Positions 1 to 64,000 of a stretch of DNA of 64,000 nt are shown here, one piece after another. Source of the DNA: Opitutales bacterium (GTDB taxonomy: Bacteria; Verrucomicrobiota; Verrucomicrobiia; Opitutales; JABSRG01). The notes under the pieces are model-generated. The model saw nothing but the letters and a program-made list of their open reading frames with translations. It ran no database searches and was not told the DNA's origin. The position numbers were made by a program, and so were the translations under genes. The stretch is taken from positions 1-64,000 of the forward strand of contig JANQKZ010000019.1 in the NCBI GenBank assembly GCA_028280845.1, in the 5' to 3' direction. The stretch's first letter is position 1, and the number at the start of each line of letters is the position of its first letter.

Positions 1-240
1 ACTTTTATAGTAATCATCTACTTCATCGCAGAAGACGTAGACTGACCCCATTCCTCTTCGACTTTCGTTTTCTTCTCCGGCGTTCAAATGAATGATAACG
101 TTACCCATTTTAACGCCGGCGTAGTAAGGGGGATCGCCAAATACGAATTCTTTCTCGAAGCCGAGAGCTTCGGTGTAAAATCTAATTGCTTCGTTTAGGT
201 TGGATACCTGTAGAATGGCTGATGCTGAGTTGGCTTTCAT
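1..240 (-). CDS. VOC (glyoxalase/dioxygenase fold) protein, partial cassette
   Basis: The first 80 codons from an ATG at 238-240; the 3' end lies outside the window. The protein begins MKANSASAILQVSNLNEAIR and continues with a FYTEALGFE segment, the usual start of a vicinal-oxygen-chelate beta-alpha-beta-beta-beta module. It is nearly the same protein as the complete cassette gene at 2916-3290, differing by scattered substitutions, and the leader and attC edge upstream of both starts are also alike. VOC proteins include glyoxalases, antibiotic-resistance proteins and dioxygenases; the substrate cannot be told here. VOC genes are frequent integron cassettes. Confidence 0.8.
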   Translation of the reverse strand, partial: MKANSASAILQVSNLNEAIRFYTEALGFEKEFVFGDPPYYAGVKMGNVIIHLNAGEENESRRGMGSVYVFCDEVDDYYKS

Positions 241-250
241 TTATATTCTT

Positions 251-320
251 GGTTAACGCCTGAGGTCAGACAAGAGGGGCAGCGAAGCTGGCCCGAATTG
301 TCTGCACCGATTTGTTAGGG
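251..320 (-). other. attC recombination site 1
   Basis: GGTTAAC at 251-257 and GTTAGGG at 314-320 bound an imperfect inverted repeat whose inner arms contain TCAGACAA and TTGTCTG. It separates the partial VOC cassette from the next gene, whose stop codon overlaps the outer box. Confidence 0.75.
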
Positions 321-815
321 TGGATCTAGTTTTGTTCCGGCTATCTTCGCAAAAGGATATAGTGTGAAGTAGACAAATAGATCAAATAATAGAAGCCCTA
401 TTGCCGAAAAAATGAATACCAACAAAGTCAGGTTGCCGCTCGGGTTTACTCCCAAATCGACTAGAAGCTCTCGTAAATACCCAATGTTCGCTGTAACAAT
501 AGGGCCGACGGAAACATTTATAAATATCAATATAACTGCCGCAATTTCAACGATCACCTTCAAAGCAGATTCAACGATGCCAAGGGCGATCGCACAGATC
601 ATTCCTCCGGCCGCAAGTGATGCGAAGCCAAGTCCAAAGCGCGGCCAGAATCCCTGCCTGCCAGGGAGAGGGATGTTAGCCATAAGAATTACGAACAAGA
701 TAAACCCGACGAACATAGCAATTCCCATTGCTGGGGTCTGTCCGATGCGCGTTGCGTCTTTCAGAGCCGATACTTCCGATTCTAGTTTTTGTATTTTTTC
801 TTCGAGTTCTTCCAT
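315..815 (-). CDS. Cassette membrane protein, four predicted TM helices
   Basis: A 166-residue protein of unknown function. Residues 1-20 form a short charged amphipathic or coiled-coil segment (MEELEEKIQKLESEVSAL). Hydrophobic stretches near residues 28-48, 60-80, 84-108 and 128-155 would make about four membrane helices. The gene is the only one in its cassette; its stop codon lies inside attC site 1 and its start lies just downstream of attC site 2. I recognise no family. Membrane proteins with short coiled coils recur in this array (see 3347-3757, 6693-7610, 7714-8502). Confidence 0.75.
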   Translation of the reverse strand: MEELEEKIQKLESEVSALKDATRIGQTPAMGIAMFVGFILFVILMANIPLPGRQGFWPRFGLGFASLAAGGMICAIALGIVESALKVIVEIAAVILIFINVSVGPIVTANIGYLRELLVDLGVNPSGNLTLLVFIFSAIGLLLFDLFVYFTLYPFAKIAGTKLDPP

Positions 816-822
816 GGCTTTT

Positions 823-891
823 GCCTAACGTCAAGAGGAGGCACGGCTGGGGGCGGAGCTCCCAGACGTTGTCTCACTCGCCTCGTTCGAA
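823..891 (-). other. attC recombination site 2
   Basis: GCCTAAC at 823-829 matches RYYYAAC exactly; the other end is a poorer GTTCGAA at 885-891. The inner arms (AGGAGGCAC and TCACTCGCCTCG) are imperfectly complementary. The coding frame of the neighbouring lipoprotein runs through the whole site and ends at 831. Confidence 0.75.
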
Positions 892-1292
892 TTAATTGGT
901 TTATCCCATTTGATATATTTGGAACTCAGTGGTTCCCAATATCCTCCGGCTGGGTAATCAAAAATTATTTCTTTATTTTCCGTATTCACTCTACATTCCA
1001 AGTAGTGATGAACTCCAGATTCGAGCCTTCGGGATGCCGTTCCGGTAACCTTAAATTCTATTCCTTTCTCTAAAGTCATCACATATCCTTTATGATCTTC
1101 ATCAAAATATTGTCCCTTTGGCGTGGCAACGTAAGTCGAACGCATAATATCTACTACCACATATTCTGTTTGGGATGTTCCAACACGCCCGACATATTCA
1201 TAAAATGGAGATTTGTCATTTCCAGCAATTCTTACCCAACAGCCCGTAAGCATGATTGTTAGGAGCAAGAGGATTGGAGCTGTTATTTTCAT
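831..1292 (-). CDS. Cassette lipoprotein of unknown function
   Basis: The start is placed at the ATG at 1290-1292, because the product then opens with a clean lipoprotein signal peptide (hydrophobic ILLLLTIM followed by the lipobox LTGC, Cys at about residue 18). Upstream in-frame residues are translated attC and are rejected. The mature part (about 135 residues) is beta-rich with a G-Y-V-M-T-L-E-K-G pattern and no family that I recognise. The last 14 or so codons are translated attC sequence, rich in Ser and Thr, so the functional protein may end earlier. Likely anchored in the outer membrane. Confidence 0.7.
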   Translation of the reverse strand: MKITAPILLLLTIMLTGCWVRIAGNDKSPFYEYVGRVGTSQTEYVVVDIMRSTYVATPKGQYFDEDHKGYVMTLEKGIEFKVTGTASRRLESGVHHYLECRVNTENKEIIFDYPAGGYWEPLSSKYIKWDKPINSNEASETTSGSSAPSRASS

Positions 1293-1300
1293 TTTTTGTT

Positions 1301-1363
1301 TTCGAACGGTGAGTGCAGGCGACGACGGCGTTAGCCGGCGTTGCCTGACATGTTTTGTTGGGA
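1301..1363 (-). other. attC recombination site 3
   Basis: TTCGAAC at 1301-1307 and GTTGGGA at 1357-1363 bound complementary inner arms TGCAGGCGACG and CGTTGCCTGACA. It separates the lipoprotein and phosphoribosyltransferase cassettes. Confidence 0.75.
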
Positions 1364-1882
1364 TCATTTTTCCTCTGCGTCTAGTTCGCTCTGCTTGAAC
1401 AAGCTTAGTAGCTGTATTCCGTTTTCTTTCAGCTTTTCGTAGCCGCCGGTTTCTCTGTCGATCACGCACAAAGCTCTTTCAATTTCTATTCCATCATTTC
1501 TGAGTTTTGTAGCTGCATCAATGATTGCACCTCCACTAGAGACGACGTCTTCAACCAAAAGAACCGTCTTTCCGCCTAAATCTGCCCCTTCCGCGTATTT
1601 GCAAGTCCCATACGACTTGGCTTCTTTTCTTATGAACGCGCAATGGTGCCCACTTCTCAAGCTGATCGCAGTCGCTACAGGAATGCCACCCATTTCAAGC
1701 CCTGCAAGGATCTCCGTTTCTCCAGGAACCATTTCTTTCATCTCAGCCGCGATATCTGCGAGAAGAACGGGATCTGACTCGAACCGGTACTTGTCGAAGT
1801 AGCTTTGGCTCTTCTTTCCCGAACGAAGCGTGAATTCGCCGAAGATCTTAGACTTAGTGAGTACTCGTTTTGCTAGGTTCAT
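1364..1882 (-). CDS. Orotate phosphoribosyltransferase-like protein (cassette)
   Basis: A 172-residue type I phosphoribosyltransferase. The PRPP-binding loop is VLLVEDVVSSGGA at about residues 109-121, close to the PyrE consensus VLLVEDVVTTG. The N-terminal half has the K-S-x-x-Y-FDKYR segment and the EMGGIPVATAISL segment characteristic of orotate PRTases. PyrE joins orotate to PRPP to give OMP in pyrimidine synthesis. Start: the ATG at 1880-1882 gives MNLAKRV; the six preceding codons lie in attC. As a lone cassette gene it is either a spare pyrE, a salvage enzyme, or a PRTase with another role. It keeps the acidic pair of the PRPP loop, so it looks catalytically intact. Confidence 0.8.
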   Translation of the reverse strand: MNLAKRVLTKSKIFGEFTLRSGKKSQSYFDKYRFESDPVLLADIAAEMKEMVPGETEILAGLEMGGIPVATAISLRSGHHCAFIRKEAKSYGTCKYAEGADLGGKTVLLVEDVVSSGGAIIDAATKLRNDGIEIERALCVIDRETGGYEKLKENGIQLLSLFKQSELDAEEK

Positions 1883-1888
1883 TTTTCT

Positions 1889-1963
1889 TCCCAACGCCAA
1901 GCTGATACGTGGAGAGTGGTCGCGGAGCGACTACCCGGAATTGTATCCAGCGTTTTGTTGGCT
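1889..1963 (-). other. attC recombination site 4
   Basis: TCCCAAC at 1889-1895 and GTTGGCT at 1957-1963, with inner arms GCTGATAC and GTATCCAGC that pair well. A second hairpin, GTCGCGGAGCGAC, occupies the centre. Confidence 0.8.
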
Positions 1964-2854
1964 GAGTTGTTTCTTCAACTCTTCGATCTCTTTCTGCTGT
2001 GCTTGGTTCTTCTTCTCTTGCTCAATCATGTAGAGTGTCAGCTCTTCGATTTTTTGCATCATAATCTTTTGGGCTTCACCAACCGATAGTCCCTCAGATT
2101 CAACTACAGCCGCCGACGGTACATCAGGAAGGCGTCCATGCTCTTCTATATGCACTTCGACTTCACCGAGGGCTCGCAAATTGTAGTCTTCTTCGAAAAC
2201 GAAATCAGACCAGCCGGTTTCCACTATTACTTCTTTTGCCCTAACTGTTCCGTCTACATCGAGTCTATGATTTGGAGTCGATGTGCCTATGCCAATAAAA
2301 CCATCGTCACCTCTGATAAAGAGCTCTTTTCCATCTCTTCGTCCAATTATGACGTCTGAATTGGCTCCGGCGTCTCTATTCAAATACAGATTTTTACCGT
2401 CCGTTTTGGAGTTGATATTCCATCCACTATTCCAACCGACAAATTCCAACTGTCCCATGCCACTTCCTGAAAATCTAAAATCTGCGTAGTCGTTTCCAGA
2501 CTCTTTGATCATGAATTTGGAGTTACCGAGATTGTTGGTGCCAACGCCGACGTTTGAGTAGTTCACAAAAAGGGTGTTTCCGACTCCACCGTTCATCCCG
2601 GTCAAGTAAAGGTCATGATTTCCACTGTAGTTCGGCCCGATCGATTGTATATAGTTTGCGGTCGAATTATTTGTTATTCGTATTGTTCCATTTGCAGTGG
2701 AACCCAGCCGAGTACTGCCGTTAACTTGCAAAAGAGCGTTCGGGCTGGTTGTCCCAACTCCTACGTTCCCACTCGAGGGGAAAGTGTTCGTTTGAGCGTA
2801 GCTCAAAGTTGCGAATGAAAGAGTTATTAGAGTTAGAATATTTCTTTTTTTCAT
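1931..2854 (-). CDS. Secreted fibre-like protein with GIGT repeats and coiled-coil tail
   Basis: Starts at the ATG at 2852-2854, giving a signal peptide (MKKRNILTLITLSFATLSYAQ); 38 further upstream codons are leader and attC. The mature protein repeats the element (N)VGVGTxSPxxxLxVxGS at about residues 30-50 and (F)IGIGTSTPNHRLDVDG at about 200-220. This is the beta-strand pattern seen in tail-fibre and trimeric-adhesin-like proteins, often next to an intramolecular chaperone (peptidase S74) domain. The C-terminal 80 residues contain DVPSAAVVESEGLSVGEAQK, a motif common in Bacteroidetes cell-surface proteins, then a Gln/Glu/Lys-rich coiled coil (about 265-305). No full S74 catalytic dyad was identified. 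The final residues come from attC. Probably exposed at the surface. Confidence 0.75.
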   Translation of the reverse strand: MKKRNILTLITLSFATLSYAQTNTFPSSGNVGVGTTSPNALLQVNGSTRLGSTANGTIRITNNSTANYIQSIGPNYSGNHDLYLTGMNGGVGNTLFVNYSNVGVGTNNLGNSKFMIKESGNDYADFRFSGSGMGQLEFVGWNSGWNINSKTDGKNLYLNRDAGANSDVIIGRRDGKELFIRGDDGFIGIGTSTPNHRLDVDGTVRAKEVIVETGWSDFVFEEDYNLRALGEVEVHIEEHGRLPDVPSAAVVESEGLSVGEAQKIMMQKIEELTLYMIEQEKKNQAQQKEIEELKKQLSQQNAGYNSG

Positions 2855-2862
2855 AAGTAATT

Positions 2863-2921
2863 TGCCAACGTCGAGGTGATACGCGGCGCTTGTCGCCGTT
2901 GTATCCACCGATTGGTTAACC
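2863..2921 (-). other. attC recombination site 5
   Basis: TGCCAAC at 2863-2869 and GTTAACC at 2915-2921 bound inner arms GAGGTGATAC and GTATCCACC, which pair over eight bases. Confidence 0.8.
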
Positions 2922-3290
2922 ATCTTCTTCAATCTCAACCGGGCATCCAAAACACAGCAGATTCCCATCGTTATCTTTTACTTGAAAGTCTCTCATGTCA
3001 TACGGCCATGTATCCAGCTTCGAAGTAATCTCTACTTCCTTCTCTTCGATGCTCTTGTAATATTCATCGACTTCATCACAGAAAACATAGACTGAACCCA
3101 TTCCTTTTCGTGTTTCATTCTCTTTTCCGGTGTTCAAGTGAATGATAACATCGCCTATTTTTACGCCGGCGTAGTAAGGGGGGTCGCCAAAAACGAATTC
3201 CTCCTCGAAGCCAAGGGTTTCAGTGTAAAATCTAATTGCTTCGTTTAGGTTTGATACCTGTAGAATGGCTGATGCTGAGTTGGCTTTCAT
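2916..3290 (-). CDS. VOC (glyoxalase/dioxygenase fold) protein (cassette)
   Basis: A complete 124-residue VOC protein with two beta-alpha-beta modules: residues 1-60 (FYTETLGFEEEFVFG, PPYYAGVKIGDVIIHL) and residues 65-118 (GSVYVFCDEVDEYYKS, DMRDFQVKDNDGNLLCFG). The PYDMRDFQVKDNDGN segment is the standard second metal-side strand of glyoxalase/bleomycin-resistance-like proteins. His50 in IIHLN and the late Glu/Cys positions are possible metal ligands. Substrate unknown. The truncated cassette at the left window edge is a close paralogue, so the array has duplicated or twice acquired this gene. Confidence 0.85.
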   Translation of the reverse strand: MKANSASAILQVSNLNEAIRFYTETLGFEEEFVFGDPPYYAGVKIGDVIIHLNTGKENETRKGMGSVYVFCDEVDEYYKSIEEKEVEITSKLDTWPYDMRDFQVKDNDGNLLCFGCPVEIEEDG

Positions 3291-3300
3291 TTATATTCTT

Positions 3301-3377
3301 GGTTAACGCTAAGCTGTCGTGACGCTGAGCAGGCCCCGGAGCCTACTCAGCAGGCGGAGTGACTGGTACCGTTAACT
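3301..3377 (-). other. attC recombination site 6
   Basis: GGTTAAC at 3301-3307 and GTTAACT at 3371-3377; the inner arms around GCTGAGCAGGC and GCCTACTCAGC are complementary. The left edge of this site and that of site 1 are identical (both follow a duplicated VOC leader). Confidence 0.7.
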
Positions 3378-3757
3378 CCCGCGACTTGTTCGGATTGTTT
3401 GTCGATTTCAGTGTATCCAAAATATGCTACTGCAAGTCCAATAGCGAAAATTACGGCTCCGGGAATTAAGATAATCCAACCAGTGCTGATTCCGGCCAAA
3501 GCATCCTGATTGTCGGCTTCGATAAAATCCTCTTTATGTTGGCTTGAACCAATCACTGCTTCGGTTTCTATGACGCCATCACCGGTGGAGGCACCAGAAG
3601 CCATCATCAGGCCGATGACCGCCATGGTCAGTCCTCCCACGGCAATAGCTTCTCCAATAAAATAAACCCCCGATTGACCTCGGAAAAACCAGAATGCTAC
3701 TGAAATGGTTAGGGCTATTCCTGTAACTATTCCAAATTGCTTAAGTAATTCCTTCAT
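3347..3757 (-). CDS. Small cassette membrane protein
   Basis: A 136-residue protein with three hydrophobic segments near residues 10-27, 32-53 and 92-115, separated by an acidic, Thr/Ser-rich loop (residues 55-88). No catalytic motif or known family is apparent. The start ATG at 3755-3757 has an AGGA-like purine stretch just upstream (GAAGGAAAATG on the minus strand). The last codons lie within attC site 6. Expected in the inner membrane; function unknown. Confidence 0.7.
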   Translation of the reverse strand: MKELLKQFGIVTGIALTISVAFWFFRGQSGVYFIGEAIAVGGLTMAVIGLMMASGASTGDGVIETEAVIGSSQHKEDFIEADNQDALAGISTGWIILIPGAVIFAIGLAVAYFGYTEIDKQSEQVAGVNGTSHSAC

Positions 3758-3765
3758 TTTCCTTC

Positions 3766-3825
3766 TCCGAACGCTAAGCTGTCGTGACGCTGACAGGCAG
3801 CGTTACGACGAGTGTCTTGTTCTCC
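3766..3825 (-). other. attC recombination site 7
   Basis: TCCGAAC at 3766-3772 and GTTCTCC at 3819-3825. The inner sequence AAGCTGTCGTGACGCTG matches the left arm of site 6 almost exactly, suggesting the two sites share a recent origin. Confidence 0.7.
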
Positions 3826-3828
3826 ATT

Positions 3829-4120
3829 TTAATTAAATGCCTTCCGGTTTGTCTTAGGATTCCTGCGCAGATCCAGGACACGATAGACAAGCGCCTTCCC
3901 TCAATGATTTTGTAAAACACAGCATAGGGAAAGTTCTCAACGAGGATTCTGTGAAAGCCCAAACCTTTCGGTGGATTCCAGCATATAATCGAAGCGATTC
4001 AATTTCGGCGAAAACCGAAGCCATGAAGTAATCCCCCAATCCCGCTTCCTTCGCATCGTAAAAAACCCTACCGTTCGCTATGTCTTCGAAACCGGAGGGT
4101 AAGATTTCAAACTCGGTCAT
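3829..4120 (-). pseudogene. RelE/ParE-type toxin, inactivated by two frameshifts
   Basis: The frame opens with MTEFEILPSGFEDIANGR and reaches ESLRLYAGIHRKV. Homology then moves to another frame (GFHRILVENFPYAVFYKIIEG), and again to a third (LVYRVLDLRRNPKTNRKAFN, stop at 3829-3831). Read together these make a normal RelE/ParE-fold toxin of about 97 residues with the usual P-Y-A-V-F-Y and V-L-D-x-R-R-x-P segments. The breaks lie near 3,960 (a GGG run) and near 3,888, each consistent with loss of one base. Either the toxin is dead or the assembly has two indels. It overlaps the antitoxin by 14 bp, a typical toxin-antitoxin arrangement. Confidence 0.8.
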
Positions 4121-4331
4121 CGCGATCCAACAACTGCCGCTTGGCTTCCTCCCAAGGAATCGGCTTCTCTAATCCTGCCTCATACCGTTTCTGGGTAGCT
4201 TCCAATTCCTCCCGGTGCCAATCCGGAGACTCTAATTCATTTTCGTGAGAACGAATGTCATCCCAAAGGTCCTCCATAAGCCTAAGTTTCTGATCCAGAG
4301 GCATTTCCTTGATTTGCTCTTTTGTGATCAT
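4107..4331 (-). CDS. Addiction-module antitoxin
   Basis: A 74-residue, highly charged protein (MITKEQIKEMPLDQKLRLMEDLWDDIR and then PDWHREELEATQKRYEAG). This is the addiction-module component family (TIGR02574-like): a short all-helical antitoxin always paired with a RelE/ParE toxin. Start at 4329-4331 rather than six codons earlier, because ITKEQI is where the family begins. It overlaps the toxin start by 14 bp and both share one cassette. With the toxin broken, it would be a solitary antitoxin. Confidence 0.85.
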   Translation of the reverse strand: MITKEQIKEMPLDQKLRLMEDLWDDIRSHENELESPDWHREELEATQKRYEAGLEKPIPWEEAKRQLLDRDDRV

Positions 4332-4391
4332 AGAGGGATTCTCCCCCATCGCCGACGTTTCGGCAAGCCCGCTTTTCTTTCAATTTCTTTT

Positions 4392-4463
4392 GGAGAACGT
4401 CGAGTTGAGGCGATGACTGTGGCGCGGAGCGTAACAGACATTGCCTCGCACGACTGGTTATCT
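4392..4463 (-). other. attC recombination site 8
   Basis: GGAGAAC at 4392-4398 and GTTATCT at 4457-4463, with inner arms GAGTTGAGGCGATG and CATTGCCTCGCACGAC. It separates the toxin-antitoxin cassette from the next gene. Confidence 0.75.
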
Positions 4464-4874
4464 AATTAGTTTTTCAAGTTCGTTACAAATTCCATCGATG
4501 TGATCTTCGCGTCTAAAGACACCATCTTCGATCAGACTTAAATCATCCTCTGCCCACGCTAAAGTAGGGTACCAATCACTATGAACGCCCTTAATGTTCC
4601 AGATGCTTCGTAAGGACTTTCTGAATCCTGCATCTGACAATTCTTCTTTTTTCCATTTCTGGTAAGCTCTCTCTAAGACTGATCGAATTACACTATCGCT
4701 TTCTGTCCTAACAAACTCACTACTTTTTCCTTCTGTTGATAGTTCGATCAGCCAGAAAGGGGGCTTATCTTGCTTCGATATTTTCTGATCATCCAATTGA
4801 ATGATCTCATCTTTTTCAATCAGCCCAAACTCGTTTCCTATTACGAGGGCTGAGAAGTGTTCTTGATCATTCAT
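4458..4874 (-). CDS. Cassette protein of unknown function
   Basis: A soluble, acidic protein of 138 residues (MNDQEHFSALVIGNEFGLIE..., then PPFWLIELSTEG and WNIKGVHSDWYPTLAWAEDD). No signal peptide, membrane helix or motif that I can assign; it is rich in Trp, Asp and Glu. It is a single-gene cassette; its stop codon overlaps attC site 8 and its start follows attC site 9. Small acidic proteins like this are common in cassette arrays, and some are immunity or anti-defence proteins, but nothing here supports a specific role. Confidence 0.65.
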   Translation of the reverse strand: MNDQEHFSALVIGNEFGLIEKDEIIQLDDQKISKQDKPPFWLIELSTEGKSSEFVRTESDSVIRSVLERAYQKWKKEELSDAGFRKSLRSIWNIKGVHSDWYPTLAWAEDDLSLIEDGVFRREDHIDGICNELEKLIR

Positions 4875-4883
4875 TTTTCTTTC

Positions 4884-4950
4884 AGCGAACGTAAAGGGAT
4901 GGAACTACGAGCGCGAAGTGCTCGGAGTTTCTATCCCTGCCTTGTTGTGA
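4884..4950 (-). other. attC recombination site 9
   Basis: AGCGAAC at 4884-4890 and GTTGTGA at 4944-4950. The inner arms AGGGATGGAACT and AGTTTCTATCCCT pair over about ten bases, with a CGAGC..GCTCG hairpin at the centre. Confidence 0.8.
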
Positions 4951-4957
4951 CCTTTTT

Positions 4958-5320
4958 TCATCTTACAATCTCAACCATCGCCTTTATGTCGAAGTCATCG
5001 AGATCTGATTTCTTTTTAATTTTCACATGCCGAGCGTTCTTTCCAGAACCGACCACTGGATACCCAGCATCTTTCAATCTTTCCCAATTGTGGAAAAAAA
5101 CTCTGACAAAATTCATCTGGGGCTGAATGCCACATACAACATTGTTCTCTCCTCCGATAGAATACAGGGAATTTCCTACTTTCTTCCCTCCATATACATT
5201 CTCATCGGCTTCAGATAGAGCCAAAATGATTTTAGATCTAATCACTTTACCCAGTTCTTTTATTTCCTCTGGAAACGGTTCAAATAATTCTGAGTAACTC
5301 TGTGGTGGTTTTTCGTACAT
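4958..5320 (-). CDS. DUF1801 domain protein (cassette)
   Basis: A 120-residue protein matching the DUF1801 family (YdhG/frataxin-like fold). The recognisable line-up is EEIKELGKVIRSKI near residues 18-31, YGGKKVGNSLYSIGG near 43-57, VCGIQPQMNFVRVFF near 62-76, and VVGSGKNARHVKI near 88-101. Some members bind iron, but most have no known role. Common as integron cassette cargo. Single gene between attC sites 9 and 10. Confidence 0.85.
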   Translation of the reverse strand: MYEKPPQSYSELFEPFPEEIKELGKVIRSKIILALSEADENVYGGKKVGNSLYSIGGENNVVCGIQPQMNFVRVFFHNWERLKDAGYPVVGSGKNARHVKIKKKSDLDDFDIKAMVEIVR

Positions 5321-5336
5321 GTCATTTATCTATCTT

Positions 5337-5391
5337 GCACAACGTCGAGAGGTGGTGCGCCGAATGCGTTGCCACCCTCGACTTGTTAGCC
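5337..5391 (-). other. attC recombination site 10
   Basis: GCACAAC at 5337-5343 and GTTAGCC at 5385-5391. The inner arms GTCGAGAGGTGG and CCACCCTCGAC are nearly perfectly complementary, making this one of the clearest and shortest (55 bp) sites in the array. Confidence 0.85.
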
Positions 5392-5910
5392 TTCTCGTTT
5401 TAGGGTGTCTAAGTGCTTCTGGCCATCGGTGGAGACTCTGAAATACTTCAGCTTACCGTCTTTCCTAGTTTGAAAGAGTAATTTCTTGCTGACTAACCGA
5501 TTCAAGGTAACTGATGGATTCGATAACTTGATCCCATGATCCTTTAGGGATTTGTTTACCTCAGATGTCTTGAAGTCATTGGTCGCCGCTTGCTTTTGCA
5601 CAAATAAAGCAGTGATCAATCCCTTATCTAGGTCGTTCACATCATCTCTAAATTGATGCATCCACTCTCCAAAAGTCTCCGGAATGTCGTCTGCGCTTGG
5701 GGAGGTTTCGGTCTCAGCTTCAGTTTCATTTGAACTCGTCGCCGCTTGTGTTGTAGTTGGGATTTGAGGTTCTGGTGGAACAGTTACTTCGGAGATCAAT
5801 TCTAGAACCTCGTCTAATGAATTAATTCTGGCTTCTACAAACTCTTCTGAGCCTGTGATTTCGATTTCTCCAGTCTTGATATTGATGCGGAATGTGGCTG
5901 ATTCACTCAT
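5386..5910 (-). CDS. Winged-helix protein, second gene of a two-gene cassette
   Basis: A 174-residue protein. Residues 1-40 are a small beta-rich domain (TFRINIKTGEIEITGSEEF) of a type seen at the N-terminus of several uncharacterised prokaryotic proteins. Residues 45-75 are a Thr/Ser/Glu linker. Residues 95-172 form a probable winged helix (TSEVNKSLKDHGIKLSNPS, VTLNRLVSKKLLFQTRKDG, KLKYFRVSTDGQKHL), with recognition-helix and wing spacing like MarR/PadR-type DNA-binding domains. It follows the 5912-6640 gene by a single base with no attC between, so the two are co-transferred and probably act together. Role unknown. Confidence 0.7.
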   Translation of the reverse strand: MSESATFRINIKTGEIEITGSEEFVEARINSLDEVLELISEVTVPPEPQIPTTTQAATSSNETEAETETSPSADDIPETFGEWMHQFRDDVNDLDKGLITALFVQKQAATNDFKTSEVNKSLKDHGIKLSNPSVTLNRLVSKKLLFQTRKDGKLKYFRVSTDGQKHLDTLKREG

Positions 5911-5911
5911 T

Positions 5912-6640
5912 TTATGTTCTTAGTTTTGATTTGTAGAGCAGCTCTTCAATAGTCGCCCTGTAGTCTAGCATTACTTGATCAATGCTTTTCTTTTTCGCGT
6001 TATAATAGATCTTGTGTGCAGAGAAGTTTCCGAGCTTCCGAAACGTGTCGAGATGCTCTTTCGTATTCCGAGAAAGACCAAGGGAAGTATTGTTGACTGC
6101 GTTGTCTATAATTGGATTCAACATCTTGTAATTCCCTGAAGCATCCTTTATTGCTGCATCTATTCCGAATTCTTGATATGATAGAATAAGCAATATCTCA
6201 AGGAGTCGCCTCATCAACACTGCGCAACCATCGAATATGTTATTCTCGTAGCTGCAGTTGATCTGTTTAATCAACGACAAGATGAAGCCTCGTTCTTTTT
6301 GTAACAACTCTTCAGGGATAACGGAATCATGCGAAATGGTTTCCTCTGATACTTTTTGTAGCTCAGGAAACTCAGAATCTAGAGCTTCAACGGCAGAAGG
6401 GTGGATTCGGTGTAAGTCTTTAGAGGCCTTTGTGAATAGCTTTGATTTTTTTAGATTTTCTTTGAGCCTTGCTTGATTGGGCTTTGGGAATCCCAAGCTA
6501 GTAAGCCAGTCACACATCAATGGGATTGTAAATGTTCCAGTGTCTCTCTGGCGCATGTAGAAAAAAGATAGGAGTAGAACTCTTCTTATTTCTTTCTGAT
6601 TAGAAAAGTCTGATCTGTTGATGAACTCTGAGAGTGTCAT
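5912..6640 (-). CDS. DUF4145-like/HEPN-type protein, first gene of a two-gene cassette
   Basis: A 242-residue soluble protein. The N-terminal 75 residues look like a small helical domain (MTLSEFINRSDFSNQKEIRRV..., LTSLGFPKPNQARLKENLKK). Residues 125-235 resemble a DUF4145 or Abi-like helical domain: an amphipathic helix with CAVLMRRLLEILLILSYQ, then THLDTFRKLGNFSAH-like residues (here EHLDTFRKLGNFSAHKIYY). The GN-x-x-AH motif is typical of DUF4145, which is found in restriction and abortive-infection loci. A strict HEPN Rx4H motif is not seen. Directly upstream of the winged-helix gene; both lie in one cassette. Confidence 0.65.
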   Translation of the reverse strand: MTLSEFINRSDFSNQKEIRRVLLLSFFYMRQRDTGTFTIPLMCDWLTSLGFPKPNQARLKENLKKSKLFTKASKDLHRIHPSAVEALDSEFPELQKVSEETISHDSVIPEELLQKERGFILSLIKQINCSYENNIFDGCAVLMRRLLEILLILSYQEFGIDAAIKDASGNYKMLNPIIDNAVNNTSLGLSRNTKEHLDTFRKLGNFSAHKIYYNAKKKSIDQVMLDYRATIEELLYKSKLRT

Positions 6641-6651
6641 TTATTCTTTTC

Positions 6652-6711
6652 GGCTAACGATAAGAGTAGGTGCGGCGCGATAGCGACGTTACCTACCTCG
6701 CCTTGTTAGGT
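6652..6711 (-). other. attC recombination site 11
   Basis: GGCTAAC at 6652-6658 and GTTAGGT at 6705-6711 both fit the core consensus. The inner arms GAGTAGGTGCGGC and TACCTACCTCGCC pair imperfectly. Confidence 0.85.
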
Positions 6712-7610
6712 CCTATTCTTCTCCGGTGTCTCCTTAACATAATATAGCCTGCTTTTGTCAGCTCTAGCTCTTCGTTTAAAACACCTTCCCTTTGAAGTTC
6801 CGATATAAACAGCTTTGGATAACGATCCAGATGTCGCGTAAGCTCCCTGTTTATAATCTCAACCGGAGCCTCATGCATTATCAAATTCTGCAATTCGGGA
6901 TGATGAATGAACTCCTCAATTAGAGGAGAGCGAATTTCCCTCATGCTTCCCTCTATCTCTCGCTCCATCAACATTAACTGCTTTTGCATTCGATCACGAT
7001 CTTCCTCAATCTCTCGAATCCGCTCTTGGGCATTGTCTTTTTCTGCCGCTAACGCCCCCAATTTTTCATAGAACTCTTCTTTCTCTTGTTGCTGAAGTTT
7101 CGCTCGAACTGTGAGTTCCTCCATTAACTCCTTCATCGCTCGATTGGTTTCTTCGAGTTTCTGTTTTTCTTCTTCTTCTTTTCCTTCTGTTTCTTTTACT
7201 TTCTCCTCTATTTCGTCTGGGGTTTTAGATATCCCATCAAATCTGGATTCGATTCTGCCATATCCCTCATCTAGATGTCGCAATTGCTCGCCAAACCTTT
7301 CTTCGATTCTGCCCAATATCTCTGATGTCTTCTGGGTGAAATTGTAGATATTGTCATAGAATTGATTGCTTGAGTCTGTTGATTTGAAATAGAATGCAAC
7401 GGACATACCGACTGCGAAAAGTGCGAGGATTAATGCTAGTAAATCCGAAAAGTCGAATTTACTGAGATCCAATGTAAAGTCTGACCAACCTAAACGCCAT
7501 GCAGCGACACCCAACAGTATTAGGATTGCCACTCTTATTCCGGCACTTGTGAATTTTTTGAGAGCGTCCTCTGCCTGCTCAAACTTTGACTCTTTATCAG
7601 TTGGATTCAT
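6693..7610 (-). CDS. Membrane-anchored coiled-coil protein (cassette)
   Basis: A 305-residue protein. Two hydrophobic segments (about residues 25-43 and 58-76) flank a short loop; they are followed by a long coiled coil (about 95-225, heptads rich in Glu, Lys, Arg and Leu). The C-terminal 75 residues form a compact helical domain (IEEFIHHPELQNLIMHEAP, then a winged-helix-like VLNEELELTKAGYIMLRR). The order 2TM, coiled coil and soluble domain is typical of sensor or scaffold subunits. It has no enzymatic motif. The last codons lie in attC site 11. In a cassette array a defence role is conceivable but unproven. Confidence 0.7.
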   Translation of the reverse strand: MNPTDKESKFEQAEDALKKFTSAGIRVAILILLGVAAWRLGWSDFTLDLSKFDFSDLLALILALFAVGMSVAFYFKSTDSSNQFYDNIYNFTQKTSEILGRIEERFGEQLRHLDEGYGRIESRFDGISKTPDEIEEKVKETEGKEEEEKQKLEETNRAMKELMEELTVRAKLQQQEKEEFYEKLGALAAEKDNAQERIREIEEDRDRMQKQLMLMEREIEGSMREIRSPLIEEFIHHPELQNLIMHEAPVEIINRELTRHLDRYPKLFISELQREGVLNEELELTKAGYIMLRRHRRRIGPNKAR

Positions 7611-7617
7611 TTAATTT

Positions 7618-7744
7618 ATCTAACGTCAAGCATGAGGCATGGCTGACCGGGAGCGGGCGCTAGATACAGGACAGAGGTTGGAATTGGGGTGAATCATTCG
7701 CATTCGAATCGGGTCAGCCGTTGCTCTTCAAGCGCTTGTTAGCT
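7618..7744 (-). other. attC recombination site 12, long form
   Basis: ATCTAAC at 7618-7624 and GTTAGCT at 7738-7744. At 127 bp this is twice the length of its neighbours and close to the size of Vibrio VCR sites. The outer arms (GTCAAGCATGAGGCA and TTGCTCTTCAAGCGC) and the inner arms (GGCTGACC and GGGTCAGCC) are complementary. Confidence 0.8.
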
Positions 7745-8502
7745 TTCTCCGTCATTTCTGATTTATTTTTGGCCTCAGGTTCGGATTTCGCAACAGCAAT
7801 GGCCACGCTCGCAAGGGTCTGTTGTCGTAGTTCAGCATCCTCGATTCGGGACGCTACAAGGTTACTGAAGAGGATTTGATATGTGTCTACCAGCTTAGAA
7901 TGAAAATCCCCCAGGTTCCTATTAGCGGTGGCATGCATACGGAGGTAAATCGCCGCTATGTAGTTCACGAGAACAGTCCCGACAGCACCCAACGCGCCAG
8001 AAATAATCTTTGTATCAAGAGACTCCGCGTAGGTGCCAATGAACCAAAGAGTGCCCGCGAGAATTCCAACGCCTAGCAACATGCAGAACACACCAAGTGT
8101 AAACACCCAAATATTCTGAGTAATGTTGACATCGTGGTAGCGGCGAATCTGAAGACTATTGATCCGAAGCATCTTCTCCGCCCGACTTTCCCGAGGACTC
8201 ACCTCGTATCGCTCTAAGTCGATCTGAAAATCTAAATCCTGGAGATCCTCCTCTGCATTCCGCAACCTTACTCTCGCGAAGGGTAGGAGAGTGAGCGGCA
8301 TGATTCCGTACAGGAGGAATATGATTGGAACGATAGACAGACTTCCATCGGCTGAAAAACGCCACGCCAGCCCCGGGCCTAAGATTAGCATCGCCACGCC
8401 TACCGCCAGAAAGGTGTAGAATACCCGCTGAAATCTATCCCGCCGCTTAAGAAGTTCCTCACGTTTCTCTTGCAGTTCGTTTAGAGGTTCTGGTTTCTCC
8501 AT
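7714..8502 (-). CDS. Four-TM membrane protein, TRADD-N-associated-membrane-domain-like (cassette)
   Basis: A 262-residue protein. An N-terminal coiled-coil helix (ELQEKREELLKRRDRFQRV) leads into two TM helices (about 29-48 and 58-77). A linker and two more TM helices follow (about 129-153 and 165-186). The segment RINSLQIRRYHDVNITQNIW before TM3, and the region after TM4 (RNLGDFHSKLVDTYQILFSNLVAS), match my recollection of the TRADD-N-associated two-TM domain, which occurs in bacterial multi-domain conflict (effector) systems. The match is from memory and was not searched. The C-terminal 50 residues are charged and probably disordered. Single-gene cassette. Confidence 0.65.
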   Translation of the reverse strand: MEKPEPLNELQEKREELLKRRDRFQRVFYTFLAVGVAMLILGPGLAWRFSADGSLSIVPIIFLLYGIMPLTLLPFARVRLRNAEEDLQDLDFQIDLERYEVSPRESRAEKMLRINSLQIRRYHDVNITQNIWVFTLGVFCMLLGVGILAGTLWFIGTYAESLDTKIISGALGAVGTVLVNYIAAIYLRMHATANRNLGDFHSKLVDTYQILFSNLVASRIEDAELRQQTLASVAIAVAKSEPEAKNKSEMTEKANKRLKSNG

Positions 8503-8518
8503 TGTGCGAGTCTGTTGA

Positions 8519-8581
8519 AGCTAACGCTAAAGCTAGGCGACGGACGCGTCAGTGCTCGTTGCCTCCGCTACTTTGTTGGAC
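8519..8581 (-). other. attC recombination site 13
   Basis: AGCTAAC at 8519-8525 and GTTGGAC at 8575-8581 fit RYYYAAC and GTTRRRY exactly. The inner arms AAGCTAGGCGACG and CGTTGCCTCCGCTACTT pair well. Confidence 0.9.
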
Positions 8582-9021
8582 ATTGTTTGTTTTTTAAGAT
8601 GGAAAATCTTAATGTGTTCGTTGGGGGGAGTTCGGTAACCGGAGTGGGTGAAGCCCAGTTTCTCCATCCTGCTTATGGCTTCGTGGTTGCTCTTGTCGAT
8701 GCAGGCTATCAGTTTATCTCTAATTTTTGGGTCTACAACGTTGTTGATCTCGCTGCAAGCGAAGGTCGCTAATCCTTTTCTTCTAGCGCGTTTGTGGATG
8801 GCACAAACTCTTTCGTAAAATGAGCCATCATATGCCTCAGACTTCACTATAGTAACGATTCCTTGGGCAATTCCATAGCCGTCTTCAATGATCCATTGAT
8901 ATGGAACCTCATCAGAACTTGGATACATTGCAGGAGAAATTTTGTACCTCTTGATTTTTGGATCGTTTGAGAGTTCTTCGAATAAAGGTCTGTCGCACTC
9001 TGTAACTTCTCGAATTTTCAT
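8533..9021 (-). CDS. GNAT N-acetyltransferase (cassette)
   Basis: A 162-residue GNAT-fold protein. The opening MKIREVTECDRPLFEELSND is the usual beta1-alpha1 start. The acetyl-CoA loop region is RVCAIHKRARRKGLATFAC at about residues 71-89 (R/Q-x-x-G-x-A: here RRKGLA). IDKSNHEAISRMEKLGFTHSGY near residues 107-128 is the canonical N-x-x-A-x-x-x-Y/M-x-x-L-G-F element. Substrate unknown; acetyltransferases are a common cassette class. The C-terminal 15 residues are translated attC. Start is the ATG at 9019-9021. Confidence 0.85.
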   Translation of the reverse strand: MKIREVTECDRPLFEELSNDPKIKRYKISPAMYPSSDEVPYQWIIEDGYGIAQGIVTIVKSEAYDGSFYERVCAIHKRARRKGLATFACSEINNVVDPKIRDKLIACIDKSNHEAISRMEKLGFTHSGYRTPPNEHIKIFHLKKQTMSNKVAEATSTDASVA

Positions 9022-9029
9022 TTAAATTC

Positions 9030-9085
9030 ATCCAACTTTGAGTGCTAGGACGGTGTTAGCCATTCCTAGCCAAGAATTGTTATGT
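9030..9085 (-). other. attC recombination site 14
   Basis: ATCCAAC at 9030-9036 and GTTATGT at 9079-9085; the inner arms GTGCTAGGA and TCCTAGCC are complementary. It follows the first cassette on the attI side. Confidence 0.8.
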
Positions 9086-9742
9086 GTAGTTCTTTTCGAC
9101 AAAATCCCGAATACTTTTAAGCATATCCTCAACATCCTGCTTGTTGAAATTACTCCGATTTCCGTGAGCTGCACTATTTCTTATATCCGCCAAAGCAGTA
9201 ATCTTTTTCTGTGTTAACTTATTATATACACCAGCTTTAGCTAGCTCTGAATTCATACTATCTAGCTTTGGCTTAGAAGGAAGGGATAATGCCTTCTTTT
9301 GGCAAATTTTCCTAAGGGCATCTTCTAATACGCAACCACCTAATACCGCGGCAGCTTGAAAATATCCAGAACCTAATAAGTGCTCAGCTTGCTCCAAAAA
9401 GTCATCAAAAATTTCTGCTTCTAATAGTGATCTCAATTCAAACAAGGCACCACTTTCATAGTCATCTTTCGCTGCTTTTAAAACCCCAAAAGCCTGTTTG
9501 ACATCAGAGTATGTTGGATATTTCTGATAGTGCCCTTTCAAATTTTCGTAATATTCATTTTCCGCAGAAAACACCTTAGTAAAAAAGCTAAGACAACTAG
9601 TAAACCACTGATTTGCTAACTGTATATCAATTCGATCATCACCAACAACCATTTCTGGAGGAGCTCGCCTGGTTCCTACCAATGATTCTCCAAGTTTGAT
9701 AAGGTCATTAAAACGATCTACTATTCTTTTATCTATATTCAT
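9080..9742 (-). CDS. DUF4145/HEPN-like protein (first cassette)
   Basis: A 220-residue, all-helical soluble protein. The C-terminal domain (about 110-220) has the architecture of DUF4145/HEPN proteins: YFQAAAVLGGCVLEDALRKI, then a final helix region with ADIRNSAAHGNRSNF. RNSAAH fits the HEPN R-x4-H ribonuclease motif and the DUF4145 R-N-x-x-x-H motif. The N-terminal 100 residues are helical without a motif that I recognise. HEPN proteins are often the toxic RNase of defence or toxin-antitoxin systems. No partner gene shares the cassette. Being first in the array it would be the best expressed from the promoter upstream. Confidence 0.7.
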   Translation of the reverse strand: MNIDKRIVDRFNDLIKLGESLVGTRRAPPEMVVGDDRIDIQLANQWFTSCLSFFTKVFSAENEYYENLKGHYQKYPTYSDVKQAFGVLKAAKDDYESGALFELRSLLEAEIFDDFLEQAEHLLGSGYFQAAAVLGGCVLEDALRKICQKKALSLPSKPKLDSMNSELAKAGVYNKLTQKKITALADIRNSAAHGNRSNFNKQDVEDMLKSIRDFVEKNYT

Positions 9743-9944
9743 TTACATAACAGTATTTATCAGTGTTTTCAGGAAAATAAATCACTGATTAGAAGTAAGC
9801 AATTCTGATTAAGGAAATGAGGGTTAAGCATTTGGAAGATAAGGGCTTAAGAAAGGAATCCGTGTTGGATTCCACAGGGGGTTCAGTGCGTTCAGGTATG
9901 GGCTGGGGACTGAGATCCCTGGAGCCCAGAGCGGCCCATCTTCC
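9743..9944. promoter_or_regulatory. Array boundary with candidate promoter and inverted repeat
   Basis: On the minus strand TTGCTT (9797-9802) and TATTTT (9774-9779) are separated by 17 bases and lie about 30 bp upstream of the first cassette start, a plausible sigma-70 promoter. ATCAGTG at 9759-9765 and CACTGAT at 9783-9789 form an inverted repeat over the -10 region, a possible operator. ACATAAC (9745-9751) resembles a core recombination box and may be the remains of attI or the outer edge of the first cassette. The rest of the 200 bases to the dehydratase gene holds no gene that I can support. Confidence 0.4.
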
Positions 9945-11102
9945 CTATTGGAACAGCTCCATCAGGTTGCTTTTGAGCTCGATCCCGATTCCGGGCACGT
10001 CGGGCAAGGCAAACATCCCGGCCTCGGGTGTCATTTCATCTCCAAAGCCGCCGAAGGGTTGGAACACACCGGGGTAGGATTCATTGCCGAAGAGCTGGAG
10101 GCCGGCGGCCAGGTGCAGGGCAAAGGAGTGTCCTCCATGCGGGATACAGCGCCGCCGGGTCCACCCCGCCTCCTCAATAACCCGCAGCATGCGCAGGTAC
10201 TCCACCAGGCCATAGGCCAGCACCGGGTCCATCTGGAGAAAATCGCGTTTCCGGTCCATGCCCCCGAAGCGGACGAGGTTGCGCACATCCTGATGGGAAA
10301 ACAGGTTCTCCCCGGTGGCCATGGGAAGGTTGAGCGCTTCACTGAGCTCTGCCTGCAGGCCATAGTCCAGGGGGTCTCCCGCCTCCTCGTACCACTTCAG
10401 ACCCATGGGCTCAATCGCCCGCCCGAAGTCGAGGGCTTGCTCCAGGTTGAAGCGGCCATTGGCGTCCACCGCCACGCGCCCGGGATCGCCCACGACCTCG
10501 ACCACGGCCTCGATGCGCCGCAGGTCTTCCCGCAGGGAGGCGCCCCCCACCTTCATTTTGACCGCATCGTATCCGGAATCCAAATACGATTTCATCTCAT
10601 CGCGCAGCGCATCGATACCCCGCTCCGGATAGTAATAGCCCCCGGCCGCATAGGTGTAGACCTTCGTGTCCATCCGGCCATGATTGAACCGGTCGGCCAG
10701 CACCCGGCAGAGCGGACGGCCCTCAATTTTAGCCACCAGGTCCCACAGCGCCATATCGACCACCCCGACGGCCACGCTGCGTTCGCCATGCCCCCCCGGT
10801 TTTTCATTCTCCATCATGATATCCCAGGCCTTGAAGGGATCCAGGTTTTCCCCGGCGGCATCCAGGAGCGCCTCGGGCTGCGCCCGTTTTAAGCGCGGAA
10901 ACACCCGCTGCTCCAGGATTTCCGTCTGGGCATAGCGGCCGTTCGAACTGAAACCGCGCCCCACCAGGGGCTGTCCATCACGCATGACATTGGTCTCCAC
11001 CTCCACGATGGAGCCGGTCATCTCGGCAAAACTGATATAGGCGTTGCGCATGTGCTCTTCCATGCGGACGGCCCGGGTGCGAAGGGAGGTAATTTCAATC
11101 AT
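9945..11102 (-). CDS. tarD: D-tartrate dehydratase-type enolase superfamily enzyme
   Basis: A 385-residue member of the mandelate racemase branch of the enolase superfamily. The lid/N-terminal segment MRNAYISFAEMTGS, the ENLDP and NEKPGGHGERSVAVG segments and YAAGGYYYPE all match D(-)-tartrate dehydratase as I remember it. The active-site residues fall at the same numbers as in the characterised enzyme: Lys184 (KMKVGG), Asp213 (AVDANG), Glu239, Glu265 (MATGENLFSHQD) and His322 (IPHGGHS). The known reaction converts D-tartrate to oxaloacetate. Start at 11100-11102; longer frames upstream are shadow. It follows the aldehyde dehydrogenase by 22 bp, so the physiological substrate could be a related sugar diacid. 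Confidence 0.85.
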   Translation of the reverse strand: MIEITSLRTRAVRMEEHMRNAYISFAEMTGSIVEVETNVMRDGQPLVGRGFSSNGRYAQTEILEQRVFPRLKRAQPEALLDAAGENLDPFKAWDIMMENEKPGGHGERSVAVGVVDMALWDLVAKIEGRPLCRVLADRFNHGRMDTKVYTYAAGGYYYPERGIDALRDEMKSYLDSGYDAVKMKVGGASLREDLRRIEAVVEVVGDPGRVAVDANGRFNLEQALDFGRAIEPMGLKWYEEAGDPLDYGLQAELSEALNLPMATGENLFSHQDVRNLVRFGGMDRKRDFLQMDPVLAYGLVEYLRMLRVIEEAGWTRRRCIPHGGHSFALHLAAGLQLFGNESYPGVFQPFGGFGDEMTPEAGMFALPDVPGIGIELKSNLMELFQ

Positions 11103-11124
11103 GGGAAAGCTGGTGACGCCTGAT

Positions 11125-12552
11125 TCAGGTACCGATATAGAGAGCCCTCGGCTGGGTATAGAAACTCTGCGCGAAAGGCCCACATTCCGGGACCCCCCGG
11201 CCGGACTCCTTCCACCCGCTGAACGGCATATCCGCCGTCCGGTAGGCTGTGTGCAAATTGACATGCCCCAGGCCCGTTTCGATCCGGGCCAGCACGCGCT
11301 TGCCCCGCTCGACGTCCCGGGTAAACACAGAGGCGGATAAGCCGTAGATGCTGGCGTTGGCCAGGCGAACCGCGTCGGCCCCATCCGCAGCTTCCGTCAG
11401 CGCGAGAACCGGGCCAAAGACCTCTTCCTGGAACAGGGCCATGGTTTCCGTCACCCCCCCAAAGATGCTCGGCTCGATAAACCAGCCCCGGCACCCCTCC
11501 ACCGATTCCACAGCCCGTCCACCCAACAGGCAGCGTGCCCCTTGCCTACGCCCCTGGTCCATCGCCTCGAGGATTTCATTGAAATGGCCTTCGTACGCCA
11601 CCGGCCCCATCTGGTAACCCGGGAGATGACCGGGGCCCACCTCGATTGTTGCCGCTCGACGAACGAGCTTATCCTGGAATTCCGGATACACCGCAGCCTC
11701 AACAACCACCCGGCTGGTTCCAGTACACCATTGCCCGGCACAGCTGAACCCGCCCACGCAAGCCGCCTCGACCGCGGCGTCCAGGTCGGCATCACCCAGG
11801 ACGACTAAGGCATTTTTTCCGCCCAGCTCCAGCTGGAGCTTCACGTTACGGCCGGCGGTCTGCGCTTGCAGGCGGAGGCCCGTCTCGGTCGACCCGGTCA
11901 GGCTGATCCCCGCCAGAGCCGGGTAATCCACCATGGCCGGCCCCACCACGCGTCCCTTTCCCATGACCAGGTTGGCCACCCCGGGTGGAAGATTCAAATC
12001 ATCCAGGTGGCGTAGCCCAAGCCAGGACGGGCCCGGGGTGATTTCCGAACTCTTCACCACCCCCGTATTTCCATAGACCAGGGCTGGAACCAGTTTCCGG
12101 ATAAAGGTGGATAGCGGGAAATTCCATGGAAGGATGAGGAGGAACACCCCGAGAGGCAGGTGTTCGATATAGGGATTTCCCGTCGGCTGTTCCGCCAGAT
12201 CTTCAGCCGCCACGTCCAGCAGGAAGCGCCCATCCCGTAAGGCAGCGGCCACCTCCGCCCGGCTTTCATCCAGGCCTTTTCCGTTTTCCGCCGTGATGAT
12301 TTCCGCATAGGCCTCCGTCTCCCGCTCGATCCGGTCCAACCAGGCTCCCAACAGCTGTATCCGCTCCGCCGCCGGGGTGGAGCGCCATCCGGGAAAAGCC
12401 GCCTGGGCGGCATCCATGGCCGCGGTGGCTTCCGCGGTTCCAACCAGGCAGTAGCGGCAGGCGACTTCATCCAGGTGTCCCGGTTTCCGGCGCACCTCCA
12501 CTTCCCCCGCTGGAAGCCAGGCTCCGTTGATGTAACTCGTATAGACTTCCAT
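11125..12552 (-). CDS. NAD(P)-dependent aldehyde dehydrogenase
   Basis: A 475-residue ALDH superfamily enzyme. It shows PWNFPLS at about 142-148 with the oxyanion Asn144, the general base in LELGGKNAL (Glu242), and the nucleophile in GQWCTGTSR (Cys276). PEEVFGPVL-type residues appear as QEEVFGPVL near 378. It oxidises an aldehyde to an acid. Beside a DapA-family lyase it could be a 2-oxoglutarate semialdehyde or similar dehydrogenase, but the clade cannot be told by eye. First gene of the minus-strand pair with tarD; divergent from the symporter operon. Confidence 0.85.
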   Translation of the reverse strand: MEVYTSYINGAWLPAGEVEVRRKPGHLDEVACRYCLVGTAEATAAMDAAQAAFPGWRSTPAAERIQLLGAWLDRIERETEAYAEIITAENGKGLDESRAEVAAALRDGRFLLDVAAEDLAEQPTGNPYIEHLPLGVFLLILPWNFPLSTFIRKLVPALVYGNTGVVKSSEITPGPSWLGLRHLDDLNLPPGVANLVMGKGRVVGPAMVDYPALAGISLTGSTETGLRLQAQTAGRNVKLQLELGGKNALVVLGDADLDAAVEAACVGGFSCAGQWCTGTSRVVVEAAVYPEFQDKLVRRAATIEVGPGHLPGYQMGPVAYEGHFNEILEAMDQGRRQGARCLLGGRAVESVEGCRGWFIEPSIFGGVTETMALFQEEVFGPVLALTEAADGADAVRLANASIYGLSASVFTRDVERGKRVLARIETGLGHVNLHTAYRTADMPFSGWKESGRGVPECGPFAQSFYTQPRALYIGT

Positions 12553-12684
12553 GTGTGTTTATTAAAAAGATTATAGAAATTTCACCTTAATTCATAGAAA
12601 AATCATTATATTTTCATGAAAAAAATTGCATTTATTTCAGCAAGACATCACGGTTGACCTCTACCCCCGGACAAAACCCCAGGC
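12553..12684. promoter_or_regulatory. Divergent promoter with TTTTCATGAAAA palindrome
   Basis: The 132-base gap between the divergent aldehyde dehydrogenase and symporter genes is strongly AT-rich. It contains a perfect 12-bp palindrome, TTTTCATGAAAA, at 12611-12622. The same core recurs in the divergent promoter at 24,537-24,637 and at 55,909-55,920, so it is a good candidate operator for a local sugar-acid regulator. Confidence 0.5.
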
Positions 12685-14223
12685 ATGAAGACAGGACACC
12701 TCGAGTTGGCCGACTGGTTGATCATCATGAGTTATTTCGTGGCCGTAGTATGGCTGGGAATGCGCTTTGGGAAAAGGAACAAAGACTCGCAGAGCTATTT
12801 TCTGGGAAAAGGCCAATTACCGGGCTGGGCCGTCGGTCTCTCACTCTTTGCCACAATTATTTCGAGTTGGGCCTTTCTGGCCCTGCCGGGGAAATCCTAC
12901 CTCGCCGATATCCAGAACCTCGTCATCGTGTTGACCCTGCCCTTCACCACCTGGCTGGCCGCCCGGGTATTTATCCCTCTTTTCCGGGACAAGATCCGCC
13001 TGAGCGCCTATGAGTACCTGGAAAACCGGTTTGGACTGGGGGCACGGGTCTACGGGAACCTGGCCTTCCTCGTGGTCCATTTCGGGAAAATGGCGGCCAT
13101 CCTCTACCTGCTCTGCCTGGCCATCTCCGGCATGACCGGATGGAACATTTTTGTCTTAATTGCCATCATCGGAGTGGCCACCATCGCCTACACCACCTTT
13201 GGCGGTATCGAGGGGGTGGTCTGGACCGATGTCATTCAGGGCCTGCTCCTCTTGTCGGGTGGTGTCATCTCCCTCGGCTTCCTCCTCTTCTCCCATGACG
13301 CCGGTCCGGCGGGAATCATGACCCACGCCGCAGAGGCTGGCAAATTCAAGCTGGTCAACTGGAGCTTCGACCCCGCCAAGGTGAATGCATGGGTCTTCGC
13401 CATCTTCGGGCTCAATTTTTATTTCCAGAAATTCGGCACGGACCAAACGGTGGTCCAACGCTACCTCTTGTCCAATTCAGAGCAGCGGGCGAAAAAAGCC
13501 CTCTGGATGGGCTCGAGCATTATTCTTTTCGTCTGGGCCCTCTTCCTTTCCATCGGAGCCCTCCTTTGGGCCTACTTCGACCTCAACCCCGGGGTGTTAC
13601 CAGAAGACCTGGCCGGACAACCGGACAAAATCTATCCATTCTTTATCGGCTACGCCCTGCCACCGGGCATCACCGGGTTGATCCTGACCGGCCTGATTGC
13701 CGCCACCATGTCTACCCTCTCCTCCGACCTGAACTGCCTCGCGGCCGTGATCTACGAAGACTACTACCTGAAACTTCGGCCCCAGGTAACTGAAGCCGCG
13801 AGCCTGTTTTTTTCACGGACTGTCGTCCTGGCGGCCGGGCTGCTTTCCGTCGGCCTGGCGATGTGGATGACCCGAATTCATTCCATGGCCGATGCCGCCT
13901 TTAACTTTGTCTCCCTCGTGGCTGGCGGGGTCCTCGGCATGTATTTACTCGGGATGCTGTCCCGCCGTGCCCACGCCAGGGGCCTCTACCTCGGTCTTGC
14001 CGTGGGCATTGCCTTCATCCTCTGGGCCAGTTTCACCCATCCCCGGGCCAGTGTATCCATCGATTGGATACCAAGGTTTCCCTTTCACACCCTGTGGATC
14101 GGCCTGTTTGGCAACCTGGTGGTCTTCCTGGTGGGCTGGCTGGCCAGCCGCGTTCTGCCGGCTGCTCCAGGTCCATCTCCAGAACCGGAAGCCTCAACCT
14201 TTTCCAGCACATCTGAACCATGA
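12685..14223 (+). CDS. Sodium:solute symporter (SSS family)
   Basis: A 512-residue integral membrane protein with about 13 hydrophobic helices. It has the family landmarks near the N-terminus: DWLIIMSYFVAVVWLGMRFG followed by SYFLGKGQLPGWAVGLSLFA, then TIISSWAFLALPGKSY, and IAYTTFGGIEGVVWTDVIQG (about 170-190), the SSS signature around TM5. ATMSTLSSDLN near residue 345 holds the Ser pair of the second Na+ site. It imports a solute with Na+; the neighbouring catabolic genes suggest a sugar acid or similar. First gene of a plus-strand operon, overlapping the DapA-family gene by 4 bp (ATGA). Confidence 0.88.
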   Translation: MKTGHLELADWLIIMSYFVAVVWLGMRFGKRNKDSQSYFLGKGQLPGWAVGLSLFATIISSWAFLALPGKSYLADIQNLVIVLTLPFTTWLAARVFIPLFRDKIRLSAYEYLENRFGLGARVYGNLAFLVVHFGKMAAILYLLCLAISGMTGWNIFVLIAIIGVATIAYTTFGGIEGVVWTDVIQGLLLLSGGVISLGFLLFSHDAGPAGIMTHAAEAGKFKLVNWSFDPAKVNAWVFAIFGLNFYFQKFGTDQTVVQRYLLSNSEQRAKKALWMGSSIILFVWALFLSIGALLWAYFDLNPGVLPEDLAGQPDKIYPFFIGYALPPGITGLILTGLIAATMSTLSSDLNCLAAVIYEDYYLKLRPQVTEAASLFFSRTVVLAAGLLSVGLAMWMTRIHSMADAAFNFVSLVAGGVLGMYLLGMLSRRAHARGLYLGLAVGIAFILWASFTHPRASVSIDWIPRFPFHTLWIGLFGNLVVFLVGWLASRVLPAAPGPSPEPEASTFSSTSEP

Positions 14224-15188
14224 ACGATAAACTACCTCAAACCTACCACGAACACCCCTGGATGGGGGTTTTTCCCGCAACCTTGTGTGCCTTTAATGAA
14301 GACGAATCCATCGATGAACCGGGCCTGCGTTCCTACTACCGCTGGCTGATTTCGACTGGGGGCTTAAACGGCCTCGTTTGCAACGGCCACACGGGCGAAA
14401 TCATGGCCCTTCACCCCGAGGAACGTGCTTGGATCACGGCCATCCTGGCGGAAGAGATTCAAAACAGCGGAAAACCGCTGAAAACCATCTCCGGAGTGGC
14501 GGGAGAAGGCAGCCGGGTAGCTTCAGACCACGCCATCGCCGCGCGCGAATCCGGGGCCGACGGGATCCTCCTGATGCCCCCGCACTACCAGTTGCGCTTC
14601 GGCCGTAGCTCCGCCACGGCCGTTGGCTTTGTAGCGGATGTCGCCGAGGCTTCAGGCATTGACATCGTGCTGCACCAGTATCCCTCTTGGACCAAAGTCG
14701 GCTACACATTGGAGGAGATGCTGGAAATCATCAAGATCCCCGAAGTCAAATGCATTAAAATGGGGACACGGGATATGGCGCGGTGGCTCTACGATTACGA
14801 GCAGCTCAAGGCTGCCCGGCCGGACCTCTCCATCATCACCTGCCACGATGAATACCTCCTCCCGACCCTCCTTGAAGCAGGCGATGGAGCCCTCATCGGG
14901 TTCGCCGGGTTTGCCCCGGAGCTCATGGTCGACCTCGTGGAAGCTTGTGTGGCAGGAGATCTGCCCGCCGCCAAGAAAGCCCAGCAACTGGTCGCCCCCC
15001 TGGCCCGGCTTATTTACAATTTCGGTGAGCCCGGTTGCGGAGCTCACCAACGGATGAAAGTGGCCCTCTGGATTCTCGGCAAAATATCCAGCCCGGTCTT
15101 TCGCCGGCCCATCCCACCGCTTACCGACCAGGGAATTGCGGATATCCGGACGGAACTCCAGCGCCTGGGATTGGAAACGGTGAATTGA
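14220..15188 (+). CDS. DapA-family lyase/aldolase
   Basis: A 322-residue Schiff-base (beta/alpha)8 enzyme of the DHDPS/N-acetylneuraminate lyase family. Substrate loop NGHTGEIMALHPEER at about 55-69 (family G-x-x-G-E). The catalytic Tyr is Tyr154 in HQYPSW and the Schiff-base Lys is Lys180 in CIKMGT. The family includes 4-hydroxy-tetrahydrodipicolinate synthase, 2-keto-3-deoxy-sugar-acid aldolases and 5-dehydro-4-deoxyglucarate dehydratase. The latter makes 2-oxoglutarate semialdehyde, which the aldehyde dehydrogenase nearby could oxidise. It lacks the YNxP form of true DapA, so a catabolic role is preferred. Translationally coupled to the symporter. Confidence 0.85.
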   Translation: MNDKLPQTYHEHPWMGVFPATLCAFNEDESIDEPGLRSYYRWLISTGGLNGLVCNGHTGEIMALHPEERAWITAILAEEIQNSGKPLKTISGVAGEGSRVASDHAIAARESGADGILLMPPHYQLRFGRSSATAVGFVADVAEASGIDIVLHQYPSWTKVGYTLEEMLEIIKIPEVKCIKMGTRDMARWLYDYEQLKAARPDLSIITCHDEYLLPTLLEAGDGALIGFAGFAPELMVDLVEACVAGDLPAAKKAQQLVAPLARLIYNFGEPGCGAHQRMKVALWILGKISSPVFRRPIPPLTDQGIADIRTELQRLGLETVN

Positions 15189-15281
15189 GCGGGCAGGCCG
15201 GGATGCCTTTTCCAGAAACAACCTGAAATTCCAAACCCCTGGCGGACGCTGCGCCCCAGGGAAATTCCAAATTCCATACCT

Positions 15282-17117
15282 ATGAAAACCTCGCGACGAT
15301 CCTTCCTTCGAACTTCAACGGCAGGGACTCTGGCCTTGGGATCTGCCCCGCTCTTCGGGGCGGATAAAGGAGCGTCCGCGAAGGGGACTCCCCCGCCGAT
15401 ACCGGAAGACCCGGTCGCCGACCCGCGCTCGGTGTATTTTTCCGATTTTTCCATGGCTCAGCCTGTGGATGCCATCTCCGACCGGAAAAAGGAAGGATAT
15501 TGGATGCGGGTGGATTACACGAGCACCGAAGGGGTCGAGGGCGTGATGTTATATGCCAGGCCGGGCGAAGCATGCCCGGTGATGACCCTTCCCTTGAACT
15601 TGGAGGGACCACATCACCTGTTTATCGGCATTCATTATTCCAACAATCCTTATCCGCGCTGGAATAACGAGGGGTGCATTTCCGTTAAGTTATCCGGTGA
15701 TCCGGGATTTCGGCGGGTCGCTCCCGAGTTGGGTACCGTCCTGGATAATGGCAAAGCGAAATTTCCCGATGGCCAGGACCTGTTTAAATCCATCCAGGAG
15801 GCCTATTGGCGAACCACCGACCTCACCGACCAAGAGCTGCTATTTCGCCAGGCGCATGCCCCCTACAATGATTCCAGAAAAGCATCCCTGGCGAATATTG
15901 CCTGGATTCGGGCGGTTCCCCTTACCTCGGAGGAATGGGAGGCATTCGAAGCTGTCAGTAAACCGCGGGCTGCAACACGCCGTTTAGCCGCCATCTACTG
16001 CCCGGGGCACCTGAGTGGCAGTACGGATGGCACCCCCATCTTCCATCCCACCAATGAGGAGTGGTTCGTGGATGACTTCGAAGCCTACCGCAATTCAGAT
16101 ATCGATCTCTTTATTTTTGAGGCCATGCGGGGGAATTTCTGTCTCTTCCCCACCCGTTTCGGTTGTACCAGCCTGCCCGGAGCACCCTGGAATCCGACCT
16201 GGGCGGATCCGCTTGGGGCATTTTCCAGGCAAGCCCGCGCCAATGACATGAAAATCCATGCGGCCATCCGCTTTATCGGGCCGCAATACCCGGTTATCCA
16301 GGAACCGATCAGCTTGGCCCAACTGGCCTACTACCGCCCCATGGAGCGTTTCGCCAAACGAGATCGTGAGGGGAACCCTTTGGCTACTCTGAGTATCGCT
16401 TACCCGGAGGTTCGGGCCCACTGGTTACGCCTCATGCGGGAAGCCTTGGAATACGATATCGACGGCCTCACCCTGATCCTCAATCGATCCACGCCTTTCA
16501 TCCAGTATGAGGAAAAAGTCGTTCAGGACTTCCTGGACCAGTATGGAGAAGACCCCCGCAACCTGCCGGAAAGTGACATGCGTTGGGTTCGGCACACCGC
16601 CGGTTACCTGACCGCCTTTGTTGAAGAAATCCGCGCGCTGGTGGATGAAAAACCTGGCCGGGAACTGGGTGTCATTGTTTATGGCCCGAATCGGGAAACC
16701 CCCGGAGATCCCTACTATAAGCTCAAAAGTTATGTATGCGATGTCGATGAATGGTTGAGGCGCCGCTTGGTCGACATCGTCATCCCCTCCCAGCAGATCG
16801 ACGACGAAGCCCTCCAGAATTGGAGCAAACTGGCTGCGCCCGGGGTGCGCCTTTGGCCGGATTTAATGCCCAGGCAGCAGACACCCGCCCAATTCACTCG
16901 ACTGGCCAGGCACTACCAGGAAAACGGGGCCAACGGCTTTGCGTTCTGGGATAGTGAGCGGCGAAACCCACGCCTCAGCGAATGGGCCGGGATCCGCCGT
17001 CTCGGGCATATGGAGGATTGGAATGTCCTGGCCCGGGAATCCACCGATTGGTATCGCACCATACGGTTAAAGACCTTGGGTGGTTTTTCCGCAGATAACT
17101 CCTTCAGGGATGGGTAG
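15282..17117 (+). CDS. Tat-exported TIM-barrel-like protein, paralogue A
   Basis: A 611-residue protein with a twin-arginine signal (MKTSRRSFLRTSTAGTLALG). A beta-rich N-terminal domain (about 60-220) contains LNLEGPHHLFIGIHY. Residues 235-590 look like a (beta/alpha)8 domain with LAAIYCPGHLSGS, LFIFEAMRGNFCLFP, ALEYDIDGLTLILNRSTP, QYGEDPR, GVIVYGPN and NGFAFWDSERRNP. The alternation resembles uncharacterised family-10-like glycosyl hydrolases (GHL10/DUF187-like), but I cannot confirm a family. It is paralogous along its whole length to 18231-20105. Between them lies an amidohydrolase; all three are on the same strand. Acts in the periplasm. Confidence 0.7.
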   Translation: MKTSRRSFLRTSTAGTLALGSAPLFGADKGASAKGTPPPIPEDPVADPRSVYFSDFSMAQPVDAISDRKKEGYWMRVDYTSTEGVEGVMLYARPGEACPVMTLPLNLEGPHHLFIGIHYSNNPYPRWNNEGCISVKLSGDPGFRRVAPELGTVLDNGKAKFPDGQDLFKSIQEAYWRTTDLTDQELLFRQAHAPYNDSRKASLANIAWIRAVPLTSEEWEAFEAVSKPRAATRRLAAIYCPGHLSGSTDGTPIFHPTNEEWFVDDFEAYRNSDIDLFIFEAMRGNFCLFPTRFGCTSLPGAPWNPTWADPLGAFSRQARANDMKIHAAIRFIGPQYPVIQEPISLAQLAYYRPMERFAKRDREGNPLATLSIAYPEVRAHWLRLMREALEYDIDGLTLILNRSTPFIQYEEKVVQDFLDQYGEDPRNLPESDMRWVRHTAGYLTAFVEEIRALVDEKPGRELGVIVYGPNRETPGDPYYKLKSYVCDVDEWLRRRLVDIVIPSQQIDDEALQNWSKLAAPGVRLWPDLMPRQQTPAQFTRLARHYQENGANGFAFWDSERRNPRLSEWAGIRRLGHMEDWNVLARESTDWYRTIRLKTLGGFSADNSFRDG

Positions 17118-17141
17118 ATCAGAGTTTGTCAGGACTAAACC

Positions 17142-18167
17142 ATGAAACCTATGGAAATCATCGACGCTTTCTGCCACTGGTTGCCGCGCAGTTATTACGA
17201 GGGCGTGGCGGCCCGGTCGTCGGCTGATCTCCACATGTTTAAACGGGCCTACCACATACCGGAGATGAGCAAGCTCGGGGCCCGGGACCAGTTCGTGGAT
17301 GAAGTGCCGGGCTACCGCCAAATCCTTTCGATCGTGTCACCCCCAATCGAAGCCCTGGGCCAGCCAGAGGAGACACCTGCTTATGCCCGGATGGCCAATG
17401 AAGGCCTGGCGGAAAGGGTAGCCGATGATCCTAACCGCTACCCGGCCTTTGTGGCTTCCCTTCCCCTTAACAACGAGGGGGCCACCCAGACTGAGCTGGC
17501 CTATGCAACCGAGAGCCTGAAGGCGGCAGGCTTTCAGATCTTCACCCATGTGAACGGGAATCCCCTCGACCAGGCCCCCGTCATCGAATCGGTCTTTGCC
17601 TGGGCGGCAGAGCATCGTCAGCCCATTTGGCTGCACCCCAGCCGCGGCTTCCAGCACCCGGATTATCAGAATAGAGAGGACTCTTATTACGAAATATGGT
17701 GGTCGCTCGGCTGGCTCTACGAAACCAGTGCCGCCCTCCTCCATCTGGCCTACAGCGGAGTCTTTGACCGTTGGCCCGACCTGAAACTCATCACCCACCA
17801 CGCAGGCGCCATGATCCCCTTTGCCGAGGGCCGCCTGCGCACCGGAGTCAGAAAACCCGGAATGCGCCTGCCTGAGGATCGCCAGGAGCTGGCCCAGGTC
17901 CGATCCGATAGACCTGTCATCGACAGCCTGAAACAATGCTACGCCGATACGGCCACCTTCGGAACCGCCGACGCCATCCTGGCAGCCAGTCACTTTTTTG
18001 GTGCCGAAAAACTCCTGTTTGCCACCGATATGCCCTTCGGCCCGGGCGGTGGCCGGGACCACCGACAGGCCGCTATCGAGGGAGTCCGGTTCCTGCCGAT
18101 CAAGGACACGCAGAAAGCCGCCATATTATCAACAAACCTGCGCACCCTCCTGCCTTCACTCCCTTGA
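17142..18167 (+). CDS. Amidohydrolase-fold protein (ACMSD/gamma-resorcylate decarboxylase-like)
   Basis: A 341-residue cytosolic amidohydrolase_2 protein. Metal-site features are visible: D-A-F-C-H at residues 8-12 in place of the usual D-x-H-x-H (the first His is Phe), WLHPSRG at about 163-169, HHAGAMIPFAEGRL at about 218-231, and the late Asp in ATDMPFGPGGG near residue 290. The aminocarboxymuconate-semialdehyde decarboxylase group uses this layout for decarboxylation or hydrolysis of aromatic or lactone acids. Substrate unknown. It sits between the two Tat-exported paralogues with 24-bp and 63-bp gaps, so it is likely in the same operon. The ATG at 17142 is used; a second ATG is at 17151. 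Confidence 0.75.
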   Translation: MKPMEIIDAFCHWLPRSYYEGVAARSSADLHMFKRAYHIPEMSKLGARDQFVDEVPGYRQILSIVSPPIEALGQPEETPAYARMANEGLAERVADDPNRYPAFVASLPLNNEGATQTELAYATESLKAAGFQIFTHVNGNPLDQAPVIESVFAWAAEHRQPIWLHPSRGFQHPDYQNREDSYYEIWWSLGWLYETSAALLHLAYSGVFDRWPDLKLITHHAGAMIPFAEGRLRTGVRKPGMRLPEDRQELAQVRSDRPVIDSLKQCYADTATFGTADAILAASHFFGAEKLLFATDMPFGPGGGRDHRQAAIEGVRFLPIKDTQKAAILSTNLRTLLPSLP

Positions 18168-18230
18168 TGTCCCCGTTACGGTTCACCCCTTATTTCCATA
18201 CTCCATTCAAAACCACCCACCCCCAAACAC

Positions 18231-20105
18231 ATGTCCCAACCTTCCCTATCCCGCCGATCCTTCCTGAAAACCTCTGCCGCCGGAACCCTCTTAGGTAGCA
18301 CAGGAGTCGGATTGGCCCAGACCGCTGACACCTATCGCGCACCGCCGCCACCACCGCCAGGGCCCGCGAGCTTCAGCACCATGGGTGACCTGGGCACCCC
18401 GCTCCCACCGCCACCCAACTGGGTGGTCTTCCGGTCCGACATGTCCCAGTGCCGCCCCGCCGGCCGGATGACCCGTGACCGGGTGGATGGCAAGTGGGTC
18501 CTGCACGACTACGAGACCCAGGAAGGGATCAAAGGCGTCATGGCTTCAGCTTACCCCGAGGAGAACGCAGGGGAGCTGACCCTGCCCCTCGAGGTGGAGG
18601 GGCCCCACAAAATATATCTGGGTATTCACTATCCCAAGGTGAACCATGGGCATTCCGGTTACGGGGAAGTCGAAGTGAAACTCACCCGGGACGAGGGCTT
18701 TCGCCGGGTTGCCCTGGAAGCTGGCACCCTGGACGATACCGGAAGCCAGAAAATCGGCCACGACAGTAACCACAACCACAAGTCCATCCAGGAGCCGTTC
18801 TGGAAGATTGCGGACCTCACCGGCCAAGACCTGATCTTCCGCCAGCCGGGCCCCCCATACGATATTACCAATCATCACCCGCAATCCAATTTCAGTTATG
18901 TCAAACTAGTGCCGCTTTCCGCGAAAGAAGCAGCGGAGTGGAAGGCAAATCTACCTTCGGAAAACACCAGGCGGGTGGCCGTCATCTACTGCACCGGACA
19001 CATGACCGGGCACCTTCGTGGATCCTACACCTATCACCCGACTTCGAAGGACTGGTTTAAAGATGAGTTTTCGCCCTACGTGGATTCAGACCACAAACTC
19101 TTTATCTTCGAGGCCATGCGGGGAAACTACTGCTTGTTTAAAACCAAAATCGGGGACGTGGGTAACGAGGGAAATAAATGGCAGCCAGAATGGATCGACC
19201 CGCTGGCCGAATTTACCGCCCTGGCCCACTCACATGGGTTAAAGATTTTTGCCTCGCAGCGCATGACGGGCGCACAATACCCGATGAACCGTGCCCCCAT
19301 TGCTCGCGCACGTTACTTCTGGAAGCTCCAGCAATACGCTAAGATTGACCGTAACGGCATCCCCACCAGCAACCTCAGTCTCGCTTATTCCGAGGCTCGA
19401 AACCATTGGCTCGGGCTCCTGCGGGAAGCCCTGAATTACGGCATCGACGGAGTCCAGCTCCACCTCAACCGGGCTACTCCCTTTGTCATGTATGAGGAGC
19501 CAGTCCTCAATGCTTTCATCGATCAATACGGCGAGGACCCGCGCAGGCTTTCTGAGCTTGATCCCCGCTGGATGAAACACGGCGCATCCTATGTCACGGC
19601 TTACCTGCGCCAGGTTCGCGCCTTACTGGATGAAAAGCCCGGGCGCCAACTCGGCATCACCCTGTATGGCCATCCGCATGATTACGATCCGCATCGCGAA
19701 CACTTCCACCCCATGCGCTACCAGTGCGACGTGGAAACCTGGATTCGCGAAGGGCTCGTCGATTACCTCATGCCGAATAAGTATATCGATCTCGGACTCC
19801 TCCAGAAGTGGCGCGACCTCGGCGGATCCCGGCTCCACCTCTACCCCGATCTCATGCCACGCACCCAATTGCCCAAGCAGTACGCCGCCCTCGCAAAAAA
19901 ATATTACGATCACGGGGCGGACGGTGTGGTCACTTGGGATGGCGAACGTCGGGCGCCCCGCATTTCCGAATGGGCGGCCGTTCAGCAACTGGGCCATGTC
20001 TCTCACTTGGAGGAAATCATCCACAACAACGATGACTACTACCGCCGTGTCCCCCTCAAGTCCCTCGCTGGATTCTCCACCGAGCACTCCTTCCATGATG
20101 GTTGA
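18231..20105 (+). CDS. Tat-exported TIM-barrel-like protein, paralogue B
   Basis: A 624-residue protein with a twin-arginine signal (SRRSFLKTSAAGTLLG) and a Pro-rich stretch (APPPPPPGP) after cleavage. It shares with paralogue A: LTLPLEVEGPHKIYLGIHY, RRVAVIYCTGHMTG, KLFIFEAMRGNYCLF, ALNYGIDGVQLHLNRATPF, QYGEDPRR, LRQVRALLDEKPGRQLGITLYG, VVTWDGERRAPRISEWAA and a final GFSTEHSFHDG. Acidic residues that recur in both (Glu in IFEAMRGN, Asp in IDG, Glu/Asp in WD-GERR) are candidate catalytic groups. Probably a periplasmic hydrolase or lyase of unknown specificity. Confidence 0.7.
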   Translation: MSQPSLSRRSFLKTSAAGTLLGSTGVGLAQTADTYRAPPPPPPGPASFSTMGDLGTPLPPPPNWVVFRSDMSQCRPAGRMTRDRVDGKWVLHDYETQEGIKGVMASAYPEENAGELTLPLEVEGPHKIYLGIHYPKVNHGHSGYGEVEVKLTRDEGFRRVALEAGTLDDTGSQKIGHDSNHNHKSIQEPFWKIADLTGQDLIFRQPGPPYDITNHHPQSNFSYVKLVPLSAKEAAEWKANLPSENTRRVAVIYCTGHMTGHLRGSYTYHPTSKDWFKDEFSPYVDSDHKLFIFEAMRGNYCLFKTKIGDVGNEGNKWQPEWIDPLAEFTALAHSHGLKIFASQRMTGAQYPMNRAPIARARYFWKLQQYAKIDRNGIPTSNLSLAYSEARNHWLGLLREALNYGIDGVQLHLNRATPFVMYEEPVLNAFIDQYGEDPRRLSELDPRWMKHGASYVTAYLRQVRALLDEKPGRQLGITLYGHPHDYDPHREHFHPMRYQCDVETWIREGLVDYLMPNKYIDLGLLQKWRDLGGSRLHLYPDLMPRTQLPKQYAALAKKYYDHGADGVVTWDGERRAPRISEWAAVQQLGHVSHLEEIIHNNDDYYRRVPLKSLAGFSTEHSFHDG

Positions 20106-20382
20106 CCGGGAGCTACCCGGGAAAGTGAGAATATCCACTCGCTCAAAGACCCGGTTCGAATTATTCGAATCAGGCCAAAGGCAATGAATGAGAATAAAAT
20201 GAGCGTGAGGGATTCCCGCAAGTCCGCCAAGTTAAAGCAAATGAATCACACGCCTTGGATCGACTCCTAACTCCGATGATGGGGGACAGGCAAAATCTGT
20301 ATCTGAGGTGCTGTCTTCGATCAATCAATAAGCCTACAGCCGGATCGAGTTGAATGGGGTTCGTCCACCAGCCGTAAAAGTC
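20106..20382. promoter_or_regulatory. Non-coding gap with a 7-1-7 palindrome
   Basis: The 277 bases between paralogue B and the DAACS symporter hold no gene that I can support. TTCGAATTATTCGAA at 20155-20169 is a perfect inverted repeat of seven bases around one T and could be an operator for the downstream gene. No run of T follows a stable hairpin, so a terminator is not obvious. Confidence 0.35.
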
Positions 20383-21648
20383 ATGCCTGAAAAGAAGAAA
20401 CGCTCCCTGACCGCCAGAATATTAATGGGAATGGCCCTTGGAATCCTGACTGGTGTCCTCCTCAATTTGGCCGGGAATGACGGGCTGATCCGAGTCCTGT
20501 TTTCCGACGGCATTTTCCTTGTGGTGGGAACCCTGTTCTTACGGTCCCTTCAACTTATGGTCGTTCCCCTGGTCTTTGTTTCCCTGGTTTGTGGTACGGC
20601 TTCGATGGAAGACGTACGGCGCCTGGGCCGGATCGGTGGGAAAACCCTGGCGCTTTATCTGTTGACCACCACCATTGCGATTTCCTTTGCGTTGGGCATT
20701 GGGTTGCTGGTCAAACCCGGCAAGGGCATGGAGCTGGCAACGGAGGAGGATTTTGTCACCCCGGAAGCCCCGCCACTGTCCGAGGTGTTGATCGACATGA
20801 TCCCCAACAACCCGATGGAAGCCCTTGCTGAGGGAAACATGCTCCAGATCATCGTATTTGCCATGCTGTTTGGACTGGCCTTAACTATATCCGGCCAGCC
20901 CGGGAGAAGTGTGCTGCAGATTTTTGAATCCTTGAACGAGGTGGTCATGCGACTGGTCATGCTGATTATTGAATTAGCCCCGATCGGCGTCTTTGCCTTG
21001 CTGGCTCGTACTTTCGCCAATGAAGGATTCGATACTATTATTCCTCTGGCCAAGTATTTCTTCACCCTGGCTGCCGTGCTCATCCTACACGCCGTATGTA
21101 CCTATTCCCTTTTCCTTAAAATCATCGGTAACCTCAATCCGGTCCAGTTTTTCAGGAAGATGCGAACCGCCCAGATTTTTGCCCTGACCACTTCAAGCAG
21201 TAACGCTACGATCCCGGTGACGCTGGAAACCGTGGAAGAGGAATTGGGGGTGGATAATTCCATTTCCTCATTCACCGTTCCCCTGGGAGCCACGATCAAT
21301 ATGGACGGAACTGCCATCATGCAGGGAATTGCTACGGTCTTTGTGGCTCAATCCATCCAATTGGATTTATCTTTTGGACAAATACTCACGGTTCTATTGA
21401 TGGCTACTCTCGCCTCGATTGGATCCGCCGGAGTGCCGAGCGCAGGCCTCATCATGCTGACTGCTATTTTGACACAGGTAAACCTTCCCATAGCAGCCAT
21501 TCCCATCCTCCTCAGCATTGACCGGCTCCTCGATATGTTGCGCACCGTGGTCAACATAACGGGGGACGCGGCCATGACCTGCATTATCGGAAAAAGTGAG
21601 GGAAAAATGGACCTCAGCAGGTTTGAGGACAATAGCTGGCGTAATTAA
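20383..21648 (+). CDS. Dicarboxylate/amino acid:cation symporter (DAACS family)
   Basis: A 421-residue GltP/DctA-type carrier. The diagnostic segments are all present: the TSSSNATIPVTLE reentrant loop HP1 near 275-287, INMDGTAIMQG in TM7 near 310-320, ASIGSAGVPSAGLIML in HP2 near 345-360, and DRLLDMLRTVVNITGDA in TM8 near 385-401. It imports C4-dicarboxylates or acidic amino acids with Na+ or H+. ATG at 20383 is chosen; a TTG-initiated extension of 11 residues is less likely. Tartrate or a similar diacid is a plausible substrate given the dehydratase in the region, but this is inference. Confidence 0.88.
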   Translation: MPEKKKRSLTARILMGMALGILTGVLLNLAGNDGLIRVLFSDGIFLVVGTLFLRSLQLMVVPLVFVSLVCGTASMEDVRRLGRIGGKTLALYLLTTTIAISFALGIGLLVKPGKGMELATEEDFVTPEAPPLSEVLIDMIPNNPMEALAEGNMLQIIVFAMLFGLALTISGQPGRSVLQIFESLNEVVMRLVMLIIELAPIGVFALLARTFANEGFDTIIPLAKYFFTLAAVLILHAVCTYSLFLKIIGNLNPVQFFRKMRTAQIFALTTSSSNATIPVTLETVEEELGVDNSISSFTVPLGATINMDGTAIMQGIATVFVAQSIQLDLSFGQILTVLLMATLASIGSAGVPSAGLIMLTAILTQVNLPIAAIPILLSIDRLLDMLRTVVNITGDAAMTCIIGKSEGKMDLSRFEDNSWRN

Positions 21649-21675
21649 ATTCCCCTCCCTGCTTACCGGTCAGGC

Positions 21676-23049
21676 CTACCATCCCACCCCCGGCCAGTTG
21701 GTCACCCCCTTATCCCCGGGGTGGAAAATATTGTTATCCATGACCACGCTCCGGGCCATCCATTCCTCATCAAACCAGATAGCCCAATGGTAGCGCGGTC
21801 CCGGATAGCTAAGCGCTCCATTTTTATAAATACCATCGCGACCTTTGTCATAGATCAGGTTTCCGGTGATAATCAGGTCCAGGAGTTGCGGGTTATTTTC
21901 CTGAGGACCGGTTCCTACCTTGATTCCAACCGGGGCGGTTTCGCTCGGGTCAGTCTCCCAAAGCCGCCAGCTCTCCGAGCCGTATCCCTGATCGGCGATG
22001 ATATTGTTGGTAATGATGATTCCGCGCTCGACATTTTCCTCGGTCTTAAAATCACCCCGGTGCTCCACCCCCGGGTGCCAGGATTCACTCCCCGGACGGA
22101 TCAGGATCCCATATTTGCCCGGGCGCTGAAATATGTTGTTTGAAATGATAACCCCGCGACTCCCATGGAAGGTCTTCATACCCATGTAGCAATCGGTCAC
22201 ATGGTTATTCGATACCGTGAGAAAGTCACTGTGGAGGTCCATCCCTTGGGCGGCGTTCTGAATATAGTTCCCATCGACCAGGGTGAAGGCGGAACGGGTC
22301 GCGGGGTGAACCAGGATGCCCCCGCCCTGGTGCCAGATGAAGACAAAATTATCCCTCACCCCATAGGACGCGAGGGGGCCCAGTTCCTCCGCCCGCTCCA
22401 CGATTTTACCCAGCTCATATTTCGCTTTGATTTCAGGCGTAGGCAGGAATTCTGTTTCAATCACCCGGTTGTTTAAAATCCGTGCGCCCCGGCTTTCAGC
22501 CACACGGATCCCGTGCCCGTTGATGGCATTAAAAGCATAGCGATACAGCTCATTCTGCATCCGGTCGTCGACTGCGATTGTTTTGAAATCCACGACCTCG
22601 CAGCTCTCTATGGTGAGGTAATCGCAGCGCTGGATGAGCACGGCGTTGAACTCGGCTCGGTTCTTCAGCACCTTGACCCCGCTAATGGTAAGGTGGGGGC
22701 TGTCGATCGCATGAATTCCCGCCGGCCGTTTGCCTAACTTCGGGTCAAGGCGGGTGAGCGTAATACCTGCCACCCTGGCATGTGGGGCATTCCGGATGAT
22801 AAGAATATCGGCATCATCGTTTTGCTGGATAACGCGGCCCTGTCCATAGAGTCCACTCCCCTCCCCTTCCAGGATCAGGGCCTCGTCGATCAGGTAATCT
22901 CCGGGGGGCAAGTACAAGGGTTTCCCCCGATTGGAATCCAATGCTTCCTGAAGCGTGGCATAGTCGTCCAGGTTACCGGCTTCCATCAAAACGGGAAACA
23001 ATATGCAGATAGAATATTGAAGGAGGAGGAGAGGGATACGGTTCATCAT
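21676..23049 (-). CDS. Exported right-handed parallel beta-helix protein
   Basis: A 457-residue protein with an N-terminal signal peptide (MMNRIPLLLLQYSICILFPVLMEAG). From residue 60 on, it shows short turns of the pectate-lyase-like beta-helix repeat: ARVAGITLTRLD, PHLTISGVKVLKN, LTIESCEVVDF, ARILNNRVIET, VSNNHVTDCYMGM, VIISNNIFQRPG, IIITNNIIADQG, LIITGNLIYDKG and VVMDNNIFHPG. This fold carries polysaccharide lyases and hydrolases; no catalytic set can be named. It follows the Tat-exported oxidoreductase gene by two bases and is its operon partner. Confidence 0.8.
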   Translation of the reverse strand: MMNRIPLLLLQYSICILFPVLMEAGNLDDYATLQEALDSNRGKPLYLPPGDYLIDEALILEGEGSGLYGQGRVIQQNDDADILIIRNAPHARVAGITLTRLDPKLGKRPAGIHAIDSPHLTISGVKVLKNRAEFNAVLIQRCDYLTIESCEVVDFKTIAVDDRMQNELYRYAFNAINGHGIRVAESRGARILNNRVIETEFLPTPEIKAKYELGKIVERAEELGPLASYGVRDNFVFIWHQGGGILVHPATRSAFTLVDGNYIQNAAQGMDLHSDFLTVSNNHVTDCYMGMKTFHGSRGVIISNNIFQRPGKYGILIRPGSESWHPGVEHRGDFKTEENVERGIIITNNIIADQGYGSESWRLWETDPSETAPVGIKVGTGPQENNPQLLDLIITGNLIYDKGRDGIYKNGALSYPGPRYHWAIWFDEEWMARSVVMDNNIFHPGDKGVTNWPGVGW

Positions 23050-23051
23050 AC

Positions 23052-24536
23052 TTAAAGTTTGGCGGGTATCGTGAATGGCTCGCGGTAAGTGGGGGTCAGG
23101 AGAGACTCGACCATCGCCTGGTGGGGCTCACTTTCTGACCGCACTTCACTCGGAGTCGGACTGTAGGAAAGCCATGGTCCGAAGCACACCGAACTCGTTT
23201 CCAAGTCGACTTCGTTGCGCTTCAGCATGGCTATCATGTGGTCAAAGGGGGCTTCGGATTGAGGAAAGGCCCCCAGGCGTTGTTCGCGTAACGCACGTCC
23301 ATCATGGCCCCGGAGGCTATCCCCGGCCCGGTAGGATACATTGGCCAGGTGGAAGAGCTCACCGGCCGCTACCCCTGCTTGAAGAGGTGCGTTGAGCAGG
23401 GACCGATCATTGGCACGCAACGCTGCTATAAAATTTTCGACATGGCCGGCCCCCGCATCTCCGGCAAAGGACTTCACCTTTTTCCCGCTTGAGTCGTAAA
23501 ACACGCCCCCGCCACGACCCACGTTCACCCAGCCGTCTTCACACTGTACGATGGTTCCGTTTCGTATGCCTCGCACATGGTCCATCCTCTCCGTTCCCAC
23601 CCCCGTCGGCAAACTCCGCATCTCAATAAACACCGGAATACCCGCATAATCGAAGACGGCCAGATGGGCGTTCGGAGTCTCCCCATTGTCCCGGTGGACG
23701 AAGCGCCCGCCGTAGCTCATGATCCGCTTGGGGTATACCGAATCCCCCAATACCCGCCGGACATCATCGGTCGTGTGAGCGCCCAGGTTGCCCATATCCC
23801 CGTTTCCCGTGGCCCACTGCCAATGCCAATCGTAATGGAAGGTCTTCCGCATCAACGGAGTCAGGGGAGCAGGGCCGCAAAATAGATTATAATCCGCGCC
23901 AGGCGGGGGGGTCTGCGGACTCGTTACGTACCCGATCGATCCCCGAAACTTCCAGAATAAACCATGGATCCATTGAATTGCTCCCAGGGGTCGCGTTTTC
24001 AGATATTCAAGGGCGTCAGCCAGTCCAGGATTGGAACGGTTCTGAGTTCCCGCCTGGATCAACACCCCGTATTGCTGCTCAGCCTCCAGCATCCGCGCCC
24101 CTTCCCATAAGTTGTGGGTAACCGGTTTCTCGACGTAGACATGCTTTCCGGCCTGACACGCCCAGATCGTTTGCAGGCCGTGCCAGTGGTTTGGGGTGGC
24201 AATGACCACCGCGTCAATATCGGCTCGGTCCAGGATGTGTCTCCCGTCAATGTATCCGTCCGGTCGATACGAAAGGCCTTCGGCCTTCTTACGACCCTCG
24301 GCCAGACGCGCAGGATCTATGTCCGATATGGCCACCACATCCACCCCGGGGAGTCGCCCAAAAGTCTCAATGTGCTGCCATCCCTTGTTCCCGATCCCAA
24401 TGACCCCCACCCGGATACTTTCGCTAGCCGAACCGGCCCGGCCCAGGGCGGGTGCTCCTATGACCTTTGTTGTACCTAGAATCGTTCCCGTCTTTATCAT
24501 GCGGGTTATCATTTCACGGCGGGATATATGCTTCAT
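23052..24536 (-). CDS. Tat-exported Gfo/Idh/MocA-family oxidoreductase
   Basis: A 494-residue protein with a Tat-like N-terminus (ISRREMITRMIKTGTILG). The Rossmann domain begins at IRVGVIGIGNKGWQHIE (G-x-G-x-x-G) near 41-57, followed by VVAISDIDPARL, VIATPNHWHGLQT and AGKHVYVEKPVTHNLWE, which holds the EKP motif with the conserved Lys. The C-terminal half is the beta-sheet substrate domain (DYNLFCGPAPLTP, YDWHWQWATGNGDMGNLGAHTTDD). This long subclass is typical of planctomycetal and verrucomicrobial exported Gfo/Idh proteins, which act on sugars in the periplasm. First of a two-gene operon; divergent from 24638. Confidence 0.85.
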   Translation of the reverse strand: MKHISRREMITRMIKTGTILGTTKVIGAPALGRAGSASESIRVGVIGIGNKGWQHIETFGRLPGVDVVAISDIDPARLAEGRKKAEGLSYRPDGYIDGRHILDRADIDAVVIATPNHWHGLQTIWACQAGKHVYVEKPVTHNLWEGARMLEAEQQYGVLIQAGTQNRSNPGLADALEYLKTRPLGAIQWIHGLFWKFRGSIGYVTSPQTPPPGADYNLFCGPAPLTPLMRKTFHYDWHWQWATGNGDMGNLGAHTTDDVRRVLGDSVYPKRIMSYGGRFVHRDNGETPNAHLAVFDYAGIPVFIEMRSLPTGVGTERMDHVRGIRNGTIVQCEDGWVNVGRGGGVFYDSSGKKVKSFAGDAGAGHVENFIAALRANDRSLLNAPLQAGVAAGELFHLANVSYRAGDSLRGHDGRALREQRLGAFPQSEAPFDHMIAMLKRNEVDLETSSVCFGPWLSYSPTPSEVRSESEPHQAMVESLLTPTYREPFTIPAKL

Positions 24537-24637
24537 TTTTCAGACTGCCTCTCGATTAATCTTGGAAAATCTCAAAAAAAGAACAAGATTTTTCATGAAC
24601 TTTCATTGAAATTAAATTCAATCGATCAATATTTTTC
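24537..24637. promoter_or_regulatory. Divergent promoter with two TTCATGAA palindromes
   Basis: TTCATGAA lies at 24592-24599, and a perfect 14-bp palindrome TTTTTCATGAAAAA at 24632-24645. The second includes the start codon of the LamG protein. Their centres are 43 bp apart, about four helical turns, which would suit a dimeric or looping repressor. The same core lies at 12611-12622. Confidence 0.5.
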
Positions 24638-27046
24638 ATGAAAAACCTAATTAAGCTTTCCCTAATCCTCCTGCATTCAACTTTCTTTCTCCGCGGAGAA
24701 ACGGTGGCCGTCTGGACTTTTGACGAACCCGAGGGACTCTATCCCAGTTGTATTCTGGAGGATCTTTCTCCCAACGCTTACCCCATGGTATTGGGCCCGG
24801 GTGGACAAATCGTAACGGGGAAATATGGAAATGCCTTATCGGCATCCGCCCAGGATATGCCGGAATGGGGCGTAGGCAGTGTGTTGTTTGGCCTGACCCA
24901 GGTTCCAACTGCCGAAGATCGAACCGTTGCTCCCATGAGCTGGCACAACGCCTTGCATGCGGGACTCATCCCCAGCGGCGAAAACCACCTGCGGAAAGAA
25001 TTTCACTACCCGAACGTGACGCGGACGGGGATGAACCTGGGGGACTTTGACTGGACCGTGGAATTTTGGTTTAAAGCCGATCGAGGGGACCCCGGAGTGG
25101 TGTTTGAGTTGGGCACCGGACCAAGAGGGGAAAACACCCAGGTCACTGCCATGCGGGTGAATCCTAAGGCAAACCGCTTGGAAGTGCTGAACCAACCGGG
25201 ATCCCTGGATATCGCCATTCCCGTTGTAGCAGATGGGTTCCATTGGGAAGCATGGAACCACTTTGCGCTGGTTTTTCATTCCAGGACACAGACCCTGACC
25301 CTATTCACCAATGGAAAACCCGGCACTCCGGTCACCGCCTCCCTCGAATCGCTACCCGAGGGGGAAGAGGCTTACCTCTCGGTTGGCCGGAACGGGACTT
25401 GGGAAGAACCGCTTCCCGGACTTCTGGATGAGCTTCGATTCAGCCACGGGCGAGTTTACACCACCCCCTTCACGCCCCCGGACAGCTTCAACCCTTATAA
25501 CAGATCATCCATTCAAGCCACCCTGCCCGAGCCCGGACTGCCCCTTCTTTTTTCTCAACAGACAACAGCCCCACTGCCCCTCCCCTTGGGAAACCGCAAA
25601 CACCTCTTCCTTGATGATGCCATTGCCATGTCGACTCGGGATATCACGTTTGTGCCCAATCCACCAGGAGATCCGGAATTGGCTTTTGAGATCAAAGGGG
25701 CCTTTCGTAAACACGTCACAGTCATCGAAGACGAGGCCGGCCGCGTCAGGATCTATGCTGGAGCCGAAAATGACCAGCTGGCGGTGTGGATCTCTGAGGA
25801 CGGGCTCAACTTTGAAGCCCCGGCCTTTAATAAAAGCAAAACGGGAAGCCCCAATATCGTAATACCGGAATCCACCGCTATGGGGACCCTGTTTATCGAT
25901 CCTCATGCACCGGACTCCATGAAATGGAAATACATCAGCGGTTTTGACGAACGGGGCATCCACCTCTTTGCCTCTCCGGATGGCTTGGATTGGACTCACT
26001 TGAGGCCCGCTGTCATTCCCCTTTGGCCGGGATCGCAATCGAATATGTTTTTCGACGATCAACGGGGGCTCTATGTGGCATACCACCGCTCCGATATGGG
26101 AGATACCCTGGCGGGTAAAACCGAGCGCCGCTTCGTCATGACTGAAGAGCGGGACCTGACACCACCATGGGGTTTCCGTCCGGTTTCCACTGCCGAGCAG
26201 GAGGCTTACCACGCGCTCTACCGCCTGGACCGCAACCGGCCCTGGTTTGTGGACAACGGTCCCCTCACCCCCGGAGGATTCGGCATTGAATATCCCGCCG
26301 TGTTTAAGCCCACGGACTATTTCGATCCCGTCGGGGTCGATTTCTATGTTCCCAAAGCCACGAAATACCCGGGAGCCCCCGATGCTTATGTCGCCTTTGC
26401 CGCGGTCTTTTTTCATTACGAGGGCGATGGACCCGAGACGCGGACCGTGTTGGTCGATGAAGCCCGCATGACCGGCAACGGCACGATCGAGACCCAACTC
26501 ATGACCAGCCGGGACGGAATAGACTGGAAACGACATCCACGGCCGGTATTCGTCAATGTAGGGCCTTGGAAGGACTGGCACCTGAACGAAATCTATCACG
26601 CAGACGGATTGATTATGCGTGAACAAGAGATCTGGCTCTACTTTTACGGCACCGAGGAGTTTCATTCATCCGTGGACGGAGCACCAGACCGGCGGGGGAT
26701 CTTTCGAACCATCTTACCTCGTGACCGCTTTGTGGCCGCAGAGGCGCCCTATGACCGTGAGGGTCAGATCGTAACCAAACCCCTGGTATTTAGCGGGAAC
26801 CGCTTAGAAATAAACGTCGATACCGGAGCCACGGGCTACGTCCAGGTTGGACTGTTGAAGGGGAACGGCCGCCCCCTCGAGGGGGTCAACGTGGATGACT
26901 GCGTTTACGTAAATGGCAATCATCTCGATCATCAAGTGGAATGGCTGAACCATGGGACGAACGTCTCACCCTGGGCTGGCCAACCGGTTCGCTTGGTCTT
27001 TCGCCTGCGAGGAGCCCGCCTGTATGGGTTCCAGTTCAAGGACTAA
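24638..27046 (+). CDS. Secreted LamG plus beta-propeller protein (GH32/43-like)
   Basis: An 802-residue protein with a signal peptide (MKNLIKLSLILLHSTFFLRG). Residues 22-290 form a concanavalin A-like (LamG) domain: WTVEFWFKADRGDPG, WNHFALVFHSRTQTLTLFTNGKPG and GLLDELRFSHGRVY. Residues 305-690 look like a five-bladed propeller: HLFLDDAIAMSTRDITFVPN, GLDWTHLRPAVIPLWPGSQSN, VAYHRSD, QLMTSRDGIDWKRHPRPVF and EIYHADGLIMREQEIWLYFYGTEE. A C-terminal beta domain follows. GH32 or GH43 activity is possible; the catalytic triad was not pinned down. Transcribed away from the oxidoreductase/beta-helix operon, with which it shares a promoter region. Confidence 0.75.
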   Translation: MKNLIKLSLILLHSTFFLRGETVAVWTFDEPEGLYPSCILEDLSPNAYPMVLGPGGQIVTGKYGNALSASAQDMPEWGVGSVLFGLTQVPTAEDRTVAPMSWHNALHAGLIPSGENHLRKEFHYPNVTRTGMNLGDFDWTVEFWFKADRGDPGVVFELGTGPRGENTQVTAMRVNPKANRLEVLNQPGSLDIAIPVVADGFHWEAWNHFALVFHSRTQTLTLFTNGKPGTPVTASLESLPEGEEAYLSVGRNGTWEEPLPGLLDELRFSHGRVYTTPFTPPDSFNPYNRSSIQATLPEPGLPLLFSQQTTAPLPLPLGNRKHLFLDDAIAMSTRDITFVPNPPGDPELAFEIKGAFRKHVTVIEDEAGRVRIYAGAENDQLAVWISEDGLNFEAPAFNKSKTGSPNIVIPESTAMGTLFIDPHAPDSMKWKYISGFDERGIHLFASPDGLDWTHLRPAVIPLWPGSQSNMFFDDQRGLYVAYHRSDMGDTLAGKTERRFVMTEERDLTPPWGFRPVSTAEQEAYHALYRLDRNRPWFVDNGPLTPGGFGIEYPAVFKPTDYFDPVGVDFYVPKATKYPGAPDAYVAFAAVFFHYEGDGPETRTVLVDEARMTGNGTIETQLMTSRDGIDWKRHPRPVFVNVGPWKDWHLNEIYHADGLIMREQEIWLYFYGTEEFHSSVDGAPDRRGIFRTILPRDRFVAAEAPYDREGQIVTKPLVFSGNRLEINVDTGATGYVQVGLLKGNGRPLEGVNVDDCVYVNGNHLDHQVEWLNHGTNVSPWAGQPVRLVFRLRGARLYGFQFKD

Positions 27047-27085
27047 GCTTTTTTACCTAGCTTGCCTAATCTTAGTGCGTCGATC

Positions 27086-27151
27086 GATGCGAATGCACAC
27101 GGCTTCCCTCATCCTTCTCCTGGTGTCTCTCGCTTCATCCGCCGCTGGGTG
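27086..27151 (+). pseudogene. Orphan signal-peptide fragment
   Basis: A 21-residue frame between two convergent genes encodes only a perfect-looking signal peptide (MRMHTASLILLLVSLASSAAG) and then stops. It looks like the 5' remnant of a secreted-protein gene lost by deletion, rather than a functional gene. Confidence 0.35.
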
Positions 27152-27188
27152 ATTCATCCACGTGTCAGAGGATAGGCGCCTTCAACCC

Positions 27189-28115
27189 CTATTCCTCCCC
27201 AAAAAGGAAGATCAGCGGAATGTGCAGCCGTTTGTTCCACGCGTCCTCAGAGTGGTTTTCGCCCTCGAATTTGCGGGTGGTCCAATTGGACTGATTGTAG
27301 CCCCGCTGAACCATTACCCGATCGACCATGGGCTGAATACCGACATAGAGGGCATCCAGTTCTACGGTGCCGTAATCGAAATAAATCCGGTGAGTGTCCG
27401 GATCCGGAAGCTGCCCTTCCATATACTTTATGAAAGCCTCCGGGATCGGGTTCGCCTCCAGGGTGAAGATCCCCGGCCAATGCGTGGACAGGCAGGCTGC
27501 CTTTCCAAAAACCTCGGGGTATTCACAGATCGAGTACATAGAAATCAATCCACCCATGCTCGATCCCATGATCGCCGTATCCGCCCGGCCGGGTCTGGTG
27601 GAATAGGTTTGATCAATAAAGGGTTTCAACTCCTCCACCAGGAAGCGGAGATAGGCATCGGACTGGACCTCGCCGGAAAAGATCACATGCCCGCCCTCGC
27701 GTTTCGATTCCTCAAGGAGGAAGTGGCGATAGGTCGCTGACAAGGCTTCAAAGGGCTTCTGCGGGAAGTAATCCGGATGCCGGGTCACCCCGCCGTTGTG
27801 CACCCCCACCACAATGATGGGTTCGATCTTTCCGGCGTTGATCAACTCCTGGGCGACATCATCCACATCCCACGCCTGGTTGTTCCAATTGGTCGAAGCA
27901 TCAAACAAAGCCCCGCCATCATGCATATAGAGTACAGGATAAGACCGCCCGGGATCATACCCCTCGGGTAACCACACATCGATATGGCGAGTCGTGACAA
28001 AATCAGACGAAAAATCGGCATGACGAACGAGCTTGCCGACGGCGACCTCAGGCTTCGTTGCAGAAGCGGAGACTGCCACTACCGACATTAGGATAAGGAC
28101 GAGGAACTTCATCAT
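27189..28115 (-). CDS. Exported esterase/alpha-beta hydrolase (Fes/esterase D-like)
   Basis: A 308-residue protein with a signal peptide (MMKFLVLILMSVVAVSASA). The alpha/beta-hydrolase core shows HIDVWLPEGYDPGRSYPVLYMHDGG, IEPIIVVGVHN and a nucleophile elbow G-S-S-M-G-G (AIMGSSMGGLISMY) near residue 190. The Asp after this and His in FEGENHSEDAW complete the likely triad. The family includes ferri-enterobactin esterases and sugar esterases (feruloyl, acetylxylan). Downstream of the amylase by 40 bp on the same strand, so probably it removes ester groups from the same glucan, or hydrolyses another ester. Confidence 0.8.
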   Translation of the reverse strand: MMKFLVLILMSVVAVSASATKPEVAVGKLVRHADFSSDFVTTRHIDVWLPEGYDPGRSYPVLYMHDGGALFDASTNWNNQAWDVDDVAQELINAGKIEPIIVVGVHNGGVTRHPDYFPQKPFEALSATYRHFLLEESKREGGHVIFSGEVQSDAYLRFLVEELKPFIDQTYSTRPGRADTAIMGSSMGGLISMYSICEYPEVFGKAACLSTHWPGIFTLEANPIPEAFIKYMEGQLPDPDTHRIYFDYGTVELDALYVGIQPMVDRVMVQRGYNQSNWTTRKFEGENHSEDAWNKRLHIPLIFLFGEE

Positions 28116-28155
28116 ATTAAGGAGCTCGAGCCGGTGTGCCTTGGCTCCGGCTCCA

Positions 28156-30600
28156 TCAATTCTTAATGACAACCGCCTCACTCACCACGGCTCCAGCCCG
28201 ATTTGTGACCAGAACAGCATAGGAACCCGGCCCGTCCGTTTGGTAGGTGGGCGCATTGGGGGCCCCAATAAACGCACCATCTTTCATCCATTGATAGGTG
28301 AAAGGCGCCGTCCCCTGAGCTTGAACCCGGATCATGGGACGAGCGCTGCGATCGGTCTTCAAGACTACCTGGGGAGTCTCCGCCCCAACAATCCCGTGGG
28401 GGAGGCCTCCCCGGGAGACAAACAGATCGTTCACTTCAACTGAGGATACATTTCCATTCAAGTCATTATACGTGGCGTGCAGGGTGAAGGTTTCATTCGG
28501 GGCCAAGTCGACCGGAGGGCGGAAAAACAAGCGGAAGGGTGCGGTTTCATCTGTCCCCAAATACTCAACCTGCCCGGGCCGAGAGTCGCGGGTCATGGTG
28601 AAGGTCATCTCTCCAAAGCGGAAACCCCGATCCACATCTACCGTGATCTCCTGACGTTTGGGGAACAAATTACCCGCCACCTCGTAGGTACCCAGAACGA
28701 TCGGTTGGCCCGGTTCGACCCCATTCACGGTCAACCGGTAGTCTGTCTTAATCTGAATATCGGATCCCAGATTTTCCCACACGGCAAACTGAAGCGGCTC
28801 GAGACTGAATCGGACCGTTTGACCCCGTCGCACCGGAAGAGATCCCATTCCCGGCGAATCGATATCCTGTGAGTCAAACAGGGGTTCAAATTGAGTGCCC
28901 CCAAAAGACAGCACGGAAATTTCGATATCCTGTTTAGTGTGGCGGGAATTGTTGAAGGCCACCAGGTATTCCACCTGCTCTTCACGGTCAAAGCGACTAA
29001 AGGCAAAGACGTTGGGATTATTGCTTGGATGGACAATCATCGCTCCGGTGTTGAGGCCCACATGGTCCTCCCGCAGCTGAGCCAGCTTGCTTGTCATACG
29101 ATACAGAGGATGGAGGGTATCAAATTTATCATCGGCCCCGGTTTTGTCGGTCCCGAGTAGCCGCAGGCTGCGGTAGCGGGGACTCACCGAAGGAAACATG
29201 GTTTCCCGGGCACGCATATCATTACCATAGCCCAACATGCCCTGTTCCGCCCCATAATATAGCGTGGGCTGTCCCCGGCTCAGGTATAGGAGACCATGGC
29301 CCATTCGCACGAGCTCCAACAGCATTTCGTCGCTTAAGTTGGGGTTGTCCTCCGAGACAAACCACCCAAACCGGCCGGCATCGTGGTTCCCGATAAAGGT
29401 CACATTCGCATGCACGTTGCTATCGAAGTCCGTGTAGTAATCGTCATCGATAAAGCGCTGTTCGATGCGGGACGCGCTACCGCCCCGGGAAATAAACTCC
29501 CGCGCGATCTGGAACACACCGAAGTCGAGCGTGGAGTCCAGCCCGGCAATGGTAGAATACTCACTCAGGAATTCAGCACTGCCATCATCCGCATAGACCT
29601 CTCCGAAATGGAGGAAGTCCGGCCGCCCCAGGCTTTGCGCATGGTCGCGGATCGCCGGACTGAAGGCTTGCCAGAATTCATAGTTCACATGCTTGGCCGT
29701 ATCGATGCGGAAACCATCCACATTGAAATCCGTCATCCACTTTTTGTAGATATCGATAAAACCCTGAACCACGAAAGGATGCTCGGTATATAGATCATCC
29801 AGGCCGACAAAGTCGCCAAACAAGGAATCCTCATTTTTAAAATCCGTGTTTCCCCGGTTATGGTACCATCGTACATCGTTCAGCCATGCAGGGTTTTTGA
29901 TGTTTTCCTCCCCCTTCGGAATCACCGGAGTCAGGGCAAAGCTCGTTTCAGCATCCAACTCGGGAAAGGTGTCGTCCGGGCCTAGCCCATTGTAGGCGTG
30001 ATCCCAGGGGAAAAACGCCTTCCCGTCCTTATCCCGGTCCGGACGGGTGGCGATCGGTACATATCCAAAATCGCCCCCTTCATATTGAATAACATCCGCC
30101 GTATGATTCACGATAATATCCATATAGACCCGCATGCCTCGGGATTGGGCTGCTTCGATAAATGCGCGGTACTCCTCGTTCGTCCCCAAATGCGAATCTA
30201 TTTTATAAAAGTCGGTGATCCAGTAACCATGATACCCGGCCGTCCCCTGTTGAACCGGTTTATTCTGAAAGGGTGGAGTCACCCAAATGGCCGTGATTCC
30301 CAATCCCTCCAGATAATCGAGTTTCTGGGTCAGACCGACAAAATCACCGCCATGGTAGTGGGAAATTACCGTGGGGTCGAACCCGTGGTCCATCCGCCCC
30401 CCTGCAAACCCACCCGTATCATTACTGGGATCTCCATTGTAAAAGCGGTCCGCCAGAACAAAGTAAAACACCTGCCCCGCTCCGGGATGGAGAAGGCGTG
30501 GCACCGCATGAGACGAAGGCTCGTCCGCATAGAGGGAAGGGAGGAAAAAAAGCCCGAGCAAAATAACCTGAGCTAAACGCAGTTGTGTTGAGGCACGCAT
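28156..30600 (-). CDS. Secreted GH13 alpha-amylase with C-terminal Ig-like domain
   Basis: An 814-residue protein. Start at the ATG 30598-30600 gives a signal peptide ending near SLYADEP. The GH13 barrel spans about 40-480. Conserved regions are DIIVNHT (161-167), DGFRIDTAKH with nucleophile Asp300, HFGEV with acid/base Glu334, and FIGNHD with Asp407. Domain C follows, and from about 615 on there are two beta-sandwich modules; the last (about 735-810) is Ig-like and ends in SYAVLVTNRAGAVVSEAVVIKN. Hydrolyses alpha-1,4-glucan outside the inner membrane. It leads the operon amylase-esterase and is divergent from the TonB receptor. Confidence 0.9.
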   Translation of the reverse strand: MRASTQLRLAQVILLGLFFLPSLYADEPSSHAVPRLLHPGAGQVFYFVLADRFYNGDPSNDTGGFAGGRMDHGFDPTVISHYHGGDFVGLTQKLDYLEGLGITAIWVTPPFQNKPVQQGTAGYHGYWITDFYKIDSHLGTNEEYRAFIEAAQSRGMRVYMDIIVNHTADVIQYEGGDFGYVPIATRPDRDKDGKAFFPWDHAYNGLGPDDTFPELDAETSFALTPVIPKGEENIKNPAWLNDVRWYHNRGNTDFKNEDSLFGDFVGLDDLYTEHPFVVQGFIDIYKKWMTDFNVDGFRIDTAKHVNYEFWQAFSPAIRDHAQSLGRPDFLHFGEVYADDGSAEFLSEYSTIAGLDSTLDFGVFQIAREFISRGGSASRIEQRFIDDDYYTDFDSNVHANVTFIGNHDAGRFGWFVSEDNPNLSDEMLLELVRMGHGLLYLSRGQPTLYYGAEQGMLGYGNDMRARETMFPSVSPRYRSLRLLGTDKTGADDKFDTLHPLYRMTSKLAQLREDHVGLNTGAMIVHPSNNPNVFAFSRFDREEQVEYLVAFNNSRHTKQDIEISVLSFGGTQFEPLFDSQDIDSPGMGSLPVRRGQTVRFSLEPLQFAVWENLGSDIQIKTDYRLTVNGVEPGQPIVLGTYEVAGNLFPKRQEITVDVDRGFRFGEMTFTMTRDSRPGQVEYLGTDETAPFRLFFRPPVDLAPNETFTLHATYNDLNGNVSSVEVNDLFVSRGGLPHGIVGAETPQVVLKTDRSARPMIRVQAQGTAPFTYQWMKDGAFIGAPNAPTYQTDGPGSYAVLVTNRAGAVVSEAVVIKN

Positions 30601-31000
30601 AGATAAAGGGGTTAGGGGTTTCCATTCATCATGCCGCAATTGAACCCAACCACAAAGGTCCATGCGAGGAACTCACTTGGATCCCTAGGACAATTCTTAG
30701 GTCCTATTCTCCATCACAACCCCATATTCTGGATTTTTACCCCAAATTAACGACTTTGTGGCGAGGATTTTTAGTTTTCCGCCAAGAAATCTAAGTTTTC
30801 TCCGGTCAATCTCAGTTTTCTGTAAGACCAAGTCGTTGCGATATTGAGGGCAAGAGACCCAATATTTGGGATATGGCACGACATCCTCGTGCAACCCTAA
30901 ATCAAACTAGAAGCCCCAAACAATACCCCTACTCGACCCACCAATGGCTTGGTAGATCCATATTGCCACGGGCTCATCCGCAAAAAACTACATCCCCAAT
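30601..31000. promoter_or_regulatory. Divergent amylase/TonB-receptor promoter with repeats
   Basis: A 400-base gap without a supported gene; a 65-codon minus-strand frame (30697-30894) looks random. Three direct repeats of AGTTTTC start at 30773, 30794 and 30814, spaced 21 and 20 bp (two helical turns). Two perfect palindromes follow: CCCAA-TAT-TTGGG at 30858-30870 and GCACGA-CATCC-TCGTGC at 30876-30892. The direct repeats suit an AraC-type activator; the palindromes suit a LacI or similar repressor. Confidence 0.5.
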
Positions 31001-33766
31001 ATGAACCAAAATCCTCTTAACAAATCACGAGGTTCAGGATTCGTATCCTTCCTGACTCGACCGATTACGTTCGGATTGATGGCACTTCTGTCGACTCAAT
31101 CCTTCTATGGTCAGAGCGATCCGACCAATGATGAAGCAATCGAGGAGTTAGACGCATTCGAGGTGACCGGTAGCTTTGCAGGCAGTCTTGCCGCCGCTAC
31201 GGAAGCTAAGAAAATTGCTCCTCTCGTTGTCGAGGCCCTGGTCGCTGAGGACATCGGTAAACTCCCCGATACCAGTATCGCTGAGTCCCTGTCCCGCCTT
31301 CCCGGCCTGACTTCCCAACGTGTTAACGGCCGTAGCCAGGTCATTTCCATTCGCGGATTTCCTGGCGACTTTGCCACCGGCCTTCTCAACGGCCGCGAGC
31401 AAGCCACCACCAGTTCTAACCGGAACATTGAGTTTGACCAATACCCGGCTGAGCTGCTGAACGGTGCTCTTGTCTATAAGACCACCAACGCTTCCCTGGT
31501 TAACCAAGGCCTTTCCGGCACCGTTGACCTGAAGACGGTCCGGCCCCTCGATTATGGTAAGCGCGCCGTGGCCGCCAACCTGTTCTACGAGTGGACCGGC
31601 AAAGATGCCCTCAACGCAGGTTCCAATAAAGGCGGTTGGCGCGGAAGTGCTACCTACATTGATCAGTTCAATGATGACACGGTCGGCCTGGCTCTGGGTT
31701 ATGCTTACATGAATAAACCGGGCCAGGGCGAACAGTGGAACGCCTGGGGATATCCCACGGTGACCGACCCGAACGACCCCAGCCAATCCGCCTTCCTCAT
31801 TGGCGGTGCCAAGCCTTTCGTTCGTTCCAGCGAGTTGATCCGTAACTCGTTCATGGGCTCCCTCCAGAACAAGGTGAGCGACAACGTGAAGTCCACGGTG
31901 GATCTCTTCTACTCTAAGTTTGAAGAAACTCAGCTTCTCCGCGGGATTGAAATTCCCCTGGCCTGGAGCTCCGCGCAATTCCAGGCTGGATCCGAAGTGG
32001 TTCGGGACGGCCTGGTCGAGTCCGGCACCTTCGGTAACGTCTTCGGCGTAGTCCGCAATGACATCGTCGAACGGGAAGCCGACATCTTCTCCGGTGGCTG
32101 GAATCTCGAGTTCTCCAACCTCGGCAACTGGACCATCACCACCGACCTCAGTCTGTCTCAGGTGGAACGGGAAGACATCGTTCTCGAAACCTACTCCGGC
32201 ACCGGTTCCAATCAGTCCGGAACGCCTGATGTCATCGACTTTTCGTTGGTGGGCGGCACCGGAGCCGTGTTCACTCCCACTATCGATTATACCGACACCA
32301 ACGTCATCGTTCTTACCGGTCCCCAAGGTTGGGGTGGCGACATCGTCCCCGGCGGACAACTGGGTTACCTGAAGACCCCCACTACCGAAGACAAGGTATG
32401 GCAGGCACAAGCTGCTGCTGAGTATGCCATGGACAACAACTGGCTCGACAGCCTCACCTTCGGCCTCGGATTCACCTCCCGGACCAAGGACGAATACGAG
32501 TTGGGGGACTACATCGCCGGCGCCAACGGAGCTACCGAAATCCCATTCGAATCCATTGGTAACACCGACCTGAGCTTCATCGGTATCCCCGGCATGGCTT
32601 CTTACGATCCCATCGCTCAGCTGAACAGCGGAGTTTACGAAGTGATCATCAACCCCAATGCAGACGTGCAAGCGGCTGACTGGGAAGTTGAGGAAGAACT
32701 GATCAACACCTACGTGCAAGCTAACGTCAACACCATGCTGGGCAACATGCCCGTAACGGGTGACATTGGCCTGCAGTACGTGCACACCGATCAGTCCTCC
32801 ACCGGCCTGGCCGCTTCCGGCACGGGTAGTAGCACGGTCTCCGAATTCGTCACCGACAGCTACAGCTACGATGATTGGCTGCCCAGCATGAACCTGAACT
32901 TCAACGTGGCTGATGGTCACTTCGTGCGTTTCTACGCAGGCCGCCAGGTCATGCGTCAACGCATGAGCAACATGCGCGCCGGATTCCAGTGGAGCTACGA
33001 CGAAGCCAAGGCGGATATCAACGACCCGATCGATGGCCCATGGTCCGGCAGCGGGGGTAACACCCAGCTTGAGCCCTGGCGTGCGGATGCCTTCGACCTG
33101 TCCTGGGAGTGGTACTTCCCGGATGGCGCAGGTTACCTCGCCGTCGCCGGTTTCTATAAGAACCTGAAGACCTACACCTTCACCGAGAAGCAACTCGCCG
33201 ACTTCACCGGATTCCCCATTACCGGAGATGAGCCCGCCACCCGCACCGGCACCCTCGACGTGCCCACCAATGGCTCCGGCGGGCAGATCAAAGGCCTGGA
33301 GTTCAGCCTCTCCCTTCCGGGTGAGACCTTTGCTGACGTCCTTACCGGGTTCGGATTCCTGGGTAACTACGCGCTGACCGACAGCAGCGTACAACCCAAC
33401 CCCGGCAATCCTTCTGAGCAGCTTCCCGGATTCTCCAAGCATGCCGGCAGTGTCACCTTGTACTATGAGCGTTATGGCTTCTCCGCCCGCTTGAGCGCAC
33501 GCTATCGCGACGATTACCGCGCCAACGTGTCCACCTTTGGGCCCCGCGGCGAAGATTTCCGCACCGTCACCGCGGAAACCTTGATCGACGCCCAGGTCAG
33601 CTACGCGTTTGGTAACGGCCCGCTTGAAGGTCTGACCATCATCGCCCAAGGCTACAACCTCAACGACGAGCCCCTCTTCACCTTTGAAAATGATGATGAG
33701 CGCCTCGTTCGTGACTATCAGAGCTACGGACCTTCCTACTCCATCGGAGCGTCCTATAAATTCTAA
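31001..33766 (+). CDS. TonB-dependent receptor
   Basis: A 921-residue outer-membrane receptor. A signal peptide ends near FYGQS. A TonB-box-like EELDAFEVTGS lies at about 48-58. The plug domain follows (VVEALVAEDIGKLPDTSIAE, SLSRLPGLTSQRVNGRSQV, ISIRGFPGDFATGLLNGREQ, VYKTTNASLVNQGLSGTVDL), and then a long beta-barrel ending in the aromatic C-terminus SIGASYKF. The plug sequence is of the TIGR01782 type used for oligosaccharides. Placed between the amylase and malQ/MFS, it likely imports maltodextrins. A strong hairpin lies after its stop. Confidence 0.9.
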   Translation: MNQNPLNKSRGSGFVSFLTRPITFGLMALLSTQSFYGQSDPTNDEAIEELDAFEVTGSFAGSLAAATEAKKIAPLVVEALVAEDIGKLPDTSIAESLSRLPGLTSQRVNGRSQVISIRGFPGDFATGLLNGREQATTSSNRNIEFDQYPAELLNGALVYKTTNASLVNQGLSGTVDLKTVRPLDYGKRAVAANLFYEWTGKDALNAGSNKGGWRGSATYIDQFNDDTVGLALGYAYMNKPGQGEQWNAWGYPTVTDPNDPSQSAFLIGGAKPFVRSSELIRNSFMGSLQNKVSDNVKSTVDLFYSKFEETQLLRGIEIPLAWSSAQFQAGSEVVRDGLVESGTFGNVFGVVRNDIVEREADIFSGGWNLEFSNLGNWTITTDLSLSQVEREDIVLETYSGTGSNQSGTPDVIDFSLVGGTGAVFTPTIDYTDTNVIVLTGPQGWGGDIVPGGQLGYLKTPTTEDKVWQAQAAAEYAMDNNWLDSLTFGLGFTSRTKDEYELGDYIAGANGATEIPFESIGNTDLSFIGIPGMASYDPIAQLNSGVYEVIINPNADVQAADWEVEEELINTYVQANVNTMLGNMPVTGDIGLQYVHTDQSSTGLAASGTGSSTVSEFVTDSYSYDDWLPSMNLNFNVADGHFVRFYAGRQVMRQRMSNMRAGFQWSYDEAKADINDPIDGPWSGSGGNTQLEPWRADAFDLSWEWYFPDGAGYLAVAGFYKNLKTYTFTEKQLADFTGFPITGDEPATRTGTLDVPTNGSGGQIKGLEFSLSLPGETFADVLTGFGFLGNYALTDSSVQPNPGNPSEQLPGFSKHAGSVTLYYERYGFSARLSARYRDDYRANVSTFGPRGEDFRTVTAETLIDAQVSYAFGNGPLEGLTIIAQGYNLNDEPLFTFENDDERLVRDYQSYGPSYSIGASYKF

Positions 33767-33784
33767 TTCCAACCCTTCGTAATC

Positions 33785-33821
33785 GCAAAGTCGGGGCGTA
33801 TATACAACGCCCCGGCCTTTG
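33785..33821 (+). terminator. Hairpin terminator after the TonB receptor
   Basis: CGGGGCGT (33792-33799) and ACGCCCCG (33807-33814) form an 8-bp stem with a seven-base loop, extended outward by GCAAAG and CTTTGC. There is no long U-tract but CTTTGCTTC follows. It would reduce read-through into malQ, consistent with a receptor needed in larger amounts than the enzymes. Confidence 0.55.
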
Positions 33822-33944
33822 CTTCATCCTTCGAAGAGTAAGCCGGCGGCCCTCAGGCAACTGGCGGCCGCCGGATCTTGCTCTTTCCCCCAAACAGCTC
33901 CAAACTTCGCCCACTCTTACGCCCTGAACGCATTCTCATTCCCC

Positions 33945-35597
33945 ATGCCGTCTCAGAACGATACGAAACCCCTTCCCCGCTCCTGGCTTACCGCACGCAC
34001 GGCAGGCGTTCTCGCTCACCTTTCCTCTCTGCCCGGTGACTTCGGCATCGGCAACATGGGGGCCCACGCCCGGCGCTTTATCGACTTTCTGGCTGAATCC
34101 GGCTTTAAACACTGGCAAATCTGCCCCCTCGGTCCCACCAGCTACGGAGATTCCCCTTACCAGTCCTTTTCCAGCTTCGCCGGCAATCCCTACTTTATCG
34201 ACCTTCAGGAACTGGTTCAATTCAAGTTGCTCGAACAAGAGGAGATCGATCCTCTGCAGCAACTCCCGCGAGAGCATGTCGACTACGCAGGACTATACGA
34301 AAAATTCTGGACCGTTTTAGCAAAGGCCTATGATCGCTTTGCTCACCTCCCGGACCAAAGCCTCGAAGGCTTTGGCTCTCTCAGTGATTTTCTGTTAAAG
34401 AATCGTAACTGGATTGTTCCCTACGCCGATTTCATGGCCCTCAAATCTCGCTTTGGCGAACGGCCTTGGATCAATTGGCCCAAAGAAGCCCGGGGTTGGC
34501 ATGAGGATGTCCGCAACAACATGACCAATGGGACCAAGCTGGAAGCGGAACGACAGGAATTTTACCAATACCTCTTCTTCGGCCAATGGATGCGCTTAAA
34601 AGCGTATGCTAATAGTCACGGTATTTCGATCATCGGGGATATTCCAATCTTCGTTGCCCTCGACAGCGCAGATACCTGGCAGAACAAATGTGTCTTCAAG
34701 CTGGATGAAGAGGGACACCCCACCGCCGTTGCCGGGGTCCCGCCCGATTATTTCTCAGAGTTTGGTCAACACTGGGGAAACCCATTATACAATTGGGATT
34801 TCTTAAAAAGGACCGGCTTTTCCTGGTGGATCGAACGCCTGAGATCCACCTTCGAGTTATACGATATCGTGCGCCTGGACCACTTCCGCGGGTTTGACAC
34901 CTACTGGGAAATTCCGGCCTCAGCTCCAGATGCCCGCACGGGCGAATGGAAGGCCGGACCGGGCATCGAGTTTTTCCGCGCGGTGCAAAAGGCTATCCCA
35001 CATGCCAAAATTATTGCCGAAGACCTGGGCTACATCAGCCAGGGGGTATTTGATCTGCGCAAAGAAGCGGGCCTCCCCGGCATGAAGATCATTCAATTCG
35101 GCTATGGACACGACGATAACAACGTCAATCTGCCGCATTTCTATCCCAAGGACAGTGTCGCCTACACCGGAACGCACGACAACGATACCATACGGGGTTG
35201 GCTGGAATCCCTGCCCGAAGACCGTCTGGCCCAAATCGAGACCTACTTCAACCTGAATGGGGATCGATCCGCCTGGCCCTTTATCCGTGCCACGCTGGCC
35301 TCAGTTTCCCAGTTAGCGGTTATTCCCATGCAAGACCTGCTCAACCTGCCCTCCTCCGCCCGAATGAATCGACCCGGAATCCCGGCAGGCAACTGGCAGT
35401 GGCGTTTTTCCGACTCGGAACTTTCCCAATTGGAAAACAACCGGGTATCCGATATTAAAAACCTTATTCTACTCTATAACCGAGACGGCGATCCCCGCCA
35501 GCGCGACTACAGCGCATCCCCGGTTGATGCTGAAAACCCGGTTAAAACCAGTCAGGCCGCCGTTGACTTCCCAACCCACACCCCTGTGTATTCATGA
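33945..35597 (+). CDS. malQ: 4-alpha-glucanotransferase (GH77, amylomaltase)
   Basis: A 550-residue GH77 enzyme. Start at the ATG at 33945 (MPSQND); the longer frame upstream is rejected. RTAGVLAHLSSLPGDFGIGN near 17-36, GDSPYQSFSSFAGNPYFIDL near 70-89, GIPPDYFSxxGQ-type (VAGVPPDYFSEFGQHWGNPLYNW) near 265-287, nucleophile Asp in VRLDHFRGF near 313, acid/base Glu in IIAEDLGYI near 358, and TGTHDNDT near 410 are diagnostic. It disproportionates maltodextrins in the cytoplasm. Its stop overlaps the start of the MFS gene (ATGA). Confidence 0.93.
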   Translation: MPSQNDTKPLPRSWLTARTAGVLAHLSSLPGDFGIGNMGAHARRFIDFLAESGFKHWQICPLGPTSYGDSPYQSFSSFAGNPYFIDLQELVQFKLLEQEEIDPLQQLPREHVDYAGLYEKFWTVLAKAYDRFAHLPDQSLEGFGSLSDFLLKNRNWIVPYADFMALKSRFGERPWINWPKEARGWHEDVRNNMTNGTKLEAERQEFYQYLFFGQWMRLKAYANSHGISIIGDIPIFVALDSADTWQNKCVFKLDEEGHPTAVAGVPPDYFSEFGQHWGNPLYNWDFLKRTGFSWWIERLRSTFELYDIVRLDHFRGFDTYWEIPASAPDARTGEWKAGPGIEFFRAVQKAIPHAKIIAEDLGYISQGVFDLRKEAGLPGMKIIQFGYGHDDNNVNLPHFYPKDSVAYTGTHDNDTIRGWLESLPEDRLAQIETYFNLNGDRSAWPFIRATLASVSQLAVIPMQDLLNLPSSARMNRPGIPAGNWQWRFSDSELSQLENNRVSDIKNLILLYNRDGDPRQRDYSASPVDAENPVKTSQAAVDFPTHTPVYS

Positions 35598-36943
35598 CGA
35601 AGCAAAATCTATCCTTTTGGCAGATTTGGAACATGAGCTTTGGATTCTTTGGAATCCAATTTGGATGGGGCCTCCAGATGGCCAACATGAGCGCCATCTA
35701 CCAATACCTCGGCGCCGAGGAGAGTGACATCCCCCTGCTGTGGCTGGCCGCACCCATCACCGGCCTGATTGTGCAGCCCATCGTTGGGTTCTACAGTGAC
35801 CGCACCTGGACCGGTCTCGGGCGCCGTCGCCCTTACTTCCTTGTGGGCGCCATCTGCGCCTCCCTCGCCCTCATCGCCATGCCGAACTCCAGCTCGCTCT
35901 GGATGGCTGCTGGTTTGCTGTGGATTCTGGATGCTTCGGTCAATGTCAGCATGGAGCCCTTCCGCGCCTTCGTGGGCGACCTCCTGCCTCGCCGCCAGCG
36001 CAAAGTAGGATTTGCCATGCAGAGCCTGCTCATCGGGGCCGGCGCCGTCCTCGCCTCCTCCATGCCCTTCATCCTGACCAACGTCTTCGGCATCTCCGGC
36101 AGCTCCGGTGAGGAAGGTGGCAGCGGAAACGCCATTCCCCTCTCTGTCCATATCTCCTTTTATGTCGGCGCCTTCCTCTTCTTCATCTGTGTGATGTATA
36201 CCATCCTCACCACGAAGGAGCATCCGCCCGAAGACATGGAAGCCTTCAAAAAAGTGAAGGCAGAATCCTCCGGCCCCGGCAGTGTCTTTAAAGAAATCTA
36301 CGAAGGCATCCTGACCATGCCCAAGGTGATGCGCCAGCTGGCCGTCGTCCAATTCTTCACCTGGTTCGGCCTCTTCTGCCTCTGGATCTATTTTGCTCCG
36401 GCTGTGGCCAAGGGCATCTTTGGCGGCCAACCCGGTGACCCCGCCTACCAGCAGGGCGTCGAGTGGGCTGGAGTCTGCTTCAGCGTCTACAATGGCACCG
36501 CCTTCGTCTTCGCCTTTGTCCTTCTTGCCATGGTTCGCCACATGTCTGCCAAGGCCATCCACTTCATTGCCCTGATCATTGGAGGACTCTCTTTCGTGTC
36601 CATCGGCTTTGTCACCTCCGATAAACTCCTTCTCGTTCCCATGCTCGGTGTCGGAGTAGCCTGGGCCAGCATCCTGGCCATGCCCTACGCCATGTTGGCC
36701 AATGCCATTCCCGGAGATAAAATGGGATTCTACATGGGGGTCTTTAATTTCTTTATTGTCCTTCCCCAGATCCTCGCCGCCACCCTCTTGGGTCAAGTCG
36801 TCAACCTGGCCTTCGGCGGAGAAGCCATGCCGGTCATCATCACCGGCGGAGTCGCCTTCCTTATCGCGGCCGTCGCCCTCAAGTTTGTCGAGGCCAGCGA
36901 AGAGGAACTCCCCGAGGAAAGCACCCAACCCGCCGAGGCCTGA
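35594..36943 (+). CDS. MFS sugar transporter (SLC45/GPH-like, maltose type)
   Basis: A 449-residue carrier with about 12 helices. MSFGFFGIQFGWGLQMANMS near 14-33 and the loop DRTWTGLGRRRPYFLVGA near 68-85 (D-R-T-W-T-x-x-G-R-R-R-P) are typical of the plant sucrose/SLC45/maltose (MalY-like) branch. The second RR-containing region (DLLPRRQRKVGFAMQS) appears near 130. It moves a di- or oligosaccharide, probably maltose, across the inner membrane. Co-transcribed with malQ. The set TonB receptor, periplasmic glucanase, MFS carrier and MalQ is like the Caulobacter maltodextrin system. Confidence 0.88.
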   Translation: MTKQNLSFWQIWNMSFGFFGIQFGWGLQMANMSAIYQYLGAEESDIPLLWLAAPITGLIVQPIVGFYSDRTWTGLGRRRPYFLVGAICASLALIAMPNSSSLWMAAGLLWILDASVNVSMEPFRAFVGDLLPRRQRKVGFAMQSLLIGAGAVLASSMPFILTNVFGISGSSGEEGGSGNAIPLSVHISFYVGAFLFFICVMYTILTTKEHPPEDMEAFKKVKAESSGPGSVFKEIYEGILTMPKVMRQLAVVQFFTWFGLFCLWIYFAPAVAKGIFGGQPGDPAYQQGVEWAGVCFSVYNGTAFVFAFVLLAMVRHMSAKAIHFIALIIGGLSFVSIGFVTSDKLLLVPMLGVGVAWASILAMPYAMLANAIPGDKMGFYMGVFNFFIVLPQILAATLLGQVVNLAFGGEAMPVIITGGVAFLIAAVALKFVEASEEELPEESTQPAEA

Positions 36944-36973
36944 GTTCCCTCCATCCAACAGCCTTTCATTTTT

Positions 36974-37035
36974 TCGCTGGCGAGCCAGTTCCTACCCAGT
37001 GGGGTAACATGCGGTAGGAGTTGGCTTGCCAGCGA
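36974..37035. repeat. REP-like long inverted repeat
   Basis: Two 23-base arms, 36974-36996 and 37013-37035, pair at 20 of 23 positions around a 16-base loop. The right arm (GGTAGGAGTTGGCTTGCCAGCGA) strongly recalls the repetitive extragenic palindromes of Pseudomonas (GTAGGAGCGGGCTTGCCCGCGA). It sits between the MFS gene and the sulfatase and may also terminate transcription. Confidence 0.65.
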
Positions 37036-37119
37036 CCCCTACGACTTATCTGGCTTTTTTTTCATTCCGCCTGGGGAGTTTAGTCGTGCCATTGTAATAG
37101 CACAGCCTACCCTGCATGC

Positions 37120-38613
37120 ATGAGTTCGAAACTCCTTTTCTGCCTGCTTTGGCTCCCGCTAAGCCTTTCTCTGGGTTGGGGCGAGCAACCCATGAATGTC
37201 CTCTTCATCATGACGGACGACCTGAACTGTGACCTTGGCGCATATGGACACTCCCTTGTGCAAAGTCCCCATATTGACCAGTTGGCCAAAGAGGGGGTTC
37301 TGTTTGAAAATGCCTACACAAATTTTCCCGTCTGCGGGCAATCGAGGAACAGCTTCCTGAGTGGCCTCTATCCCGACCAGAATGGAGTCACCCGGTTGCG
37401 CCGCCTCTTACGAGACTATGTCCCGGACGTCGTCACGCTTCCCCAACACTTCATGGCCTCGGGCTACACTGCTGCCCGCGTGGGCAAAATGTACCACTAC
37501 GATAACCCCAGGGGCATAGGAACCAACAGCCACGATGACCCGGCCTCCTGGAACACACGCATCAACCCGATTGGCCGTGACAAGACAGAGGAAGACATCA
37601 TCTTCTCCTTGGTTCCCGGATCATTTGGGGCGACCCTCAGCTGGCTGGCAGCAGAGGGCACGGATGAAGAGCAGACCGACGGTATCGTCGCAACGGAATC
37701 CATCAAGCTCCTGGAACAGTATGCCAAGGAAGGCACCCCGTTCTTTCTCGGTGTCGGGTTCTACAAACCCCACACTCCCTTCGTTGCCCCTAAACAGTAT
37801 TTCGACCTCTACAACCCGGAGGACATCGAGGTGCCCCGCGTCCCTGAAGATTACCTCTCCACGCTACCCGCCCCAACCGCCAGACAACTAAGACATTGGA
37901 AACCTCAGAACGACCTCCCCGAGGAAACCGCCAGGCAAGCCATCCACGCCTACTATGCCACGATTTCGTTTCTCGACGCGCAAATTGGTCGTGTTCTTCA
38001 GGCGGTGGAAGACTTGGGGCTTTCGGACAACACCATCATCCTCTTCAGTTCCGATCACGGATACCACATGGGAGAGCATGGGTATTACCAGAAAACCACA
38101 CCCTTTGAGGCCGCGGACCGGGTCCCGCTGATCATAGCCACCCCCGACATGCCCACAGGGGGTAGCCGCACCGATGCCCTCATCGAGATGATCGACTTTT
38201 ATAAAACCCTTTCCGAGTTGGCTGGCCTCCCGGCCCCTCCCTCTTACGTCCAAGGTAAGAGTCTTGTGCCGATATTAAAAAACCCGGACAAAGACCATCG
38301 TACTTCTGCCATTACCCAGGTATCTGGCGGCTACACGATTCGCACCCCGCGTTACCGATACACCAAATATCCCAAGACCGAAGGCCTGAACCAGGAACTC
38401 TATGACCGACTGAGCGATCCTGCGGAAATGGTTAACCTGGCCAGGGATGCAAACTATACCGACATCCTGAAAAGAATGGATACCATCTGGGAAACCCGGG
38501 TCGCAGAAGTGCAGCAACGCCCGGTGGGGCTTCGATTCATCCCCCCAGAACCGAAGGACCATGGTTATAGCCTTGATGAAATGCTGACGAAAGATCCAGT
38601 GAAGACAGACTGA
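37120..38613 (+). CDS. Exported sulfatase (iduronate-2-sulfatase-like)
   Basis: A 497-residue arylsulfatase-superfamily enzyme with a signal peptide (MSSKLLFCLLWLPLSLSLGWG). Metal ligands appear in NVLFIMTDDLN (Asp33-Asp34). The formylglycine site is FPVCGQSRNSFLSGLYPDQ (Cys72 and Arg76): the usual C-x-P-S-R reads C-G-Q-S-R. FSSDHGYHMGEHGYYQK near 300 supplies the second metal side and catalytic His. Hydrolyses a sulfate ester on a polysaccharide outside the inner membrane. Needs a formylglycine-generating enzyme, not in this window. Stands alone on the plus strand. Confidence 0.88.
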   Translation: MSSKLLFCLLWLPLSLSLGWGEQPMNVLFIMTDDLNCDLGAYGHSLVQSPHIDQLAKEGVLFENAYTNFPVCGQSRNSFLSGLYPDQNGVTRLRRLLRDYVPDVVTLPQHFMASGYTAARVGKMYHYDNPRGIGTNSHDDPASWNTRINPIGRDKTEEDIIFSLVPGSFGATLSWLAAEGTDEEQTDGIVATESIKLLEQYAKEGTPFFLGVGFYKPHTPFVAPKQYFDLYNPEDIEVPRVPEDYLSTLPAPTARQLRHWKPQNDLPEETARQAIHAYYATISFLDAQIGRVLQAVEDLGLSDNTIILFSSDHGYHMGEHGYYQKTTPFEAADRVPLIIATPDMPTGGSRTDALIEMIDFYKTLSELAGLPAPPSYVQGKSLVPILKNPDKDHRTSAITQVSGGYTIRTPRYRYTKYPKTEGLNQELYDRLSDPAEMVNLARDANYTDILKRMDTIWETRVAEVQQRPVGLRFIPPEPKDHGYSLDEMLTKDPVKTD

Positions 38614-38624
38614 TTTTGAGCGCT

Positions 38625-38972
38625 TCAGCCCTTTACTACGGTGAGCAACATTTTGAAAGCTTCCGGGGCATCAACCGCATGGGGTTCTCTGGCTGGCAGT
38701 AATATACTCTCCCCCGCGCGAACCCGGTGTAGTTCTCCACGAACTGAAAAGAATCCTTCACCCTCCAGCACCTGGATTAACGCATCTCCAGAAGATTGGT
38801 GAGTACTGAGACCTTCGCCTTTCGAAAATGCGAATAGGGTGAGGTTGAATCCTGCCTGCTGGGCGAGGGTACAGCTGACCACACGCCCCTCTTGATAATC
38901 CACCAATCCCGCTAGCGTCATGACCCGGGCGGGATCCATATGCTTGATTCGGGGAGGATTCAATGATTGCAC
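38625..38972 (-). CDS. Small cupin-domain protein
   Basis: A 115-residue cupin (residues 35-108): LTLFAFSKGEGLSTHQSSGDALIQVLEGEGFFSVRGE, then GESILLPAREPHAV. The H-x-S/H-x(3,4)-E-like metal site is degenerate (THQSSGDALIQVLEG) with a His near the second motif. The start used is GTG at 38970-38972, which overlaps the end of the yecH-like gene; an ATG at 38939 is possible. Last gene of the nap operon. Small cupins like this often accompany nitrate/nitrite genes; role unknown. Confidence 0.75.
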   Translation of the reverse strand: MQSLNPPRIKHMDPARVMTLAGLVDYQEGRVVSCTLAQQAGFNLTLFAFSKGEGLSTHQSSGDALIQVLEGEGFFSVRGELHRVRAGESILLPAREPHAVDAPEAFKMLLTVVKG

Positions 38973-39211
38973 CGCTTTCCGGAATCAAAGGTGAACGCAT
39001 CGAGTGTTCCATGGAACTTTCCCTTTTTCCACAACTCATCTATGAGTTCCGTAGCGGTCATTCCTTCTCGGGTGCAGATAAAAAAACGAGCATCCTCTCC
39101 AAACCAATGCGCAATGGAATCAAGCAGGCTTTCTCGTGAATAGAGCTCACCGGAGGCAAGCATGAGATTGATAACCTCATGCCCATGGTACTGGACTTTG
39201 TCTGTAATCAT
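38960..39211 (-). CDS. YecH-like (DUF2492) putative metal-binding protein
   Basis: An 83-residue protein from ATG at 39209-39211. QYHGHEVINLMLASGELYSR, DSIAHWFGEDARFFICTREGMTATELIDEL and the C-terminal DSGKRCNH match YecH (DUF2492), a short protein with conserved His and Cys residues (HGHEV, FFICT, CNH), thought to bind metal. The long frame upstream of this ATG is non-coding. It lies in the nap operon between a protein of unknown function and the cupin. Confidence 0.82.
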   Translation of the reverse strand: MITDKVQYHGHEVINLMLASGELYSRESLLDSIAHWFGEDARFFICTREGMTATELIDELWKKGKFHGTLDAFTFDSGKRCNH

Positions 39212-39252
39212 GTCGTGATCAGGTATTGGGTTGATTGAAGGGGGACCTGGAA

Positions 39253-39558
39253 CTAGGGAAACTCCTGTTTTATCCGAACGATACGGAATCCTTGTTTGTG
39301 GGGAATCAAGGTGTCCCACCATTCCTCCTCCTGGTACAGATAGCGGATCTGCAGGCCGCGGATGGAACGATTCATTAAGCAATGATAGGCATCGGAGAGG
39401 CTGATTTCGGTGAGCTTCACCGCACCGGACCCTACCTTCGGGATTACAGCCAACACCTCCGCACAGGATTTCAAATCGGTGAAGAGGGCCCTCAGGGCGG
39501 TCGCATCCAGCACGGATTGCTGCAACTCAGGCGAGGTCGGAGAGAAAGATTCATTCAT
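39253..39558 (-). CDS. Unknown protein of the nap operon
   Basis: A 101-residue soluble protein with no signal peptide or metal motif (ALRALFTDLKSCAEVLAVIPKV, AVKLTEISLSDAYHCLMNRSIRG, LQIRYLYQEEEWWDTLIP). I recognise no family. It starts 18 bp after the ferredoxin gene and shares the operon, so it may be a maturation or assembly factor for nitrate reductase. Confidence 0.7.
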   Translation of the reverse strand: MNESFSPTSPELQQSVLDATALRALFTDLKSCAEVLAVIPKVGSGAVKLTEISLSDAYHCLMNRSIRGLQIRYLYQEEEWWDTLIPHKQGFRIVRIKQEFP

Positions 39559-39575
39559 AACTTATCCTGAGGCTC

Positions 39576-39896
39576 CTATTTGGCTGGGACCATGAGGATG
39601 GCGTTAACCGGAGATGGGCAACAATCATGGCATTCCCCACAACCTGTACAATGGTCAGTCACGACCCGGGGAAGGCCACGCTCGGAGAGAAGGGCTCCCG
39701 GCACGGGGCATCGCTCCACGCAAACCGAACAGAATGAATTCTGGTAAGCCAGGCAGTGCCGCCCCTGGATCACAGCTACATGCGATTCACTTGCAGCAGC
39801 CGGGACCTCCATGGAATTCCGATCTTCAGCCTCCCACCCCATCCGAAGAAATCGGCTGAAGAATTCACGACGTGATACTGGACGAGGAGTACTCAT
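39576..39896 (-). CDS. napF: NapF-like ferredoxin, two [4Fe-4S] motifs
   Basis: A 106-residue protein with two cluster motifs: FCSVCVERCPVPGA at about 56-69 and HCTGCGECHDCCPSPVNA at about 82-99. A basic R-R-x-F-F sequence (SRREFFSRFLRMG) at the N-terminus is also seen in NapF, which interacts with NapA during maturation. No long signal follows, so it is cytosolic or a NapF-type maturation protein. Four bases separate it from the cytochrome gene upstream; part of the napDA operon. Confidence 0.82.
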   Translation of the reverse strand: MSTPRPVSRREFFSRFLRMGWEAEDRNSMEVPAAASESHVAVIQGRHCLAYQNSFCSVCVERCPVPGALLSERGLPRVVTDHCTGCGECHDCCPSPVNAILMVPAK

Positions 39897-39899
39897 GAA

Positions 39900-40697
39900 C
39901 TATTTGATCAATTCAGGCCTGAAAGGGAATGGGGATTCCCCGAAAAAACTCTTCTCAACCCCAGTTCCAGGCACGTGGCATTGCATGCAGCTCTTACGCT
40001 CCGGGTGAGTCGTCCTGATCGGGCTAGTCCCCAATGGACCATGACAGCTATTACAGTTTTGCCGCATGTGGACAACATGGGGGATGGTGGGGGGGGAATC
40101 GTCGTAAGCCCGTTCTCCTGGCATGAGTTCATGGTGACCCGTAAATCGATTCTGTCCAAATGGAGAAAGCCTGTAAGTCCCTGTATTCCATTCCGTCCCC
40201 AGGCCTTCGGAGGAAACATGGCATTGGGTACAGCTCTGATAGACAGGATGAGAGATTCCCGGTGACACCACGGTATCAATCCGGGTAGCCTCCTCATGGC
40301 ATCCCAGGCAAGTTACCGAATAGCTTTGCGAAATGGGATGAGGAACGACAGGAGGCGCCCCATTAAAAGCCCGTCTGGCTCTCCGCTCAGCAATCACCTC
40401 AGGCCTCTCCTGCACAGTCTCACTCTGCGGAGGAATCAGGCTGGACATTTCACTGCGAAAGGAAGCATTCGGTCCGAAACCGGCCGAAGCCAATTGACTA
40501 TAACTGACTGCAACCGGGGCGGCCCCCGACTCCTGCCTCGCTTCACCGGTTTCAAGCGGCAGACCGGACAATTCGCCACTTAGCCGGGTTTCCCGAACAG
40601 TTTGGCGAAGCCCCATGAAAAACCCGCTCAACGATACCACGAATACAACCGACACCGTCAGAGTAGCGGCCTTCTTGGAGTGATAGAAATCGATCAT
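39900..40697 (-). CDS. napB: NapB-like cytochrome c with four haem motifs
   Basis: A 265-residue protein with an N-terminal membrane segment (residues 11-29), a linker of about 80 residues and then four CxxCH motifs at Cys130, Cys156, Cys215 and Cys237. Ordinary NapB has two. The region reads as two similar modules: PPVVPHPISQSYSVTCLGCH...SHPVYQSCTQCHV and PPTIPHVVHMRQNCNSCHG...THPERKSCMQCHV. This indicates tandem duplication of the NapB dihaem core, or a fusion of NapB with a related unit. It would pass electrons to NapA. Located just after napA, as napB usually is. Confidence 0.85.
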   Translation of the reverse strand: MIDFYHSKKAATLTVSVVFVVSLSGFFMGLRQTVRETRLSGELSGLPLETGEARQESGAAPVAVSYSQLASAGFGPNASFRSEMSSLIPPQSETVQERPEVIAERRARRAFNGAPPVVPHPISQSYSVTCLGCHEEATRIDTVVSPGISHPVYQSCTQCHVSSEGLGTEWNTGTYRLSPFGQNRFTGHHELMPGERAYDDSPPTIPHVVHMRQNCNSCHGPLGTSPIRTTHPERKSCMQCHVPGTGVEKSFFGESPFPFRPELIK

Positions 40698-40709
40698 GGC
40701 GGGCTTCCG

Positions 40710-43145
40710 TTAGCTCCTTGGCTGCTCTTCGAGGACCGGTTTCTGGACGGGCTTTTTATATACCACGGCGGCACACTTCTTATAGTCGGGCTCTTTGGAA
40801 ATAGGATCAACATCTCCAAGGGTCAGCTCGTTGATCAACAGGTGTTCATCGAAGAAGGGAACAAAGATGCTGCCTCGGGGGGGATGCCCCCGGCCATTTA
40901 ACCAAACAGGAAGCTCAATTTTCCCTCGCCGCGTTTCGACTACGGCGATGTCGCCATTGGCCAAGCCCTGATCTCTCGCATCGTCGGGGTGGAGTTCAAC
41001 ATAGGCGTGGGGCATGGCATTATGTAATTGGGGAATGCGGCGGGTCATCGTTCCCGTGTGCCAATGCTCCAGAACCCGACCTGTACAAAGCCACATGGGA
41101 TAGGAATCATCTGGTTCCTCCGTCGCCGGCTCGTAAGGGCAGAACCAGATCAGGCCTCGATCGTCTTGCGTCACAGAATGGTAAAACTGAATTTCCTTCC
41201 CGGGCTCGACATAAGGATCACTGAATTCCATAAAACGGAAGGGGGTTTCCCTCCAAGTACCGTTGGCATCCTGAACCACCGGCCACCTTAACCCACGGGA
41301 TTCGACCAACACATCATAAGGAGCCAGGTCTTTGTGTTTCATGAACGAAAAGGCCCGGTATTCTTCGTACAATGTTTTGTCTACGTTTATATCGTAGTAG
41401 TGCTCCCACTCCCAAATAGGAACAGTGTTTCCGGCGTCATCCTTCACATCAAACAGGAATTCGCCGTCCTTGTCCTTCATTCCGGAGTAACCCATCTCAA
41501 ATAGTTTCCTCGCCACCGCGATGGTCATCCACGTGTCATCCCGGGCATTCCCGGGCGGGTCTACCATCTTGAACCACTGTTGAGTCCTTCGTTCCGAGTT
41601 TCCGTAGATCCCATTTTTCTCCACCCACATGGCGGCGGGCAACACCAGGTCAGCCATTGCTGTCGTCGCGGTGGGGTAGACCTCGGATACAATGAGGAAC
41701 TTGTCCTTTAATCCGCGATGGTTTTGAAAATACTTTTTGAGATAGGGCAGGGTCTGGCCAGGGTTAGTGACTTGTACCCAAATTGTGCTGATATCTCCTC
41801 CTGACTCGGTAGGAGTGCAGAACTGTTCCCACATCTTTATGGTATGATACCCCGGTTTGGGGTTGATCCGACCATCGGGTAAGTTCCAAATTCGTTCGGA
41901 ATCGTTTCGATGTGCTTCCTTCGCCACCAAACGCCCCCCCGGCAGCGTATGGGCTAAGGTTCCGACTTCCCGAGCCGTTCCACAAGCCGAGGGTTGTCCC
42001 GTCAAGCTGGTGGGCGCATCGCCGGGCTTCCCCCAATGGCCACTCAGCATATGGATACCATGAATCAGCCGATTCATATTGGTCCCCCGGGTGTGCTGAT
42101 TCACCCCCATGCACCACAGGCTGGTGATGCGTAAATCGCGATTGCCAAACAACTCCGCCAGGTAACGGATTTTTCCGGCAGGAACCCCGGATAGCTGCTC
42201 CACATACTCCGGAGTATAAGGGGCCAGCAGTTCGGTGTACTCTTCCAGGCTACTCACCTCTCCAAACAAGGACGGGGTGTCCGTGTCCTTTCTGAAGTTA
42301 CAGAAGCGCTCCACAAACCGTTGATCGTAGGTTCCGTTTTTTAGCAGGAGATGCGCGATCCCGTTTGCGATTGCCAGGTCCGTTTGAGGACGAAACTCCA
42401 AATACTCGTCGCAATATTCGGTTGTCCGCGTGCGCCGGGTTCCCATGTCGATCAGGGTAATTTCTTCCCCCTTCGACCGACGATCAATGACTCTTGAAAA
42501 CAGGACCGGATGCATTTCGGCCGGATTGTTTCCCCACATGATGAGCACATCACACTCATCCAGGTCCGTGTAGCAACCGGCAGGTTCATCCACCCCCTGG
42601 GTGGACAGAAATCCGGTCACTGCTGATGCCATGCAGAGGCGCGCATTTGGATCGATGTGGTTGTTTGACAATCCTCCCTTGATTAACTTCTGCGCACTAT
42701 AGCCCTCAGGAATCGTCCACTGCCCACTCCCATATATGGCGAATTGTTCGGGCCGGTCATAAAGGCGTTGGGCAATCGCCTCGAGGGCTTCATCCCAAGA
42801 CACTTTCTCCAGTTTCCCATTCTTGCGCAGCATGGGCTCCTTGAGGCGATCCTCTCCGTATAGAATTCCGCCCACATGATAGCCTTTCACGCAGAGGAGC
42901 CCCTGGTTCACCTCAGCTAATTGCTCGCCCTGGATGGCCACCACCTTGTTGTCCTTTACCCCCACCCGAACATGACAGCCCGTCCCACAAAACCGACAGG
43001 GGGCTTTATCCCAGGTGAGACCATCCGCCGCTTCCGCTGTACTCAGCTCGGTATTGTCAAAAGCACCATAGGCGCGTTGATGCGCTGCAGTTACCGCAGC
43101 AGCCATCGCAGTGGATTTCAAAAATTGGCGACGATCGACATTCAT
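40710..43145 (-). CDS. napA: Periplasmic nitrate reductase, catalytic subunit NapA
   Basis: An 811-residue molybdopterin oxidoreductase with a Tat signal (MNVDRRQFLKSTAMAAAVTA). The [4Fe-4S] Cys are 50, 53, 57 and 85 (CRFCGTGCHVRV, LLCVKGYH). The Mo ligand Cys is 171 (NARLCMASAVTGF). QGVDEPAGCYTDLDECD, MWGNNPAEMHPVL, SLWCMGVNQHTRGTNMNRLIHG and HWHTGTMTRRIPQL further on are NapA hallmarks. Reduces nitrate to nitrite in the periplasm with electrons from NapB. Start is the ATG at 43143-43145; a longer frame covers napD. Confidence 0.95.
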   Translation of the reverse strand: MNVDRRQFLKSTAMAAAVTAAHQRAYGAFDNTELSTAEAADGLTWDKAPCRFCGTGCHVRVGVKDNKVVAIQGEQLAEVNQGLLCVKGYHVGGILYGEDRLKEPMLRKNGKLEKVSWDEALEAIAQRLYDRPEQFAIYGSGQWTIPEGYSAQKLIKGGLSNNHIDPNARLCMASAVTGFLSTQGVDEPAGCYTDLDECDVLIMWGNNPAEMHPVLFSRVIDRRSKGEEITLIDMGTRRTRTTEYCDEYLEFRPQTDLAIANGIAHLLLKNGTYDQRFVERFCNFRKDTDTPSLFGEVSSLEEYTELLAPYTPEYVEQLSGVPAGKIRYLAELFGNRDLRITSLWCMGVNQHTRGTNMNRLIHGIHMLSGHWGKPGDAPTSLTGQPSACGTAREVGTLAHTLPGGRLVAKEAHRNDSERIWNLPDGRINPKPGYHTIKMWEQFCTPTESGGDISTIWVQVTNPGQTLPYLKKYFQNHRGLKDKFLIVSEVYPTATTAMADLVLPAAMWVEKNGIYGNSERRTQQWFKMVDPPGNARDDTWMTIAVARKLFEMGYSGMKDKDGEFLFDVKDDAGNTVPIWEWEHYYDINVDKTLYEEYRAFSFMKHKDLAPYDVLVESRGLRWPVVQDANGTWRETPFRFMEFSDPYVEPGKEIQFYHSVTQDDRGLIWFCPYEPATEEPDDSYPMWLCTGRVLEHWHTGTMTRRIPQLHNAMPHAYVELHPDDARDQGLANGDIAVVETRRGKIELPVWLNGRGHPPRGSIFVPFFDEHLLINELTLGDVDPISKEPDYKKCAAVVYKKPVQKPVLEEQPRS

Positions 43146-43146
43146 T

Positions 43147-43416
43147 TTAAACAGCTTCGTAGGAGGATTCAGGGGATACGGAACAAAAGGTAACATCCAC
43201 CTGTACAACGGTGGGCAGCGATTCTAACCACTCATGGAGGGGCCGTGCATCTGCGTCCTCGATGGTCAGGGGTAAATACCGGCCTACCGGCTCCCCTACC
43301 GTCACCCCCTCCATCTTTTCTAAAACCGCTCGAAACGCAGCTGTGACGCACTCCTCATCCGTAACCGTGACCAACAGACTGCTCAGGGGTGTCCTCCATG
43401 CACGCTTCGCTTTCAT
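43147..43416 (-). CDS. napD: NapD chaperone for NapA
   Basis: An 89-residue, ferredoxin-fold small protein. SSLLVTVTDEECVTAAFRAVLEKMEGVTVG and the second half PLTIEDADARPLHEWLESLPTVVQVDVTF match NapD, which binds the Tat signal of NapA and prevents early export. It ends one base before the napA start, so the two are coupled. First gene of the nap operon. Confidence 0.85.
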   Translation of the reverse strand: MKAKRAWRTPLSSLLVTVTDEECVTAAFRAVLEKMEGVTVGEPVGRYLPLTIEDADARPLHEWLESLPTVVQVDVTFCSVSPESSYEAV

Positions 43417-43512
43417 GTTGGCTCAATGTAGCTTTATTTATCCCCATATACAAGAATTAAATACCTTTTATTCTTGTATTAAAAGCGCAAGGTTCCTTAC
43501 TATCGTCGAAAG
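43417..43512. promoter_or_regulatory. Divergent nap/quinol-dehydrogenase promoter with inverted repeat
   Basis: A 96-base gap separates napD from the tetrahaem operon. ATACAAGAATTAAA (43448-43461) and TTTTATTCTTGTAT (43466-43479) form an inverted repeat of 14 bases with one mismatch and a four-base centre. This size and layout suits a homodimeric Rrf2-type repressor, which is encoded at 46344-46778. The sequence is centred between both starts and could control both operons. Confidence 0.6.
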
Positions 43513-44145
43513 ATGAAGAGCACGACGGTTACCAGCTTTGCCGCCCTCGTCTTGGGAATGGGAATCTCCGGGATAGGGATCTGGGTTTACTGGCAATCTT
43601 TTGCCACCTTTGATGAGCCCATCGCAATGGACATAAAGCAGGCTGATATGGGGGCAGAACCGTATGGGGTAAGCATCCACGGAACCCCGACGACACCCAC
43701 CGTGTATACGGATATCCTGACCCCCAATGGAACCCTGGCGGAAGTGGCCTGTGTGACGTGCCACACCACTCGGGAAGGTCGTTTGGAAAACCGGGGAACT
43801 GAGGATCTGGAACTATTTCACCAGGGCCTTCAGGTCCAACACGGGGGATTGAGCTGCTTGAGCTGCCATAATTCTGAGAATTTTGACACACTCCGTCTTG
43901 CCGATGGGTCTCCTATTCCTTTCCCGCAAACGATGCAACTCTGCGCTCAATGCCATGGTCCGCAGTACAGGGACTACCAACACGGATCTCACGGCGGCAT
44001 GATGGGGTACTGGGACCTGAACCGTGGTCCCCGGCAACGAAACAGCTGCACGGTGTGCCACGACGCGCATTCGCCTGCCTATCCAAGATTAACCCCGGTG
44101 TTTCCACCTCATGTGGCAGTATCCGGAAACTCGCCTCACCATTAA
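43513..44145 (+). CDS. Membrane-anchored tetrahaem cytochrome c
   Basis: A 210-residue protein with an N-terminal signal anchor (residues 7-29) and four CxxCH motifs (Cys80, 115, 144 and 179: CVTCH, CLSCH, CAQCH, CTVCH). His-rich spacers (QHGGLSCLSCH, YQHGSHGGMM) can supply distal haem ligands. It is not a NapC/NrfH close relative (no matching haem spacing). It resembles the cytochrome subunits that sit with ferredoxin-like and NrfD-like subunits in quinol-oxidising complexes. First gene of the plus-strand operon. Inferred to deliver electrons towards NapB. Confidence 0.82.
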   Translation: MKSTTVTSFAALVLGMGISGIGIWVYWQSFATFDEPIAMDIKQADMGAEPYGVSIHGTPTTPTVYTDILTPNGTLAEVACVTCHTTREGRLENRGTEDLELFHQGLQVQHGGLSCLSCHNSENFDTLRLADGSPIPFPQTMQLCAQCHGPQYRDYQHGSHGGMMGYWDLNRGPRQRNSCTVCHDAHSPAYPRLTPVFPPHVAVSGNSPHH

Positions 44146-44157
44146 CTTGGCCATTCC

Positions 44158-45081
44158 ATGAACAAGGAAAATCAGGAGTCAGGCTCTATTTCAAGGCGCA
44201 CCCTTATAAAGGGAACCGGAGCAATGCTCGGAGCCGCTGCCTTCGCCAAGGCCATGGCCCCGCTCACCGAATGGGCAAGTCATCAGTCGATGGATGAATT
44301 CCTTCAGCAACACTACCGGGAGCTGGACGAAGAGGAGATGCAAAAGGTCCTGCGTCGTCTGGAAGAAGAGACCCGACGCGACTATGGGGTCGAGGTTACC
44401 ATAACCGATCACAAACCCGAAAAGGGGGTCAAATTTGGCTATGCATTGAACCTCAGCATTTGCGTTGGCTGCCGGAAATGCGCTCAGGCCTGTCATCGCG
44501 AAAATAATCATGACCGGGCTTCAGGCAACTCTTACATACAGGTCCTGGAAATGAAGAAGGGATCGCTCGATTTGGAAAACGGGACAGTGAATTATTCCGG
44601 ACCCGTCCCCAAAAAAGATGCCTTCTACATGCCGGTGCAATGCCAACAGTGTGATGCCCCTCCCTGTGTAGACGTATGCCCGGTCGAAGCCACCTGGAAG
44701 GAGCCCGATGGGATCGTAGCTGTAGACTACAATTGGTGCATCGGATGCCGCTACTGTGAGGCCGCATGTCCTTACCACGCCCGTCGGTTCAATTGGGCTA
44801 AACCTCAAATTCCGGCGGAGGACATTAACCCGGCCCAAAGTTATCTAAGTAACCGCCTCCGTCCTCAGGGAGTCATGGAAAAGTGCACCTATTGCCTGCA
44901 TCGGACTCGAGAAGGGCGCCTCCCGGCCTGCCTGGAAGCCTGCCCCACCGGAGCCCGTGTGTTTGGCAATGTGTTGGATCCAAAATCAGAAATCCGCTGG
45001 GTACTGGAAAACAAACGTGTCTTTGTCCTGAAAGAGGAACTTGGAACCAAGCCCAGCTTTTTCTATTTTTTCGATGAATAA
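44158..45081 (+). CDS. Tat-exported four-cluster Fe-S protein (NrfC/DsrO/HybA-like)
   Basis: A 307-residue protein with a Tat signal (SRRTLIKGTGAMLGAAAFAK). Its four [4Fe-4S] cysteine motifs are ICVGCRKCAQACH at about 101-113, CQQCDAPPCVDVCP near 162-175, NWCIGCRYCEAACP near 194-207 and KCTYCLHRTREGRLPACLEACP near 241-262. This four-cluster form pairs with NrfD/HybB membrane subunits to move electrons from quinol. It lies between the tetrahaem cytochrome and the NrfD gene, and its stop overlaps the NrfD start by 8 bp. Confidence 0.9.
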   Translation: MNKENQESGSISRRTLIKGTGAMLGAAAFAKAMAPLTEWASHQSMDEFLQQHYRELDEEEMQKVLRRLEEETRRDYGVEVTITDHKPEKGVKFGYALNLSICVGCRKCAQACHRENNHDRASGNSYIQVLEMKKGSLDLENGTVNYSGPVPKKDAFYMPVQCQQCDAPPCVDVCPVEATWKEPDGIVAVDYNWCIGCRYCEAACPYHARRFNWAKPQIPAEDINPAQSYLSNRLRPQGVMEKCTYCLHRTREGRLPACLEACPTGARVFGNVLDPKSEIRWVLENKRVFVLKEELGTKPSFFYFFDE

Positions 45082-46351
45082 GGATTCCGTAGCTACCGCC
45101 CCTCGTCATATGGGGGGAAGTCACCTCTCCAACTATCCTCGCTTCCTCTGGCGTATGCTGGTCATGGCAACCGAGGGGAACTGGCTGTTTTACGCGTGGA
45201 TGATTGTTCTGACAGCTGTGGCCTTAGTGGGTGCCAATGCCTGGGCGGTTCAAGTGACCCAGGGTATGGGGGTCACCCATATGACGGACCACGTATCCTG
45301 GGGCCTTTATATAGCTAACTTCACCTTCATGGTGGGGCTGGCCGCCGGCGGGGTCATGATGGTGATTCCAGCCTACCTCTATCATGACAAAGACATGCAT
45401 GACATTGTCATCATAGGTGAGCTCCTGGCCATTGCCGCGATCATCATGTGTATTGCCTTTGTCGTAGTGGATCTGGGGCGACCGGATCGTTTCTGGCACC
45501 TGATCCCCGGGATAGGAAAGTTCAATTTTCCCATCTCCATGCTGACCTGGGATGTCATCGTACTGAATGGTTACTTACTCCTTAACCTGCATATCTGTGG
45601 CTACCTGCTCTACCACCGCTACCTGGGAAAGCAGCCGCACCCCCGTTGGTATGTACCCTTTGTTTTCATCTCGATTGCCTGGGCTATATCCATTCACACG
45701 GTAACCGCTTTTCTCTACCAGGGGCTCGGCGGAAGGCCCTTCTGGAATACTGCCCTGCTCGCTCCTCGCTTTCTTACATCCGCCTTTGTTTCCGGACCTG
45801 CATTTATCATCCTCGCCCTGGAAGCAATCCGGTATCTGAGTAAATACAAAGTGGGGGACGGCGCGATCCGCATCCTGGTCAACATCATGCGGATCACCAT
45901 TCTGATCAACCTCCTCATGCTTATCTCTGAGATTTTCACCGAGTTTTATACCGGCGGATCTCATACCGCTTCTGCCAAATACCTCTACTTCGGATTACAT
46001 GGCTACAATGCCTTGGTGCCTTGGATTTGGACCTCGATTGCCCTGTCTCTGTCCGCCACGATTGTCCTTCTCAGTCCAAAAGTTACCGAGCATCCCCAGT
46101 TACTCATAACTGCATGTATCCTCGCCTTTGCCGCAATCTGGATTGAAAAGGGTATGGGACTGATCATCCCCGGGTTTATCCCCTCCACCCTTCATGAAAT
46201 GGTGGAATATCTTCCGAACAGCCTGGAGTGGAGAGTCACTGCGGGAATCTGGGCCATGGGATTGATGATTTATACCCTAGCGATTCGCATCGCGATGCCT
46301 ATCTTTTCCGGGGAAGTCTCCTTGGAAAAAGATCAACACCCCCATGTATAG
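45074..46351 (+). CDS. NrfD/PsrC/HybB-like quinol-binding membrane subunit
   Basis: A 425-residue membrane protein with about ten helices. Typical features are GVTHMTDHVSWGLYIANFTFMVGLAAGG near 68-95, IAFVVVDLGRPDRFWHLIPG (G-R-P/LG-R region) near 132-151, and HTVTAFLYQGLGGRPFWNTALLAPRFL near 208-234. These are the HybB/DsrP/NrfD quinol-site elements. Start at 45074 (MNKDSV) overlaps the Fe-S gene. Forms the membrane part of a quinol dehydrogenase with the Fe-S and cytochrome proteins. Confidence 0.9.
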   Translation: MNKDSVATAPRHMGGSHLSNYPRFLWRMLVMATEGNWLFYAWMIVLTAVALVGANAWAVQVTQGMGVTHMTDHVSWGLYIANFTFMVGLAAGGVMMVIPAYLYHDKDMHDIVIIGELLAIAAIIMCIAFVVVDLGRPDRFWHLIPGIGKFNFPISMLTWDVIVLNGYLLLNLHICGYLLYHRYLGKQPHPRWYVPFVFISIAWAISIHTVTAFLYQGLGGRPFWNTALLAPRFLTSAFVSGPAFIILALEAIRYLSKYKVGDGAIRILVNIMRITILINLLMLISEIFTEFYTGGSHTASAKYLYFGLHGYNALVPWIWTSIALSLSATIVLLSPKVTEHPQLLITACILAFAAIWIEKGMGLIIPGFIPSTLHEMVEYLPNSLEWRVTAGIWAMGLMIYTLAIRIAMPIFSGEVSLEKDQHPHV

Positions 46352-46778
46352 GTACGGAAAAACAGCCCAGAATGCAGTCTCTGCCATGAGCTATCTCGCC
46401 GAAGTCTTTGACGGCGGAGAGACCAAACTCAGCTCGCATGACATCGCTCTTCACCGAAAATTATCTCAACCTCTCGTGGCCAAAATGCTAGTCGTCCTTT
46501 CCCAGTCCGGGCTGGTCGATGGCAGCCGTGGTCCTGGCGGCGGCTACTGGTTGGCCAAAGATCCCGCCTTAATCACCCTCCAGGAAATTGTTTCCCAATT
46601 CGAAAAGGCGGATACACGGACCTTCTGTCCTTTTGGCCCAAACTGGTGCGGCAACGAAGACCCCTGCCCCCTCCATGATCAGCTGCTGGCTCTGGATGAC
46701 CAACTCACCCGGTTCCTCAGTGAAACAAGTCTGGGTGTTTTTGCAAAAAGCAGCGGTAGCCCCCCTCTTTCCACTTAA
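46344..46778 (+). CDS. Rrf2-family transcription regulator
   Basis: A 144-residue Rrf2 protein. N-terminal winged helix: GKTAQNAVSAMSYLAEVF, then the recognition region LSQPLVAKMLVVLSQSGLVDGSRGPGGGYWLAKDP. The cysteines FCPFGPNWCGNEDPCPLHD near 94-112 have the three-Cys spacing that binds an Fe-S cluster in IscR and NsrR. It probably senses NO, iron-sulfur or redox status. Overlaps the NrfD gene by 8 bp. The inverted repeat at 43448-43479 is a candidate site for it. Confidence 0.85.
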   Translation: MYRYGKTAQNAVSAMSYLAEVFDGGETKLSSHDIALHRKLSQPLVAKMLVVLSQSGLVDGSRGPGGGYWLAKDPALITLQEIVSQFEKADTRTFCPFGPNWCGNEDPCPLHDQLLALDDQLTRFLSETSLGVFAKSSGSPPLST

Positions 46779-46788
46779 ACCCATACAG

Positions 46789-48003
46789 ATGAAAACCCCA
46801 TCTATTCTCATCGCCCTCCTAATGGCTGGAGCATCTCCACTGCTATCCCAAAATAATGCAGTAGAATCTGCTCTCGATACTGAAATCGGTAAACTGCAGA
46901 GTTCCCTTCCCGGACAGGTTAACATCAATAACCGGCTCCGATACGAACGCTTTGACTTGGACAATGGTTCCCCCAACCGCTCCGGGTTTTCTAACAGGAT
47001 CCGGTATGGCTATACGCAACCCTTTGGAACAAACTTTTCCGCCATGGTCGAGGGAGAGACCCTCTTCGCTATCGGAAGCCAGGATGAGATTCACCCTGCT
47101 GATGAAAGGGCGATTGGGACTGAGCTGAACCAGTTATGGCTGGGATATTCCCATGAAGACTGGGGAAAGGGAAAACTGGGCCGCCAGATCTATACGCTCG
47201 ATGACCACCGTTTCATTGGCCATGTGGGTTGGAGGCAGAACATTCAGACTTACGACTCCATTACCGGATCCTTCACGAGGGTCCCCAACCTGGTTCTCAA
47301 TGCATTTTACATCGATCAGGTTCTGACCCCCGCAGGAGGAACGAACGATCTTCAAGCCTTCGGCGTAAACGCAAGTTATAAGTTTGGGACGCACCTCACG
47401 GCCACAGCCTTCCTCTACGACATGGAAGGTCAGGACAACCGGGCTCAGTCGAATCGCTCCTTCGGCGTCCGTGCACACGGGTCTCACCAATTCGAAAATG
47501 TTCAATTCAAATACACTGCCAGTTTTGTTTCCCAATCAAACAACAATCAAAACCTGGTATCCTACGATGCCAATTACTGGGCAGGAGATCTCACTTTCTC
47601 CTTCACGGGATTCGATATCGGAGCAGGGTTAGAGATCTTGGAACCGGGATTCAGAACCCCACTAGCTACCCTCCATAAATTCAATGGCTTTGCCGACGTG
47701 TTTGTCGCTTCGTCGGGAACTGGAATTCCCCATGGGTTAATGGATTTCTACCTTTCCGCTGGCACGAAAATCCCCCTGGGCACGGAACGAGTCATCCCCT
47801 TCAAAGTCATTTTTCATCAATTCGAACCTGAATCCGGATCCGGGGATTACGGGGACGAAGTCGATCTGGTCGTCACCTATTCCATTAGCAAACACTTGGG
47901 AGGCACCCTGAAGTATGGAATGTACAATAGCCGGGGCGGTTCGGCAGGCGTTGGAGGCGCCGACAAAACCATGCTGGCGGCCGATCTTGTCTTCAGCTTC
48001 TAG
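46789..48003 (+). CDS. Outer-membrane porin (alginate-export/Nap-associated type)
   Basis: A 404-residue protein with a signal peptide (MKTPSILIALLMAGASPLLSQ). From about residue 40 onward it shows alternating strands: NINNRLRYERFDLDN, NRIRYGYTQPFGTNFSAMVEG, NQLWLGYSHEDWGKGKLGRQI, FGVNASYKFGTHLTATAFLYD and VVTYSISKHLGGTLKYGMYNSR, ending with the aromatic LVFSF of beta-barrels. Similar to AlgE/OprD-like porins. Last in the operon; possibly provides nitrate passage through the outer membrane. Start ATG at 46789; a longer frame overlaps the regulator. Confidence 0.82.
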   Translation: MKTPSILIALLMAGASPLLSQNNAVESALDTEIGKLQSSLPGQVNINNRLRYERFDLDNGSPNRSGFSNRIRYGYTQPFGTNFSAMVEGETLFAIGSQDEIHPADERAIGTELNQLWLGYSHEDWGKGKLGRQIYTLDDHRFIGHVGWRQNIQTYDSITGSFTRVPNLVLNAFYIDQVLTPAGGTNDLQAFGVNASYKFGTHLTATAFLYDMEGQDNRAQSNRSFGVRAHGSHQFENVQFKYTASFVSQSNNNQNLVSYDANYWAGDLTFSFTGFDIGAGLEILEPGFRTPLATLHKFNGFADVFVASSGTGIPHGLMDFYLSAGTKIPLGTERVIPFKVIFHQFEPESGSGDYGDEVDLVVTYSISKHLGGTLKYGMYNSRGGSAGVGGADKTMLAADLVFSF

Positions 48004-48025
48004 CGCCGAGTGGGAGCAGTCTGTA

Positions 48026-48079
48026 CCCCTACAGAAAATGGTAGGGGCTGGGTACCGGTCCGGTCCTCCGCAAGCGGAG
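48026..48079. terminator. Bidirectional hairpins between porin and mobA
   Basis: CCCCTAC (48026-48032) and GTAGGGG (48041-48047) make a seven-base stem with an eight-base loop. A second hairpin, CTCCG-CAAG-CGGAG, lies at 48066-48079. The genes on both sides converge, so these probably end transcription from both, although no T-tract follows. Confidence 0.45.
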
Positions 48080-48082
48080 ACT

Positions 48083-48700
48083 CTACGTTGTGGTCTTACT
48101 ACTGCACCGGCTCTTAATCCCATCCAGATCTTCCGGGGTATTCACATTCTGGAAATGACATTCACACGCTTTGGGAACCGCGATCACGTCTATCAGGCCT
48201 AGCCCCACACAAGACATAACCCAACCGCGGACTTTGCCATCCCCCTGCTCAAGACGAAACTTCGCCACCGCTAACGCCTCTCTTGGATAGTGGGCCACAA
48301 AGGGTTGGACCCATCCACCGATTTGTGGGACCCACCCCCGTCCCGGCTCTTCCAGGTCTGAAAACTGTTGGAAAGAAGCCTCCGTCAGAAGCGGAAAATC
48401 AATTCCATGGACATGGAAGGATGTTGCTTCAGTACCCGCGAGCAACCCGGCAAATCCGGCAAGCGGTCCGGCGTCAGCATGGCCATCGTCATCCTTTACC
48501 CAGGCAAAATCTTGAGGAAGCCAAAACGGCTTCCGAGGGGATACCACAATGCGCTCAGTAAATCCAAAACTCCTCAGGAGCTCGGTTTGAATTTCCCAAA
48601 AGGTCGCGCCCTGATAAGTGAGCATAGCCTTATCGCTGCCCATACGACTCGATCGGCCACCTGCAAAAAGGACTCCGGCTCCGTCTCGGGCCTCAGACAT
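48083..48700 (-). CDS. mobA: Molybdenum cofactor guanylyltransferase MobA
   Basis: A 205-residue nucleotidyltransferase. The glycine-rich GTP loop is GVLFAGGRSSRMGSDKAML (L-x-G-G-x-S-x-R-M-G-x-D-K) at about 9-27; DFPLLTEASF near 104-113 is the Mg-binding D-x-P. Ends with FQNVNTPEDLD, also typical of MobA. Makes the bis-MGD cofactor that NapA needs. The start at 48700 overlaps the end of the MOSC gene. The proximity to nap matches its role. Confidence 0.88.
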   Translation of the reverse strand: MSEARDGAGVLFAGGRSSRMGSDKAMLTYQGATFWEIQTELLRSFGFTERIVVSPRKPFWLPQDFAWVKDDDGHADAGPLAGFAGLLAGTEATSFHVHGIDFPLLTEASFQQFSDLEEPGRGWVPQIGGWVQPFVAHYPREALAVAKFRLEQGDGKVRGWVMSCVGLGLIDVIAVPKACECHFQNVNTPEDLDGIKSRCSSKTTT

Positions 48701-49169
48701 GAAACATTCCTGGTTGGAGAGTCCCATCTCTCAAAATCTTGGCCCTTAACCCGCCTTGGCCTTTAAGGAAATCATTCGCACCATCTCGGAAAGCCTGATC
48801 CATCCAAAAACAGGGCCGACACTCCTCGGTCCCCAGAAAACGAACCCCCTGGATGGTAAATTCTTTGCCAATCAAAGCATCCAGGTCCACTCCACGGGTC
48901 AATACGTTCCGACGAACCTGGGAAGGCGGTTTCTCCTCAGCTGTTATGCCCAGGTGACCCAGCAAGGCCTCATACACCTCCATACGGAAAAACGTGATCT
49001 GCCCTTTATAATCGGGTTCATGATCAAAATACCGATCTCCTTCAATGCCTCGACCTGCCACGCAGTCAATGGTGCTCATAGTCACCATCGGGCTGTTCCC
49101 GGGAGGCCCCCCATAGAATCCCTTATACTGGTGATTCGGTGTGATGAACAGATACTCGATGAAGGCCAT
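48693..49169 (-). CDS. MOSC-domain protein
   Basis: A 158-residue MOSC (MOCO sulfurase C-terminal) protein. GIEGDRYFDHEPDYKGQITFF near 40-60, VRRNVLTRGVDLDALIGKEF near 86-105 and TEECRPCFWMDQAFRDG near 114-130 with its conserved Cys are the MOSC signature. MOSC proteins bind sulfur or the cofactor and can act in molybdenum-cofactor metabolism or detoxification. Ends with an 8-bp overlap with mobA; these two form a small minus-strand operon beside the nitrate respiration genes. Confidence 0.85.
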   Translation of the reverse strand: MAFIEYLFITPNHQYKGFYGGPPGNSPMVTMSTIDCVAGRGIEGDRYFDHEPDYKGQITFFRMEVYEALLGHLGITAEEKPPSQVRRNVLTRGVDLDALIGKEFTIQGVRFLGTEECRPCFWMDQAFRDGANDFLKGQGGLRAKILRDGTLQPGMFHV

Positions 49170-49334
49170 CTCTTCATAAAAGGATCCTCAACCCACCTAG
49201 TCAATGGCTCGAGCCTTAACCCACCTGATAATAGGAGTTTGCCTTGCAAGTGACCAGGATTTGAACGGGTCGCCGCTAAACAGGCACTTACATTGTTCTC
49301 GATACGTATCGGCCAGGGATGTCTGGCAGGTCCC

Positions 49335-50582
49335 CTACCCCCTTAATTCCAAATCAAGCTTCCACGGATCCCGTTTCGCCATCATGGCCTCCCACGTCAC
49401 GATCTTACCGGAATAGGCCGCCTCTCGTCCGAGAATGGTGACCAGGTTACTGCGGACACTTGGCCCTACGGTTGGGTTGGAAGCATCTCCCCGCATCACG
49501 GCATCATAAAACCCGGCGATATTCCAGACCGCCCCGTTTTTGTAGAGACCGGCCGAATCGCCACCCCGGTAAAAGTGCTTGCCACGTAGCAGGACCTGGC
49601 CCGCGTACTCTGCCTCTAACACCCCGTCTTCCCCAAACATGCGATTCTTAATTCCCTCTGGTTTGGAGCCATGGGCGGCAAATTGACGGGATGTAAAACT
49701 CACATCTACACCATTGCTGTAATTGTAAATCACAGAGAAGTGGTCATGGCAGTTACCCCAAGGACGTATCTTTTGATTGCAGCTGCCAGAGGCGCTGATG
49801 GGAGCCTCGTTCATGATCCAGCTCATCACATCGAGGGTATGGATGTTCTGCTCGGTAATGATGTCCCCGGACAAAACCTGGTCCACGCCCCAGGCGCGCA
49901 ACTTCCGTTCCGGATCCTCCGGGTCTGGCCCCAGCACATCCGGGGCAAATCCAAATGGGTCCTCCGCGTGGTAGAACCCTTCCCCAAAGCTCCAGGTTCC
50001 CAAGGCCCCCGCATGCACCCGCCGGATGGCCTCTACAAAATGGGGCTCTACCCGGGTCTGGAAATCCACCAGGTAGGTGAGGCCTTTCGCGGTCGCCAAG
50101 GCCCCGCTCTGCTCAACCGACAGACACCCCGGGACATCGACAGCAATAGGTTTCGCAAGATAGACATGCTTACCCGCCTTTACTGCGTACTCGGCTTGTT
50201 CCGGGTGAAAATAGGGAGGGCTTTTGATGATCACCGCATCTACTCCTCCCTCGTCAATTAAACGCTGGTAACCCTTCAGCCCCACATAGCATTTATCGTT
50301 CGGAATCCCAAAGCGCCCCGACCAATCGTCCAGCCGGTCCTGAAAATAATCCGCCCCGGCCACGATTTCATACCCGCCATGCTCCTGGAACAGCGGGGTG
50401 AGAAAAGTTCCGCGTCCGCCACAGCCGATCAACCCAATCCTGATCTTTTTCGTATGCTTCCCCCCTCCAGGGGACGCCCCACTCGTTCTGGAACTCAAAA
50501 TAGCCGGAGCCGTACTGGCCAAGGTCACTTTCTTTAAAAAATCACGACGGGAATTCAGGGGAAATTCAGATGGGGGTTTCAT
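49335..50582 (-). CDS. Tat-exported Gfo/Idh/MocA-family oxidoreductase, second copy
   Basis: A 415-residue protein with a Tat signal (NSRRDFLKKVTLASTAP). The Rossmann fold begins at IRIGLIGCGGRGTFLTPLF (G-x-G-G-x-G). VIIKSPPYFHPEQAEYAVKAGKHVYLAKPIAVDVPG contains the K-P motif of the catalytic Lys (AKP in place of EKP). GEGFYHAEDPFGF and DIITEQNIHTLDVMSWIMNEAP belong to the substrate domain. It acts on an exported sugar substrate; the physiological substrate is unknown. It is about 30% longer-tailed than soluble family members and differs from the 23052-24536 copy. Confidence 0.85.
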   Translation of the reverse strand: MKPPSEFPLNSRRDFLKKVTLASTAPAILSSRTSGASPGGGKHTKKIRIGLIGCGGRGTFLTPLFQEHGGYEIVAGADYFQDRLDDWSGRFGIPNDKCYVGLKGYQRLIDEGGVDAVIIKSPPYFHPEQAEYAVKAGKHVYLAKPIAVDVPGCLSVEQSGALATAKGLTYLVDFQTRVEPHFVEAIRRVHAGALGTWSFGEGFYHAEDPFGFAPDVLGPDPEDPERKLRAWGVDQVLSGDIITEQNIHTLDVMSWIMNEAPISASGSCNQKIRPWGNCHDHFSVIYNYSNGVDVSFTSRQFAAHGSKPEGIKNRMFGEDGVLEAEYAGQVLLRGKHFYRGGDSAGLYKNGAVWNIAGFYDAVMRGDASNPTVGPSVRSNLVTILGREAAYSGKIVTWEAMMAKRDPWKLDLELRG

Positions 50583-50848
50583 ACGAACAGGCTAACCCAT
50601 CCCAACCGAATATCCTATGAAAAAAGGTCGGATTTCCATAAAAGTGATATGATATGGAACCCACCGTAGGGGCCCGCGCTCGCGCGTGCCTGGCCAGGGG
50701 CAGAGGCCAGCGCGTCAATTTAAATGCAGATTGCTCTAGCCGCACACAAGCGCGGGTCCTAGCCCAGCCCCTGGTCTTCCGACACTGCGTACTCGAAGCG
50801 AAACGGAGCCCTCGGCGTAGTCCCGCCAACGCGGGACGAAGACGGGGA
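50583..50848. repeat. Intergenic block of GC-rich inverted repeats
   Basis: No supported gene lies in these 266 bases, which are unusually rich in inverted repeats. CTGGCC...GGCCAG flanks GGGGCAGA near 50690-50715; TAGGGGCCCGCGCT (around 50667) is nearly complementary to AGCGCGGGTCCTAG (around 50755); GCCAGGGGC is complementary to GCCCCTGGT further on. GTCCCGC-CAAC-GCGGGAC at 50820-50840 is a 7-bp stem, four-base loop hairpin just after the stop of the amylase gene and may be its terminator. It looks like a composite of REP-type elements. Confidence 0.5.
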
Positions 50849-52744
50849 TCACTCCCCCACCAGAATAGCCGCCGACCGCTTGGGCAGGCCCAGCACCAGG
50901 GTCCGCTCGGTAGGTGAATGAACCGCAACTCCATTCAACGCATCGGCAAATTTCGCCCTGGTCGAGTTCGGCAACAGTATCTCTGTTAAGGAGTCTCCCA
51001 GATTGAAAACAACAATCGCTTCGCCGCGATCATCAAAACGACGATAGGCCAGAATCTCCTTCGCGTCATCCTGAAGCAGGTACTCGATCCTGCCCGTTGC
51101 CAGAACTGGATTGCTCTTCCGGATAGCAGCCAACCTCTGGTAAAAATGCATCCATTCCTGATTTGGTCCGATCTGGTCCACCGGTCGTTTCCGGGTGAAG
51201 GGGTGCAGGGTCTCGTCTTCAAAGTCAATATCGTCCCACACGACCGGCTTGCGGACATAGTCCGCCGACCACATGCCAAATTCATCCCCCATGTAGATAT
51301 GCGGGGCGCCAATATAGGTGAATTGTTGAACGAGGAGGAGCGCGGCCGTCTCATAAGCCCGGGCATCCGGGGCATGAATCTTATAGTCGTTCGCTTCCGT
51401 AGGAGAAACATCCACCTTGTTCGGATTCTTATTATTAAAAATGGAGGTCAGGAACCGGGGAGTATCATGGCTGGCAGTCAGGTTCATCATGGCGTAGGCA
51501 TTAGTTTCGCGCAGATTGCCAATGAGCCCTTCCTGGATCTTTACATACTCCGAAACCGTGATGTCATCCCCCGGATGATTCTTCATCAGGTCACGGACAC
51601 TGCGATACCACCGGTAATTCATGACTGAATCAAAGACATCTCCACGGAGCTGTGGTTCGGGGTCCATCATCGTGTCGGGATAAGCCTCCCACCAGGTCTC
51701 ACCGATGAGGAGGGCATCCGGATTCACTGACCGAACCACCTCACGATATTCCCGCCAGAATCCCAGGGGAAGTTCGGCGCACACATCTAATCGGAATCCA
51801 TCAATCCCGTCGGCTGGATCCCCATCGCCATCGGGATCCAGCCAACGACGTGCCACGGCAAAGATATGTTCCTTTACCGCGGGGTCGTAGATATCGCCTT
51901 CGTAAAATTCAAAGCCCTGAGAATGGTCGACATATTCCGTTTCCCGAATTTCAGGAAGATCCTTCACATCAAACCAGCCACGGTATTCAAACTCATTTTC
52001 CGGGGTGTCGGGGTCATCCCACCGCTTCACCCAATACCAATCGGCATACTTGGACTCCTGTTGGTTTTCGACTAAATCATTCCAGGCCCAGAAGTCATTT
52101 CCCGTATGATTCCAGGAGTAATCCAGGAGCACGCGGATATCACGTTCATGACACGCCTCAATAACTTTCAGGAACAGCTTATCCGCACTCGTCCAGACCC
52201 ACTTTGATGGATCTTCGTGATCCTCATTGGCCATGAGCTCGACATCACCTTTCGGGTCCGGGCCAAAGTTACGATCAATGTGATGCCAATAACGTGCGTC
52301 GTATTTATGGTATGAGGGAGCATCATTCAGCGGGTTGAAGTAGATCGCAGTCACTCCCAAATCTTTCAGATAGTCCAATTTGTCCAGTACCCCTTGCAAG
52401 TCCCCCCCATACCGTCTCAAGCGCTGGATTTGCCCGAAATACTCCAGCTTATCTCCAGCCATGTCGATCTGTCCTTCAACTTCCGCAAACCATGGATCCG
52501 GCTGATACCATTGCTGTCCCCACGGGGTAACCTCCCACCCTTTCGGGGCAAACCCGGGATACCCCACTTCAATATCCTCTTTCCTGGGATCATTCGTGGG
52601 ATCGCCATTCCGAAACCGCTCGACCATGATCTGATACCACACCGCCTCTTTCGCCCAGTCCGGCGCATCCTCAAAGGCGGTACCTGAGAGCAGCGAGGAG
52701 AGAGGAAAGAGAAGAAGGACTAGAGATGTGAGAAATTTATTCAT
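50849..52744 (-). CDS. Secreted GH13 amylase, neopullulanase-like
   Basis: A 631-residue enzyme with a signal peptide (MNKFLTSLVLLLFPLSSLLSG). The GH13 signatures are DLQGVLDKLDYLKDLGVTAIYFNP near 115-138, VLLDYSWNHTG near 205-215, DGFRLDVCAELP with nucleophile Asp320, LLIGETWWEAYP with acid/base Glu349 and NLTASHDTPRFL with Asp427. IYMGDEFGMWSADY near 480 and a domain C follow. Acts on maltodextrins, pullulan or cyclodextrins. Long insert at 160-190 relative to alpha-amylases. It is 36 bp downstream of the sulfatase gene on the same strand. Confidence 0.9.
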   Translation of the reverse strand: MNKFLTSLVLLLFPLSSLLSGTAFEDAPDWAKEAVWYQIMVERFRNGDPTNDPRKEDIEVGYPGFAPKGWEVTPWGQQWYQPDPWFAEVEGQIDMAGDKLEYFGQIQRLRRYGGDLQGVLDKLDYLKDLGVTAIYFNPLNDAPSYHKYDARYWHHIDRNFGPDPKGDVELMANEDHEDPSKWVWTSADKLFLKVIEACHERDIRVLLDYSWNHTGNDFWAWNDLVENQQESKYADWYWVKRWDDPDTPENEFEYRGWFDVKDLPEIRETEYVDHSQGFEFYEGDIYDPAVKEHIFAVARRWLDPDGDGDPADGIDGFRLDVCAELPLGFWREYREVVRSVNPDALLIGETWWEAYPDTMMDPEPQLRGDVFDSVMNYRWYRSVRDLMKNHPGDDITVSEYVKIQEGLIGNLRETNAYAMMNLTASHDTPRFLTSIFNNKNPNKVDVSPTEANDYKIHAPDARAYETAALLLVQQFTYIGAPHIYMGDEFGMWSADYVRKPVVWDDIDFEDETLHPFTRKRPVDQIGPNQEWMHFYQRLAAIRKSNPVLATGRIEYLLQDDAKEILAYRRFDDRGEAIVVFNLGDSLTEILLPNSTRAKFADALNGVAVHSPTERTLVLGLPKRSAAILVGE

Positions 52745-52780
52745 TTCGCGTTTTGCATATATTTCGTAGTTATCCAGAAT

Positions 52781-54220
52781 TTATTCAGCGATAGGTATCC
52801 GGCCGTCCATCCCCATTTTCTGCTTCCAGGCCTCAATCCTATCCATAAAACCCGGGACCAGGTGGGCATAGTCCTCTATCCGGTCATGCTTTGCCGCATA
52901 ATCGGTGGTCACATCATAGAGTGCTTTTTCTCCAGTGGTGGCGGAGTACATGAAATGCCAGCGCCGGGTACGCACGTAGTATTTTTCGGCGATGGCTCCC
53001 ATCACATGATCTTCCGATCGCTGGTTGTCCGTGTAGCCTATCAGGTGAGTCCGCTCCTCGATGGACTCTCCGGAGAAGAGGGGCAACAGCGACTTCCCGG
53101 GCAGCTCTTCAGGAATGTCGATCCCGACGAGATCCAAGATCGTGGGAACGAGGTCCAGGCTGGATACCAAGCTGGACTGATTCATGGTGCCATGGGTCTT
53201 CCCCTTCCAATAGAAGATCATCGGCGTCCGGTAGGAACTATCGTAGTTGCCGCCTTTGCCCTGGAATCCACCGGTTGCATATTCCGAATCATTGTAAACG
53301 GTAACCCCAGGATACCAGTATTCCACATCGGCATCCTGTTCCCAGCCATTGTCACTCAGGTAAATGAACAGGGTATTTTCAAGCAACCCGCGCGCTTCCA
53401 TATAATCCATCAGCTTGCTTACCCCATCGTCCCACCAGGTGATGTTGCTGTAATACTGTTTGGCAGATTCCGAAAGGTTCTGGTACTCGTAATATTTCCT
53501 GAGGGTGTAGGGGGCATCGTAAGGCGTGTGAGGTAACATCGGCCCATACCAGATAAACATGGGTTGGTCTTGCTTCCGGTCGATAAAATCAAATAGCGGC
53601 TCCATTGTGGTGCGCCCCAACTCCGTCCCATCGGATCCCATCATTTCATGGAAGAAGTCATCCGTTCCAAATTTAGACATATCCCAACCGGGAGTCATGC
53701 CCTCGTCGAAATGCCCGTTGGCATAGCCGCTTTCCCACCATTTTCCTCCCTGCCAGCTCACATATCCCTTCCTCCTGAGCCACTTGGGTAGTGTATCAAA
53801 CTCCTTCATGCCGTTTGCGATCTCAACAGATTCCCACATGCGCTGCTCCACCTCAGTCATTTGCTCAAGTTCCGGTGTCGCCTGTTTGCGGTTTTCCAAA
53901 TGTAAACGGTTACGTTGAACATAGGTAACCGGGTGCAAACCGGTAATCATCGCTCGCAACGATGGACGACAATACGGCGTGGTGACGTGGGCTTCCGTAA
54001 AGACCAGCCCACCGGCAGCCAGGGTATCCATGGCCGGAGTCACCACATGCTCATCTCCCATGAAGCCGAAGTAGGGAAAACCATGATCATCTCCGATCAG
54101 AAGCACGATATGAGGAAGGCGCTCTGCTCGTAGTGGAAGCAGCGCAAGGATGAAAAGGAGCGAGGCGGACCATCGACATTTCCGGTAGGTGGTCACACAA
54201 AGAGGGAAGAGGGATTTCAT
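52781..54220 (-). CDS. Exported sulfatase with CxPSL motif
   Basis: A 479-residue sulfatase. Start at 54218-54220 gives a signal peptide around SASLLFILALLPLRAE; an ATG eight codons upstream is also possible. Metal ligands occur in IVLLIGDDHG. The formylglycine site reads TTPYCRPSLRAMITGLHP: Cys84-Arg-Pro-Ser-Leu-Arg, so the Arg that follows CxPS is displaced by one. This CRPSL form is common in planctomycetal sulfatases. PHTPYDAPYTLRKYY and YLSDNGWEQDADV provide the remaining active-site side. Genomic pairing with an amylase points to a sulfated glucan, which is an inference. Confidence 0.85.
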   Translation of the reverse strand: MKSLFPLCVTTYRKCRWSASLLFILALLPLRAERLPHIVLLIGDDHGFPYFGFMGDEHVVTPAMDTLAAGGLVFTEAHVTTPYCRPSLRAMITGLHPVTYVQRNRLHLENRKQATPELEQMTEVEQRMWESVEIANGMKEFDTLPKWLRRKGYVSWQGGKWWESGYANGHFDEGMTPGWDMSKFGTDDFFHEMMGSDGTELGRTTMEPLFDFIDRKQDQPMFIWYGPMLPHTPYDAPYTLRKYYEYQNLSESAKQYYSNITWWDDGVSKLMDYMEARGLLENTLFIYLSDNGWEQDADVEYWYPGVTVYNDSEYATGGFQGKGGNYDSSYRTPMIFYWKGKTHGTMNQSSLVSSLDLVPTILDLVGIDIPEELPGKSLLPLFSGESIEERTHLIGYTDNQRSEDHVMGAIAEKYYVRTRRWHFMYSATTGEKALYDVTTDYAAKHDRIEDYAHLVPGFMDRIEAWKQKMGMDGRIPIAE

Positions 54221-54334
54221 GGGGATGGGGTTTGAATCATCCAACCTGCAAAACCATACGGGTCAAACTCAGGCGTGCGGTGTCGAAGAAATCTAATAGG
54301 GTTATAGGTTTTGTCCTGAAGCACGCTTCTGGGA

Positions 54335-54751
54335 TCAAGTGAAGGACCACCACATGATGGTTGTTTCCCAAGGCTCTCCGGTCAGGACCAGATCACGCAT
54401 TTCCGAAACATCCTCCAACCCTACCCGGCGATTCGTATGAAAGATGTCAGCTGATCGAATACCTGGGGAGAGGTCATTAAGAGCTCCAACCACACCGGAT
54501 TCCAAATCTATCTTTATGACCTCCAGGATCCACCGGCCTGGACGATTCTGTCCCACAAAAACAAACGGATTGGCAGGTCCAATTGGATTCCGCGGCTGAT
54601 CGAAGAAATCCAACATCGCACGATCATCGACAAGTCCAGGGGCTACCTGATCAACCTGGGACAAGAAGCCCTCTCCTTCGGAATTGGTTTCAGCTATTCC
54701 TACTGAACAACAGGTCATCATTGCGGTTGCGATAAAACGAAGGGGATTCAT
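54335..54751 (-). CDS. Exported protein of unknown function
   Basis: A 138-residue protein with a probable signal peptide (MNPLRFIATAMMTCCSVGIAE). The mature part (LSQVDQVAPGLVDDRAMLDFF, PANPFVFVGQNRPGRWILEV, DIFHTNRRVGLEDVSEMRDL) shows no motif that I recognise. It is on the same strand as, and upstream of, the sulfatase-amylase pair, and divergent from the AraC regulator. Role unknown. Confidence 0.6.
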   Translation of the reverse strand: MNPLRFIATAMMTCCSVGIAETNSEGEGFLSQVDQVAPGLVDDRAMLDFFDQPRNPIGPANPFVFVGQNRPGRWILEVIKIDLESGVVGALNDLSPGIRSADIFHTNRRVGLEDVSEMRDLVLTGEPWETTIMWWSFT

Positions 54752-54895
54752 GGCTTGGGGGAGGAAAAGAGAGATGGATATGGTCCAAAGATTAGCAGGA
54801 TGAGTACGCTATAGCCACCGCTTACAAAACCCAGGGCGATACTAAAATAACATGTTTTGCTTTTAATTTCCCACATTTCATCTATATAAAGACCA
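54752..54895. promoter_or_regulatory. Divergent promoter of AraC regulator
   Basis: A 144-base AT-rich gap separates the unknown exported protein from the AraC-family gene. TTTTGCTTTTAATTTC... and TATATAAAG upstream of 54896 could serve as promoter elements. No clear repeat is visible. Confidence 0.3.
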
Positions 54896-55747
54896 ATGAA
54901 GGTCTATTTTGAAGATATCCGTTATGAATCGCACCAGTCCTTCATTTGCGCGGAATCCAAGGGCGAGGAGTTCCGGTGCCCCTATCACCGGCATCCGGAA
55001 TTGGAGATTACCTGGATCGTGTCCGGCCATGGATACCGCTTGACCGGGGACCACATGGCTCACTTTGCTCCCGGCGACCTCATCCTCCATGGCTCCAATC
55101 TACCCCATCTCTATCAAGGGTGGAAGACAGATATTGATCCGGCCCACGCCATCTACTTTCAGTTCCACCCCGAAAAGATCCCGGTGTTGGCCCTCCCAGA
55201 GTTTAGAAACCTGACCAAGCTGTTCCATGGGGCCGAGCGAGGCCTGTGGTTCAGACGGGCAAAGGGCAGCCCGGTCGAAGACCTGGTGGTTTCTACCCTC
55301 AAGGCGAAAGGGTCTGCGAAACTGATCGGGTTCCTCTCACTGCTCGATCAGCTTGCAAAATGGAGATCCACCGAACCTCTGGCTAGCCTCGGTTATCAAT
55401 CGAATCTGAGTGCAACCAAGACGGAACGGCTTCAGCGCATTCTGAGTCACATTGAAAAGAATTACTTTCGCGATCTGAGCTTACAAGAGATCGCTAAAGT
55501 CGCATGCTTGCACCCTCAGTCGTTCAGCCGGTTTTTTCGTAAGGAGATGACAAAGTCCTTTCAGGCCTACCTCATCGAACTCCGCCTCAGCCACGCCTCC
55601 CGCGAATTGATGGAAGGGCAGAAAACGGTCATCGAAATCGCCTTTGAATCGGGTTTCACCAATCTGTCGAATTTCAATCGGCAGTTTAAGCGGCACTTTG
55701 GTGAGACGCCCACCGCCTATCAAAAACGAATCCAGCTGACAGACTGA
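54896..55747 (+). CDS. AraC-family regulator with cupin sensor
   Basis: A 283-residue regulator. The N-terminal cupin (about 20-110) has PYHRHPELEITWIVSGHGYRLTGD and HFAPGDLILHGSNLPHLYQG, as in sugar-sensing AraC proteins. Two helix-turn-helix motifs lie at about 185-280: LSLQEIAKVACLHPQSFSRFFRKEMTKSF and ELMEGQKTVIEIAFESGFTNLSNFNRQFKRHFGETPTAYQ. Likely controls nearby carbohydrate genes. Direct repeats of about 20-21 bp spacing, such as those upstream of the TonB receptor, suit this family. Confidence 0.9.
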   Translation: MKVYFEDIRYESHQSFICAESKGEEFRCPYHRHPELEITWIVSGHGYRLTGDHMAHFAPGDLILHGSNLPHLYQGWKTDIDPAHAIYFQFHPEKIPVLALPEFRNLTKLFHGAERGLWFRRAKGSPVEDLVVSTLKAKGSAKLIGFLSLLDQLAKWRSTEPLASLGYQSNLSATKTERLQRILSHIEKNYFRDLSLQEIAKVACLHPQSFSRFFRKEMTKSFQAYLIELRLSHASRELMEGQKTVIEIAFESGFTNLSNFNRQFKRHFGETPTAYQKRIQLTD

Positions 55748-55908
55748 TACGGACTTAATGGAATTCGCTGCCGATGGCTTTCGTCCCTTTGTTTGCTCAC
55801 GTGAATTGCAGCTTACAGCCGGGGCGCTCGGATAGCCCCCCTCAAAAAGGCGTCATACTTTTCCGTATTTTATTGACGTTAATTCAGTTGCGTATGCCAC
55901 CAATCTTA

Positions 55909-55920
55909 ATTTCATGAAAT
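55909..55920. promoter_or_regulatory. ATTTCATGAAAT palindrome
   Basis: A perfect 12-bp palindrome immediately upstream of the small gene at 55923. It shares the TTTCATGAAA core with 12611-12622 and 24632-24645, so may be a site for the same regulator. Confidence 0.35.
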
Positions 55921-55922
55921 AA

Positions 55923-56177
55923 ATGCGTTGGAAGCATAGAGGATGGTTTATTGCGCTTATCGTTTTTGTGGCGTCTATTCTATCTGTGACTACCGTCTCT
56001 TATCCGGAATACAAAACTGGATTTGAAGATCGGAGACAAATGATGCGCGAGATTGCCCGGAACCAGGCACAGTTGGATTTCGAAGGTTTCGGAAAAACCG
56101 GTGCATTCACTCGGGTGATCCAAGCAGTTAACCATTTCTGGATCGATGTTGGGACCCTCCCTCTTAACAATGAATGA
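55923..56177 (+). CDS. Small membrane protein coupled to hybrid kinase
   Basis: An 84-residue frame with one N-terminal TM helix (MRWKHRGWFIALIVFVASIL) and an amphipathic, charged tail (YKTGFEDRRQMMREIARNQAQ, then VNHFWIDVGTLPLNNE). It overlaps the start of the hybrid kinase gene by 8 bp (ATGAATGA), which suggests translational coupling. It could be a periplasmic-facing regulator or input protein of the kinase, or just a leader. No family is recognised. Confidence 0.5.
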   Translation: MRWKHRGWFIALIVFVASILSVTTVSYPEYKTGFEDRRQMMREIARNQAQLDFEGFGKTGAFTRVIQAVNHFWIDVGTLPLNNE

Positions 56178-58497
56178 GGAAGCGACAGCTCAAGAGGTCA
56201 TCCGGACCCTAGTCATCGATGACAATCAGACCGATGTCCTGCTCCTGAAAGAGATGGGGCGCGACTTCACCCAAATCAAAATGAATCTGGAGAGTTTTTC
56301 GCTGCTCCAGGACGGTATCGCTTTTCTTAAGGAAAATGCGGTCGATATCCTCTTTCTCGATCTGAGCCTTCCCGATTCCTCCGGCCTTGACAGTCTTCTG
56401 GAAATCGTCGGTCTGGGTTTACGTTGTCCCATCATTGTTTTAACCGGCATGGTGGATCAGAATCTGGCCCGCGAAGCCGTTTCCCACGGGGCCCAGGACT
56501 ATCTCAACAAAGGTAAACTGACCCCTGTCCTTCTGGAACGTACTATTCGTTACGCCATAGAACGCCAGTTTTTCCAAGACCAGAGCCTGGAAAATCAGCG
56601 CAGGCTCACCCGGGCTCTGCAGGCCCTGCAAGAAGGCGTCTGGGAACTCGATCTGTCTACAAACCGGATTTATCTCAGCGAGACCCTGTTGGCTTTGTCG
56701 GGCAATGCTTCTCAATTGGAACAGAGGAGTAGACCGATTACCTTGTTCCGCTCTGTTCAGCCGGAAAACCGAGAAGACCTCAGCGAGTTCATGAAAGTCT
56801 TCTTCAAAAAAACCCGGAACATGGCCCAGAGAGAATTTCAATTGATCTCCCCTGACAAAAAGAAGACATGGGTCCGGCTGAGTGGGCGCTGTTTCCACCG
56901 CAATTCGCAAGGTAAGCCGGTTTTAATTACGGGAACCCTGGCAAACATCGAAGAGGAACGGATCTACCGGGAGGAACTCCACCTGCAGAGCACCGCCCTG
57001 CAGTCGGCGGCCAACGGTATTCTGATAACGGACCAGGACGGAGCCATCATCTGGTGCAACCAGGCTTTTATCAAACTTTACGAATACCCCATACATGAAA
57101 TACTGGGAAAGAATCCGCGAATGATTCAATCCGGTCTCATGCCGACAAAGTTTTTTGAATCCATGTGGAAAGACCTGCTCGCGGGTAAAGTCTGGCGGCA
57201 ATCGATTATCAACAAGACCCGGTCGGGCCGCCTGGTCCAGGCCGAGACCACCATTACCCCGATTAAGGACGAAAAGAATAGTATTTATCGCTTCATCGCC
57301 ATCTATAACGACATCACGGAAAAAAGCGATTTGCAGGAGCAGTTCTATCATGCTCAGCGCATGCAGGGACTGGGAACCCTGGCCAGCGGCGTGGCCCACG
57401 ACCTGAACAATATCTTGTCACCAATCTTGATCGGGACCGAGCTGCTCCTGCGGCAAAACCAGGACGAGCGAAACAAAAAATACCTCGATATCATAAACCG
57501 CGGTGCCCTCCGGGGTGCGGAAATCGTCAATCAGCTCCTGTCTTTTGCACGGGGAAACCCGGCTCAAAAATCCAGCTTCAGCATTATTCCGCTGGCCAAG
57601 GAGATGGTGAAAATGATGAAGGAAACCTTTCCCCGGAATATCTCGATCCAACTGAAAACCGAGAACCCGCTTCCCGATATCTTTGGCGATCCCTCACAGA
57701 TTGGCCAGGTCATATTAAATCTCGCGGTAAACGCCCGGGACGCCATGCCCCAGGGAGGAACGCTCTCCGTATGCTTGAAAACAGATGTTCCGGGACTCGG
57801 CCGGGAAGACGAACCGGCCTATAACGAAAAGCAGGAGATCTGTATCGAAGTTTCCGATACAGGAATCGGAATACCCGAGGATATTAAAGAGCGGATCTTC
57901 GAACCTTTTTTTACAACGAAAGTATCAGGAAAAGGTACCGGATTGGGATTGTCCACCGTTGCCGGCATTGTGAAAAACCATGGTGGGCTTGTGGCAGTCT
58001 CCTCGACTCCCGGACGGGGGAGCACCTTCTATGTCAGGATCCCGGCCCACGGAAGCGATACCCCTCCTCTTCCCAGGCCTTCGGATCCGGAAGACCTGCG
58101 CTCGGGAAATCACGAGGTGATCCTCATTGTTGATGATGAAATAGGGGTGCTCACTACGATCGAAGCGAGCATCCGCTCCTGGGGCTACCAAGCTGTGACC
58201 GCCCAATCCGGAGAAGAGGCCATGGATCTACTCTCCAGGTCCGGTCAGGATTTTGACCTGCTCATTACGGACTACGACATGCCCAAACCGTCCGGTATGG
58301 ATCTGCTTCGGTATGTCCAGAAAACCCACCAGGGGCTGCCATTCCTGCTCATCAGCGGAAGCGATGACCTGGAAGATGTTCAAGAGAAATTGGGAATCAC
58401 TTCGGAATACGTTCTGAAAAAACCATTCATCTCCCAACAACTGTTGGCCAAAATTGAGTCTTGCCTGAAATCGACCCGGAATCGGCCGACGCCCTGA
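56170..58497 (+). CDS. Hybrid histidine kinase REC-PAS-PAS-HisKA-HATPase-REC
   Basis: A 775-residue cytosolic kinase without TM helices. Residues 1-130 form a receiver (LVIDDNQ, phosphoacceptor Asp64 in ILFLDLSLPD, Lys in LNKGK). Two PAS domains follow (about 145-265 and 270-385; the second contains ITDQDGAIIWCNQAFIKLYEYP). The dimerisation helix has GTLASGVAHDLNNILSPIL with His410. The ATPase N, G1 and G2 boxes are VNARDAM, DTGIGIPED and GKGTGLGLS. A C-terminal receiver follows (DYDMPKPSG). Start at 56170, as the upstream small gene overlaps it. Confidence 0.88.
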   Translation: MNEEATAQEVIRTLVIDDNQTDVLLLKEMGRDFTQIKMNLESFSLLQDGIAFLKENAVDILFLDLSLPDSSGLDSLLEIVGLGLRCPIIVLTGMVDQNLAREAVSHGAQDYLNKGKLTPVLLERTIRYAIERQFFQDQSLENQRRLTRALQALQEGVWELDLSTNRIYLSETLLALSGNASQLEQRSRPITLFRSVQPENREDLSEFMKVFFKKTRNMAQREFQLISPDKKKTWVRLSGRCFHRNSQGKPVLITGTLANIEEERIYREELHLQSTALQSAANGILITDQDGAIIWCNQAFIKLYEYPIHEILGKNPRMIQSGLMPTKFFESMWKDLLAGKVWRQSIINKTRSGRLVQAETTITPIKDEKNSIYRFIAIYNDITEKSDLQEQFYHAQRMQGLGTLASGVAHDLNNILSPILIGTELLLRQNQDERNKKYLDIINRGALRGAEIVNQLLSFARGNPAQKSSFSIIPLAKEMVKMMKETFPRNISIQLKTENPLPDIFGDPSQIGQVILNLAVNARDAMPQGGTLSVCLKTDVPGLGREDEPAYNEKQEICIEVSDTGIGIPEDIKERIFEPFFTTKVSGKGTGLGLSTVAGIVKNHGGLVAVSSTPGRGSTFYVRIPAHGSDTPPLPRPSDPEDLRSGNHEVILIVDDEIGVLTTIEASIRSWGYQAVTAQSGEEAMDLLSRSGQDFDLLITDYDMPKPSGMDLLRYVQKTHQGLPFLLISGSDDLEDVQEKLGITSEYVLKKPFISQQLLAKIESCLKSTRNRPTP

Positions 58498-58502
58498 TTC
58501 TC

Positions 58503-59153
58503 TCAGGATCCTTCCCCATCGGAGACCAGGCCGTATTTCATGGCAAACCGTGTAAGCCCGGCTACGTCATGGATATCGAGTTTCTTCATGATATTCCAGC
58601 GATGCGTGTTGATGGTCCCTGTGCTGAGGTTCAAACGGTCCCCGATTTCTTTGGTTGAATGGCTTTCCGCGATAAGCTGCAAGACTCCTCTCTCGCGATC
58701 GGTCAATATATCCAGAGGCGAATTCACATCCGGATTCGCCAGAATCTCCCGAATGGCCAGAAGGGCCTTATTGCTGTAATAAGGTTGTCCGGATTCCGCC
58801 ATGTCCAGGGCCTTCTCCAAAACATCCAAACCGGAGTTCTTCTCGATAAAACTGTCAGCCCCAATACGTATCGCCTGGCGGATGATTTCAGACCGGCCCT
58901 GGCCGGTAAAAATAATCGCATAGGGGGGATCGTTCATGCCCTGCTTAAGGCGCCTTAGAATCTCCAAACCATTTTTCCCCGGGAGGTTAATGTCCAGAAT
59001 CACTATATCTGCGCCTTTGTTTTGGATGGCGCGATCGCCCTCCAGACCGTCATGATAAATGCCACTGATCTCTAAAAAGGGCCTGACCTCAATCACCCTG
59101 GACAACAGATCGGTCAAAATGACCTGGTCCTCCACAATAATCACACGTTTCAT
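58503..59153 (-). CDS. NarL/LuxR-type response regulator
   Basis: A 216-residue regulator. The receiver (1-120) has VIIVEDQ, the phosphoacceptor Asp in IVILDINLPGKNG, Thr in IIFTGQG and Lys in FIEKNSG. The C-terminal LuxR helix-turn-helix spans about 150-210 (LTDRERGVLQLIAESHSTKEIGDRLNLSTGTINTHRWNIMKKLDIHD). It converges on the kinase gene with five bases between stops. Probably the DNA-binding output for one of the neighbouring kinases. Confidence 0.9.
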   Translation of the reverse strand: MKRVIIVEDQVILTDLLSRVIEVRPFLEISGIYHDGLEGDRAIQNKGADIVILDINLPGKNGLEILRRLKQGMNDPPYAIIFTGQGRSEIIRQAIRIGADSFIEKNSGLDVLEKALDMAESGQPYYSNKALLAIREILANPDVNSPLDILTDRERGVLQLIAESHSTKEIGDRLNLSTGTINTHRWNIMKKLDIHDVAGLTRFAMKYGLVSDGEGS

Positions 59154-59474
59154 CGTTCTGCATTTTTCATTTAAAACAGAGGGAGAATCTTGTCACATCA
59201 AAAAACAGTTTTACCCACCCGCCCTGCTTCTCCTTGAACCCACCGGGCGGTTCCCGCATTCTCACACGATCAGGATTCGGAAGGCTCCCCGCTTATAGCT
59301 ATTCCAGCCTATGCCCTTTCGGAATTCTATTCTCTGGTAACATCTCCACGCGCTTTTCCAGCCTGGGAACCGAAAAGCGAGGGCTCCCAGACCTTAGGCG
59401 CTCTTCAGGAGCATCGTTTTAGCGGACGGGCAGTCGCATATATTTCAGCCTGGAGGTTGGCTGGAGACCCTCCC
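59154..59474. promoter_or_regulatory. Non-coding gap upstream of the NarL-type gene
   Basis: A 321-base stretch without a supported gene. CGCTTTTC...GAAAAGCG around 59352-59380 and CTGGGA...TCCCAG around 59363-59392 are overlapping inverted repeats, and CCGCCC...GGGCGG occurs around 59220-59250. Their function is unclear; they could end the receiver operon or form regulatory structures. Confidence 0.3.
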
Positions 59475-59849
59475 TCAGTTTCCCAGCTCTTCAATCTTAT
59501 CCAGGAGGTTTTGAATAGGAAAGGGTTTGGCCAGTATATCAATCGATCCCAAATCGCTGGCAGCCTCCAGGTAATACTTGGACACCCACTTGGTCCCTCC
59601 GGTCATGGCGATGATCCATTGATCCGGCTTCCTGGACAACATCTCCGAAATGATCTCGAAGCCTGTCTTTTCCGGCATCATGATGTCCGTCAGCACGAGG
59701 TCGAATGCCTCGCCCTCAAAGATATGAAGGGCTTCATCACCGTTCACTGCTTCTCTGACCTCAAACCCCTCCAACCTCAGAAACTCCACCAGACTATGAC
59801 GGAAGTCAAAGTTGTCATCCACAACCAGGATGGATCGAACTTTCATCAT
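59475..59849 (-). CDS. Single-domain response regulator
   Basis: A CheY-like receiver of 124 residues with no output domain. SILVVDDNFDFR, the phosphoacceptor Asp in DLVLTDIMMPEKTG, Thr in IIAMTGGTKW, and Lys in DILAKPFPIQ are intact. Start: two adjacent ATGs at 59849 and 59846, with GGGAGG just upstream; the second has better spacing. Last gene of the kinase-receiver-receiver operon. Confidence 0.88.
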   Translation of the reverse strand: MMKVRSILVVDDNFDFRHSLVEFLRLEGFEVREAVNGDEALHIFEGEAFDLVLTDIMMPEKTGFEIISEMLSRKPDQWIIAMTGGTKWVSKYYLEAASDLGSIDILAKPFPIQNLLDKIEELGN

Positions 59850-59862
59850 CAGCCTCCCTCTA

Positions 59863-60228
59863 TCAGGACAGTTCCCGGATCGCCTCGAACAGCTCTTCAA
59901 ATTTAAAGGGCTTTTTCAGGATTTTCCTGGCCCCGAACTCCTTGGCATACTCCAGGTAATCCGCATTGTGGGTCAGCCCGCCTCCCGACATGGCGATGAC
60001 CGGCTGGTTCGGGTTGTCCGCGATAATCTCCATGATCGTTTCAATTCCCTCTTTTTCCGGCATCACGATATCGGTCAGAATCAAATCGGGCTTCATTTCA
60101 CGATAACACATCAGCCCTTGTTGGCCATCTCGCGCCCCTACGACTGCATAACCTTCCAATTCAAGTACTTTTTTCAGTCCCGAACGGAACAGGTCCTCAT
60201 CGTCAATCACTAATATCGTTTTTATCAT
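59863..60228 (-). CDS. Single-domain response regulator
   Basis: A 121-residue receiver without an output domain: ILVIDDEDLFR, DLILTDIVMPEKEG with the phosphoacceptor Asp, PVIAMSGGG with the Ser in place of Thr, and KILKKPFKFE with Lys. It overlaps the kinase stop by four bases (ATGA) and precedes the 59475-59849 receiver by 13 bp, so two CheY-like proteins follow one kinase. Confidence 0.9.
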   Translation of the reverse strand: MIKTILVIDDEDLFRSGLKKVLELEGYAVVGARDGQQGLMCYREMKPDLILTDIVMPEKEGIETIMEIIADNPNQPVIAMSGGGLTHNADYLEYAKEFGARKILKKPFKFEELFEAIRELS

Positions 60229-62603
60229 GGGTTCACCTTTCTTGCACTGGACTGGGCCAGGGCCTGACTCAGCACTGATTCCATCTGGTCGAAGGTAAAG
60301 GGTTTCTTCAGAAAACCATCGAGATCATGCCCCTCCAAAGAATCCGCATCCACCTCACTACTGTAGCCCGAGATAAGGAGGATGGCAACAGTGCCCGATT
60401 GCTCGCGAATTTTCCGGGCTAGCTCCAGGCCGGACATCCCGGGCATGGTCTGATCCGTGATCACGGCTGCATAATCCCAGGGATTCTGCACAAACGCCTG
60501 GAGGCCCGCTTCACCATCGCTGCGGGTCACAACTTCATACCCCAGCTCCTCCAGAAGTAAGCCGGTGGTCAGGGCGACGTGATCCTCGTCATCTACAAGT
60601 AGCACTTTTCCACTTTTCAACACATCTTCCTCCGCTCGGTTCTTTCCATTATCTTCTTTGGAATGAGTCAATGGAAGAAAAATCCGAAAGCGAGTGCCTT
60701 CACCTTCACGACTGTCCACGGTAATCGATCCCTGGTGCCTTTTGATGATTCCATGAGCCACCGATAGGCCCAAACCGGTATTTTCTCCAAAAGGCCGTGT
60801 CGTAAAAAAGGGCTCAAAAACCCGGGAGACCACCTCGGAGCTCATGCCCTCTCCATTATCTGTGATTTCAACCAAAGCCCAATCCCTGGTTTCCACCTTT
60901 TCCGAAAGCGAGTTCGGCACCTCGGTAGACCCTATATGTTTCAACGAGATCGACAAACAGGGGCATTGCCCCTCGTCCATAGACCGCATCGCTTCCATTG
61001 CATTGGTTCCGATATTGGCCAGGGCTTGCTCCAGATCGGTAGCGTTGCCCATCACCGGAAATTCCTCTCCGGCTTTTTCCTCGAATTGGATTTGAAGCCA
61101 ACCCGGAAAAGAAGCCCGGAACAGATCCGCCGTGCTTTTCACCAATTCCCCCAAAGAGAGAGGGCTATGAAGAGAATCCGATTTCTGGCTGAAGGTCAGG
61201 ATCTGATCGACCAGACTTTTGGCGCGCTCCGAGGACAAGCTGATCCCCTCAAGGTCCTGTAGAACCGGATGATCCGGATCGCTCCTGCTGAGACGCCGAC
61301 CCGCCAATTCAACAAAGCCGTTGATGGCTGCCAGGATGTTGTTGAAATCATGGGCGATTCCCCCGGCGAGCCGCTCAAAGGTCTCCAGTTTCTGCCCCTG
61401 CCAGAAATTCCGCTCCAGCTCCAGGATCTCCAACTCATTGCGCTTCTGCTGCGAAATATCCTGGAATGCACCCACGAGCCGTATGCATTTTTTCTTTTCA
61501 AAGATAGGCTTTCCCGTGGAGCGCACCCACTTGATCACACCGTCTGCCGCCCGTATCTTGGCCTCAAATTCATAGGGCTCTCCCTTTTCAATGGCAGCCA
61601 TAACCGCCTTTTCGATCCTGGGCCGGTCCTCTTCCAGGTAAAACGCAATCGCTTCTTTCGACGACGTTGCCTCGTAGTTGTCCGCCACCCCATGGATTTC
61701 CCGCGTCATCTTGCTCCAGTAGAGCCTGAAAGGATCGAGGTCCAGCAGCCATGACCCCGCTTTTGAAAGGCGCTCCCCCATTTCCATGAGTTCCTTATCC
61801 AGCTGCGCCTGCATCTGAACCTGAACACGTTCTGAAACATCTTCCACCGCCCCCACCATCTTCAGAGGCTCACCCTGCTTGGAATACAGGGTCTTTCCGC
61901 AAACTCTCAGATACCGATAGGCCTCCTTAAAATCGCGAAAACGGATTTCCAGGTCAAACGGAGCCTTGTTCAGATAGTGAGCCCTCAGGGCCTTGCGAAA
62001 ACTCTCCCGGTCTTGGGGGTGAATCCGCTCATACAGCCGTCGAAAAGAGGGCTGAATGGTTCCCAATTCTATACTCAGCAGGGAATTCATCTGAGCCGAC
62101 CACCAGGGAGCGCTACCGGGAATGAGCGGCCATTCAAAGATTCCGTCATGAGAGGCCTCGCTCGCCATTTTAAGCCGCTCCTCGCTCGTTTTCAGGGCAG
62201 ACTCCGCTTCCTTGAGGCGGACCTCCGTTTTCAGTTCATCAATCACCCGCTGAAGAGAAGGAACGATTATATCCCGAAGTTCGGGCAGTTTGAAAAAGAA
62301 ATCCCTGGCCCCCCATTTCATAGCATCCAAAACCATATCGCCCCCTACTTTCGGGTCTGCCACAACAACAAAATGCGGTCGAATACCGGTTTTCCGAAGC
62401 CGGGGTAACACGCCCAGATCAAAACAACTGCGGTCAAAGATGTAGAGTATGAATAAGGATAACGGGTGCGAACGAAACCGATGGACCAGCTCTTCCTCAG
62501 TGGACACCCCCCGTAAAGGGTACCCCATACCCTCTACGATCGTGTTCAACTCCTGGCAAAGCGGTTCGTCGCAAACCCCCATGATAATTTCTAACTCGTC
62601 CAT
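60225..62603 (-). CDS. Hybrid histidine kinase with degenerate N-terminal receiver
   Basis: A 792-residue soluble kinase. The first 120 residues fold like a receiver but lack a clear acidic pocket (MDELEIIMGVCDEPLCQEL; phosphoacceptor region FILYIFDRSC), so it is probably a pseudo-receiver. Two or three PAS segments follow (about 145-390; IRAADGVIKWVRSTGKPIFE). HisKA is FERLAGGIAHDFNNILAAING (His near 410). The HATPase boxes are TNAMEAM, DNGEGMSSE and GENTGLGLSVAHG. A C-terminal receiver ends with ITDQTMPGMSG. Start at 62601-62603. Operon with two single-domain receivers. Confidence 0.88.
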   Translation of the reverse strand: MDELEIIMGVCDEPLCQELNTIVEGMGYPLRGVSTEEELVHRFRSHPLSLFILYIFDRSCFDLGVLPRLRKTGIRPHFVVVADPKVGGDMVLDAMKWGARDFFFKLPELRDIIVPSLQRVIDELKTEVRLKEAESALKTSEERLKMASEASHDGIFEWPLIPGSAPWWSAQMNSLLSIELGTIQPSFRRLYERIHPQDRESFRKALRAHYLNKAPFDLEIRFRDFKEAYRYLRVCGKTLYSKQGEPLKMVGAVEDVSERVQVQMQAQLDKELMEMGERLSKAGSWLLDLDPFRLYWSKMTREIHGVADNYEATSSKEAIAFYLEEDRPRIEKAVMAAIEKGEPYEFEAKIRAADGVIKWVRSTGKPIFEKKKCIRLVGAFQDISQQKRNELEILELERNFWQGQKLETFERLAGGIAHDFNNILAAINGFVELAGRRLSRSDPDHPVLQDLEGISLSSERAKSLVDQILTFSQKSDSLHSPLSLGELVKSTADLFRASFPGWLQIQFEEKAGEEFPVMGNATDLEQALANIGTNAMEAMRSMDEGQCPCLSISLKHIGSTEVPNSLSEKVETRDWALVEITDNGEGMSSEVVSRVFEPFFTTRPFGENTGLGLSVAHGIIKRHQGSITVDSREGEGTRFRIFLPLTHSKEDNGKNRAEEDVLKSGKVLLVDDEDHVALTTGLLLEELGYEVVTRSDGEAGLQAFVQNPWDYAAVITDQTMPGMSGLELARKIREQSGTVAILLISGYSSEVDADSLEGHDLDGFLKKPFTFDQMESVLSQALAQSSARKVNP

Positions 62604-63004
62604 GGGTATTCTCAATCCTGGTTATTCTAGCTGAATACCGCGGCGTTTGACTACGAGAAAATGGGAAGAGACACCAATAAAAGCTCGATGAAGTGCCGAG
62701 TGCCGTGGCATCAAGAGCCCAAACCTGTTTTTCGGAGAAAGCCATCGGCTCATACTATGAAAACGGGAACTCAAAATCAAAAAAACAGAGGGCCACCGCC
62801 AACCCAACCGGTATCCCGAAAGGGTCCGGTTCCAGCCTTGGGAGAAGCAACCTCCTCATGCTCATCGATACCCTCGGCCTGGTATAGAAAGATACTAAGG
62901 GATTCCAATGTTGCTATGGGAAAGACCAAGCGTATAGGTGGATCGCCTTTCAAAAGGAAAAGACGATTCTTCGATCAAATTCAGTATAGAAGGATCACAA
63001 GAGG
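62604..63004. other. Non-coding gap with terminator-like hairpin
   Basis: About 400 bases between the kinase and the exported peptidase-like gene. The frames in it are short and show no family resemblance. AACCGG (62806-62811) and CCGGTT (62826-62831) flank CCC-GAAA-GGG, forming a strong hairpin that could terminate the gene at 63005 (minus strand). I see nothing else. Confidence 0.35.
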
Positions 63005-63541
63005 CTACTCCGGGTAGACGACTTGCGCCTCCTCAAAACTATAGAAAGTAGCAAAGACAACCCCTATAAAATTTCCCTCGGTAACCAGGTCCGGGTCTGC
63101 CCTCGGGTTATTGATCCCTTTAACCATCCACCCGCGATGGGTTTTCTGCAACAGTTTGTGAACCACCTGCTCGCCCTGCCTATTTTGGTAGACCACATCC
63201 ATGCCCCGCGCCAAGGACTCATATGGCACCTGTTGAAGCACGACCACGGTTCCCTCACTGAGCACGGGTTCCATCGAGTTTCCGGTAATCTCACCAATAA
63301 GTAGATTTCCCTGCCGGCTCGAAATGACTCGAGCTGCCTTCATCACAGTAGAAGAATCCGTTACCCCCAATACCCCTGACGTGCTCGAGGCCTCCTCGAC
63401 GACTTCAACTTCATAACATCCCGAATGGATGATAGCCAGGATCAGGAAGCCGGGGATCCATAAAACCAATAACACGCTTCGGCAGGTGGAAGGAGTGGCT
63501 GATAAACGCAAAGAAAGCATGGCTGGCGCTAGTTGAATCAA
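63005..63541 (-). CDS. Exported S26/S24-fold serine peptidase-like protein
   Basis: A 178-residue protein with an N-terminal hydrophobic segment (about 23-39) followed by HSGC, a possible non-canonical lipobox. Residues 80-176 match the signal-peptidase/LexA fold: LIGEITGNSMEPVLSEGTVVVL carries the G-x-S-M-x-P nucleophile motif. MDVVYQNRQGEQVVHKLL places a His where the archaeal/ER-type (S26B) peptidases have theirs, and WMVKGINNPRADPDLVTEGNFIG is like their K-G-D-N-N region. If active, it would be a Ser/His peptidase outside the inner membrane rather than the usual in-membrane SPase. Start at 63541, or 63520 in the same frame. Confidence 0.65.
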   Translation of the reverse strand: MIQLAPAMLSLRLSATPSTCRSVLLVLWIPGFLILAIIHSGCYEVEVVEEASSTSGVLGVTDSSTVMKAARVISSRQGNLLIGEITGNSMEPVLSEGTVVVLQQVPYESLARGMDVVYQNRQGEQVVHKLLQKTHRGWMVKGINNPRADPDLVTEGNFIGVVFATFYSFEEAQVVYPE

Positions 63542-63794
63542 GGTTCATAGATTCCTTTGAGTTCCGTGTCGGCCTAAAAGTGATTGGAAATGAACTCCCT
63601 GAAAATACTGTCTGGCCGAGAGCGCTCTGGTTAAGGGGCCTCCAAGGCACACTCATAATAATAGATGATGTCATATTAAAGAAATCAATAACCCTCTCTC
63701 ATTATTGGTTTTAGTCCCTTCTCCAGGGTTTAATGATGAAATACCAGCAGCCGCGATGATATCTTAAGTTGCTGAAAACCATTAGGATAAGGGA
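63542..63794. promoter_or_regulatory. Divergent gap between two peptidase-like genes
   Basis: 253 bases between two divergently transcribed genes. TCATATTAAAG and TAATAATAG sequences could be promoter elements; no repeat is clear. No gene is supported. Confidence 0.25.
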
Positions 63795-64000
63795 ATGGGG
63801 AAACTTTCCTTACTCGCTCTTTTTACAATCCTTGTTTCTTCAACACTATCTGCGGGAAACTGGACACCCCATTCCCCTGCGACTGCAGGGTTTGTTCTGC
63901 TGCAAGCGGAAAACATTCAAAAACAAAACCCGGACTGGAGTATCTTTCGGGTTAAAGGTAACTCGATGAATCCATTTTTCGGAGAGCAATCCATTATTAT
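63795..64000 (+). CDS. Exported S24/S26-motif protein, partial (right edge)
   Basis: The first 68 codons of a gene that runs off the window, starting at the ATG at 63795-63797 with GATAAGGGA upstream (a Shine-Dalgarno-like AAGG). The signal peptide is MGKLSLLALFTILVSSTLSAG. The mature part ends with WSIFRVKGNSMNPFFGEQSI, the G-x-S-M-x-P serine-protease motif also found in the divergent gene at 63005-63541. Both are exported and share a promoter region. Confidence 0.65.
   Translation, partial: MGKLSLLALFTILVSSTLSAGNWTPHSPATAGFVLLQAENIQKQNPDWSIFRVKGNSMNPFFGEQSII

Follow-up and report, generated by a model that had tools for sequence, protein, structure and literature searches.

A DsrP-like NrfD module linked to periplasmic nitrate reductase as a candidate quinol dehydrogenase in Opitutales and other bacteria

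Gene organisation of the nap locus

The window analysed here, meaning the whole stretch of 64,000 nucleotides (positions 1 to 64,000, forward strand, of contig JANQKZ010000019.1), belongs to an Opitutales bacterium with a genome assembly of 4.79 Mb in 62 contigs (GCA_028280845.1; 97.7% complete). On its forward strand, a tetrahaem, membrane-anchored cytochrome c of 210 aa (43513..44145; four CXXCH motifs, c7/c3-type Pfam matches) is followed by a Tat-exported, ferredoxin-like subunit of the DsrO/NrfC type with four [4Fe-4S] motifs (44158..45081, 307 aa; PF13247), a DsrP-like integral membrane subunit of the NrfD superfamily (45074..46351, 425 aa; PF03916 and NCBIfam DsrP) and a final gene for an Rrf2-family regulator (46344..46778; PF02082, 81 bits). 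The original prediction had placed a tetrahaem cytochrome, a four-cluster Fe-S protein and an NrfD-like subunit at 43513 to 46351 of this strand, diverging from napDA; its coordinates and gene anatomy were correct, motifs and domains bear out all three assignments, and the opposite strand carries napD-napA-napB-napF. The ATG of the NrfD-like gene at 45074 overlaps the stop codon of the Fe-S gene, and because the ends of both the Fe-S/NrfD and NrfD/Rrf2 pairs overlap by 8 bp, the four genes are likely to form one co-translated operon. MobA-like and MOSC genes downstream of the module (48083-49169) are in keeping with a molybdoenzyme locus.

On the reverse strand, a NapD-like chaperone gene (43147..43416) is placed before napA; the protein has no Pfam match, and its orthologue at another locus (L033) scores 22.8 bits against NapD, below the cut-off of 28. 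NapA, the catalytic molybdenum subunit (40710..43145), starts at an ATG, a TTG at 43208 falling within napD. Its scores lie under the equivalog cut-offs (TIGR01706, 832 vs 930.55 bits; PRK13532, 868 vs 904), despite which NapA is by far the best family and the predicted identity, and the Mo-ligand motif RLCMAS is kept here and in 60 of 65 full-length relatives. It is the sole NapA of the genome, and each of 21 module-bearing genomes checked encodes exactly one. NapB (39900..40697) passes PF03892 (33.8 bits; cut-off 25.1) and has the four haem motifs that had been predicted for it, as do 59 of 61 relatives, while the usual NapB has two haems. Both halves of the protein match one part of the family profile (positions 39-84 and 40-72), each in the order PPxxPH ... 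CxxCH ... HP ... CxxCH; the protein is an internal tandem duplication of the dihaem NapB unit. Beyond napB lie genes for a NapF-like ferredoxin with a Tat-like N-terminus (39576..39896; weak NapF/NapG/RnfB matches) and for a conserved, nap-linked protein of 101 aa, of unknown function and without a family match (39253..39558), homologues of which are present in 46 of 80 related loci.

About 96 bp separate napD from the cytochrome gene. This stretch contains ATACAAGAATTAAATACCTTTTATTCTTGTAT, and within the divergent promoter region that the two units share lies a 32-bp inverted repeat (43448..43479), ATACAAGAAT-N12-ATTCTTGTAT. The dyad CAAGA-N16-TCTTG occurs exactly in 10 of 58 divergent loci scanned (0.11 expected from shuffles). 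An Rrf2 gene directly follows the NrfD gene in 15 of these loci, seven of which have the exact dyad, compared with three of the 43 without such a gene (p=0.0016). The palindrome is therefore a likely Rrf2 operator, and the simplest reading, suggested by dyad conservation, is that one Rrf2 regulator, a protein with three clustered cysteines (CX6CX5C), would control both nap and the module. Scans for sigma-70 promoters and terminators gave fewer sites than shuffled sequences and were left unused.

Subunits of the module

The membrane subunit exceeds the gathering score of PF03916 (129 vs 25.8 bits), and its modelled fold agrees with the two four-helix bundles expected of the NrfD superfamily. 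Within that superfamily, it passes the DsrP model NF045798 (429.3 bits; cut-off 350) and falls far below the cut-offs for NrfD (TIGR03148, 28.2 vs 347.6) and QrcD (52 vs 570), which identifies it, on profile scores, as DsrP-like and not NrfD proper. The Fe-S protein, which carries the Tat motif SRRTLIKG, likewise scores best against DsrO (186 bits; cut-off 200), ahead of QrcC (160; 400) and NrfC (125; 377.6), and is best described as DsrO-like, although slightly under the DsrO cut-off. The label 'NrfD-like' in the original prediction thus stands at the level of the superfamily, whereas NCBIfam scores place the two proteins closer to DsrP/DsrO than to NrfD/NrfC. The 16 cysteines of the Fe-S protein form four CxxCxxCxxxC-like groups, and 15 of them are invariant across 78 sequences, the exception being C105 of cluster 1, which is replaced by asparagine in 24.

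The AlphaFold model of the membrane subunit (pTM 0.80) shows ten long helices and has its best PDB match in ActC of alternative complex III (ACIII; TM 0.72-0.75). Calisto and Pereira give Tyr52, Asp106, Ser124 and Asp129 as the quinone site of DsrP1 and Lys329 as the residue at which its half-channels end (PMC8076601, Table 2). The equivalents of these site and gate residues, assigned by offset from the published positions and not by alignment with the DsrP1 sequence, are Y79, D133, S155, D160 and K359, all invariant in 87 sequences. Also invariant in this set are E116, Y101, Y167, H208 and T211, and E286, H297 and R232 are nearly so. We propose this subunit as the site of menaquinol oxidation.

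The cytochrome has a single N-terminal hydrophobic segment and CXXCH motifs at residues 80, 115, 144 and 179. These four motifs and four further histidines (H103, H110, H160 and H186) are invariant in 68 aligned sequences, a number that would fit four bis-His haems. Family profile searches gave a weak NrfB-like match and no match to the DsrJ family. The protein is proposed to carry electrons from the Fe-S subunit to NapB.

Genome-wide search for NapC and NapH

As predicted, no napC, napG or napH is visible in the window; the absence of NapG refers to the window and that of NapC and NapH to the whole genome, where a napC or napGH at another site had been named beforehand as grounds for refutation. 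NapH (TIGR02163) had no match at E<=0.001 and NapC/NirT (TIGR02161) none above cut-off, the best score being 21 bits against 310. The sole match to the NapC/NirT/NrfH family (C17:67010) is assigned to NrfH because of this low NapC score and its place immediately before nrfA. A distant NapC or NapH filling the gap was accordingly rejected, since the genome encodes neither, and the prediction was not refuted on this ground. Apart from the module, the NrfD family is represented by a single gene, in an ACIII operon on contig C55.

The same holds more widely. NapC was absent from this and 22 other module-bearing genome entries (two of them counted twice), and NapH above cut-off was found in 0/7 and 0/16 genomes of two module-bearing sets. 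Matches to the NapC/NrfH family in such genomes were almost all NrfH beside NrfA; among the 16 genomes from the nearest-NrfD set, they adjoin nrfA in 10. With both sets taken together, this family had no match in six distinct module-bearing genomes (Haloferula rosea, Haloferula sp. BvORR071, Verrucomicrobium sp. BvORR106, a Myxococcaceae MAG, G289 and G320).

Linkage of the module to nap across phyla

Linkage was assessed in samples of 387 Verrucomicrobiota and 392 Planctomycetota genomes, taken from the napA side and chosen without regard to NrfD. The Verrucomicrobiota sample contained napA in seven genomes and a DsrP-type NrfD in 18; the latter lay within 6 kb of napA in all seven napA-positive genomes and was present in 11 of the 380 without napA (p=1.3e-10). 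This value ignores kinship among the genomes and is too small on that account, as is the p-value given below for Planctomycetota, although the pattern spans many genera; the association of module and nap is far beyond chance. Gene order varied while linkage persisted, with the divergent arrangement in three genomes (G000, G277 and G378) and a one-direction napA-napB-cytochrome-Fe-S-NrfD order in four (G127, G194, G289 and G320).

In Planctomycetota, napA was found in 54 genomes, and the 52 loci not already known as module carriers were analysed. The module was present at 29 and a set comprising a Rieske protein, cytochrome b and an octahaem cytochrome, its contents confirmed by Pfam, at 13, where it directly precedes napA-napB (L178-L194); both never occurred together and neither was found at 10 (mutual exclusion p=1.8e-6, kinship again ignored). 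The NrfD module and the Rieske/cytochrome b set therefore look like interchangeable quinol-oxidising modules, and no other evidence speaks as strongly for a role of the module in quinol oxidation for NapAB as this swapping of non-homologous sets at a single position.

Several of the 10 loci with neither set are cut by contig ends or have a canonical-type NapA. Two counter-cases deserve mention: L170, where a Planctomycetota NapA of the module-type clade has room on both sides and no module, and L184, with neither the module nor the bc set. An invariable pairing of Nap with the module was rejected, as a second clade of Planctomycetota NapA (45-52% identity to the NapA of this genome) has the Rieske/cytochrome b set.

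The 80 nearest relatives of the NrfD subunit are spread over Verrucomicrobiota, Planctomycetota, Myxococcota, Acidobacteriota and Sumerlaeota. Pelagicoccus and other Opitutales are the nearest named relatives. napA lies within 6.6 kb in 72 of the 80, and most of the others end their contig beside the module. These loci were used for breadth only and set aside as proof of linkage in favour of the napA-first samples, because the query had been built mostly from nap-linked sequences. In the NrfD tree, one bulk clade is nap-linked and separate nap-linked lineages (L035-L037 and L038) are scattered among nap-free ones, so nap linkage does not form one clean clade, within the limits that long branches set on the tree. 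Some close homologues of the module have no nap beside them, and at L043 and L135 they adjoin an octahaem cytochrome, so the module is not exclusively a partner of Nap.

Comparison with known systems

The module most resembles DsrJOP of the DsrMKJOP complex of sulphate reducers: its membrane subunit passes the DsrP cut-off, has 10 helices and keeps the quinone-site and channel residues of DsrP1, including the gate lysine, its Fe-S protein is nearest to DsrO, and a c-type cytochrome is the periplasmic partner. It differs in having a tetrahaem cytochrome instead of the trihaem DsrJ, in the lack of adjoining DsrMK genes, in its nap linkage and in a DsrO score of 186 against a cut-off of 200. With NrfBCD of E. 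coli it shares the combination of a multihaem cytochrome, an exported four-cluster Fe-S protein and an NrfD-type subunit and, as proposed, the task of serving a periplasmic N-oxyanion reductase, but it is below the cut-offs for both NrfD and NrfC, the partner is NapAB and not NrfA, the cytochrome has four haems and not five, and the membrane subunit has 10 helices compared with 8 in NrfD (PMC8076601). NapC and NapGH have the role proposed here, from menaquinol to NapB/NapA, but belong to different protein families.

That the module differs from the NapC and NapGH routes is thus upheld, although these are not, as had been implied, the only known ones, which also include cytochrome bc complexes: a Rieske/cytochrome b set in the nap cluster of Caldithrix abyssi (PMC5317091) and Qcr in Campylobacter (PMC6195509) have been shown or proposed to serve Nap. 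The Caldithrix cluster offers a parallel, in that there too NapC gives way to a quinol-oxidising set encoded next to napA, although its bc-type complex is not homologous to the NrfD module.

A 2026 review describes the four known types of nap operon, in which NapB, NapC, NapG and NapH act as redox partners (PMC13223375), and Nap is absent from the partners listed in a survey of NrfD proteins (PMC8076601). A 2023 study drew a related NrfD cluster beside Nap in the Planctomycetota MAGs OFTM8 and OFTM33 and suggested, for clusters of this class, respiratory electron transfer or a novel nitrite reductase, with no survey and no proposal of a quinol dehydrogenase for Nap (PMC10732223); both MAGs are among our loci (L073 and L086), with napA-napB and cytochrome-Fe-S-NrfD. 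A four-gene NrfD locus has also been described near napMADGH in sulphur bacteria that additionally have NapGH (PMC5276818). Our literature search, with subscription journals mostly outside its coverage, found no paper assigning the cytochrome-Fe-S-NrfD module to Nap. Given these earlier papers, the parts are known and the arrangement has been glimpsed; as far as the search shows, the assignment to Nap, its breadth and the exchange of modules are new.

Proposed function

We consider it probable, at roughly 80%, that the three genes encode a membrane quinol dehydrogenase for Nap that replaces NapC or NapGH; the predicted route from menaquinol to NapA is supported by the genomic comparison through linkage, module exchange and the absence of NapC and NapH. 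The DsrP-like subunit would oxidise menaquinol near the periplasmic face and pass electrons to the four [4Fe-4S] clusters of the exported Fe-S subunit, from which they would reach the four haems of the anchored tetrahaem cytochrome, then the four haems of the duplicated NapB and finally NapA, which would reduce nitrate to nitrite; NrfHA, encoded elsewhere in the genome, could convert nitrite to ammonium. The quinol specificity, the direction of electron flow and the formation of a physical complex are what we infer here.

Other readings appear less likely. The module may, with a probability well below even, be a general hub from menaquinol to the periplasm that has Nap as only one client and supplies the reduction of nitrite or hydroxylamine by octahaem cytochromes or NrfA as well; this would be compatible with the Nap dehydrogenase role, as an extension of it. 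The octahaem cytochromes that adjoin nap-free modules, those found together with nap at L038 and L206-L208, and the use of NrfBCD as quinol feed for NrfA in E. coli would agree with such a hub; in the present genome, however, NrfA has its own NrfH on another contig, and nap is the only acceptor system adjoining the module. It is improbable that Nap receives its electrons from ACIII or NrfH, with the linked module as an additional entry point that is redundant or used only under some conditions. Either the ACIII on C55 or the nrfHA on C17 could in principle supply NapB, and in Campylobacter jejuni the general menaquinol:cytochrome c complex Qcr drives Nap with no dedicated dehydrogenase (PMC6195509), but both gene sets are distant from napA here while the module adjoins it in every napA-positive Verrucomicrobiota genome, six distinct genomes with the module lack NrfH, and redundancy would leave unexplained why the module and the Rieske/cytochrome b set exclude each other. 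Reversed operation, as a Qrc-like quinone reductase fed by periplasmic cytochromes, is very improbable, since, although a related Fe-S/NrfD pair in QrcABCD reduces menaquinone (PMC8076601, PMC6303296), the neighbour here is a high-potential nitrate reductase and not a hydrogenase/c3 system, NrfHA is consistent with nitrate ammonification, and the QrcC and QrcD scores (160/400 and 52/570 bits) give no Qrc-type signature.

In genomes of Planctomycetota, Verrucomicrobiota and Myxococcota, napA frequently comes without napC or napGH, so that nitrate respiration looks incomplete in their annotation. As a quinol dehydrogenase for Nap, the module would fill this gap and could be used to mark genomes with the potential for nitrate ammonification. 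The part of Nap that oxidises quinol would then appear to have been swapped among non-homologous complexes (NapC, NapGH, Rieske/cytochrome b and the NrfD type).

NapC is regarded as non-conserving. More speculatively, the DsrP-like subunit might translocate protons while feeding Nap, conserving energy at the quinol-oxidising step; we regard this as doubtful, but if true, estimates of the energy gained by Nap respiration in these groups would need revision. Haloferula rosea, Persicirhabdus sediminis, Pelagicoccus mobilis and Roseiconus nitratireducens are cultured strains suited to the question. The residues of the two half-channels and the central lysine, as proposed for DsrP1 (PMC8076601), show no or almost no variation across the 87 sequences.

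Haem and Fe-S subunits

NapB (window 39900-40697) is a dihaem unit duplicated in tandem within one protein, and four haems are kept in nearly all of its relatives; canonical NapB does not account for this duplicated four-haem form. A protein of 101 aa encoded at 39253-39558 gave no family match, had homologues at 46 of the 80 related nap loci (neighbourhoods of the nearest NrfD relatives) and belongs to a family with the conserved end RY...W.DTLM...G.R.VRI, and is a candidate new Nap accessory protein.

In the Fe-S subunit of the NrfD module, the first-cluster cysteine C105 (window numbering) is replaced by Asn in 24 of 78 relatives, which suggests, from sequence, a [3Fe-4S] or otherwise altered first cluster. 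Weak NapC/NrfH-family matches fell where the module's own cytochrome sits in two other genomes (G390, C1:2725396-2725581, 24.1 bits; G400, C77:99763-99924, 20.8 bits), and this cytochrome is possibly a remote relative of that family.

Module and nap gene neighbourhoods

A conserved palindrome (43448-43479) is common to the divergent nap and module promoters and goes with the presence of the Rrf2 regulator gene directly after NrfD. An alginate-export-type porin follows the Rrf2 gene (about 46790-48003); similar porins lie near nap in 11/80 related loci, and the porin may be a nitrate pore.

Among 52 Planctomycetota loci sampled by napA, 13 (L178-L183, L185-L187, L190, L192-L194; for example L187:5607-11701) carry a Rieske protein, cytochrome b and an octahaem cytochrome immediately ahead of napA and four-haem napB, and none of the 52 combines this bc-type Nap cluster with the NrfD module. 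An octahaem cytochrome also adjoins the module itself in loci L038 (11671-13155), L043 (9235-10674), L135 (708-2438) and L206-L208, with nap present in some and absent in others; that of L206-L208 is homologous to the octahaem cytochrome of the bc-type clusters.

At the Rubritalea profundi locus (L098), napA is broken into four ORFs and napB into two, and the module cytochrome ORF is down to one haem motif; nap and cytochrome are apparently frameshifted or decaying jointly.

An nrfH-nrfA pair lies on a separate contig from nap in the genome of the window (G000 C17, L002:7008-8896) and with Nap would constitute a nitrate-to-ammonium pathway. Sulphatase-like genes, which are common in Verrucomicrobiota, occur at window 37120-38613 and 52781-54244.
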